Origin: Chloroflexota bacterium
GTDB taxonomy: Bacteria > Chloroflexota > Anaerolineae > Anaerolineales > UBA11858
Length of the DNA: 42,744 nt
Assembly: GCA_018263575.1 (NCBI GenBank)
Contig: JAANWX010000058.1
Coordinates: forward strand, 1-42,744
Direction of reading: 5' to 3'
Below, piece by piece: positions 1-42,744 of the stretch. The position numbers and the translations under genes were made by a program. The notes beneath the pieces are model-generated. The model had not been told where the DNA came from, did not search any database, and saw nothing but the letters and a program-made list of their open reading frames with translations. Numbering within the stretch: the stretch's first letter is position 1; every line of letters starts with the position of its first letter.

Positions 1-179
1 CGTTTCCGCTTTTTCGCGTCAGTAGTGGCCACCACGCTGTACATCTGCAAATTGGAGGAGGTGGAGGCCCGCTGCCCGGCAGCAACGATATCCTCCACCA
101 TCTCACGGGAGACGGATTTAGGCTGGTAGTCGCGAACGGAACCATGCTGATGAATTTGCTCAATGGTGGGGGTGGTCAT
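1..179 (-). CDS. Nitroreductase-family / NADPH-dependent oxidoreductase, N-terminal part (runs off window start)
   Basis: Minus-strand ATG at 179-177; reads MTTPTIEQIHQHGSVRDYQPKSVSREMVEDIVAAGQRASTSSNLQMYSVVATTDAKKRK, typical NfsA-like N-terminus. Confidence 0.75.
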   Translation of the reverse strand, partial: MTTPTIEQIHQHGSVRDYQPKSVSREMVEDIVAAGQRASTSSNLQMYSVVATTDAKKRK

Positions 180-199
180 TTCTGCTCCTTACTCAAAGT

Positions 200-372
200 C
201 ATTAAGTTAAGGATGATGTCATTTCGAACGAAGTGAGAAATCTTTCCGTCGCAAGTAAATGGTAGACTGAAACTAAGATTTCTCCTAATTCAGCCTGTAT
301 TTGGCTGAAACATCGGCGGCAATCGTGCCGAAACCTCGTCGAAATGACATGATTAGTTGCCTAACTTAACGA
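200..372. mobile_element. MITE-like repeat with ~30 bp imperfect terminal inverted repeats
   Basis: Left CATTAAGTTAAGGATGATGTCATTTCGA versus reverse complement of right end CGTTAAGTTAGGCAACTAATCATGTCATTTCGA; internal hairpins TTCAGCC..GGCTGAA and TCGGC..GCCGA. Confidence 0.65.
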
Positions 373-400
373 CATCGCCTCCTTAGTTTTTTAGTGAATA

Positions 401-824
401 TCAGCCGCGTTTTCCGCCCTGAAGCTCGTCTTGTAATTTCTCAAGGGCGTCCCATTCTTCTGTGGCGGCTAATTGTGCCTGCTCCGCCCAAGTTGATGGA
501 TTACCCAAGCGGAGACCTGCTTCTTGCAGAATGGCTTTTAGCGGTAATTGCTCAAAATGGTAGTGGTCTGTAGTCGAGATTTTCGCGAAGCCACACGGTG
601 TTGCCCACAGGGCATGCACAGCACACCCATTTGGTGTACCCGAAGGGGTACCATCTCGCGCCCACGGGGTCACGTTGTGCGCCTGGCCACAGGCCCGCAC
701 GGCGCGGCGTAGAAACCCCGGCTACACCACCAGCATATTGAGCAGGCACTTTTAGCGCTTCTAACTCGGTGCCAGCAAGTTGCGCAAAAGTGGTTATTCC
801 CGCAGCAGTGAATAAATGTATCAT
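401..824 (-). pseudogene. Small helix-hairpin-helix (flap-endonuclease-like HHH) ORF split by a MITE insertion
   Basis: Removing element 544-749 plus one TSD joins ...GITTFAQLAGTELEALK with AILQEAGLRLGNPSTWAEQAQLAATEEWDALEKLQDELQGGKRG in frame (70 codons including stop). Confidence 0.75.
544..749. mobile_element. MITE copy 1 (206 bp) with 8-bp target-site duplication TTTTAGCG
   Basis: TTTTAGCG at 536-543 and 750-757 flank GTAATTGCTCAAAATGGTAGTGGT...ACCACCAGCATATTGAGCAGGCAC; ends are imperfect inverted repeats (GTAATTGCTCAAaATG / GTGCCTGCTCAAtATG). Confidence 0.88.
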
Positions 825-830
825 CCAATT

Positions 831-2060
831 TTATCCCCAGCGCGGATATTGTTCCGGAGATTCTCCTTTTTCTTCAAGAAGCGTGTCCTCAGAAATATCC
901 ATGTCAGGGTCAACTTTTTCCAATTTTACCTCAAATTTCCAATCATCCCCAAAATCGAACCAGTAAATCATAATTTGCCCAGGCTGAAGAGGGACATCAC
1001 CGATTTGAACTTCGTCAGCGCTAGGCCCTCTATCCATGTATGGGTGACAAATTTCATTGGTAGTTCCAAGATTATTTTTATAGGAGAACTGGTACAAATG
1101 ATCATGATCAAATTCCACAGATTCGAGAATAGCGCTAGCTAAGATACTCATTGGTTGTTCTGCGGGGATAGCAATCCTCCGCCATATTTTTCCCAAAGAT
1201 ACCTTGAACACATGAGCGCCTTCACGAAATGTCCATTTTTCAACCTCTCCGAGGTGGTTTACCCATTCGGGAAAATACGGGGCGCAACCGGGTTGAAATA
1301 TTCCAAATGAATCCCTTTCTTCTCCCGAGTAGGGAAGGATAATCTCTATGTTTTCAGCAATTATGTGCGCCAATAACATAAAAAGCGCCTTGCCAAATGG
1401 CGTGAAATAAATTCGCTCAATTTGCCAGCCTTCCCCTTTAATGGGGGGCGCGCTTTTCACGTCGATGATCCCAAACAAACGCAACAAGCCCAGATTATAT
1501 TTTTCGATAAAGAAATGGTCCTCAAATCTCTCGCCCGAAACACCCTCTGCTGGGATTTGGGTGAGAAAATACATTGAAGTAGACAAATGTCTAGGAAAGT
1601 CTCCAATTATGTGCCGCTCTCCAAGAATATCAGGATATCCGCGCAGCAGCCAGGTTTCTAAAAGCGAAAAATAGCGCTCTGTGGGATTGAAGGCGTCCCA
1701 AGTTGCTTTCATATCTTTGTTAATGCGCAAATATGACTTGCTCCCTGCCGCCTCAAGATGGGTCAGCCCAGACGCTCGAAGCAGGAGGTATAGCCCCCAA
1801 ATGGGAGGGAAGGATCTTGGCTGCGGCCGCGTCAGCCCGTGCTCAATGGTATTTTCCAAGAGAGCGTTAAGTTCGGGCAAGAGAGAGTAAGGTAAATTTC
1901 CTTTCTTGGTGATTCTTAAGCCCTCTTCCTGGATATAGGTCAAGAAAGCCTCGAAGTCTTTTAATATCGTTCCGGGTCCGCTATTAGGGTCAATCGTCGT
2001 ATTTTCTAAAATTTGCTTGTGCTGGGCCGTAAATTCTAACTCGTTAAATGCGTAAAACAT
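831..2060 (-). CDS. Plasmid pRiA4b ORF-3-like family protein
   Basis: 409 aa ORF; C-terminus IMIYWFDFGDDWKFEVKLEKVDP...SPEQYPRWG resembles the pRiA4b ORF-3 domain. Confidence 0.8.
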   Translation of the reverse strand: MFYAFNELEFTAQHKQILENTTIDPNSGPGTILKDFEAFLTYIQEEGLRITKKGNLPYSLLPELNALLENTIEHGLTRPQPRSFPPIWGLYLLLRASGLTHLEAAGSKSYLRINKDMKATWDAFNPTERYFSLLETWLLRGYPDILGERHIIGDFPRHLSTSMYFLTQIPAEGVSGERFEDHFFIEKYNLGLLRLFGIIDVKSAPPIKGEGWQIERIYFTPFGKALFMLLAHIIAENIEIILPYSGEERDSFGIFQPGCAPYFPEWVNHLGEVEKWTFREGAHVFKVSLGKIWRRIAIPAEQPMSILASAILESVEFDHDHLYQFSYKNNLGTTNEICHPYMDRGPSADEVQIGDVPLQPGQIMIYWFDFGDDWKFEVKLEKVDPDMDISEDTLLEEKGESPEQYPRWG

Positions 2061-2069
2061 GTTGTCTCC

Positions 2070-2714
2070 TTATAAAGCGTCCTCAACCCAGGTGATCTTC
2101 GCCTCGGGTAAGTTCTCTTTTCGCCAGGCGACGCACCCCTCAGCGAGTTCTTGCGCTTGTTGGTAATAATCGGGTTCCTTACGGCGCCGGCGCTCATAGG
2201 CCACATATGGCCCCAACTTAGCCCAGGCTTTCACGATCATGGGATTCATCCAGGGCATGATCACTTCATCGGGTATCCAATTTCCTTGCGCCAAAAACGC
2301 TACCCGGTCAAGAGAGTTTAAAACCGTCTTGATGTAGCCCTTATCTTCCTCCGACAAGGACGAGAAATCTTTTTCAGGCGCAGGGTCATCCGGCAAATTT
2401 TGGAAAACCCAGCGCCGGGCAGCGATGCTTTCTTTGGAGTTGAGTTCTTCGAATAAGCGATCCGTAATTTCAAGATGACGCAGGGCGGCTTGTTCGTTCA
2501 ACTCCCGGTACGCCAAATACCCGCCTCCCAGGAGGGCGGCCGCTGTCACTGCCCCGGAGAAGGCTTCCACCATGTTCAAGTACTGGGCTGGAAGTCCTAC
2601 CAAACGCAAAAATAAATAGAGAAAAAGCAAGCCAAATAGCCAAACAATAAGGCCCGCGATTGTGATTAAAATTGTTTTGAGCAAATCTTGGGTTTCTTCG
2701 CTTAGGGAGTTCAT
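2070..2714 (-). CDS. Membrane protein, DUF4760-like
   Basis: 214 aa ORF with N-terminal TM segments, then a helical domain (LFEELNSKESIAARRWVFQNLP...). Confidence 0.6.
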   Translation of the reverse strand: MNSLSEETQDLLKTILITIAGLIVWLFGLLFLYLFLRLVGLPAQYLNMVEAFSGAVTAAALLGGGYLAYRELNEQAALRHLEITDRLFEELNSKESIAARRWVFQNLPDDPAPEKDFSSLSEEDKGYIKTVLNSLDRVAFLAQGNWIPDEVIMPWMNPMIVKAWAKLGPYVAYERRRRKEPDYYQQAQELAEGCVAWRKENLPEAKITWVEDAL

Positions 2715-2745
2715 AATTCCTTCCTCGTAACCATTCCTTTATGTA

Positions 2746-2865
2746 GGACGAATTGGTAATTCGTCTGTCGAGATGCCATCTCGACCTACATTTTCTAGGC
2801 GAATTGGTAATTCGCCTAGGCAAGGTGTAACTTTGCACCGAGATTACCATCTCGACCTACATTTT
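2746..2865. repeat. Array of five short palindromic modules
   Basis: GACGAATTGGTAATTCGTC, TCGAGATGCCATCTCGA, TAGGCGAATTGGTAATTCGCCTA, GGTGTAACTTTGCACC, CGAGATTACCATCTCG; both halves end in CTCGACCTACATTTT. Confidence 0.85.
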
Positions 2866-2893
2866 TGGGGAGGGTAGTGGATCATTCCCTTCC

Positions 2894-5800
2894 CTAACAC
2901 TCACTATACCCACACGAATAACACTTGCGGCAGCCTTCTTCGTTGACCAGGGTCGCTTGGCCACAATCGGGGCAAAGATCGCCAATTTTGATGTCTGCAC
3001 CTCGCGGCTTTTCTAAAGTCTCCGAACTATGATCGGGGGTGGAGAAGTCGGCGAAAGCGGGCCTATCCGCTGTATTATTTAAATACTCCCTTAGCACTTG
3101 AGCAACACCGTCTGGTAAAGAATGTACCCGGTTCGAGCCAAACCCCATCGGCCGCCTTCCCCCAATGCCCAAAAGCTGTCTGACGATCTCTCCCATCCGT
3201 TCGCGGGGAGAGATGGGCGAAGAAAGCCGCAAGATATACGACAAAGAGCGCCCAATGGCTTCAGAAACAGCCGCCGTATCAGAACCAGCTTTGGCGGTAT
3301 TGACGAAAACCTCAAAAGGCTGGCGGTTGCCGTTTTCGTTGATGGTCACAAAAGTCTTTCCCAAGGGCGTCTCGATGTTGTAAGTTGAACCCATCAGCCG
3401 CTGGGGACGAGGTTTTTTGCTTTCGTTCCAGATGCGCACTTCTTCCTCATCTTTTGTAGGGGCATCCGCATTCGTCTCTAAAACAACTTTTTCACGCGAG
3501 CCGGTCACATAGACCGTAAGTCCCTTGCAGCCTAATTCCCAGGCTTTTTGATAGGCCTCGGCCACATCCTCAGGTTGGGCCCCAGCGGGGAAATTGATGG
3601 TCTTAGAAATGCTGTTATCGACAAAAGCCTGTAAAGCAGCCTGGGTGCGAACATGCTCCTCGGCGGTGATGTCTTGGGCAACCACAAAGGTCTCACGCAT
3701 CTCAGCGGGGAGGTCTTCGATGCCCTGGCAAGTTCCACGCTCTACCACTTGCTCCACGATCGTCTGGCGGGTCTCCTCTTCTAGGCCGGACTCTACCAAG
3801 GCAGCTTCGAAAAGGGGGCTGGTATAGGTTAGCTGGAGGTCTTGGCCGTTATCTTCCACGTGACGGGTGTAGGCCAGGGCAAAGACAGGTTCACATCCAT
3901 ACCCTTCACAACCAGAGACCGTGCCCGTCGTTCCGGTGGGGGCAATGGTGGTTTGGGCGGCGTTGCGGATGCCGTGCTCGGCAATGCCCCGGGTGATCGT
4001 GTCCCAGTCCAGGTGGGGGCGTCCCCAATCGCTCCGGTGGGGGAGGAGGGGGACGGGGGCCGGCCAGGTCACCGTTTGGGGATCGTAAACGCTCCCCCGG
4101 ATGGCGGGGAAGGCCCCACGATCCCCCGCCAGTTTGACGCTAGTGAGCATGGTGTGGTACCGGACGAATTCCATCACCTGGGAGGCGAACTCTTGCCCGG
4201 CCTCCGACCCGTATCCCACCCCCACCCGGAACATGAGGTCACCCAAGCCCATGATGCCTAAACCAATCCGCCTGGCCTGGTGGGCCGATTCCTCCAATTT
4301 TGGAACAGCCGGAACGTAAGCGTTGGCGTCCACCACATCATCCAGAAAATAGGTCGCCAGCTCTACGCTTTTTTGTAATTTCTCCCAATCGACGTTTCCA
4401 TCCTCCGTGGCGTGCTGGGCCAGGTTGACGGAGCCTAAGCAGCAATTCTCATAGGGGCCTAGGAACTGCTCTCCGCAATTATGCACAACCAAACCATTGG
4501 CCACAAAGGAATGTGTGTCTGGCTGTTGTAAATCGTAGACCATTTCTTTGCCATCTGGCTCCACCTCTAACACAGTTGCAGTGAATGTTTCTTGATAAGG
4601 GCCGCGAACCATGCGATTGAGATAATCCACAACTTGATCTTGTTTAGTTTGGGTTAGAAACCCAATTTCATTGGTAAAACTAATTAAATTGGTTTTGCTG
4701 ATCGCTAGATCATGTTGTGCCAAGCAATAATATTCTTTTACGCCCCCTTTTCCGTCAGGTAACATCCGAAAACCTGCTGAACGCCTTTCCTCGTAAATTT
4801 TGCTCGCTATACCAAAATTAAGCAATAATTTTTGAACATTTTTCAACAACGGTAAATGACTAGAACTCAAGCGTACAGAACAACCCTTATTTCCCCCATC
4901 GTTGACTTGCCCATCAGCGGTAAACAATGCTTGTAAAAATCCGCGCTGGATTTCCTCACTTCCTGAGAAAACTGCTTCTGGGACAATGAGTTTATCTTCT
5001 GTCAGACCATAACTTTCAGCCCATGTCCTTAACCGTGCAGAAGAAACACGCGCCTCATTGCGTTCGACGATATTTACAATACCAACAGGATAATGGCGGC
5101 TTTGCTGTTCTGGCCTATCCACCAAATCTGTGACTATCTCTGAAAAAGCAGGTGCAAGTTCACTTTTTTCATCGCCAAAGAAAGATAAAACAGCACGCAC
5201 AATATTAATTGTACCATCGCCTACCAACCAACCTAAAACACGCCCTTCTTCCAGTGTTCCCTCATCCCCAAAACCACCTCTACGGTTGAAAATATGAACT
5301 TTGTCATTAGGTTTTAAATGCTGTGCTTCAATCCATCCATGCTCCGTCATTACCTGGTGATCTGCTGTTAACCTTAGCTCATAACCCTCGCGCAGCGTCA
5401 AACGATAAACATCCTTGATCCCTGTTTCAACAACAGCCGTTGAGGGTAACAGTGTATCCTTCCCAAAACGGCCATCGGTCGCTACCCGCAAAGGCACGCC
5501 TTTTTTAGCAAGATCAACTGCCCGTTGTAAACCATTTTCTGTATAGATAAGCGTTTCACCAGTTACGCAAGGATTCGTAGCCTTTAACCTATAAAGATGC
5601 GGGACCGGATTATCGCGATTAGCGGTATCCAAGAACAAGACGCCCGGCTCACCGTTGTGGTGAGCTTGTTCCACGATTTTTTGGAACAGCTCGCGGGCGG
5701 GGAGGGTTTTGTAGACCACGATGGGAATTCCAGCTTCTTCCGCTTCTTCTAATGTGCCATGAAACCCTCGGTAAGTGGGGTCTTTCACATCCGGGAAACG

Positions 5801-7849
5801 CAATTCCCACACATCATCATTTTCAACCGCTTCCATGAAGGCGTCGGTGATTCCTATGGAAATGTTGAAATTGGTGATGGCGTTCTCGCTGGTTTTGCAG
5901 GCGATGAAGTCCTCTATGTCGGGGTGGTCAACGCGCAGGACGGCCATATTGGCTCCACGACGAGTATTATGAGTCACTATCCCATTGGCAAGATAAGTAT
6001 GGTTATCATCTACCTCAAGGTCAAGGGTCAAAGCAGGTTCAACTTCTTCAACCGTGTTAACCTCAAGAAACCATTGTGATTCCACGGGAAGAGCGTTATC
6101 AGCGAAGTCTCGATACTGGTTTTCTAGTTGTCTGTATGCCGAAAGCGTCAGATGTCGGTTCCCACGTAAGTAACGCAAAAGTCTTTTTCGTAAAGTTGGT
6201 TCGGTAGAGCGAAAATTCTTCCCAGTTCCACGTCCTTTAGAATCAATTTGAGGGAGGGTAATAGCATCCAAAACAGGCTGAATCCACCATTTTGGCTGGG
6301 GTAAAATATAGCTTTTCTCTCGGGAGAAATCGGGTTGATGTGTGTAGCAAACCATAAAACGGCTGCCTTCATCACATCCGATGTGTTGCTGCCAGACATC
6401 TAAAGCCATGTGAGAACGCAGGCGTACAAGCCACTGAGGGTGTTCCCCAAGACGTTCACTTTCGGCGTGTTGACGAATGGAGACTGGCGCTCCCAACCCA
6501 ATGAGCAGCATAGCCACTTCTTCCGCTAACCGATAGGAGGTCGTATTCAACTGAGGATAATTATGTGAGAGTGCGCCATCGGCCTCGAACAATCCGCGCA
6601 AATACGCTCCTACGATGTTTGGAGGGCTTTGACGAATCAGGCGGGGAACAAAAACATTTGTGCTGCTTGGTTTTTCTAATCCATTGATGAGCAAGAAATC
6701 TTTGATTGCCCTGTTATCTATTACCAAAGTGATTGAATCATCATTGTCTTTTTGTTGATGATGAAAACGCACACCGGGAAAAAGTTCCTCAAGAATTTTG
6801 GGTAACTCTTCCATCAAATACGAATCATGGCTGATACTAAATCCAATTCGATGATCATCATCCGAGCTTGCCACAAACCCATCTCCGGCAAGGTAGCCGA
6901 GCAGAAAAGCTAATGTTTCATCTAGAACAGAGGGGAAGGCCGGCATAACTTGATTGCCATGTTGGCGTGTTGGTTTCCGTAAAGCCTGTAATTTACCCTT
7001 GTGCTGGCCTAAAATCGTCAAGATCGAATCGCCGGGTCGCAATTCGCTCAATGGTCGCCAAGCAGGGCCTTCTTTGCTCATCACTTTGACTTTGTGGTCA
7101 GGGGTTCCGCTTAAAGTGATGCCCTGGCGCGTTGAGACTTGTAAGACAGCATCTACCCCATTGTTGTATCCTCTAGGGGAGAATCGAGCGCCTTCATCTG
7201 TCGGGACAGATAGGTTATGTTCTTGCCATCCGGGAATTTTTGGGTCTACTATTTCATCTAAATACAAAAGCCCGCTACCGGTAAAAACCAATGTCTCTGG
7301 GACAAGACAACCTCCCTGGGCGATTTCCCCAAAGGCCTGGTCATACACGTGGAGGAAGCCTACAGGGCCGGTGGCGTGCCCAGCGGAGGTTTTGATGAGG
7401 TCGCCCCGGGGCCGAAGCTGGGAGAAGGAAAACCCATTTCCGCCCCCTGTTTGCTGGATGAGGGCCGCGTTGCGCAAGGTCTGGAAGATGCCATCCTCCC
7501 GGCGGCCCATATCGTCGGTGAGGGGGAGAACGAAACAAGCCGCTAATTGGCCCAAAGGTGTGCCCGCTCCGGTGAAGGTAGGGGAGTTGGGCAAGAAGCG
7601 TTTCGAGGCTAAGAGGTCGTAGAAATGTGCCGCTTTCTCGTGAACATTTTCTCCCCATTTCTCTTCCTCTTTGGCGATGTGGTAAGCTACCCGCCAAAAA
7701 GTGTCCTCGACTTCTTCGATTGGCTCTCCATCATCATTACGACGTAAATAACGCCGTTTGAAGACCTGGTAAGCGTTGTCCGAAAGCTTGACTTTCTTAA
7801 CGCCTTCAGGGAGGGGAGGGGTTGTGTATTTCTCGTTGTTGTCCACCAT
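2894..7849 (-). CDS. nrdJ: Vitamin B12-dependent ribonucleotide reductase (class II), precursor with two inteins
   Basis: 1651 aa ORF; exteins LPNSPTFTGAGTPLGQLAACFVLP, ATNP|CGEQFLGPYENCCLGSVNL, APTGTTGTVSGCEGYGCEPVFAL; C-terminal CPDCG..CRKCYSCGYSEC. Confidence 0.95.
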   Translation of the reverse strand: MVDNNEKYTTPPLPEGVKKVKLSDNAYQVFKRRYLRRNDDGEPIEEVEDTFWRVAYHIAKEEEKWGENVHEKAAHFYDLLASKRFLPNSPTFTGAGTPLGQLAACFVLPLTDDMGRREDGIFQTLRNAALIQQTGGGNGFSFSQLRPRGDLIKTSAGHATGPVGFLHVYDQAFGEIAQGGCLVPETLVFTGSGLLYLDEIVDPKIPGWQEHNLSVPTDEGARFSPRGYNNGVDAVLQVSTRQGITLSGTPDHKVKVMSKEGPAWRPLSELRPGDSILTILGQHKGKLQALRKPTRQHGNQVMPAFPSVLDETLAFLLGYLAGDGFVASSDDDHRIGFSISHDSYLMEELPKILEELFPGVRFHHQQKDNDDSITLVIDNRAIKDFLLINGLEKPSSTNVFVPRLIRQSPPNIVGAYLRGLFEADGALSHNYPQLNTTSYRLAEEVAMLLIGLGAPVSIRQHAESERLGEHPQWLVRLRSHMALDVWQQHIGCDEGSRFMVCYTHQPDFSREKSYILPQPKWWIQPVLDAITLPQIDSKGRGTGKNFRSTEPTLRKRLLRYLRGNRHLTLSAYRQLENQYRDFADNALPVESQWFLEVNTVEEVEPALTLDLEVDDNHTYLANGIVTHNTRRGANMAVLRVDHPDIEDFIACKTSENAITNFNISIGITDAFMEAVENDDVWELRFPDVKDPTYRGFHGTLEEAEEAGIPIVVYKTLPARELFQKIVEQAHHNGEPGVLFLDTANRDNPVPHLYRLKATNPCVTGETLIYTENGLQRAVDLAKKGVPLRVATDGRFGKDTLLPSTAVVETGIKDVYRLTLREGYELRLTADHQVMTEHGWIEAQHLKPNDKVHIFNRRGGFGDEGTLEEGRVLGWLVGDGTINIVRAVLSFFGDEKSELAPAFSEIVTDLVDRPEQQSRHYPVGIVNIVERNEARVSSARLRTWAESYGLTEDKLIVPEAVFSGSEEIQRGFLQALFTADGQVNDGGNKGCSVRLSSSHLPLLKNVQKLLLNFGIASKIYEERRSAGFRMLPDGKGGVKEYYCLAQHDLAISKTNLISFTNEIGFLTQTKQDQVVDYLNRMVRGPYQETFTATVLEVEPDGKEMVYDLQQPDTHSFVANGLVVHNCGEQFLGPYENCCLGSVNLAQHATEDGNVDWEKLQKSVELATYFLDDVVDANAYVPAVPKLEESAHQARRIGLGIMGLGDLMFRVGVGYGSEAGQEFASQVMEFVRYHTMLTSVKLAGDRGAFPAIRGSVYDPQTVTWPAPVPLLPHRSDWGRPHLDWDTITRGIAEHGIRNAAQTTIAPTGTTGTVSGCEGYGCEPVFALAYTRHVEDNGQDLQLTYTSPLFEAALVESGLEEETRQTIVEQVVERGTCQGIEDLPAEMRETFVVAQDITAEEHVRTQAALQAFVDNSISKTINFPAGAQPEDVAEAYQKAWELGCKGLTVYVTGSREKVVLETNADAPTKDEEEVRIWNESKKPRPQRLMGSTYNIETPLGKTFVTINENGNRQPFEVFVNTAKAGSDTAAVSEAIGRSLSYILRLSSPISPRERMGEIVRQLLGIGGRRPMGFGSNRVHSLPDGVAQVLREYLNNTADRPAFADFSTPDHSSETLEKPRGADIKIGDLCPDCGQATLVNEEGCRKCYSCGYSEC
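4478..5569 (-). other. NrdJ intein 2 (364 aa) with LAGLIDADG homing-endonuclease motifs
   Basis: LKATNP|CVTGETLIYTENG ... HSFVANGLVVHN|CGEQFLG; motifs LGWLVGDGTI and FLQALFTADGQV. Confidence 0.93.
5966..7309 (-). other. NrdJ intein 1 (448 aa) with LAGLIDADG homing-endonuclease motifs
   Basis: Starts Cys181 (GEIAQGG|CLVPETLVFTGSG), ends TYLANGIVTHN|TRRGAN; motifs LGYLAGDGFV and YLRGLFEADGAL. Confidence 0.93.
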
Positions 7850-7888
7850 GTGCTGCTCCTGTTCAACTTATGGTAAGCGTTCAACTCT

Positions 7889-8245
7889 GCCCTCACCTCA
7901 ATCCTTGCCAAGGCACAGCCTGCGGGCTCGCTCTACGGTGTACAGCCCATAGGCTAGTGCGTGCCGTAGGCAACACCGTAGATCCTGAGCCTACCCTGGC
8001 TAGCGGAGAGGTTTTCAGTGTTTCCACCGGGTTCTGGCGATCCCGGTGGAGCAGATTAACCACGCGGGAACTTCCGCCGAACTGTACTAGGGTGAGGGGA
8101 GTGACCGGTTACAATGATCGAGACGGAAACGTTTTCCGCTGGGCTAACACCAAATGCAATTGCCCCACCACTGCACCTGCTCAACAAGCATACAGGTAGG
8201 GGGTAACGGATTATTTACCCGTACATCTAGGGGTGAGGGGTATGA
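7889..8245. repeat. Composite palindromic-repeat island upstream of nrdJ
   Basis: TACGGTGT..ACACCGTA (7934-7980), CCACCGGG..CCCGGTGG, GCGGGAACTTCCGC, CGGAAACGTTTTCCG, and inverted CCCTCACCT / AGGGTGAGGGG flanks. Confidence 0.65.
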
Positions 8246-8424
8246 TTCTAGCACACGGGCACTAATTCCGCAAGCGTTGAAGGAGTATTTGAATCTTAAT
8301 ATTTTCAAGCCGTTTGAATTCTTTAAGATTCCCCCATTGAAACTTGCCCGGGTCTCTGAGTTTCTCTACTTCAGACCCAAAGACCCTGGCGGTGATTCAA
8401 CTTGATTTTCCAGGATGTGAATAT

Positions 8425-9522
8425 TCAGCCCTTCTTTTCTTCATCAAAGGGTTCGAAACCTTTACCCACCACGCCTTTGGCTGGGCTAACGATGACGAAT
8501 GCTTCCGGGTCTATTTCGTGAACAAGGGATTTTAGATAGGATGTCTCCGTATGCGTGATAGCACACATTAACAAGGACCGGTTTTCTCCTGTGTACATGC
8601 CGGTGGCTTCTATCCCCGTTACTCCCCGGTGCATGTTTGCTAATATGGCATCCGAGACGGCTTCAGGATGAGAGGTAACGATGTAGATCAGTAATTGTTG
8701 ACGACTGCCTTTGGGTCGAAACCACGGCAAAATACCTCCCAGGCGGGGTGTTTCTCTCTCTGGCGGATCACACTCCTCCTCGGGGAGATCGCTGAACTGG
8801 GGAAGAACCTCTCCCGAAGCATCGTGCAAACGGATGGTTGCCAGTCCAAGCAATAGCAAAAGGCCCAATAAACTTCCTACGATTCCCATCACGACTGCTC
8901 CGGGAACTCCCCCCAATGTGGCGCGGTTGAGAATATATCTCCAAGAGGCGGCTTTGACGGGATGGAGCCAAAGTTTTGTCATCCAGGAAATGGTGAGGAT
9001 GATGTAAATCCACAGGTAATTGCGCCGGAAACGTCGCCCCAGGGCTTCCCACATGGAAATGGGATAATCGGGTTGAAGCAGATTATCAGCCAGATTTTCG
9101 GCCCAGTCCCAGGCGGGTCGGAAAGGAGGGACAAGCATACCAGCGAAAAAATCGGTTTCCATGAGGCGGATGCGTGAACTCCATAGTTCATAATATCGGT
9201 AACGCCGGGCTTCAATAAAAAGGAAAAGAGTGACTAGAAGTATATTGAGGAGGATGACGCTGTGGTGGCCTCTCGTCTGGCTAAAAGCCACGGAGATGGT
9301 TGCCCCGGTGGTGATAACGGCCCAATTGGTGGTGGCATCCAGGCGTTGGCGCCAGGCGTTCGCACGGGTGACTTCGCCTCGGTAAAGGTGGACCATGGCT
9401 GTGTTGAATTCTGCGGGCTGGATGCGGTATCCTCGATAGGTCCAGACGGGTTCTTTGTTTTCCTCGTGATTATCGTTGGTCTTGGGTTCGTTCTCTAAGG
9501 GAGGGGATTCTTTTTTAGGCAT
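8425..9522 (-). CDS. DUF2270 integral membrane protein with C-terminal DUF2179-like domain
   Basis: 365 aa; YRIQPAEFNTAMVHLYRGEVTRANAWRQRLDATTNWAV (DUF2270-like), then LLIYIVTSHPEAVSDAILANMHRGVTGIEATGMYTGENRSLLMCAI (DUF2179-like). Confidence 0.75.
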   Translation of the reverse strand: MPKKESPPLENEPKTNDNHEENKEPVWTYRGYRIQPAEFNTAMVHLYRGEVTRANAWRQRLDATTNWAVITTGATISVAFSQTRGHHSVILLNILLVTLFLFIEARRYRYYELWSSRIRLMETDFFAGMLVPPFRPAWDWAENLADNLLQPDYPISMWEALGRRFRRNYLWIYIILTISWMTKLWLHPVKAASWRYILNRATLGGVPGAVVMGIVGSLLGLLLLLGLATIRLHDASGEVLPQFSDLPEEECDPPERETPRLGGILPWFRPKGSRQQLLIYIVTSHPEAVSDAILANMHRGVTGIEATGMYTGENRSLLMCAITHTETSYLKSLVHEIDPEAFVIVSPAKGVVGKGFEPFDEEKKG

Positions 9523-9578
9523 GATTTACTTGTTGATACAGTAATAAGTTTGCAGGAAAAAGTTGTGGTCAGATAAAT

Positions 9579-9660
9579 CAGACCATTCAGACTACTCAGA
9601 CTACTCAGACTATTAAGACCACTAAGACCACTAAGACTATTTCGACCACGCCGACCACTA
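9579..9660. repeat. Degenerate 9-nt tandem array, consensus AGACYACTM
   Basis: AGACTACTC AGACTACTC AGACTATTA AGACCACTA AGACCACTA AGACTATTT CGACCACGC CGACCACTA. Confidence 0.85.
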
Positions 9661-10350
9661 CCCAGAAATTTTACGATTGGCGATGACCAAGAGAGGGTAG
9701 AGATAGGGTAAGGCTTTTTCTGCCAGGACGATCGAATCGCCCATACTCTCCATGAAGGAGAGTGAGGCAAATAGGCGTTGTAAGGTTGATGGTGAGGGGT
9801 CATCGGCTGTGATTTGGGCCTTTAGATCTCGGATATTTCTTTTGTAGGAGGTTAGTTTATAGGCAGAGATTTCCGGTTCGATGGCCTCTAGCAGTTGATT
9901 GGTGAGCACTTCTAGTGTTTCTGCTAACAAGCTTTTGTCGTTCACGATGTGGTGGATTTCGGAGAGGTTAGCAAACCACACGGCCTGGATTTTTCCGATG
10001 TTGATTTCACCGAGCATGACCTCGAGGCTATCTGGGGCAGTTTCCGGCTCTTCCGGCATGGCAAAGACAAAGTTGTTTTCTACCGCTTGGTATCCGGCCC
10101 GGGTGATGGTGAAAATGCGATTTCCCTGACTGCTATAACGGTTGTAGGTAAATTCCATTAATCCGGCCTCGCCCAGAGCCTCCATATCCCAAATGAAGTT
10201 GCGCCCAAATTTTTTATCAATACCTTCAATGGAATAACTGTTGGAGCTGATCTCAGGGATGATGGGCTCGGTTATTTTCTTGGCCTTGATATTCTTTACC
10301 AAAAGCTTCAATAATTGTTTTTGTTCCTTAGTAATATCGTAGCTGGTCAT
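9658..10350 (-). CDS. Hypothetical protein with possible N-terminal winged-helix region
   Basis: 230 aa ORF; no confident family. Confidence 0.6.
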   Translation of the reverse strand: MTSYDITKEQKQLLKLLVKNIKAKKITEPIIPEISSNSYSIEGIDKKFGRNFIWDMEALGEAGLMEFTYNRYSSQGNRIFTITRAGYQAVENNFVFAMPEEPETAPDSLEVMLGEINIGKIQAVWFANLSEIHHIVNDKSLLAETLEVLTNQLLEAIEPEISAYKLTSYKRNIRDLKAQITADDPSPSTLQRLFASLSFMESMGDSIVLAEKALPYLYPLLVIANRKISG

Positions 10351-10417
10351 AGTTCCCTCTCTAAAATAGCAGGCAAAGCCACAGGAGTGTTTACTCCATC
10401 ATATCACATCAACGATC

Positions 10418-10762
10418 TTAGATCGTGATTAATTTTTCGCCTTCCTTGAGGACCTGGGTGAGTGGTGTGCCCCAATACTTGACCTCGACGCCCAATGTAT
10501 CTAAAAGGTCACTAACGCCCACTTGATCGGCACAGGCTTTACAAGCAGTTACGTGAATACCGGCTTCGAGCGCTTTTTGGACATACTCTTGAATTTCGGT
10601 ATCTGCGCCAACTAATTTGGCGGAACTTCCCCAAATAATGAGGGTTAGCTTTTCCCACCAACCCTGGGCTCGCGAGTTGATGGCATACATAAAAACCATT
10701 TTTTTGGCCGTAATAGGGTCACCGCTTGTCCAGAGGATGTAAAGATGATTCTTCGCGTTCAT
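10418..10762 (-). CDS. DsrE family protein
   Basis: 114 aa; TSGDPITAKKMVFMYAINSRAQGWWEKLTLIIWGSSAKL...GIHVTACKACADQVGVSDLLDTLGVEVKYWG. Confidence 0.8.
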   Translation of the reverse strand: MNAKNHLYILWTSGDPITAKKMVFMYAINSRAQGWWEKLTLIIWGSSAKLVGADTEIQEYVQKALEAGIHVTACKACADQVGVSDLLDTLGVEVKYWGTPLTQVLKEGEKLITI

Positions 10763-10934
10763 TTGTGTTTCTCCTTAGGGCTGAAAGCTAAATAACCTGC
10801 CCATTTTTTGTGATTTGCTCGTCCGCTTTCAGCTTGATTTGTTCAAGTAATTTAATTCTCATTCCTTAGGAAAATGAGATAGAGGTTCCAGAGAATGCAC
10901 AGGCTACGAAAAAGCCAAAGGAGCCAGGTGTTCC

Positions 10935-11600
10935 TTATGCCCAAATAACATCTTTTTCCACAGTGGGATGGGATGCTCCATCCAAGGAGTAGATGTCAGT
11001 TTGGATCGTGATCTGCTGGGGGAGATCCTCCTTGCCCGTTGCCGGGTCCCACTGGATGCTCAGTTCGCCCACGAAGACCGAGGTCTGGTAAATGACCAAG
11101 TTCTCTGCAAAGGGCACTTGAAGTAGAAAGTCACCGTTCTTGGGAGATTTCTCCCCCGTTACGGAACGCAAGGCATTTTCCGGCTTGGAAGCGGAAGTAT
11201 ACGCGAATTTCCAGGTCTTGGGTGGAGGATTGGAGGAAAGGCGGAAAACGGCCTGGAGGCGGCATCCTGCTTTGGGCTGCTGGTTCTCCAGATAAAGGGG
11301 GCAGGCGATGGATGGGCCGCGCCCGCCGGTAGTCCCCGCCAGGGTTTCCTCCTCCGGCCCTCCCAGGCGAACGTGAACTTCGGGTCTCACCGTCAGGGCA
11401 GTAAGGGAATGGGATGCCGCATAAATCCCCCATCCCAGTGCCCCGGCAATGAGAATAGTGATCATCAAATCCAGGAGGAGAATGGCTGTCTCCAGGCGCA
11501 TGTGGCCCAAGACGACGAGGACGATAGCGAGTAAGCAAGTCAGGATGAGGAGTGAAACGGCTGCCGCAGCGGCCAGAAGATAAGCGTTTTTTTGATTCAT
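10935..11600 (-). CDS. Hypothetical membrane protein, two N-terminal TM segments
   Basis: 221 aa ORF, hydrophobic N-terminus, soluble beta-rich C-terminus. Confidence 0.55.
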   Translation of the reverse strand: MNQKNAYLLAAAAAVSLLILTCLLAIVLVVLGHMRLETAILLLDLMITILIAGALGWGIYAASHSLTALTVRPEVHVRLGGPEEETLAGTTGGRGPSIACPLYLENQQPKAGCRLQAVFRLSSNPPPKTWKFAYTSASKPENALRSVTGEKSPKNGDFLLQVPFAENLVIYQTSVFVGELSIQWDPATGKEDLPQQITIQTDIYSLDGASHPTVEKDVIWA

Positions 11601-11801
11601 AGAGGGATGGTAGCGAAGTAAACGGGTATCTAAATGCAGCTTATGTATTATATCGCAAAATACATTTTATGATTGTTTCTCGCATTCCCATTGGCAAAAT
11701 CAGTCTTTCCGTTTATGATAGGCAAACTATCAAATGGATACTGTGAATCTCCCCATCCACAAAGCGGGGATTTTTAGCCAAGCAGGGAAGAGGAAAGCCG
11801 A

Positions 11802-12737
11802 ATGCGTTCAAGAGGGAAATTTAAGATCATAAATAAAGACAGACAGTTGGTGATTTTGGTTTTATTGTCCTTAACCGTTCTTGCCATTTTCAGCAGCGCT
11901 TGTTCTCTTAGCTCTTCGAGGGAAATAAATATAAACGGTGAAACTAAGTCAGCAGATTTGTCAGAATCATTATCAACGATGACGCCTACAACACAACCTG
12001 CCGTGGCTGACCTGCCCACAGAAACGCCGATAGCAACTTTGACATCTACGCCAACGAAAATCCCTCCCCCGAAAAGATGCAACACGCCAATGAGCCTCAT
12101 GCTTCACTCTGATTTTGGGGCTGAGCGCATGGAAGCGTTGGCAGGAGTCATTGAAGAAAATAACTTGATAACGATCACCTATCGGGATTTATATGGGGAG
12201 TATTTCTTTCAGGGGGAATGCCCTCCAAAAGAGGCTCTTTTAGTGTCGTTGGATGATCCGAAACCCAATGATTTGCTCCCTGTTTTTAGAGATATGATAC
12301 AAGTTTTCATAGAGCATGACATGGTTCTCACGGTAGGCGTCATTACGCGGGAGCCACATGATCCTGAAGTCTGGGAATACTTGAACGCTATCCAAGAGCA
12401 GGGGTTTGACTTAGCCAGCCATACTGTCAATCATGCAGACTTATTAACTTTGGACGAGGATGAAATTCAATTCGAACTTGAGGAATCCTATACTCATATT
12501 TGTGATCATACTGAGGAATGTCCCCTTATCTTAATTCTTCCCATGGGGAATGGGAGCGAAGATGATGACGTTTTGCGAATAGCAAAAGAAGTGGGCTATT
12601 TAGGCATCGTGAGTGTCTCCAAGGGAGAAATCTACTTTGGAGATTCGATTCCCCACATTTTCAAGAGGGGTTTCCCAGATATGGAATCACAGGACGAGAC
12701 ATTAGTTAACTTAAGGCTCGTTTTTCAGAACTGGTAG
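11802..12737 (+). CDS. Polysaccharide deacetylase-like lipoprotein
   Basis: Lipobox-like LAIFSSACS; NodB-like GFDLASHTVNHADLLTL motif. Confidence 0.7.
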   Translation: MRSRGKFKIINKDRQLVILVLLSLTVLAIFSSACSLSSSREININGETKSADLSESLSTMTPTTQPAVADLPTETPIATLTSTPTKIPPPKRCNTPMSLMLHSDFGAERMEALAGVIEENNLITITYRDLYGEYFFQGECPPKEALLVSLDDPKPNDLLPVFRDMIQVFIEHDMVLTVGVITREPHDPEVWEYLNAIQEQGFDLASHTVNHADLLTLDEDEIQFELEESYTHICDHTEECPLILILPMGNGSEDDDVLRIAKEVGYLGIVSVSKGEIYFGDSIPHIFKRGFPDMESQDETLVNLRLVFQNW

Positions 12738-12753
12738 CGCTTGACATAAAATC

Positions 12754-12779
12754 AAAAAGCCGCCCGAGGGCGGCTTTTT
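12754..12779 (+). terminator. Rho-independent terminator
   Basis: AAAAAGCCGCCCGAGGGCGGCTTTTT directly after the 11802-12737 CDS. Confidence 0.85.
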
Positions 12780-12902
12780 GGCTTCTAAGCATTTGGTACC
12801 TTTTGGATTCTCCGCTGCTTGAACCCACATCTTGAGAATAGAAAAATCTAGATAACGACTTTATTAATAAACAAAGGAGACTGCGATGCAGTCATTCTCA
12901 TT

Positions 12903-13082
12903 TCATGGATACAAAAGGGAGAATGTTGGGAAAGACTTAGATAATACTGATAACATCGCTAAATACCTACCAAGGTTTTCTCCAAACAAGGCCAGAATCA
13001 TGACCGAGAAGAGGGCAATTAAGACGAGAATAAATGCATATTCCACGATTCCTTGCCCGTTTTCCTCCCATACAGCGAACAT
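12903..13082 (-). CDS. Flp family type IVb pilin
   Basis: MFAVWEENGQGIVEYAFILVLIALFSVMILALFG; start chosen at RBS-preceded ATG (AGGAGGTGATAGCT ATG). Confidence 0.75.
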   Translation of the reverse strand: MFAVWEENGQGIVEYAFILVLIALFSVMILALFGENLGRYLAMLSVLSKSFPTFSLLYP

Positions 13083-13282
13083 AGCTATCACCTCCTTTAC
13101 AGGAAATTTATTCGTGCACGGAATTACGTTAACGTGACCGGCAGCTTGTTGATCAGATAAGGGAGGACTCTCTGATAGCAACGTTCAAAATGGATTTCAC
13201 CGCAAGATGCCGCCACATTACAACTCAATTACTTTTATTATAGCATCTTTTTTGAAAGTCAAAACATTTTCTTCCTTAAAAT

Positions 13283-13307
13283 TAAAAAACCGCCTAACGG
13301 CGGCTTT
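13283..13307 (-). terminator. Terminator hairpin downstream of tRNA-Leu
   Basis: Minus strand AAAAGCCGCCGTTAGGCGGTTTTTT. Confidence 0.75.
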
Positions 13308-13312
13308 TCTAG

Positions 13313-13396
13313 TGCGCTGGGCGGGAATCGAACCCGCACGGCAATAATGCCATATGGCCCTCAACCATACCTGTCTGCCAGTTCCAGCACCAGCGC
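13313..13396 (-). tRNA. tRNA-Leu (anticodon GAG)
   Basis: GCGCTGG...CCAGCGCA acceptor; anticodon stem-loop TATGG-TTGAGGG-CCATA; variable arm; GGGTTCGATTCCC T-arm. Confidence 0.92.
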
Positions 13397-13465
13397 ATTA
13401 TTAACTTATCCGCTCGAGAGCATGAGCATTTAACGAAAGCAATTCTTGTCTTATTGCTCAAAGGG

Positions 13466-13513
13466 GATCGCCAGATCCCCGGATTCCGCCCCCGCTGGAT
13501 CTGGCGATCCAGC
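13466..13513. repeat. Two adjacent hairpins sharing core GATCTGGCGATC with different arms
   Basis: GGGGATCGCCAGATCCCC and CTGGATCTGGCGATCCAG; together also form a 14-bp GGATCGCCAGATCC / GGATCTGGCGATCC inverted repeat. Confidence 0.85.
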
Positions 13514-13649
13514 TCGAGCGTTAGGAAGGAATGATGCTAAGTTTAAAGGCTTTGCCCTAAACGATGCCCTACGAAGCTCAACCGAGCAGTGGTATTATAA
13601 TCTGCTAGAAAGGATTGTCAAGTAGTCTAACAAATGAAGGAGAGAAAAG

Positions 13650-14648
13650 ATGCGTATTGTACTAGATGCTATGGGGAGCGATACTTATCCCCATCCCGAA
13701 GTTCAGGCGGCTTTCGAAGCCAGCAAACGTTTTGAAATAGATATTCTGCTCGTCGGTCAGGAGGAGAAGCTCGAACCCCTCATGGCGGAGCAGGAACCAA
13801 ATTCTAGGGTGCACCTTGTCCATGCCCCTGAGGTGCTCGAGATGACGGATAAGCCGGCCCGTACCGCTCGCCGTAAATCCGATAATTCTATGGCTGTGGG
13901 GATGGATTTGGTCAAGTCCGGGGAGGGGGACGCTTTTGTCACCGCCGGCAACACCGGGGGAGCGATGGTGAACGCCCTCTTCCGGCTGGGGCGCATCCGA
14001 GGCGTGAAGCGCCCGGCCCTGACCGCCATCCTCCCCACCCGAACCGGCCACGCCGCCGTCCTCGACATTGGCGCCAACGCGGACTGCAAACCCCTTTACC
14101 TTCTCCAGTTTGGGATGATGGGCGTGCTCTACGTTGAGCAAGTGCTGGGCATAGAGAACCCGCGCGTGGGATTGCTCTCCAATGGCGAAGAAAAGGGCAA
14201 GGGCAACCAGCTTGTCAAAGATACTTATCCCCTTTTCGAGGAAAGCTCATTGAATTTTTTCGGCAATGCGGAACCCAAAGAACTCTTTGGCGGCGAGGTG
14301 GACGTAGCTGTAACGGACGGCTTTACAGGGAATGTGCTTGTTAAGTCCAGCGAGTCGGTGGCGGAATTGCTGCTGGATGTTTTGAAAGACGAACTAACCG
14401 ACACCCTGCGCACCAAAATTGGAGCCGCTTTGGCCATGCCCGCTTTTAAAAACGTAAAACAACTCCTTGACCCCCGTGAGTTTGGAGCAGCGCCTTTGCT
14501 AGGCATCGATGGCCTGGTCTTTGTGGGCCATGGACGCTCAGACGCACTAGCCCTGGTCAACGCGATCCGAATTGCCAAACAGGCCGTGGAAGCTGATTTG
14601 CTAGCCGAGTTGAAAGGGGCTATTCAGGAGCAGCTGAAGAAGGATTGA
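13650..14648 (+). CDS. plsX: Phosphate acyltransferase PlsX
   Basis: MRIVLDAMGSDTYPHPEV...DKPARTARRKSDNSMAVG...VTAGNTGGAM...DGFTGNVLVKSSE. Confidence 0.95.
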   Translation: MRIVLDAMGSDTYPHPEVQAAFEASKRFEIDILLVGQEEKLEPLMAEQEPNSRVHLVHAPEVLEMTDKPARTARRKSDNSMAVGMDLVKSGEGDAFVTAGNTGGAMVNALFRLGRIRGVKRPALTAILPTRTGHAAVLDIGANADCKPLYLLQFGMMGVLYVEQVLGIENPRVGLLSNGEEKGKGNQLVKDTYPLFEESSLNFFGNAEPKELFGGEVDVAVTDGFTGNVLVKSSESVAELLLDVLKDELTDTLRTKIGAALAMPAFKNVKQLLDPREFGAAPLLGIDGLVFVGHGRSDALALVNAIRIAKQAVEADLLAELKGAIQEQLKKD

Positions 14649-14691
14649 GGTTGGAGATTGGAGGTTGGATATTAGATATTCGGCCATCGAA
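14648..14691. repeat. Heptad tandem array (TTGGAGG/TTGGATA)
   Basis: GAGGTTGGAGATTGGAGGTTGGATATTAGATATT directly after plsX. Confidence 0.7.
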
Positions 14692-14780
14692 TATAATTCG
14701 AGGCTGGCCTGCAAAATCCACCTGCGTGGATTGGACATCTAGCCGACACAGGTCGGTTTTGTACTAAAAGGGAATTAACC

Positions 14781-15470
14781 ATGAAGATTATCACGAACGA
14801 AAAACTTATCAAACGTAATGCAACTATAGGCAAGTATTCGGGGTTTTTATCCCTGCTCATTTTAGGAGGCGGGTTATATGTCAGCTTCCAGCATCCGGAG
14901 CTGGTCTGGTTATCTCTCACGGCCTTGATTTTAGGCTTTATCATCTCCCAAATGAGCATGTACTATGTCAATCGCTGGGGACGTTCTCCGCGCCCTGATG
15001 AGGCCCTCGACGCGGCCCTGAAAGGCTTAGATGACCGATACGCGATTTATCACTATACGGCGCCTGCTTCTCATCTCCTGGTTGGCCCGGCCGGGGTGTG
15101 GGCCTTGCTCCCCTACCATCACAAGGGGAAAATTACCTACAATGAGAAGAAAGAACGCTGGAAGCGAGAGGGCGGAAACCTGTATATGCGCATTTTCGCC
15201 CAGGATAGCATTGGTCGTCCCTCAAAGGAAATTGACTTGGAAAGACAGGATGTTCAGAAAGCCTTGAGCGAAATCCCAGATTTCGAAGTTCCCCCTATTC
15301 GGGCGGCTTTGATTTTTACGAGCGAGGAAGCTGAGGTAGAGGCTGAGGATGCGCCTTCTCCAACCCTCCATGCCCTTCAGCTCAAAAAATTTATCCGCAA
15401 AAGAGCTAAGAGCAGCGAAGCCCTCTCGATGGTGGATGTGAGGACGATACAAGATCATTTGGGGATGTGA
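14781..15470 (+). CDS. Membrane protein with NERD-like (nuclease-related) domain
   Basis: 229 aa; two TM helices, then YAIYHYTAPASHLLVGPAGVWALLPYHHKGKITYNEKKERWKREGG. Confidence 0.55.
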   Translation: MKIITNEKLIKRNATIGKYSGFLSLLILGGGLYVSFQHPELVWLSLTALILGFIISQMSMYYVNRWGRSPRPDEALDAALKGLDDRYAIYHYTAPASHLLVGPAGVWALLPYHHKGKITYNEKKERWKREGGNLYMRIFAQDSIGRPSKEIDLERQDVQKALSEIPDFEVPPIRAALIFTSEEAEVEAEDAPSPTLHALQLKKFIRKRAKSSEALSMVDVRTIQDHLGM

Positions 15471-15510
15471 GGTGCGAGGTGCATGTTAGCCCGCAGTTCA
15501 CTCGCGGGCT

Positions 15511-15580
15511 TGTGGGCAAGTGTGCAAGTATGCACGTAGCAAGTATGCAAGTGGCAAGTATGCAAGGATGCAAGTAGCAT
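15511..15580. repeat. Degenerate 7-8 nt tandem array (GCAAGTAT)
   Basis: GCAAGTGTGCAAGTATGCACGTAGCAAGTATGCAAGTGGCAAGTATGCAAGGATGCAAGTAGC. Confidence 0.85.
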
Positions 15581-15619
15581 ATGGTGGTATAAATCCTTCA
15601 AGGGTTAGTATTTGTACTC

Positions 15620-15680
15620 AAGGTACGCTGCACTCTTGTTTTTTGGAGTGCGTACCCAGAGGGCATAATAATTGCACCTT
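15620..15680. repeat. Palindromic element with GTACCCAGAGGGCATAATAATTGCAC motif, copy 1
   Basis: AAGGTACGCTGCACTC..GGAGTGCGTACCCAGAGGGCATAATAATTGCACCTT; second copy at 30592-30648. Confidence 0.8.
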
Positions 15681-16722
15681 ATCCGCCCAAGAACTCTTCC
15701 AACGCCTCGCGGCTAATGCGGTATGCGCTGCCGAGTTTGCGCCCTTTCAGGTCACCGGCTTCAATGGCGGCGACAATGTCTTCTGGCGAGACGCGCAAGA
15801 CCTGAGCAGCCTCCGCGGGGGTCATGATGTCGGGAATGCCGCCGCTTTCACCTTTTCCACCAGATTGAGCTTGGTTCCCCGTCATGCCCTGGAGGGATTG
15901 CCCAAGCACGTTCCCAATCCCCATACCCGCCCCAATGCCGGCGGTGAGGCCCGCTCCCCCGCTGGGATTCTGGGCCGCGTCGCGCATGGCATCCGCCGCC
16001 TGGAGTTGGGAGTAGGTTTGGACATCCAGGACGCCCATATCACGCAATTCGTCGATGGATTTCTCCGACGGCCGCAGGTTGGCCACCAAGAACGTTTTCA
16101 AATTGAGGCCTAGAGAAGCAAAATGTTCCTGAGCCTTGGCCCGCACACCTGCGCCTAGTTCTGAAACCAGGCCAATTAACTCGGTGACATCTTTTTCTAC
16201 GGCGGTCTCTCCCAAGAGGTCGGTCAGGTTTGATAAGAGGACATCGCGGAGACGGTCTTCAATATCTTGGGTGCGGAAAGTGCCCTGCGCACCGACAAGT
16301 TGGGTCACAAACTGCTGCGGTTCAGAAATTTCGTAGGCATATGTGCCATAGCCTTTTAGGAGGGCAATGCCCAACCCCAAGCCCGGATTCCGGACAATGA
16401 TGGGTTGAGGGGTTCCCCACTTCCGGTCAGCGAACTCACGCCGGGAGACGAAATAAACTTCCGCCGTAAACGGCGTGCGGTTGCCAAAGGCTTTGCCTAC
16501 CAAGTTCACCAAGAGGGGGATATTGGCCGTGGAAATGGTGTGCCGCCCAGGGCCAAAGGTGTCCAGCGCTTTTCCGTCTCGGAAGAAAACGGCCGTTTGG
16601 GATTCGCGGACGATCAACTGGGATCCAATTCGGAAATCCCCCGATCCCCTCTCCGGGAAACGATGAATAAGCTCATCTTTCATCTCGTTCGGATATTCAA
16701 TTACATCAAATATTCTAGCCAT
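15679..16722 (-). CDS. SPFH-domain protein with C-terminal excisionase-type helix-turn-helix
   Basis: 347 aa; MARIFDVIEYPNEMKDELIHRFPERGSGDFRIGSQLIVRESQTAVFFRDGKA (SPFH); IMTPAEAAQVLRVSPEDIVAAIEAGDLKGRKLGSAYRISREALEEFLGG (HTH_17-like). Confidence 0.85.
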   Translation of the reverse strand: MARIFDVIEYPNEMKDELIHRFPERGSGDFRIGSQLIVRESQTAVFFRDGKALDTFGPGRHTISTANIPLLVNLVGKAFGNRTPFTAEVYFVSRREFADRKWGTPQPIIVRNPGLGLGIALLKGYGTYAYEISEPQQFVTQLVGAQGTFRTQDIEDRLRDVLLSNLTDLLGETAVEKDVTELIGLVSELGAGVRAKAQEHFASLGLNLKTFLVANLRPSEKSIDELRDMGVLDVQTYSQLQAADAMRDAAQNPSGGAGLTAGIGAGMGIGNVLGQSLQGMTGNQAQSGGKGESGGIPDIMTPAEAAQVLRVSPEDIVAAIEAGDLKGRKLGSAYRISREALEEFLGG

Positions 16723-16757
16723 GATTTTATCTCCTGTTTAATGATACTTGCCAAGTC

Positions 16758-17288
16758 TTATTCGCCAGAAGCCGCCCCGCCGGTGATGACCTCTTTCCGA
16801 CCCGACAGGTCTTGAACGCTCTTCCGGGCCAGGCCATTAAGGGAGCGAATTGTGTTTTGGATTTCTTCATTATCTTCGGCAAATTCTAAAGTCTCCAAAG
16901 CGCTCTCGAAGGCATCCGCGCCAGCCAAGAGCATATTGTCATACTCGTAGATTTGATCAAGTTTGGCCTGATCAACTTTTATGGCGGAGAAAATGCCAGA
17001 TGCGCCATAAGAGGCTCGGCGCGTGCGGTCAATGAAGGTTTGCAGCTTCGTCCCCACCGACTCCAAGTCGTCCAGGAAACCAAGTTTACCCCGATCGACA
17101 AAATCACTCTGGATCGCGGATAAGCGTCCCCGCACCTCCTGATAACGGTTTGCGACTGCTTCTCGCAGCATTTTATCGGCTGTGCGGCGGTCTTCTTTCT
17201 CGATATACCCCTTGAATCCGGGGACTTTGCTCAATAAGTTCTTAAGTCCACCTCGTTGCGAATAAATTTCTTCTCGAAAATCACTCAT
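16758..17288 (-). CDS. Hypothetical coiled-coil protein in apparent operon with the SPFH gene
   Basis: 176 aa; same strand, 35 bp upstream of the SPFH CDS. Confidence 0.65.
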   Translation of the reverse strand: MSDFREEIYSQRGGLKNLLSKVPGFKGYIEKEDRRTADKMLREAVANRYQEVRGRLSAIQSDFVDRGKLGFLDDLESVGTKLQTFIDRTRRASYGASGIFSAIKVDQAKLDQIYEYDNMLLAGADAFESALETLEFAEDNEEIQNTIRSLNGLARKSVQDLSGRKEVITGGAASGE

Positions 17289-17404
17289 GGTAGCCTCCTA
17301 AAAAAGGTGAAGTAGATTTAGAATATATTATACCCTAGAAATTGGGTAAATCAGAAAACTTATATAGAGAATCACTAACTTGATAGCGTCACATTTCAAT
17401 GTTC

Positions 17405-17663
17405 TTGGGGTAGCAAGCCAACCGTGTTGGCGGGCAGGCCATTAACCAGAGGTCGAGTGCTCTAAGACAAAATGTAGGGCAATCGCATTTAGCCCTGAAA
17501 AGGAACCCGCAGGATATACGGTGTACAGCCCATAGGCTAGTGGCTATCCTGCTCGAGCCGTGAAAAACAGCCTGTTTATCACGCTCGAGGCGGAAGGCCA
17601 CTTCCCCCGGGTGAATTTTACTGTGAGCGTATTTCCAAGTGCAATCATCCTAAGACAAAATGT
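17405..17663. repeat. Composite hairpin-module island bearing a 14-bp direct repeat
   Basis: GCCAACCGTGTTGGC; CTAAGACAAAATGT at 17462-17475 and 17650-17663; GCAGGATA..TATCCTGC enclosing TACGGTGTACAGCCCATAGGCTAGTGG; CTCGAGCCGTGAAAAACAG/CTGTTTATCACGCTCGAG. Confidence 0.75.
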
Positions 17664-17756
17664 TATTGGCCTTGATAATCTCCGCAGAAGATTTATAATT
17701 TTAGTAGAGAAGATGAGGAATATTACCCAAATCGATTTATACAAGAGGAGAAAATT

Positions 17757-19169
17757 ATGCAAACTGAAAAACTAAATGAGCCATTGGCTCTTCTTGAAAA
17801 CAGCGTAGCCTTAAAAGATGGTGAAGTCCAAATTCTAGACGAGGAAAAAGTGCGGGAAAATATTCAACGCCTGGTGGAAGCGGCCGTGCTGGGGGAGGGC
17901 GACCTGCGCTTTACGGCTCGCTATCTCGTTAGGAAGATTGCCTTGGCCTTGGATGTGGTGCCCGCCTCTATCCACGACCTGTACATGGCCCGGGGACGGG
18001 GAGAGGTGCCCAACACCTTCACCACTCCCGCCATCAACCTGCGTGGGCTTAGTTTTTATGCGGCGCGAAAGGTCTTCGAAATCATCCAAGAAATCGAGGC
18101 TGGCGCGTTGATCTTCGAGCTTGCCCGCTCCGAGACGGGATACACTGACCAGCGCCCCACGGAGTACACGGCTAACATTCTCGGCGCGGCAATCGCCGAG
18201 GGCTACACCGGACCGGTCTTTATCCAGGGTGACCATTACCAGGTTTCCCCCTCTAAATATGCCACCCAACCGGATGCGGAACTTCAGGCTGTCAGAGACC
18301 TTACCAAGGAAGCTATAAAGGCGGGATATTTCAATATCGACATTGATACTTCTACCTTAGTCGACTTGAGCAAAGAAACTGTCCCCGAGCAGCAGGAGCT
18401 AAATTCTAAGCTCTCCGCTATGTTCGCCGATTTTATTCGCGATATTGAGCCGGAAGGCGTTACCGTCTCGGTGGGGGGAGAGATTGGCGAAGTGGGCGGA
18501 CACAACACCACCGAAGAGGAACTCCGCGCTTATGTTGACCAGTTCAACGCTATCATAGGCCCTGACGTGGCCGGGTTGAGCAAGATCAGCATCCAGACCG
18601 GCACCTCACACGGCGGCGTTGTCCTCCCTGACGGCTCCCTGGCCGAGGTCAGCATCGACTTCGATACCCTCCAACACCTGGGCAAAGTCTGCCGGGAGAG
18701 TTACGGGATAGGGGGAACCGTCCAGCACGGGGCCTCCACCCTCCCTGAGGACGCCTTCAATGAATTCGTAGAGGCCGAAGCCCTAGAAGTTCACCTGGCA
18801 ACCAATTTCCAGAATATCATGTTTGATCACCTGCCGGAAGAAATGGTCAAGGAAATGTACGCCCTTGTTGATGAGGATCATGCCAGCAAGCGCAAGGCCG
18901 ACCAGACGGATGACCAATTTTATTATAAGAACCGCAAACGTGTTCTGGGCGACTTCAAAGCGAAAATCTGGGGATTGCCAGAGGAGCTTAAGGAAGAAAT
19001 CTCGCAAGCCTGGGAAGAACAATTCCGAAACCTCTTCGACCGCCTGAGCATTGCCGGAACCCAAAAATATGTCGATAAATTCATCAAGCCGGTCAAGGTT
19101 GAACCTAAGCTGGAAGACTATTTCCTGGGCGATGTAGAACCGGAAGACACTTCCGATTTGGCTGATTAA
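17757..19169 (+). CDS. Class II fructose-bisphosphate aldolase family protein
   Basis: 470 aa; SIHDLYMARGRGEVPNTFTTPAINLRG...GPVFIQGDHYQ...FNIDIDTSTLVD...VGGEIGEVGGHN...GTSHGGVVLP. Confidence 0.82.
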   Translation: MQTEKLNEPLALLENSVALKDGEVQILDEEKVRENIQRLVEAAVLGEGDLRFTARYLVRKIALALDVVPASIHDLYMARGRGEVPNTFTTPAINLRGLSFYAARKVFEIIQEIEAGALIFELARSETGYTDQRPTEYTANILGAAIAEGYTGPVFIQGDHYQVSPSKYATQPDAELQAVRDLTKEAIKAGYFNIDIDTSTLVDLSKETVPEQQELNSKLSAMFADFIRDIEPEGVTVSVGGEIGEVGGHNTTEEELRAYVDQFNAIIGPDVAGLSKISIQTGTSHGGVVLPDGSLAEVSIDFDTLQHLGKVCRESYGIGGTVQHGASTLPEDAFNEFVEAEALEVHLATNFQNIMFDHLPEEMVKEMYALVDEDHASKRKADQTDDQFYYKNRKRVLGDFKAKIWGLPEELKEEISQAWEEQFRNLFDRLSIAGTQKYVDKFIKPVKVEPKLEDYFLGDVEPEDTSDLAD

Positions 19170-19170
19170 G

Positions 19171-19674
19171 ATGCCCGTCTCCGACCAAGGCGTCACCCAA
19201 GATCGTTATACCCTGATTCCCCGCACGTTGATCTTCATCACGCGCGGGGACTGTGTTTTATTGCTCGAAGGCGCATCTGATAAACGCCTGTGGGCCAATC
19301 GCTATAATGGAGTGGGAGGACATGTGGAGAGGGGGGAAGATGTGCTCTCCGCCGCCAAGCGGGAGCTGCGAGAAGAGACAGGCCTGATCCCCGATAGGCT
19401 TTGGCTGTGCGGCACTGTGACCATCGACACCCAAGAATCGACTGGGATTGGCCTGTACGTGTTCAAGGGGGAATCCAAAAGTGGCCGCCTCATCCCCTCA
19501 CCGGAAGGAAAGCTGGCCTGGGTTCCATTTGCTGAAATTGACCAAAAGCTGCTTGTAGAAGATCTCAACATCATACTCCCCAAGGTGCTGGCCATGCGCG
19601 TATCTCAAGCCCCCTTTGCGGCACATTATTGCTATGATGAAGATGGGGAGTTGGTGGTGGAGATTGGTGGTTAG
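19171..19674 (+). CDS. NUDIX hydrolase
   Basis: GGHVERGEDVLSAAKRELREETGL Nudix box. Confidence 0.9.
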   Translation: MPVSDQGVTQDRYTLIPRTLIFITRGDCVLLLEGASDKRLWANRYNGVGGHVERGEDVLSAAKRELREETGLIPDRLWLCGTVTIDTQESTGIGLYVFKGESKSGRLIPSPEGKLAWVPFAEIDQKLLVEDLNIILPKVLAMRVSQAPFAAHYCYDEDGELVVEIGG

Positions 19675-19738
19675 ATGTTGGAGGTTGGAGGCTGGATATT
19701 AGATATTGGAGACTAGATATTGGGGGGTTAGAGATTGG
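19669..19738. repeat. Heptad tandem array
   Basis: TTAGATGTTGGAGGTTGGAGGCTGGATATTAGATATTGGAGACTAGATATTGGGGGGTTAGAGATTGG. Confidence 0.75.
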
Positions 19739-19800
19739 ATCATCTGCATCCTCTGGTTCTTCTGCCTCCTTTGCCCCCCTGTTCCCTAATCCCTAATCTC

Positions 19801-20352
19801 CTAGTCACCTAAATAATAAAACAGCAGCTCAGTGCTCCCATACTCTCGACGATCAAAAAGGGTGAGGTTGCGGAGTTCTACGTCTTGGTATTCAATTGGG
19901 TCTATTTGGACAATTACCCAGGAATGCTCGAAGAGCCAGCCTGTGTTTTCGTCAATCATCTGCAAAGCGCGTATCCACATCTCTTCATATTGCGGTGGAG
20001 CGACGTAGATAAAGTCAAATTGGCGGTCGGGTTTCCGCCGTAAAAAATCGAAAGCGTCCCTACGCCAGACTTCGGCGTTCTCTTCGAGGCCTGTATGTTC
20101 GAGGTTGGCTAAAATCGTTTTCACGGCCACTCTATTCTCTTCAATCAAGCGCGTAAACTTGCTCCCTCGGCTGAGGGCTTCTATGCCCACGCTTCCGGTC
20201 CCGGCGAACAGGTCCAGAAAACTCTTGTCAAGGATATAAGGGGCCAGGATATTGAAAAGAGATTCCTTGACCCTGTCCATAATGGGTCGGGTAACGTCAC
20301 CTGGAACCATAAACAGTGTGAAGCTTTTTGCTTTTCCGGCAATTACTCGCAT
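19801..20352 (-). CDS. rsmD: 16S rRNA (guanine(966)-N(2))-methyltransferase RsmD
   Basis: MRVIAGKAKSFTLFMVPGDVTRPIMDRVKESLFNIL...FLDLFAGTGSVGIEALSRG; start set at MRVIAGKA, not the repeat-derived upstream ATG. Confidence 0.9.
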   Translation of the reverse strand: MRVIAGKAKSFTLFMVPGDVTRPIMDRVKESLFNILAPYILDKSFLDLFAGTGSVGIEALSRGSKFTRLIEENRVAVKTILANLEHTGLEENAEVWRRDAFDFLRRKPDRQFDFIYVAPPQYEEMWIRALQMIDENTGWLFEHSWVIVQIDPIEYQDVELRNLTLFDRREYGSTELLFYYLGD

Positions 20353-20370
20353 AGTGGTTTTATTGGTCGA

Positions 20371-20496
20371 AGGTGCATTGCACTTGCAGTCCAAAGTGCG
20401 TTGCACCTGGGGGTGGGTCGAAGTGGTCTTACTGGTCAACTGGTCTCACTGATCTACTGATCTACTGGTCTTACTGGTCGAAGGTGCGTTGCACCT
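20371..20496. repeat. AGGTGCRTTGCACYT palindromes embedded in a GGTCTTACT-type tandem array
   Basis: AGGTGCATTGCACTTGCAGTCCAAAGTGCGTTGCACCT (20371-20408); AAGGTGCGTTGCACCT (20481-20496); tandem ACTGGTCTT-like units between. Confidence 0.8.
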
Positions 20497-20515
20497 GGAT
20501 GCAGGCCTAAGTCGC

Positions 20516-21703
20516 CTAGGATGGCATCATTTCATCAAGAACATTGCCAAGTTCTTTGTCTTCCTCCACCTGATCGTTAAGATAATCGGCCATAAACTTG
20601 GATCGCCTAAGGCGTAAAGCCAGGGGAGCGACTGTCCGCAGGTCATCGAAATTTACTTCCAAACGGGCATCTGCTGCGGCATAGGCTCTGGCCGCCTCGA
20701 AAAGCGTGATCTCAGCGCGAAGAGAATCGATTTCTAATTTTTCAATTAACGTCAAATCTGTCTGGGCTACTTTTTCCGGAACTTTGACATCCTTCAAGTT
20801 ATCCCGGCTGATTTGAATTTCTTCCCGCATCACTTGGGTGTTCCCAGAAAATTGGTCACCAAAACTTCGGGGGTTGTTCTTATAAGCAAGCGTACGCTGA
20901 TAGGCCTCCATCCGTTCTTCTTTCTTCTCTAATCCTTTCACAATCACCCGCAAGCCAAAACGGTCCATGATTTGTGGTCGCAAATAACCTTCTTCGGGGT
21001 TCATTGAGCCAATCAACGCAAAATCCGAACGGTAGGTGGCCGACATTACCCCGCGCCGAACCGTGAACTGCCCTTGGGCGGCCGCGTCCAAAATGGCATC
21101 CACCACCTGATCCTTGAGCATATTGACTTCATCCACATATAATAGATTGCGGTCGGCATGGGATAAAATTCCTCTCTTCAAGCGCATGCGCTCATTGATC
21201 TCGGCCCGGGGGTCTAGCCCTCCGACGACATCTTCCAAACGAGCGTTGAGCGGCAATTCCACCAAGCGTACTTTTTCAAGTTCGGATAACCGCTCACCAT
21301 GGCCATATTTCTGGGCGCAGGCTGGGCAAACGGCGTCCAGCGAGTTTTCTTCGATATCCTCTTCCAGACAACCATAATGGCACAAGCTGCGTCTGACGTG
21401 GGGGAGCAAATCTACCAAGCCCCGGACGGCCGTGGTTTTTCCTGTTCCTCGGGGGCCTATCAATAGCACACCTCCCAAGTGAGGGTTGATAAGGGAGAGC
21501 AGAAGTGCCAATTTCATTTCTTTTTGGCCTATTAAGGCCAGAAAAGGGAATGGCGGCTTATCCATGATCCCGGCGTCTTCCTGGGGTTGTCCTATTTCGT
21601 AACTACGCCCCGAAACCTTGTCTAATAATTCTTGTAGAGAACCCACTTCGGTGATCAATTCAGGTTCCGTGCCAAAATTTAGCCCTGTCTCTTCCTCAGC
21701 CAT
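20516..21703 (-). CDS. Magnesium-chelatase subunit I-like AAA+ ATPase (BchI/ChlI family)
   Basis: GGVLLIGPRGTGKTTAVRGLVDLLP, LVELPLNARLEDVVGGLD, NLLYVDEVNMLKDQVVDAILDAAAQG. Confidence 0.87.
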   Translation of the reverse strand: MAEEETGLNFGTEPELITEVGSLQELLDKVSGRSYEIGQPQEDAGIMDKPPFPFLALIGQKEMKLALLLSLINPHLGGVLLIGPRGTGKTTAVRGLVDLLPHVRRSLCHYGCLEEDIEENSLDAVCPACAQKYGHGERLSELEKVRLVELPLNARLEDVVGGLDPRAEINERMRLKRGILSHADRNLLYVDEVNMLKDQVVDAILDAAAQGQFTVRRGVMSATYRSDFALIGSMNPEEGYLRPQIMDRFGLRVIVKGLEKKEERMEAYQRTLAYKNNPRSFGDQFSGNTQVMREEIQISRDNLKDVKVPEKVAQTDLTLIEKLEIDSLRAEITLFEAARAYAAADARLEVNFDDLRTVAPLALRLRRSKFMADYLNDQVEEDKELGNVLDEMMPS

Positions 21704-21715
21704 AACCTTCTCCCT

Positions 21716-21760
21716 CATCTCCTCATCTCCTCATCACCTCGTCACCTCGTCACCTCACCC
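21716..21760. repeat. Octad tandem array CTCATCTC/CTCGTCAC
   Basis: CTCATCTCCTCATCTCCTCATCACCTCGTCACCTCGTCACCTCACC. Confidence 0.8.
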
Positions 21761-22219
21761 CACATCATTATAAGTCCAGTAGCGATTGACGAAAAAATTC
21801 CAGAACATGACCACCACCACGGCCACGCCTAAGGCGAAGCTGTAGCCCACAATGTCCGCCGTGATGATCCAAAAAGGGAAGAGGGATGACCTTTCTGCCA
21901 AGTTTCGAAAGGGGGTTTCCAACCAGGCAAAGAGAGGGGTACGAATCATCAATCCAATCACATTGACGACAAAGAAAGTAAAGACTTGGCTGGCAACCGG
22001 TTTCGAACGCGAGTCGGGGTAGGTCCAATATCGGTTCCAGAGAAAATTACTGGTGACGGCGACTGTAAAGGAGAATGCCTGTGCAAAAACCGCCTCCATA
22101 CCCAGAAGGCTTACCAAAAGGTGAAATGTGCCAAAATCTACCGCGGCCCCTATGGCCCCCACCACGGAAAAGCGCAAAAAACGGATCCTTTCCTGCTGAT
22201 CGCTAAGAATTTTTACCAT
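21755..22219 (-). CDS. GtrA family membrane protein
   Basis: FLRFSVVGAIGAAVDFGTFHLLV...FTVAVTSNFLWNRYWTY...FFVNRYWTY. Confidence 0.85.
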   Translation of the reverse strand: MVKILSDQQERIRFLRFSVVGAIGAAVDFGTFHLLVSLLGMEAVFAQAFSFTVAVTSNFLWNRYWTYPDSRSKPVASQVFTFFVVNVIGLMIRTPLFAWLETPFRNLAERSSLFPFWIITADIVGYSFALGVAVVVVMFWNFFVNRYWTYNDVG

Positions 22220-22221
22220 GC

Positions 22222-23181
<960 letters not shown>

Positions 23182-23273
23182 GAGTACTCCTCTTGAATTT
23201 GAAACGCGAAAATGTGTTGCGTGAAGACGTGAACAACCGCTCACTGTTCACTGTTTAGTAACCGCTCAGTCCC

Positions 23274-23322
23274 TGCCCTCACCCTAACCCTCTCCCTCTG
23301 GGAGAGGATTGAGGTGAGGGGT
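23274..23322. repeat. Widespread CCCTCACCC..GGTGAGGGG hairpin repeat
   Basis: CCCTCACCCTAACCCTCTCCCTCTGGGAGAGGATTGAGGTGAGGGG. Confidence 0.8.
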
Positions 23323-23329
23323 TCACTGT

Positions 23330-24943
23330 TCACCGCCAATCCAAACGCTTCACGCGGCCATCTCCGGTGATTTGCCAATGCTCTCCACTCGCCGGGTCGA
23401 CAATCCAAATATTGCCCTGGTAGATCAGGGCCAATACCCTTCCTGAATCCGTTCCCATGGTGGAGGGAGACCAGACTCCCCAATTGCGCTGCGGTTCGAG
23501 GCCGGAATCCTCCAAGGGCGGGAAGATCAATTTCTGATTGGAACCATCCCGGTCAATGACCGCGACGCGATAACTGAGCTTCTCACTTTGCTTGGGAAAG
23601 TTAGCCTGTAAATAGGCTATTTGATGCGCTTTTTCACCAGAGGCAAGACTTTGCGCGGGAGACGTTTTTGGATAAGCGAACATCCCCACCTCGGGGACAA
23701 GAGGTATGGGCGTTCCTCCCGCTACGGGTAGAACCACCAGGTCGAAAATGGGGGATTTTTCAGCATCGCCCACTTCCTCCGGGGGAGCATGGTCGACCGT
23801 GTAAATCATATCACCATTCGGCCCGATAGCCAATCCCGGCATCCAGGCCCAATCTCCCCGGGTTTGATAAGGCGTTATTTCCAGGAGAGGTTGTTTTTCT
23901 TGGCTTTCTAAATCCACGATCCCAACTTGGTCAGGGCCGACGTAGGCCAAAAATGTTCCCTGAGGAGCAAAGCCAAAGTCTGTCCCCCACCAGCCGTAAA
24001 CCCCGCCAAAATTTGTATCGAGGACTTGACTCACGAGGTTGGTCCAACCGTTGGTGTCAAATTCTCGAATCCATAAGTCGTTATTGGCCTGCCATCCAGG
24101 AGGTGAGGAGCGCGTCTCCACTGTTGAAAAAGCTACCTCTCTCGTGGAATCTGGTAGCCAGTCCCCAAAATGGATCACATTCTCGACCTCAAGATCAATC
24201 AACAGCTCTTCATCGCCGCCAATTTTCGCTGCCCAGAGAGTATTGATTACGCCCTCTGCATTATTTTGACGTGTAAATAACAGCCACTGACCATCATCCG
24301 AAAGGGTAAAAACCCGCCCATCCAAATCTCCTGTAGAGACAACCAAACTCCGATTGGCTGTTGAGACTTCCATCATCCAGGCGTTGCCACCGGAAAGGTA
24401 CACTAAACGTCCCGGCAAATTGATTGGTGATAGATAGTTCTGCATGCCAACCAAGAAAATATCTTCCACAGGCTCTTCGATAATGACGCTGCTCACCGCT
24501 TTGTAGGAGACCTCTTCGCCATTCTCCAGTACGCGTAGGTAGGTAACTTCTTTGAGGCCATTTTTTCCCTCTTGGAGCCAGCGTATCTCGCCTTCGGGGA
24601 GGTTTTCGTTGGGTAGTTGAACCTCCCGAAAGGGGATCACTTCTTGTTTGGTCTCGAATATCTCTTCGATCCTGATAATGTGCAGCGCCATCCTATCCTG
24701 GAGAACGGAAGAGACAGGAGGCTCAACACGGTCTTTGCCTTCCAATGTCAATCCTACCGCATTCAGCACATCCCCGACGGTACTCCCGGACGAAATCTGG
24801 ACGGTGTATTCTTCTTGGTCAGCAAAAACTTGCACGTCAATTGTTTCGCTGGGAGGTGTGATCTGAGGAGAACCACAGGCTGTGATTCCCAGAGATAGTC
24901 CTAGTAATATCAGCAGAGAGAAGAAATAATGGTATAATCGCAT
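23330..24943 (-). CDS. Lipoprotein with DUF348/G5-like domains and TolB-like beta-propeller
   Basis: Lipobox LGITACG; DVQVFADQEEYTVQISSGSTVGDVLNAVGL; IEEIFETKQEVIPFREVQLPNENLPEGEIRWLQEGKNGLKEVTYLRVLENGEEV (G5); propeller-type repeats. Confidence 0.72.
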   Translation of the reverse strand: MRLYHYFFSLLILLGLSLGITACGSPQITPPSETIDVQVFADQEEYTVQISSGSTVGDVLNAVGLTLEGKDRVEPPVSSVLQDRMALHIIRIEEIFETKQEVIPFREVQLPNENLPEGEIRWLQEGKNGLKEVTYLRVLENGEEVSYKAVSSVIIEEPVEDIFLVGMQNYLSPINLPGRLVYLSGGNAWMMEVSTANRSLVVSTGDLDGRVFTLSDDGQWLLFTRQNNAEGVINTLWAAKIGGDEELLIDLEVENVIHFGDWLPDSTREVAFSTVETRSSPPGWQANNDLWIREFDTNGWTNLVSQVLDTNFGGVYGWWGTDFGFAPQGTFLAYVGPDQVGIVDLESQEKQPLLEITPYQTRGDWAWMPGLAIGPNGDMIYTVDHAPPEEVGDAEKSPIFDLVVLPVAGGTPIPLVPEVGMFAYPKTSPAQSLASGEKAHQIAYLQANFPKQSEKLSYRVAVIDRDGSNQKLIFPPLEDSGLEPQRNWGVWSPSTMGTDSGRVLALIYQGNIWIVDPASGEHWQITGDGRVKRLDWR

Positions 24944-24981
24944 CTTGTCACGTTCCTTAGTCTGAGTAGTCTAAATGGTCG

Positions 24982-25020
24982 AAGGTGCGTTGCACTTGTA
25001 GTCCAAAGTGCATTGCACCT
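24982..25020. repeat. Paired AGGTGCGTTGCACTT..AAAGTGCATTGCACCT palindrome module
   Basis: Same architecture as 20371-20408; flanked by AGTAGTCTAAATGGTCG-type tandem words. Confidence 0.8.
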
Positions 25021-25117
25021 GACAGTCGAAGTAGTCTAAATAGTCTGAGTGGTCAGAACTCAAAAATCACCGTTATCCTAAACGTCCAATATCCAATATC
25101 CAAAACCAAATTATAGC

Positions 25118-25702
25118 ATGACAGAACAAAAAACATCAGAAACTCAAGAAAAAATATCCCTCAACCTCACCGCGCAAGTAGAAGCTTTGCTATTTGTGGC
25201 CCCGGAACCTGTCTCCCCTCATCAAATGGGGACAGCTTTAGAAGTCACATCTCACCGCGTTAAAAAATGTCTCGATGAACTAGGTGAGCATTACGTAGGA
25301 CGTGGCATCCGCTTGCAGTGGTACGATGGCAAAGTGCAAATCACTTCTGCTCCGGAAGCCGCCCAGACAATTGAGAACTTTCTGAATTTAGAAGCGACTT
25401 CTACCCTAAGCCATGCCGCTTTAGAAACCCTTTCCATTATTGCCTACCAGCAGCCGGTCACCCGCCCCCAAATCGATGCCATCCGAGGTGTGAACAGCGA
25501 CGGTGTCATCCGTGGGTTACTTAGCAAAGGTTTGGTAGAAGATGTGGGCCGCGCGGAAGGTCCTGGCCGTCCCATACTCTATAGCGCTACAGCCGAACTC
25601 CTAAAACATTTTGGTCTCACCTCGCTCGAAGAGCTTCCTCCGCTCAATTTGGAAGAAGTCTCGGTGGAGGAAAGCAATAATGGGAACAATCACATTCTTT
25701 AA
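25118..25702 (+). CDS. scpB: SMC-Scp complex subunit ScpB
   Basis: VEALLFVAPEPVS...ALETLSIIAYQQPVTRPQIDAIRGVNSDGVIRGLLSKGLVEDVGRAEGPGRPILYSAT. Confidence 0.92.
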   Translation: MTEQKTSETQEKISLNLTAQVEALLFVAPEPVSPHQMGTALEVTSHRVKKCLDELGEHYVGRGIRLQWYDGKVQITSAPEAAQTIENFLNLEATSTLSHAALETLSIIAYQQPVTRPQIDAIRGVNSDGVIRGLLSKGLVEDVGRAEGPGRPILYSATAELLKHFGLTSLEELPPLNLEEVSVEESNNGNNHIL

Positions 25703-25716
25703 AAGAGTGATGAGTA

Positions 25717-26427
25717 ATGAGTAAGGATCGTTTACAAAAAATATTGGCTCGTGCGGGGCATGGCTCTCGGCGCGGGTGTGAGAGGCTGATTGCCGCTGGC
25801 CGCGTCCGTGTCAACCAAAAAACGGCCACCCTGGGCATGAAAGCCGACCCGGAAAAAGATGAAATTACCGTTGATGGAGAACCCCTCCCTAAACCGGAGC
25901 CGCTCAAATATATCGCTCTCCATAAACCCAGAGGTGTGCTGTCCACGGTGAAAACCAAAGACACGCGCCCCACGGTGCGGGACCTGGTAAACGTCCCCGG
26001 ACGGTTGTATCCCGTGGGTCGCCTGGATGTGGACAGCGAAGGGCTGATCCTGATGACCAACGACGGTAAGCTGACCAACCGCCTCACCCACCCCCGCTAT
26101 GAGCACAAAAAAGAGTACCGTGTCCAGGTAAAAGGTTCCCCCTCCCCGACGCAGGTCAAGGCTTGGCGGCGGGGCGTCACGCTAGAGAACGGCCAACGCA
26201 CCCTCCCTGCTCAGGTCAGCCTCGAATCCCAACAAGAGGGAGAGGCCTGGTTGCGGGTAACCCTCCGAGAGGGGCGAAAACGGCAAATCCGACGTATGGG
26301 GCGCGCCACCGGCCTCCCCGTCCAGAGAATCATCAGGACCAGGATAGCCAGCCTCCGCCTGGGGAATCTCTCCCCTCGGAAGTGGCGGCATTTATCCCCC
26401 AAAGAAGTTAAGGAGTTGAAGGAATAG
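25717..26427 (+). CDS. rRNA pseudouridine synthase (RluB family)
   Basis: RLQKILARAGHGSRRGCERLIAAGRV...YPVGRLDVDSEGLILMTNDGKLTNRLTHPRYEHKKEYRV. Confidence 0.92.
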   Translation: MSKDRLQKILARAGHGSRRGCERLIAAGRVRVNQKTATLGMKADPEKDEITVDGEPLPKPEPLKYIALHKPRGVLSTVKTKDTRPTVRDLVNVPGRLYPVGRLDVDSEGLILMTNDGKLTNRLTHPRYEHKKEYRVQVKGSPSPTQVKAWRRGVTLENGQRTLPAQVSLESQQEGEAWLRVTLREGRKRQIRRMGRATGLPVQRIIRTRIASLRLGNLSPRKWRHLSPKEVKELKE

Positions 26428-26459
26428 CAAAAGCCCTCACGTATCACTCAGGAAAAACT

Positions 26460-29400
26460 ATGACCACAAACGACCAAAAATCCCCCGCTTGGCTCGACCG
26501 CCTCCTCTTCACCGACATCAAAATCACCTGGGAGAGCGTCCTCTTTGCCGGAATCCTCCTCCTGGCCCTGGTCTCCCGCTTTTATGACTTGGGCGCGCGG
26601 GTCATCAGCCACGACGAGACCTCCCATGTCTACTACTCCTGGAGATTGTTCAAAGGCATGGGCTACAGCCACACCCCCATCACCCACGGCCCGCTGCAAT
26701 TTCATCTCCTGGCCTTCATCTTTTTCTTGTTGGGGGATAGCGATTTCACGTCCCGTCTTCCGGCGGCCATTTTCAGCATTGCCACCATTGCCTTTTTGTG
26801 GAAGTATCGCCGGTATTTGGGGAAATTTGGGACTCTGGCCGCGGCGGGGATGATGCTCATCTCCCCCTACATGCTTTATTATGGACGTTACGCCCGCAAC
26901 GAAGCCTTTGTGGCCCTTTTTGGTGTGGTGACCATTTGGGCTATTTTGCGTTATCTCGAAACGCGAGCGCCGCGCTACCTGTACTGGCTGACGGCGGCCA
27001 CCGTCTTGCATTTTACCGCCAAAGAGACGGCCTTCATCTATACCGCCCAGGCCATGCTCTTTTTGGGATTTTATTTCGTCTTCCAGATCACGAAGAAAGC
27101 CTGGCAAAAACCAGACTATCGCAACTTGTTCTTGGTGGCCCTCATCATCGCCGCCCTCTTCCTGGGAATCGCCCTGGTTGGGCAAAACGTCTCCGGCCCC
27201 ACGGCCCCCGCTGAGGGAGCAGCCGCTGTGGAAGAAACTTCCTTAGAGGGAACCTCTCCGGAAGAAACCGGCTCCGTCCCCTCACTGCTTACCATCACCG
27301 CCATCAGCATTGGAGGGCTTTCGCTCCTAGCCGCGCTCCTTTTTGCTATTTTCGGCTATACGTGGGAAAAACTAAAAACCCTCCCTTCCTTTAGCGCGTT
27401 GCTACTGCTGGGCACGCTGGTATTGCCGCAACTGGCCCCCTTCCCCGTGCGGCTCCTGGGATGGGACCCGACCGATTACTCGCAGGCAGGGATGCTCCGC
27501 ACCGGGATTGTGGTCGGGATTTTGGCCGCTCTGGCCATCGCCATCGGTTTGGCCTGGAATCCCAAAGAATGGTTGATCAACGCCGCCATTTTCTATGTCC
27601 CTTTCACCATCTTCTACACCACGGTATTCACCAACGGGACTGGATTCTTCACTGGCTTGGTAGGTTCCCTGGGCTATTGGATCGAGCAACAAGGCGTAGA
27701 GCGTGGCAGCCAACCCTGGTATTATTATTGGCTCATCCAGGTCCCTCTCTATGAGTATCTTCCCGCTCTCGTCAGCGCCTTCACCGTCGTTGGCGTTGGC
27801 GTCAATGGCCTCAAAAAGTTGGCCACTTTCCCGCCCGAGGAGGATGAAAATGACCTCCCGGCCCAGAAAGCGCCCGTGGCCGCCCTGCTCATCTTTTGGG
27901 CCTTCACCAGCCTAATAGCCTACACCATCGCGGGGGAAAAAATGCCCTGGCTGACGGTGCACATCGCTTTTCCCATGATTCTTCTAAGTGGCTTTGGCAT
28001 CCAAGCCCTTATTTCCCACCTCAAGTTCTCAGAATGCAAGGAAAAAAATGGATGGTTGGCAGCCTTGGTGTCTTTGGTTTTCCTGTTCGGTATCGCCAAG
28101 GTGTTGGGGGGCTTCCTGGGAACAGAGCCGCCCTTCCAGGGCAAAGAACTCGCCCAGCTTCAGAGGACGGGCATCTTTCTCACCACCCTGCTGATTACCA
28201 TTACCTCCGGGGTGGGACTCGCCTACCTCGCCAGAGAATGGGCGTGGCGCCAAGTAGCCACCATCACCTCCCTGACCTTAATCTTGATTCTAGGCGTTCT
28301 AACCACGCATACGGCAGTTCAGGCAGCGTATATCAACTATGATAACCCGACCGAATACCTGGTTTACGCGCACTCCGCGAGAGGTGTCAAGGAGGCCCTG
28401 ACCCAAATCGAAGAACTTTCGCTCCGTACCAGCGATGGCCTGGCCATGGAAGTGGCTTACGACAACTCCACCACCTACCCCTATTGGTGGTATTTGCGCA
28501 ACTACGAAAACCAATCCTATTTTGGAGAAGAGCCTACCCGCGCCCAAAGGTCAGCTCCCGTGATCTTGGCCGGCAGCAACAAATACGACAAACTAGAACC
28601 CGTGGTTGGCCAGGCGTATTACCAATTCGACTACAACCGCCTCTGGTGGCCCAATCAAGATTATTTCGGTCTCACCTGGGAACGGGTTGCCAACACCCTC
28701 ACCGATCCCGCCCTGCGCGAATCCATCTTCCAAATTTGGCTCAAACGGGACTATGCCCAATACGCCGAAATCAAAGGAAAAGACATGTCTCTCCCCAACT
28801 GGAGCCCGGCCGAGCACATGCGCCTCTACGTCCGCAAAGATATGGCCGCCAAGGTCTGGAATTACGGCACCGGCCAGGTTGACCTCGATGAACTCACCGC
28901 CGATCCCTACGAAGAAAAGGAGAAAAACTACCTCATAGACCAAACCCTCAACGGCGGATTATTCCAATCCCCCCGCGATGTGGCCGTGGCCCCCGATGGC
29001 ACCATCTACATAGCCGACTCCAGCAACCACCGCGTCGTTCACCTCTCGGCAGATGGCGAAACCCTCCACACCTGGGGCACCTTCAGCGCTCCCCAAGGGG
29101 GGGAGGGGGAAACCGCCGCGCCGGGCACCTTCAACGAGCCGTGGGGGATTGCCGTGGGTCCCGACGGTTCCGTCTACGTGGCCGACACCTGGAACCACCG
29201 GGTCCAAAAATTCACCCCGGCGGGGGATTTCGTGACCACCTGGGGACGGTTTGGCCAGGCCGAAAGCCCCGACGCCTTCTGGGGTCCCCGCGCTGTGGCC
29301 GTGGACGAGAAGGGTCACGTCTACGTCACCGATACTGGCAACAAACGAATTGCCATTTTCGACAGTGACGGGAACTTCATCACCGAGTTTGGGGAAGTCG

Positions 29401-29816
29401 GCCTGGGGCCGGGGCAATTCGACGAGCCTGTGGGCCTTGCCCTCGATGGGGAAGGCAATCTCTACGTGGCCGATACCTGGAACCAGCGCGTCCAAGTCTT
29501 CGAACCCAACGAAGATGGCTTGGCCGTGATCTACAAAACCGAGTGGGACATCATCGGCTGGTACGGGCAATCCTTAGATAACAAACCCTACCTCACCGCC
29601 AGCGAAGACGTCATTTACGTCAGTGACCCCGAAGGCTACCGGATCCTGGCCTTCTCGCCAGAAGGGGAATTCCTGCACTACTGGGGCACCTTTGGCGAAG
29701 GCCCCACCAATCTCAACCGCCCCACCGGCCTGGCCATAGACGCGGAGGGGAATGTGTGGGTGGCGGACGCGGGGAATAATCGGGTGGTGAGGTTTGATAT
29801 GTCAGGAAATCAGTAG
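26460..29816 (+). CDS. Agl23/TIGR03663-like membrane glycosyltransferase-type protein fused to NHL beta-propeller
   Basis: 1118 aa; DLGARVISHDETSHVYYSWRLFKGMGYSHTPITHGPLQFHL, multi-TM; C-terminal NHL repeats (GTIYIADSSNHRVVHL, GSVYVADTWNHRVQKF...). Confidence 0.85.
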   Translation: MTTNDQKSPAWLDRLLFTDIKITWESVLFAGILLLALVSRFYDLGARVISHDETSHVYYSWRLFKGMGYSHTPITHGPLQFHLLAFIFFLLGDSDFTSRLPAAIFSIATIAFLWKYRRYLGKFGTLAAAGMMLISPYMLYYGRYARNEAFVALFGVVTIWAILRYLETRAPRYLYWLTAATVLHFTAKETAFIYTAQAMLFLGFYFVFQITKKAWQKPDYRNLFLVALIIAALFLGIALVGQNVSGPTAPAEGAAAVEETSLEGTSPEETGSVPSLLTITAISIGGLSLLAALLFAIFGYTWEKLKTLPSFSALLLLGTLVLPQLAPFPVRLLGWDPTDYSQAGMLRTGIVVGILAALAIAIGLAWNPKEWLINAAIFYVPFTIFYTTVFTNGTGFFTGLVGSLGYWIEQQGVERGSQPWYYYWLIQVPLYEYLPALVSAFTVVGVGVNGLKKLATFPPEEDENDLPAQKAPVAALLIFWAFTSLIAYTIAGEKMPWLTVHIAFPMILLSGFGIQALISHLKFSECKEKNGWLAALVSLVFLFGIAKVLGGFLGTEPPFQGKELAQLQRTGIFLTTLLITITSGVGLAYLAREWAWRQVATITSLTLILILGVLTTHTAVQAAYINYDNPTEYLVYAHSARGVKEALTQIEELSLRTSDGLAMEVAYDNSTTYPYWWYLRNYENQSYFGEEPTRAQRSAPVILAGSNKYDKLEPVVGQAYYQFDYNRLWWPNQDYFGLTWERVANTLTDPALRESIFQIWLKRDYAQYAEIKGKDMSLPNWSPAEHMRLYVRKDMAAKVWNYGTGQVDLDELTADPYEEKEKNYLIDQTLNGGLFQSPRDVAVAPDGTIYIADSSNHRVVHLSADGETLHTWGTFSAPQGGEGETAAPGTFNEPWGIAVGPDGSVYVADTWNHRVQKFTPAGDFVTTWGRFGQAESPDAFWGPRAVAVDEKGHVYVTDTGNKRIAIFDSDGNFITEFGEVGLGPGQFDEPVGLALDGEGNLYVADTWNQRVQVFEPNEDGLAVIYKTEWDIIGWYGQSLDNKPYLTASEDVIYVSDPEGYRILAFSPEGEFLHYWGTFGEGPTNLNRPTGLAIDAEGNVWVADAGNNRVVRFDMSGNQ

Positions 29817-29846
29817 ATCAGGGAGCAGGGGTGCAGGGGGAGAGGT

Positions 29847-29891
29847 AAAAAAAGACTTCCGAAGTTTCAAAAACTTCGGAAGTCTTTTTTT
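29847..29891. terminator. Bidirectional terminator, 21-bp perfect stem
   Basis: AAAAAAAGACTTCCGAAGTTT-CAA-AAACTTCGGAAGTCTTTTTTT. Confidence 0.92.
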
Positions 29892-29921
29892 AGGTCACCG
29901 TTCTAAATAATACCCCTTCAT

Positions 29922-30071
29922 CTATTTTGCCATTTGTCTTGCCTGTGTTAACGCTTGATCGCACAAGCTATCACTAATCCACAATTCTGGGCGAGATTTG
30001 ATGATTTCGATTAACCATTGTCCCAATTTACCCAGATAAATCAACGGGGTGGCATTGCTGACTACTATCAC
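29922..30071 (-). pseudogene. Internally deleted DUF3368 (PIN-like) toxin remnant
   Basis: 49-aa ORF from GTG: VIVVSNATPLIYLGKLGQWLIEIIKSRPELWISDSLCDQALTQARQMAK; N- and C-terminal family motifs with the middle missing. Confidence 0.7.
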
Positions 30072-30331
30072 GCCAATTCCTCACGCAATGTCTCTGGATC
30101 CATTTGGGGGTGTACGCCTTGGAGGGCAGCTTAGTGGATCATTTCTCGTAAGGACACTTTTGCTAAATGCGCTGCCTTCCAGATAGAGACATTTCCCTGC
30201 TTGAAAAGGGTAAGGCTTTGGCGCATTTCCAACTCTCGCAAGCCTAACTGGAGCAACTCGTCAAGCATTTCGCTATAGGGAGTCAATTGTTCAGAAAAAT
30301 CATTGGACACTGCAATTCTTAGAGTTTGCAT
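30068..30331 (-). pseudogene. UPF0175-family antitoxin with in-frame TAA stop
   Basis: MQTLRIAVSNDFSEQL...KVSLREMIH*AALQGVHPQMDPETLREELA*; intact frame continues after the stop and overlaps the toxin start. Confidence 0.7.
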
Positions 30332-30462
30332 TTTGTTTCTCCAGACATATATTTATAATGTTTTTTTTACTTCCACATTGTATCTTTCTCTAAATTAAGT
30401 ATACGTCTAATATTGGCAGGTGTCAATCTGGGCAGGGTCGGGTATCAGGCACCAGGGGGGCA

Positions 30463-30554
30463 TTCCCCGCGCTCGAGATGGATAGGCACTAGCCCATGGG
30501 TTTGCTCTACGGTGTACAGCCCATAGGCTAGTGCGTGCCGTAGGCAACACCGTA
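30463..30554. repeat. Hairpin-module island carrying an exact second copy of the 7931-7980 module
   Basis: CTCTACGGTGTACAGCCCATAGGCTAGTGCGTGCCGTAGGCAACACCGTA at 30505-30554, identical over 50 bp; upstream GCACTAGCCCATGGG pairs with CCCATAGGCTAGTGC. Confidence 0.85.
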
Positions 30555-30591
30555 TATCCGTCGGGGTGTCGGGGTAGGGGGGAGACGGGGA

Positions 30592-30648
30592 GATGTGCGT
30601 TGCACCTTCTTTCGGGTGCATACCCAGAGGGCATAATAATTGCACATC
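30592..30648. repeat. Palindromic element with ATACCCAGAGGGCATAATAATTGCAC motif, copy 2
   Basis: GATGTGCGTTGCACCTTCTTTCGGGTGCATACCCAGAGGGCATAATAATTGCACATC. Confidence 0.8.
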
Positions 30649-30662
30649 GAATCATGTTAAAT

Positions 30663-30742
30663 CAAATCCTGGGGTAGGAGGCCAACCGAGTTGGCGGGGG
30701 TTGGGTGGTAAATCCGCCCAATGCGATTGGGCTTGCTACCCG
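30663..30742. repeat. Nested hairpin cluster
   Basis: Outer GGGTAG..CTACCC; inner GCCAACCGAGTTGGC and GCCCAATGCGATTGGGC; partly shared with 17405-17490. Confidence 0.75.
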
Positions 30743-30971
30743 TCTAAGCATCGTTCACTGTCCATTGATCACTGTTCACTAGTCACAAATCACTGCCCCC
30801 TGTCCCCGCATTTCATTATTTTCATCACCAACAGGCAAAAACCCTGCGTGGTATAATTTCCTCGCATTGGAGCAAGTTGAACTTGGTTGTATGGAGGAAT
30901 CCGTCAACCAAGTTTCCTTGTCTATATATCCCTGGTGATAGCTTAAACTGAGAACGGGAGAAACACAAATC

Positions 30972-32108
30972 ATGAAATTACACGAGTACATATCCAAAAG
31001 AATATTCGCCGAGTATGGCGTTGCCATCCCCAAAGGAGAAGTAGCGACCACGCCCACCGAGGCTAAGCAAATTGCGGAAGACTTGGGTGGGCGCGTTGTC
31101 GTTAAAGCCCAGATTCTGGTTGGGGGGCGGGGAAAGGCCGGGGGCATCCACCTGGCGGAATCCCCCGCAGAGGCTACAGAGCACGCTTTCGACATCTTAG
31201 GCATGGAGATCAAAGGCCTGCCAGTCCGAAAGGTTCTCATCGATGAAGCGGCAGATATTAAAAGCGAGATTTACCTGGGCATCACCAATGATCGTGCGGC
31301 CCGGAAACCGGTCATGATGGCTTCTGCCTCGGGCGGGGTGGATATTGAAGAAGTAGCCCAGAAGACCCCCGAAAAAATCATTAAGGTACACATTGATCCC
31401 CTGATGGGCCTGCAAAACTATCAAGCCCGTGACCTGGCCGCCGGGATTGACCTGCCACGTGACCTTTGGCGTGGTTTTGGGAAAATTGCTTGCGGACTTT
31501 GGAAAGTTTACCTGGAAAGCGACGCTACTTTAGCAGAGATCAATCCCTTGGTTATCACGGCTGAAAACAGATTATTGGCCGTGGATGGCAAGATGGTTTT
31601 GGACGATAATGCCCTGTTCCGCCATCCGGACCTGGCGGAGATGCGTGACCTAGACCTGGAGGAGGAGGCCGAAATCAAGGCCAGAGAAAACGGGCTTTCC
31701 TATATTAAGCTTGACGGCGACATCGGCTGTATGGTCAACGGAGCGGGGCTGGCGATGACCACCATGGACATTATCAAGTTGTTCGGCGGAGAACCGGCCA
31801 ATTTCCTGGATATTGGAGGTGGGGCCAGCGCAAAAAAGGTCGCCTCCGCCCTGCGCATCATTCTCTCTGACCCCAGTGTGAAGGCCGTTCTTTTCAATAT
31901 TTTTGGCGGTATCACGCGGTGTGATCTGGTAGCCCAAGGCATCTTGGACGCTCTGAAAGGAATAGACACTGAAGTTCCTATGGTCGTGCGCCTGGTGGGC
32001 ACAAATGCCAAAGAAGGGCGCCAACTTTTAGCCAATGCCGAGATGGAAACCGCGGAGACCCTGGCCGACGCGGCCCGGAAGGCTGTAGCTGCAGCCGTGC
32101 CTGCTTAA
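30972..32108 (+). CDS. sucC: Succinyl-CoA synthetase (ADP-forming) beta subunit; last 3 codons and stop supplied by a MITE
   Basis: [27 protein letters not shown]...[16 protein letters not shown]...[16 protein letters not shown]. Confidence 0.95.
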
Positions 32109-32283
32109 TATGCTGGTGGTGTAGCCGGGGTTTCTACGCCGCGCCGTGCGGGCCTGTGGCCACTAGCCAAGGGCTGTACACCGTAGGCGCACAACGTAAC
32201 CCCGTGGGCGCGAGATATCGTCCCCCTCCGGGGATGCTGCGCGAAAATCTCGACTACAGACCACTACCATTTTGAGCAATTAC
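32097..32283. mobile_element. MITE copy 2 (187 bp) with 8-bp target-site duplication CTGCAGCC
   Basis: CTGCAGCC at 32089-32096 and 32284-32291 flank GTGCCTGCTTAATATGCTGGTGGTGTAGCC...CTACAGACCACTACCATTTTGAGCAATTAC. Confidence 0.9.
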
Positions 32284-32323
32284 CTGCAGCCTAAGTGTAA
32301 TCCTCAGTGGAGATAATTTTGCT

Positions 32324-33184
32324 ATGAGTATTCTCGTAAATAAAAACACACGTTTATTAGTACAAGGTATAACGGGCCGCGAAGGTCTATTTCATACTGA
32401 ACAAATGGCCGCCTACGGCACCAATATTGTGGCCGGCGTCACCCCCGGGAAAGGCGGAGCATGGGTCTTGGGTGGGAAGGTCCCCGTTTTCGACTCGGTC
32501 CGAATGGCCCGGGAAGCCACCGGCGCCAACACGTCCGTGATCTTCGTCCCCTCCCGATTTGCCGCTGATGCCATATTCGAAGCCGCTGACGCCGGGATTG
32601 AATTGATCATTGCCATTACCGAGGGCGTTCCCGTTCAGGATATGATGCGCGTTCGGAATTACCTGGACCAAAAAAATGTTCGCCTGGTAGGCCCCAACTG
32701 TCCCGGTATCCTTACCCCCGGTGAGGCCAAAGTGGGTATCATCCCTGGGAATATTGCCATTCCCGGCAACGTGGGCGTGGTATCCCGCTCCGGGACCTTG
32801 ACCTATGAGGTGCTTTATGCCCTTAAGAACTTGGATATGGGTGTTAGCACTTGCGTTGGTATCGGAGGTGACCCTGTCAATGGTACGAACTTTATTGACA
32901 CCTTACGCTTATTCGAGGTTGATTCCCAAACAGAAAAAGTTGTCTTGATTGGTGAGATTGGCGGTAGCGACGAAGAAGAAGCGGCCACTTTCATAGCCAG
33001 CCAGATGAGCAAACCGGTCGCTGCTTTCATCGCTGGGCAAACCGCTCCCCCTGGAAAGCGCATGGGGCATGCGGGGGCCATTGTTCAAGGCGGAACGGGT
33101 TTGGCAGAAGATAAAATCAGGGCCCTCGAAGAGGTTGGCGTAAAGGTCGCAAAACATCCAGAAGAAATTCCTTCGCTGCTATAA
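32324..33184 (+). CDS. sucD: Succinyl-CoA synthetase (ADP-forming) alpha subunit
   Basis: [45 protein letters not shown]...[12 protein letters not shown]. Confidence 0.95.
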
Positions 33185-33271
33185 AGGGCTGTCCAAAAAT
33201 AACGCTGTAGGGCAGGTTTTCGCGTAGCATACCTGAAGAGGTACAATACCCGCCACTGGGGAGCTTAAAAC

Positions 33272-33303
33272 AAAAAGTCTGCCTTGACCGAGGCAGACTT
33301 TTT
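33272..33303. terminator. Bidirectional terminator between convergent sucD and acpP
   Basis: AAAAAGTCTGCCTTGACCGAGGCAGACTTTTT. Confidence 0.9.
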
Positions 33304-33330
33304 ATGTTGTCAAGCAAGCAGAAGAGTGGA

Positions 33331-33564
33331 CTACATCTTCTTCTCAACAAACTGGGCTGCTTCTCCAACAGTGGTAATTTCTTGTGCTTCTTCGTCAGAG
33401 ATCTCGCCGCCAAATTTGTCTTCGAATTCCATGATCAATTCAACCAAATCCAACGAATCTGCGCCCAAATCTTCCCGAAAGCGTGCTTCAGGGGTCACTT
33501 TTTCAGGGTCTATAGCCAAAAGGTCTACGATAATATCCTGTACTTCTTTTAATACATCAGCCAT
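33331..33564 (-). CDS. acpP: Acyl carrier protein
   Basis: 77 aa; [45 protein letters not shown]. Confidence 0.94.
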
Positions 33565-33663
33565 AAAATTTTCTCCTTTGATAAAAATCAGGGCGTAAAA
33601 TCAGGGTCAATAGAATAGTATCACAAAATTGAATATTTTACCATAATAAACCAGACCGATCTT

Positions 33664-36600
33664 CTACCGTCGCCCCAGCTTTAACAAGCCGGAGGCCATT
33701 CGGGGGGCTTGGGTTTGGCTATCTTCTTTACCAAAGCTAATTACTTCACCATCCTCAGTGATGGCTTCAATGGATAGCCCAAGGCTTTGCATTTCGCGGA
33801 CGAGCACATGGAAGGAGGCTGGTACGCCAATACCTTCAATGGGTTCACCTTTGACAATGGCCTCATAGGCTTTGACACGGCCCACTACATCATCCGATTT
33901 TATGGTCAACATTTCCTGTAAGGTGTGAGCAGCGCCGTAAGCTTCGAGAGCCCAAACTTCCATCTCTCCAAAGCGCTGGCCGCCGAATTGAGCCTTTCCG
34001 CCTAGTGGTTGTTGGGTGACCAAACTATAGGGTCCAGTCGAACGTGCGTGAACCTTGTCTTCGACTAAGTGGTGAAGCTTTAGGATGTTCATAACACCCA
34101 CCGTAACAGGATGATCATAAAGTTGGCCGGTTCTACCATCGCGCAGCATTTGCTTGCCAAAAGTGGGAAGAGGCGTTCTTGTGCTTTCGGCCACTTCACG
34201 AGCCTTCACACGAAGGTCTTCCAAGGACATATCTTTTAAATCATCTTGTACGTCTTCCTTTGTTTCCGCAACCCATATTTCTAAACAAGCTTTAAGGGCG
34301 TGCTCATCTTGCGCATCGCGTTTCGTAACGGGGATTTCAGCATCCTCGAAGAAAAGAATTTTATCGGGATCATACCCCTTTTCTTGGAGCCATTCACGCA
34401 AAACAACTCGCCGGGCGTAATTCTTGTTGCTAGCCAGCTCGTATGCGTCATAGCCCTTACCGCTCATAGATTCCTCGAGGTACAAACGTCGCACTTCATC
34501 TTCATCGAAGATATCTTCAGGATCATAATCATATTGGTTAAGCCATTCCCAGGCTTGTACCATGATCTCGTTCCAGGCTTTATCCATCATCCAAGCACGC
34601 GCTAACTCGGCCTCGATTTCGTCTTCAGTAGCCCCATCGAAAACGGGGGTAATGGCCCGGAATCCCAATTGGGAGGCTGCCCAACCAAGATGCGCCTCTA
34701 GTACCTGTCCAATATTCATGCGTCCAGGAACGCCTGTGGGACTAAGGAGCATATCCACCGGGGTGCCATCTTCCAAATAGGGCATATCTTCTGCAGGAAC
34801 AACCGTTGAAATAACGCCTTTGTTACCATGCCGGTTAGCAACCTTATCACCCTCCGTTATACGACGCCGTTGAGCAACGAAGATGCGCACCATCTTCTCG
34901 ACACCAGCAGAAAGATCTGCATTATCTTCCCGGGTGAAAACTTGCACTTCAATGACCTTCCCGCGTTCTCCGTGCGGCATTCGCAAAGAAGTATCCCTTA
35001 CATCTCGTGACTTTTCTCCAAAGATAGCTCGTAGCAAACGTTCTTCCGGTGAAAGCTCTTTTTCACCCTTGGGAGAAATTTTGCCAACCAAGATGTCTTT
35101 CGGGCCTACTTCAGCGCCAACACGAATAATGCCCTCTTCGTCTAAATCCTTAAGGGCATCTTCGCCAACATTAGGAATATCACGGGTGATTTCCTCTGCG
35201 CCTAGGCGCGTGTCACGAGATTCAACCTCATGTTCCTCAATGTGAATCGAGGTATATATATCATTTTCAATGAGATGCTCAGATATCACTACTGAGTCCT
35301 CGAAGTTTGCGCCCTCCCATGACAAGAAAGCGATTACTACGTTTTGTCCCAAAGCCAAATTACCGTCTACGGTTGAAGAAGAGTCAGCAAGGACATCGTT
35401 TTTATGAACAATTTGTCCTTTACTAACAATGGGGCGTTGATCGATGCAGGTGCTTTGGTTAGAACGTTGATATTTCCACAAAGAATACTCTTTGATCACA
35501 CCTTCTGAATTACGAATGGTGACTTTATCTCCGACGACAGAAATGACTTCTCCATCCTCTTCAGCGGAGAGCACCTGGCCAGAGTCAATAGCGGCGGGGT
35601 GTTCAATCCCCGTAGACGCCATGGGGATATCAGGTTTCAACAATGGCACGCCTTGGGCTTGCATGTTCGCGCCCATTAAAGTTCGGTTAGCGTCATCGTG
35701 AGACAGGAAAGGGATCAAGGCCGCGCTGATACCAATAATCTGATTGGGGGCCACGTCCATGTAGTCAATCTCTGAAGGCCTGAAAAAGTCAAATCCTAAA
35801 CGGTGCCGAGCAGAGATGCGGTCTTCAACAAATTCATAATGTTCATTGAGGGTCGAGTTACCTTGGGCGATGACGAAACGATCCTCAGCGTCCGCGGCGA
35901 GGTACACTGAATCTTCTGAGACATAAGGCCGAACTGGTACTTCCTCTACGCCGGCCTTTTGCATCGCCTTGGCCATTTTTTTGCTGACACGTTCACCCTC
36001 TTCGGCGATGACTTTGTCCGTTTTTGGGTTCTTGACGGTTTCTCGAAGCTGACAGCCAACAAGTTCAGGATTATCGGGAGGGAGGGTTTTGTAGACTTTG
36101 CGATAGGGAGTCTCAATGAAGCCATAATCGTTCACTTCGGCGTAACAAGCGAAACGTCCTATGAGGCCAATGTTGGGTCCCTCAGGCGTTTCAATGGGGC
36201 AGATTCTACCGTAGTGGGATTGGTGAACGTCACGCACGTCAAAACCCGCTCGCTGCCGATGTAGGCCGCCTGGGCCTAAGGCTGAAAGGGTGCGCTTATG
36301 CCTCAACTCCGAAAGGGGGTTCGTCTGGTCCATGAACTGCGAAAGTTGGCTCGATCCGAAGAACTCCCGCATAGAAGCCACAACTGGCCGAACATTGACC
36401 AAAGAGACGGGGGACATTTTTTGTCTACCACGGAGGGACATCCTTTCTCGAATCACTCTTTCCATGCGTCGGAAACCAACCCGGAGCTTATTTTGGATCA
36501 ACTCGTCCACGGTCTTTATGCGCCGGTTCCCCAAATGGTCGATATCATCCGGGTCTTCCATTCGATTATTGATCTGAATCAGTCGATACACCAGGTGATA

Positions 36601-37578
36601 GATATCCCATTTGGTGATTGTTTGATGGGTGATGGGAACCTTATCGTAAAGATCAAATTTTTGGTCTAATTTGTACCGTCCCACGCGCTTGAGGTTATAC
36701 CGCCGCTCATTGAAGAGTTGATTTTCTAAGAATTCCTTCGCGTTCTCAATGGTGGCCGGGTCACCGGGCCTCATCCGTTTGAAAATATCTATCAGGGCCG
36801 CTTCTGCTATGGTGAGCCCATCAACCAGTTCCCATTCTGGCTCTTGGCCAAAACAACCAGGGATAAGCATACGGTCGGTATCAGTATCCACATCTTCGAA
36901 CAAGGCCATTAGCTCTTCATCAGACCCTGTTTGGAAGGGGGAATCCTCAATGCCATCGTCTACGGCGGCAAGGGCACGCAAGAAAATTGTGATCGGAATT
37001 GTACGCTGGCGGTTGAAGCGAATCACCAGGTAGCCCGTCTTGCGAGTCTCAAATTCCATCCAAGCTCCCCGATCCGGGATCATCTTGGCCGTAGCTAAGC
37101 GCCGCCCCGTTGAATGGTCAACATCCGCCTCGAAATAGACCCCAGGAGAGCGGATCAATTGGGAAACCACGACACGCTCCGTACCGTTGATGATGAAAGT
37201 GCCTTTGGGGGTCATCTCAGGGAATTCCCCCATGAAAATTTCTTGCTTGATCGGCTCAGGAACCTTCGGGCCGGCCAATAGCACAGAAACGTACAAGGAG
37301 GAAGAATAAGTCAAGTCGCGCTCTATGCATTCTTGGATGGTGTATTCAGGTCCGTCGAAACGATAATCTAGCCCCCATTGTTCCGCTTCGATCGAATCAC
37401 TGGGGAAGTACAGACGCATTTTTTCATTATAAGACTCAATTGGTGAGATCTCATTTAATAATTCTTCTATGCCCTCTTTCTTTAGTCGTTTGAAAGATTC
37501 AACTTGGACGTCAATCAGCGGTGGTAAGTCATACCGATAGGTTATGCGGGCGTAATTCTTGGCTGGGGTTTGCGCCAT
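33664..37578 (-). CDS. rpoB: DNA-directed RNA polymerase subunit beta
   Basis: 1304 aa; [69 protein letters not shown]. Confidence 0.97.
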   Translation of the reverse strand: [1304 protein letters not shown]

Positions 37579-37890
37579 ATCATCACTCCTGATTTCAACT
37601 AACTGCAGGTCTATTGAGTTGCTCGTGAACTAGAAGACACCATGCGACACAATGCCCTGGTTGAGTACCAGGGCAAATGATTTAATGATAACCTAGTTTA
37701 ATAAAACAATGGTCTTTATCCTCTCTAAATATTAAAGCGGACATCAATCCAGAACCGCTATTATACTGACCGGGGGGCTTCTGGTCAAGGTAAGTGGGAA
37801 TTCTTTTAATATTCCCCCTCGGATTTCAAGCGCTTTTAGAGTAGAATGTAGTTCTGTTTTCTGGTATCCATGTTAAGGGCAAGCAAAAAT

Positions 37891-38805
37891 ATGACTGACA
37901 AAACGTATAAGGGTTATCAATCTGGCTTTGTGGCCGTTATGGGAAGGCCAAATGTGGGCAAATCTACGCTACTGAACGCTTTACTGGGCCAAAAAATTGC
38001 CGCTGTCTCTTCCAAGCCGCAAACCACCCGCATGCAACAAATGGGGATTCTCACCCTGGAAAAGGCACAAATCATTTTCATCGACACGCCTGGGGTGCAT
38101 CGCCCCCATCACAAATTGGGGGAATATATGAACGTGGAGGCGAAAAGAGCCATCCAAGACGCTGACCTGGGCCTTTTCCTTGTGGATGGCACCACCTTCC
38201 CGCCCCACGAGGAAGACCACCTCCTGGTCGACTTTCTCCGAGACCTCCCCACGCTCCCCACAATGATCATGGCCCTTAACAAAATAGACCGCCTGGATGA
38301 GGATGAGCTGCAAGAACGTCTGGACGTGTACCAGCAACTTCTCCCTCAGGCGGAGCTTATCCCCATCTCTGCCGTGCGGGGAGAGAATCTAGACCGTCTC
38401 CAAGAAGCCATCGTTGACCATTTACCGGAATTCCCCCCTTTCTTCTCCCCTGAGCAGATCACCAATCTCTACGAGCGAGACATAGCCGCTGACCTCATTC
38501 GCGCCGCGGCCATGCTCTGCCTAAAAGACGAACTCCCTCACGTCATCGCCGTACGCATGGACACTTACAAAGAGCGTGGGGATAAAGGGGCTTATATTGA
38601 AGCCACAATTTTCGTGGAGCGCGACTCCCAGAAGGGTATTCTAATTGGCTATAAGGGGAAGATGATCAAGCGCATTAGCTCCATGGCACGCAGAGAGATT
38701 GAAGATATGAGCGGCCGCAAGGTCTACCTGAAGTTGCGCGTGAAAGTTCGTAAAAATTGGCGTAATGACGAGAATGCTCTCAGGTTGTTTGGGTTTAAGA
38801 AGTGA
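37891..38805 (+). CDS. era: GTPase Era
   Basis: GFVAVMGRPNVGKSTLLNALLGQKIAAVSSKPQTTRMQQMGI...DTPGVH...KH-like C-terminus; start may be 37870. Confidence 0.94.
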   Translation: MTDKTYKGYQSGFVAVMGRPNVGKSTLLNALLGQKIAAVSSKPQTTRMQQMGILTLEKAQIIFIDTPGVHRPHHKLGEYMNVEAKRAIQDADLGLFLVDGTTFPPHEEDHLLVDFLRDLPTLPTMIMALNKIDRLDEDELQERLDVYQQLLPQAELIPISAVRGENLDRLQEAIVDHLPEFPPFFSPEQITNLYERDIAADLIRAAAMLCLKDELPHVIAVRMDTYKERGDKGAYIEATIFVERDSQKGILIGYKGKMIKRISSMARREIEDMSGRKVYLKLRVKVRKNWRNDENALRLFGFKK

Positions 38806-40378
38806 GTTTCGTACCGATATTTGCCATCACTTGCCGCACCTCTTTTACCCCCAAGATGAGAATTACCCCAAAATACACCGCTCCTCCCACCGCGACTCCG
38901 ACTCCCCCCGCGACCCAGGCCGGTGACGCGCTGAATCTGGCCAACCAGGCCCACAGGGTCAGGGCCATCCCCCCACTGGCCAGGGCCGCGCTCGATCCCC
39001 CTTTTAGAATTTCTCCTCCTTTCATCCCCCGCAAACGTTTTCGCATTAGAAATAATAGGCCCGCCATCTCTAGGGCTGTGGCCAGGGAGTTGGCCAGGGC
39101 CAGTCCCCCGTGCGGCATCCATCCCCAGCGTTCGAAGAGGGCGGAAAATAAGAAGCTGAATCCCACGTTGAGGGCCATGGCCCCGGCGCCCACGAAGACG
39201 GGGGTTTTGGTGTCGTGCAGGGCGTAGAAAGCGCGGGCCAAAATCTCCACCACGGAGTGCCCCACCAAGCCTGCCGCGTACCACAGCAAAGCCCAGGCCA
39301 CAAGATCGGTGGAATGGGCCGTGAACTCCCCGCGTTGGTAGAGGAGGGCGATGATGGGCTGGCGGAGGAGAACGAGTCCCACCGAGGCGGGCAGAGCCAA
39401 CAAGATCACCCCCCGCAGGCTGGCGGCCAGGGAGGAGCGCATTTCGTCGAGGCGGTTTTTGGCCACCTGGGCCGCGAAGGTGGGCAGGGCGGCAATGGCA
39501 ATGGATTGGGCGATGGCGGCCTGGGGCATGAGCATGAGCGCAAAGGCAAAGGTGATGGCGGCCACGCTGCCGGTGGGTTGGCGGGAAGCCAGGCGGACGT
39601 TGATCCAAAAGTTGAGCTGCACCACGGCTACCCCTAACAAGCGTGGCCCCATCAGGCGCCCCACTTCGCGTACGGGGGGAAGGCCTAGGCCCAAGGTTGG
39701 TGAGTAAGACCCTTTTTGGCGGGAGAGGGCAGGGAGTTGGAGGAGAAGGTGCAAGCCAGAGCCAATTAAAACGCCCCAGGCCAGGCCATAGATTCCCATG
39801 GAGGGGGATAGAACCAGGACACCGAAGATCATCCCCACCTGGTACATGGCTGGCGTGAGGGCGGGGATGAAGAAAACTTGTTTGGAGTTGAGGATGCCCA
39901 TTACTAATCCGCTAAGCCCGAAGAGCACGGCGGAGGGGAGCATGATGCGCGTGAGTGAGACGGTGAGGGCTTCTTGAACCGGGTCAGCGCTGACTCCGGG
40001 GGCTATGAGGCGCACCACTTGTGGGGCGAAGATGGCCGCTATCCCGGCCGTTAGGGTGACGATCAGAAAGACCAAGTTAGTGATGGATGAGGCCAGTTTC
40101 CAGGCTTTGGCGCGTTTTTCTTGGGCGAGGAGGCCGGTGAAAGTGGGGATGAAGGCCGATCCCAACGCCCCGCCCGCCACCAGGTTAAAGAGCGTTTCGG
40201 GAATGCGGTTGGCGGCGGTGAAGGCATCCAGGGCCGAACTGGTTCCAAAAGCGTTGGCGACCAAGATTTGGCGGGCAAGCCCGGTCAGGTTGCTGAGGAT
40301 GAAGGCTGCCATGACCATCCCCGCCGCACGGGCGATTTGGCCGGTGGCTGAGGTTTTTTGGGGGGATTCAGTGCTCAT
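38795..40378 (-). CDS. murJ: Lipid II flippase MurJ/MviN family protein
   Basis: Multi-TM; NLTGLARQILVANAFGTSSALDAFTAANRIPETLFNLVAGGALGSAFIPTF; upstream ORF extension is repeat-encoded and excluded. Confidence 0.9.
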   Translation of the reverse strand: MSTESPQKTSATGQIARAAGMVMAAFILSNLTGLARQILVANAFGTSSALDAFTAANRIPETLFNLVAGGALGSAFIPTFTGLLAQEKRAKAWKLASSITNLVFLIVTLTAGIAAIFAPQVVRLIAPGVSADPVQEALTVSLTRIMLPSAVLFGLSGLVMGILNSKQVFFIPALTPAMYQVGMIFGVLVLSPSMGIYGLAWGVLIGSGLHLLLQLPALSRQKGSYSPTLGLGLPPVREVGRLMGPRLLGVAVVQLNFWINVRLASRQPTGSVAAITFAFALMLMPQAAIAQSIAIAALPTFAAQVAKNRLDEMRSSLAASLRGVILLALPASVGLVLLRQPIIALLYQRGEFTAHSTDLVAWALLWYAAGLVGHSVVEILARAFYALHDTKTPVFVGAGAMALNVGFSFLFSALFERWGWMPHGGLALANSLATALEMAGLLFLMRKRLRGMKGGEILKGGSSAALASGGMALTLWAWLARFSASPAWVAGGVGVAVGGAVYFGVILILGVKEVRQVMANIGTKLTS

Positions 40379-40396
40379 AGAGAGGATTATATCATT

Positions 40397-40532
40397 GGGG
40401 GTTGGAGGTTGGAGGTTGGATGTTGGATGTTGGAAGTGGAGCGAGGTGCGTTGCACCTGCATTTGGGTGCATTGCACCTTGGGTTGAGAGGTTGGGAGTT
40501 GGAGGTTGGATATTGGAAGTTGGATGTTGGAA
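40397..40532. repeat. Heptad TTGGAGG/TTGGATG arrays flanking an AGGTGCGTTGCACCT..GGGTGCATTGCACCT module
   Basis: GTTGGAGGTTGGAGGTTGGATGTTGGATGTTGGAAG; palindrome pair at 40444-40480. Confidence 0.85.
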
Positions 40533-40557
40533 CGTCTCACGTTTTACTCATTACTCA

Positions 40558-41598
40558 TTACTCATCACGCTTGTTCCGCGCTTGGACGATCTCGGCCATG
40601 ATGGCCAGGGCGATTTCTTCTGGCGAACGTCCCCCTAGGTTTAGGCCTATGGGCGCGTGCAGGCGCTCAAGCTGGGTTGTGGATAGGCCTGCCTTCAACA
40701 ATCGCTGCTGACGGGCTTTATGTGTTTTCCGGCTGCCCAGCGCACCAACGTAAAAGGCCTGGCTCTTGAGGGCAATTTCGAGGGCCGGGTCGTCGATTTT
40801 GGGGTCATGGGTGAGGGTGGCAATGGCTGTAGAGGAGTTAATGTTGATTTTCGAAAAAGCTTTCTCTGGCCAGGATGGGAGGCATTTGTCCACGTGGGGG
40901 AAGCGGGCCTGGCTGGCGAACAAGCGGCGGGGGTCAACAAGTATGGTGGTATAGCCCAGGGTCTTCGCCTGGCGAAAGAGGGGGATGGCAATATGGCCGC
41001 CTCCAACCACGATTAGCGTGGGAGGTGGAAGTTCGATGTTGATAAAGAATTCGATGGGATGTGTCTCTAGCTGGATGCGCTTAGGCCTGCCATCCGCCAA
41101 CGCGTACTGGGCTGACTCCCAGGCTTGGTGAGCCAGGGCAGGGCCTAAAGAGCCGACGGCTGGCGCGCCCTCATTTTCGGGGAGCACGATCTCTCCCCCC
41201 AGGAGATTTGGCGGACCGTCGATCACCGTCACGGTGGCTACCGCTTTTCCCTCTTTATCTGCCTCTTGCCAAATTTGGATGTTTTCCACGGCGAGGGGGC
41301 GCACAAAAACTTCGATCTCTCCTCCACAGGAGAGGCCGACACGCCAGGCGGTCTGGTCGGTGACACCAAAATGGAGCAGCCGGGGATGCCCGGATTCCAG
41401 GACGTCGAGGGCGGCCTCCACGACCGCTCCCTCCACGCAGCCCCCACTGACCGAGCCGGTGATCTCTCCACTGCCCGAAATGGCCATATCCGCCCCCACT
41501 GGCCGGGGTGAAGATCCCCAGGTTTGGATCACGGTGGCCAGGGCGACCGATTCCCCCCGCTCCGCCCATTGGGTGATTTTTTCCAGGATATCCCGCAT
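40558..41598 (-). CDS. XdhC/CoxI family protein
   Basis: ALATVIQTWGSSPRPVGADMAISGSGEITGSVSGGCVEGAVV...LIVVGGGHIAIPLFRQAKTLGYTTILVDPR. Confidence 0.9.
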   Translation of the reverse strand: MRDILEKITQWAERGESVALATVIQTWGSSPRPVGADMAISGSGEITGSVSGGCVEGAVVEAALDVLESGHPRLLHFGVTDQTAWRVGLSCGGEIEVFVRPLAVENIQIWQEADKEGKAVATVTVIDGPPNLLGGEIVLPENEGAPAVGSLGPALAHQAWESAQYALADGRPKRIQLETHPIEFFINIELPPPTLIVVGGGHIAIPLFRQAKTLGYTTILVDPRRLFASQARFPHVDKCLPSWPEKAFSKININSSTAIATLTHDPKIDDPALEIALKSQAFYVGALGSRKTHKARQQRLLKAGLSTTQLERLHAPIGLNLGGRSPEEIALAIMAEIVQARNKRDE

Positions 41599-41606
41599 GC
41601 TTGCTC

Positions 41607-42485
41607 CTATTCTGGCTGGGCTTTATCGAATTTGGAACGCGCTTCTTTTAGTATTCCTGGATATAATTCAAGATTGCGATCTTCAAGGTGGTCAAAGATT
41701 TGCGGGCTTTTGCTGCCCCAGGTGACATATTTTAGCGGATCGGGGTCAAGTGTGGCGGCTATGATTTCTTCGGTGCCCCGGGCTTGCGCCAAACGCCAGG
41801 CAATGGGATTGACGATCATGCTGTGCCCAAAATAGTAGGCGTCTCCCGCGTCGGGGCCGATCGAATTGGTGGCCACAACGTAGACGTGGTTATCATAGGC
41901 GCGGGCCGAATTGGTCATTTTCCAAATATCGTAACTGCGCAACAGAGCCGACGGACGCACGATAATCTCAGCACCTTTGACCGCCAGGAGGCGTGAAAGT
42001 TCGGGGAAGTCGCCATCGTAGCAAATGATCATGCCAATGGTTCCTAATTCGGTTTCGAAGACGTCGGCACGATCTCCGGTGGTGACCCAACCGCCCTTTT
42101 CGCGGCGCTCCAAAGGGAAGGGGTGGGTTTTATCGTAAATGCCGATAATCTCGCCATCCGGCCCGATCAGGATCGAGGAATTGAAGACCACGCCTCGCTC
42201 TGGGCCGCGCCGGTACGAGGGCCACACCACGTGGGCGCCCAGGGAGCGGGCCGCTTCTTGAATATCTTCCGTAATCTTGCCGGGAACATCATCTACCAAG
42301 TCCCAGAGACCTTCCGCGTCAAAGCCAGTGACAAAACCAGTGGTCACTGTTTCGGGGAAAACGACCAGGTCAGCCTCGTACTCGGTTACGGCTTTCTTCA
42401 GCCAAGTTATTCCTTTATCTATGTTGGCTTGAATGTCGTTGGGGGTTATGGCAATTTGCGCACAAGCTGCTATAAATTCTTTCAT
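41607..42485 (-). CDS. Carbon-nitrogen hydrolase (nitrilase superfamily)
   Basis: DLVVFPETVTTGF, EIIGIYDKTHPFPLERRE, GTIGMIICYDGDFPELSRLLAVKGAEIIVRPSA (E-K-C triad). Confidence 0.9.
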   Translation of the reverse strand: MKEFIAACAQIAITPNDIQANIDKGITWLKKAVTEYEADLVVFPETVTTGFVTGFDAEGLWDLVDDVPGKITEDIQEAARSLGAHVVWPSYRRGPERGVVFNSSILIGPDGEIIGIYDKTHPFPLERREKGGWVTTGDRADVFETELGTIGMIICYDGDFPELSRLLAVKGAEIIVRPSALLRSYDIWKMTNSARAYDNHVYVVATNSIGPDAGDAYYFGHSMIVNPIAWRLAQARGTEEIIAATLDPDPLKYVTWGSKSPQIFDHLEDRNLELYPGILKEARSKFDKAQPE

Positions 42486-42568
42486 TTTATTCTCCTCTAA
42501 ACTACGATCGCGTCGTCACTCTGTAAGTATTTTTTCGTACACGGATTACACGGACGACACGGAAATAT

Positions 42569-42744
42569 GAGTGGTCTGTAGTCGAGATTTTCGCGAAGCC
42601 ACACGGTGTTGCCCACAGGGCATGCAGAGCACACCCATTTGGTGTACCCGAAGGGGTACCATCTCGCGCCCACGGGGTCACGTTGTGCGCCTACGGTGTA
42701 CAGCCCTTGGCTAGTGGCCACAGGCCCGCACGGCGCGGCGTAGA
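42569..42744. mobile_element. MITE copy 3, diverged left end, truncated by window end
   Basis: AGTGGTCTGTAGTCGAGATTTTCGCG...CACGGCGCGGCGTAGA, near-identical to 562-713 except for a 23-nt internal module. Confidence 0.85.

Follow-up and report, generated by a model that had tools for sequence, protein, structure and literature searches.

A hairpin array beside a Chloroflexota ribonucleotide reductase gene probably consists of GTAG-tagged REP units, a family carried in this genome mostly as cores of 8-bp-duplication MITEs

The window, the whole stretch of 42,744 nucleotides analyzed here, comes from the assembly of a Chloroflexota bacterium of the Anaerolineales. An array of palindromic words lies just past the 3' end of a ribonucleotide reductase gene and just upstream of a DUF4760 gene (Table 1). 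The reductase, which by its name we take to be of the B12 type, carries intein splicing and LAGLIDADG domains. All the hairpin words quoted in an earlier note on this DNA are present: GACGAATTGGTAATTCGTC (2747-2765), GTCGAGATGCCATCTCGAC (2767-2785), TAGGCGAATTGGTAATTCGCCTA (2796-2818), GGTGTAACTTTGCACC (2824-2839) and CGAGATTACCATCTCG (2839-2854). Together they fall into two adjacent units within 2743-2860, unit 1 of 47 bp (2743-2789) and unit 2 of a 66-bp type (2795-2860).

In unit 1 two repetitive extragenic palindromes (REPs) with GTAG tags face each other head to head, an arrangement known as a REPIN. It reads GTAG, GACGAATT-GGT-AATTCGTC, a single T, GTCGAGAT-GCC-ATCTCGAC and CTAC; both hairpins have an 8-bp stem, a 3-nt loop and a GTAG tag at the outer end (2743-2746 and 2786-2789). 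The 51-nt strand at this site folds as DNA at z = -6.9. The earlier note had read both hairpin words correctly and had overlooked the GTAG/CTAC end tags and the head-to-head pairing that joins the words into a 47-bp unit. Unit 2 consists of three hairpins and is partly decayed: a class II palindrome with a decayed tag, a middle hairpin, and a class I palindrome that keeps its tag. Intact units of this three-part type are found at other sites in the genome (for example L034 and L101). At the decayed tag, CTAGGCGAATT stands where GTAGGGCGAATT is expected, and the second copy shows a 'TAGGC' arm because unit 2 has lost its GTAG tag beside the normal spacer CCTAGGCAA.

Table 1. Features of the array and its surroundings (window coordinates)
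Feature	Position	Strand	Remarks
Class II half of unit 1, GTAG-tagged REP	2743..2765	+	GTAG, then stem GACGAATT, loop GGT, AATTCGTC
Class I half of unit 1, GTAG-tagged REP	2767..2789	-	GTAGGTCGAGATGGCATCTCGAC; head-to-head with 2743..2765
Class II palindrome of unit 2	2795..2819		CTAGGCGAATTGGTAATTCGCCTAG; GTAG tag degenerated; compare intact L034, L101
Middle hairpin of unit 2 (66-bp type)	2820..2839		GCAAGGTGTAACTTTGCACC; position of GCAAAGTGCAACTTTGCACC in intact 66-bp units
Class I half of unit 2	2838..2860	-	GTAGGTCGAGATGGTAATCTCGG; tag CTAC at 2857-2860
Possible MITE frame left end, type B	2727..2742	+	GTAACCATTCCTTTAT; appears to resemble the GTAACYGGTCACTYCC ends of L105, L120
Possible MITE frame right end, decayed	2861..2887	-	weak, alone not significant
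Ribonucleotide reductase gene with intein	2894..7849	-	Pfam PF02867, PF14890, PF14528
DUF4760 protein gene	2070..2714	-	Pfam PF15956

These modules recur across the genome, as the earlier note had supposed. The word GAATTGGTAATTC occurs eight times in the 2.71-Mb assembly and its reversed control not once; a degenerate half-unit pattern, GTAGGNYGANNTNNNANNTCRNC, allowing at most one mismatch, matches 112 times (61 on the plus strand and 51 on the minus strand), compared with none for the reversed pattern. Because this pattern leaves three stem pairs free, covariation can be tested at those positions without selection bias. Watson-Crick pairs fill 97.4% of the free cells in 76 copies, compared with 40% after shuffling, and when only the 31 distinct sequences are counted the figures are 93.5% and 37.6% (sd 4.8). 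In 13 aligned 47-bp units, 208/208 cells are paired and 23 are changed on both sides; the covariation score is 0.301 against 0.091, none of 500 shuffles reaches it, and slid controls stay at or below 0.058, with the qualification that copies share ancestry and the cells are therefore not independent events. Several stem positions carry GC, CG, AT and TA pairs, that is, repeated change. The covariation of the arms is thus real and far above chance. The finding that the earlier note named as one that would refute it, other copies whose arms are not complementary, did not come about: mismatched arms were seen in only a few decayed copies.

The stems fall into two classes, GAnAT...ATnTC (class I) and GAnTT...AAnTC (class II). 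In the stretches of the window's genome that were read, 35 of 36 pairs combine one of each, many of these pairs sharing ancestry and hence not counting as independent events. Pairs in other assemblies, among which Go_Eff_bin_125 dominates, join class II to class II and still differ at one position or more. It is possible that such non-identical pairing serves to avoid one long perfect hairpin. GTAG REPs and REPINs are defined by a tag (GTAG, GTRG) 0-2 nt from a palindromic stem, by a stem of 6-13 bp with a short loop and alternative complementary residues, and by high-copy, mostly intergenic occurrence with head-to-head dimers; the family, with its 8-bp stem and 3-nt loop, agrees with this definition. 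On this architecture, rather than on a match to any of the 24 published consensus sequences, we classify it as a GTAG REP/REPIN family that appears to be new in this Chloroflexota group.

Most complete REPINs of the window's genome whose surroundings were read sit inside miniature inverted-repeat elements (MITEs), a mobile frame that the earlier note, right about the hairpin modules, did not see. The ends of these elements are terminal inverted repeats, GTATCWTCTCAA, bordered by an 8-bp target duplication. Outward from the core the copies are conserved as far as GTAAC/GTATC ends, type A reading GTAACTTCTCAATATTCCGGGGAAAT-REPIN-ATCAGCCCCCTATTTTTTGAGATGATAC and terminating in CCCCTATTTTTT, type B having GTAACYGGTCACTYCC; the elements measure roughly 60-250 bp. 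The end motif gives 196 matches against 15 for its control and is also numerous in five assemblies of the same genus or family (G006, G009, G015, G016, G017). The 8-mers beside the ends agree at seven or more of eight positions in 35 of 58 two-ended elements, compared with a mean of 0.7 and a maximum of 5 after shuffling. A single element is in a few cases counted among the 58 in more than one overlapping reading (for example L133 and L134), which lowers this rate rather than raising it. When duplication lengths from 5 to 12 were tried on these elements, only 8 stood out. Among REPIN carriers, 16 of 26 of type A show the 8-bp duplication, as do three of type B (L105, L111, L120).

The palindromic core of the frame can apparently be exchanged. 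A simple-motif sort of the 58 frames gave 26 with a REPIN, 18 with GTAGCC/GTAGTC hairpins, seven with GACCTCCGAGGT, three with ACCAGGT and four with other cores. The window itself holds two complete MITEs with a GTAGTC...GGCTAC type of core, one of the same superfamily at 544-749 and a second at 32097-32283, each with a perfect 8-bp duplication (TTTTAGCG and CTGCAGCC, respectively). A gapped-pattern search for an empty frame returned no match; separately, a 45-bp coreless frame with flanking 8-mers agreeing at 7/8 positions was seen on contig C121 of the window's genome (L131, 298-342), and is either a frame without a core from the outset or the product of a deletion. No clear frame was found around the complete REPINs at L001, L002, L005, L041, L055 and L099. 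At L002, on the end of contig C58, tandem REPIN copies with a period of 51 occupy 1490-1606 and reach the contig end; they seem to run in frame through an oxidoreductase-like ORF as 17-residue repeats, and an assembly effect could also produce this arrangement.

For the focal copy, 2719-2726 and 2888-2895 (CCTTCCTC and CCTTCCCT) form a candidate target duplication that agrees at 6/8 positions and is not significant alone. A type B frame with this duplication is plausible, yet too decayed for proof. The focal copy is probably an old, decayed composite insertion between the ribonucleotide reductase and DUF4760 genes.

Target duplications of fixed length are the mark of a DDE-type transposase, not of an HUH enzyme. 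The fixed 8 bp therefore implies spread by a DDE-type transposase, none of which was found in our searches. The 1.5 Mb of loci examined yielded neither an autonomous transposon that has the MITE ends nor a long TIR pair enclosing an ORF and bordered by a duplication; a 1.5-kb candidate (L183, in G009) was rejected because its ends do not form a TIR pair. GTAA ends with 8-bp repeats would, we presume, point to IS66 as the parent; that candidate was discarded, the genome giving no match to PF03050 while controls were positive. A search of a plasmid collection gave no match.

Exact copies of the commonest half-unit lie in 101 or more stretches from assemblies of Chloroflexota, and at least nine such assemblies other than the window's own have it. 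Carriers include Go_Eff_bin_125, where it forms tandem arrays with a period of 105, KLAP72, Anaerolineales BS750m-G45, Ardenticatenaceae S146 and Promineifilum SSF11. Three genes resembling those for REP-associated tyrosine transposases (RAYTs, which are HUH enzymes) have GTAG hairpins on their flanks in these genomes. The three encoded proteins served as seeds of a search profile; two of them score above the cut-off of NCBIfam REP_Tyr_transpos, the third reaches 78.5 of 80 bits, and the seeds match the solved E. coli-type TnpA-REP structure 4er8 (E 4e-8). Five matches to the profile, in four genomes, have E < 1e-80, and all five have on their flanks either the window family's REP or GTAG hairpins of matching architecture (L329-L332, L350); the next two (E 3e-57 and 1.5e-28) lack such flanks. 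The REP beside the RAYT gene of G063 is the window family's own sequence. Other RAYT-flanking hairpins have the same architecture with different arms, for example GTAGGGCGATTTGGCAAATCGCC, GTAGGACAGGTTGATAACCTGTC and GTAGCGCAAGATTGTATCTTGCG.

Searches of the window's own assembly with PF01797 and the RAYT profile found no cognate RAYT, which is weak evidence of absence because the assembly is split into 121 contigs and reaches a completeness of 90.7%. The Y1 proteins of this genome were rejected as the cognate enzyme: they have other palindromes, or none, on their flanks. One of them, a RAYT-like Y1 protein on contig C110 (L011, 342-953), is flanked by long palindromes of another kind (GATGTGCRTTGCACT), which resemble the 'TIRtrons' of PMC3733652. 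Other Y1/RAYT-like genes (L340, L341, L342) lie close to GTAG hairpins of another family (GTAGGGGCGAC..., GTAGGGGCAGG...), and appear to represent a further lineage of the REP/RAYT kind, the second in these Chloroflexota.

Overall, we give a probability of about 0.8 to the reading that the array is two units of a GTAG-tagged REP family, that this family now mostly forms the cores of 8-bp-duplication MITEs, and that a RAYT explains the covariation. A RAYT would have recognized the GTAG tag together with the folded single-strand hairpin. Stems could then change in sequence provided that both arms changed together, and the arms would covary because the enzyme tolerates matched stem changes. An enzyme that reads the tag and the folded shape would be expected to leave just this pattern of different arms beside RAYT genes, and this seems to us the most economical account of the covarying arms. 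A copying mechanism that preserves hairpins, suggested in the earlier note, is likely in view of the related RAYTs flanked by the same or similarly built palindromes in other Chloroflexota. REP pairs in the window's genome would now be mostly an exchangeable core of MITEs, and it is likely that a DDE-type transposase spread the elements that carry them. The REPINs may have been brought into the frames by a RAYT or through recombination of one frame with another, or frame and core may have arisen together. Somewhat speculatively, and at less than even odds, the system may have two tiers, in which REPINs of RAYT type serve as the exchangeable core within MITE frames of the DDE type; hairpins selected for their structure would then persist and spread in genomes without the cognate RAYT, and cores unrelated in sequence but alike in palindromic shape would be swapped between frames.

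An alternative that we consider unlikely, while the best placed of those weighed here, is that the palindromes are simply the interior of a DDE-type MITE, with coincidental GTAG tags, uninvolved RAYTs, and covariation produced by selection on the folded MITE, as DNA or RNA, or by template-switch repair of imperfect palindromes. The clear 8-bp duplications and conserved outer ends fit this alternative, as do the frames holding palindromic cores that bear no GTAG tag, such as GACCTCCGAGGT and ACCAGGT, and the failure to find a cognate RAYT in the assembly. Against it, other Chloroflexota carry this tagged hairpin both in tandem arrays that lack the MITE ends and beside RAYT genes, and in those relatives the tag and the stem boundary are conserved in like manner.

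RNA elements selected in place, as intrinsic terminators or 3'-end stabilizers whose structure would account for the covariation, are a much less probable explanation. Their case rests on location and folding: 53 of 67 clusters (79%) lie outside called ORFs, compared with 22% of random positions, the type-A frame has its CCCCTATTTTTT end, and predicted folds are strong. Against this, high copy number and target duplications indicate mobile spread, G-U pairs are few in the stems, and the contexts include divergent gene pairs and positions within ORFs (14 of 67 clusters, compared with 78% of random positions, by crude ORF calling). A terminator-like match, a GC-rich hairpin with a run of T behind it, was found once in the region, against 0.5 in shuffles, which is near chance. 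The role in 3' ends, mRNA stability or the nucleoid that the earlier note suggested is hypothetical. Chance palindromes or a sequencing or assembly artefact, which the presence of some copies at contig ends such as C58 (L002) and C15 (L124) might suggest, have a negligible probability, being refuted by the 112-to-0 count, by the occurrence of copies on many contigs and in further assemblies, and by the complementarity of the free pairs.

Many genomes contain REP sequences and lack the matching transposase, which raises the question of how the repeats persist. Carriage of REPINs in MITEs whose target duplications can be demonstrated would give them another way to spread. The Chloroflexota RAYTs, with REPs rewritten in sequence and unchanged in shape, form a ready set for asking whether the enzyme reads the tag, the stem shape or the sequence.

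Several parts of this system have counterparts elsewhere. Di Nocera et al. (2013, PMC3733652) give 24 consensus sequences of GTAG-tagged REP families, most with alternative complementary stem residues; their set includes a family from the Chloroflexi, T. roseum GTAG-23, which like A. variabilis GTAG-15 is reported within palindromes. The window's family shares with those described there a tag directly at an 8-bp stem, a 3-nt loop, complementary stem alternatives, head-to-head dimers and an intergenic location; it differs in that the enclosing palindrome is a mobile frame with 8-bp duplications. Since covarying arms and dimorphic pairs have already been described for GTAG REPs, the 'modular hairpin system' of the earlier note is of a known kind. 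Nunvar et al. (2010, PMC2817692) took the preservation of REP palindromes to suggest that complementary mutations are selected, and in E. coli the Y and Z2 units that border yafM are dimorphic REPs. The Chloroflexota system likewise has a REP-flanked RAYT gene, two REP variants per unit and palindromes preserved by complementary mutation, whereas its cognate RAYT was found only in relatives of the window's genome. As in the REPINs of Bertels and Rainey (2011, PMC3116915), two inverted REPs form the replicating unit; here, in contrast, that unit lies mostly within a larger MITE. The frames resemble the prokaryotic MITEs Correia, RUP and MITEAba12 (PMC2817692, PMC6382973, PMC10969869) in being short, in lacking an ORF, and in having terminal inverted repeats and a target-site duplication, and are unlike them in their 8-bp duplication and in an exchangeable palindromic core that is often a REPIN. 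MITEs that make 8-bp duplications and hold REPINs as an exchangeable core would go beyond the known systems and are a variant worth following.
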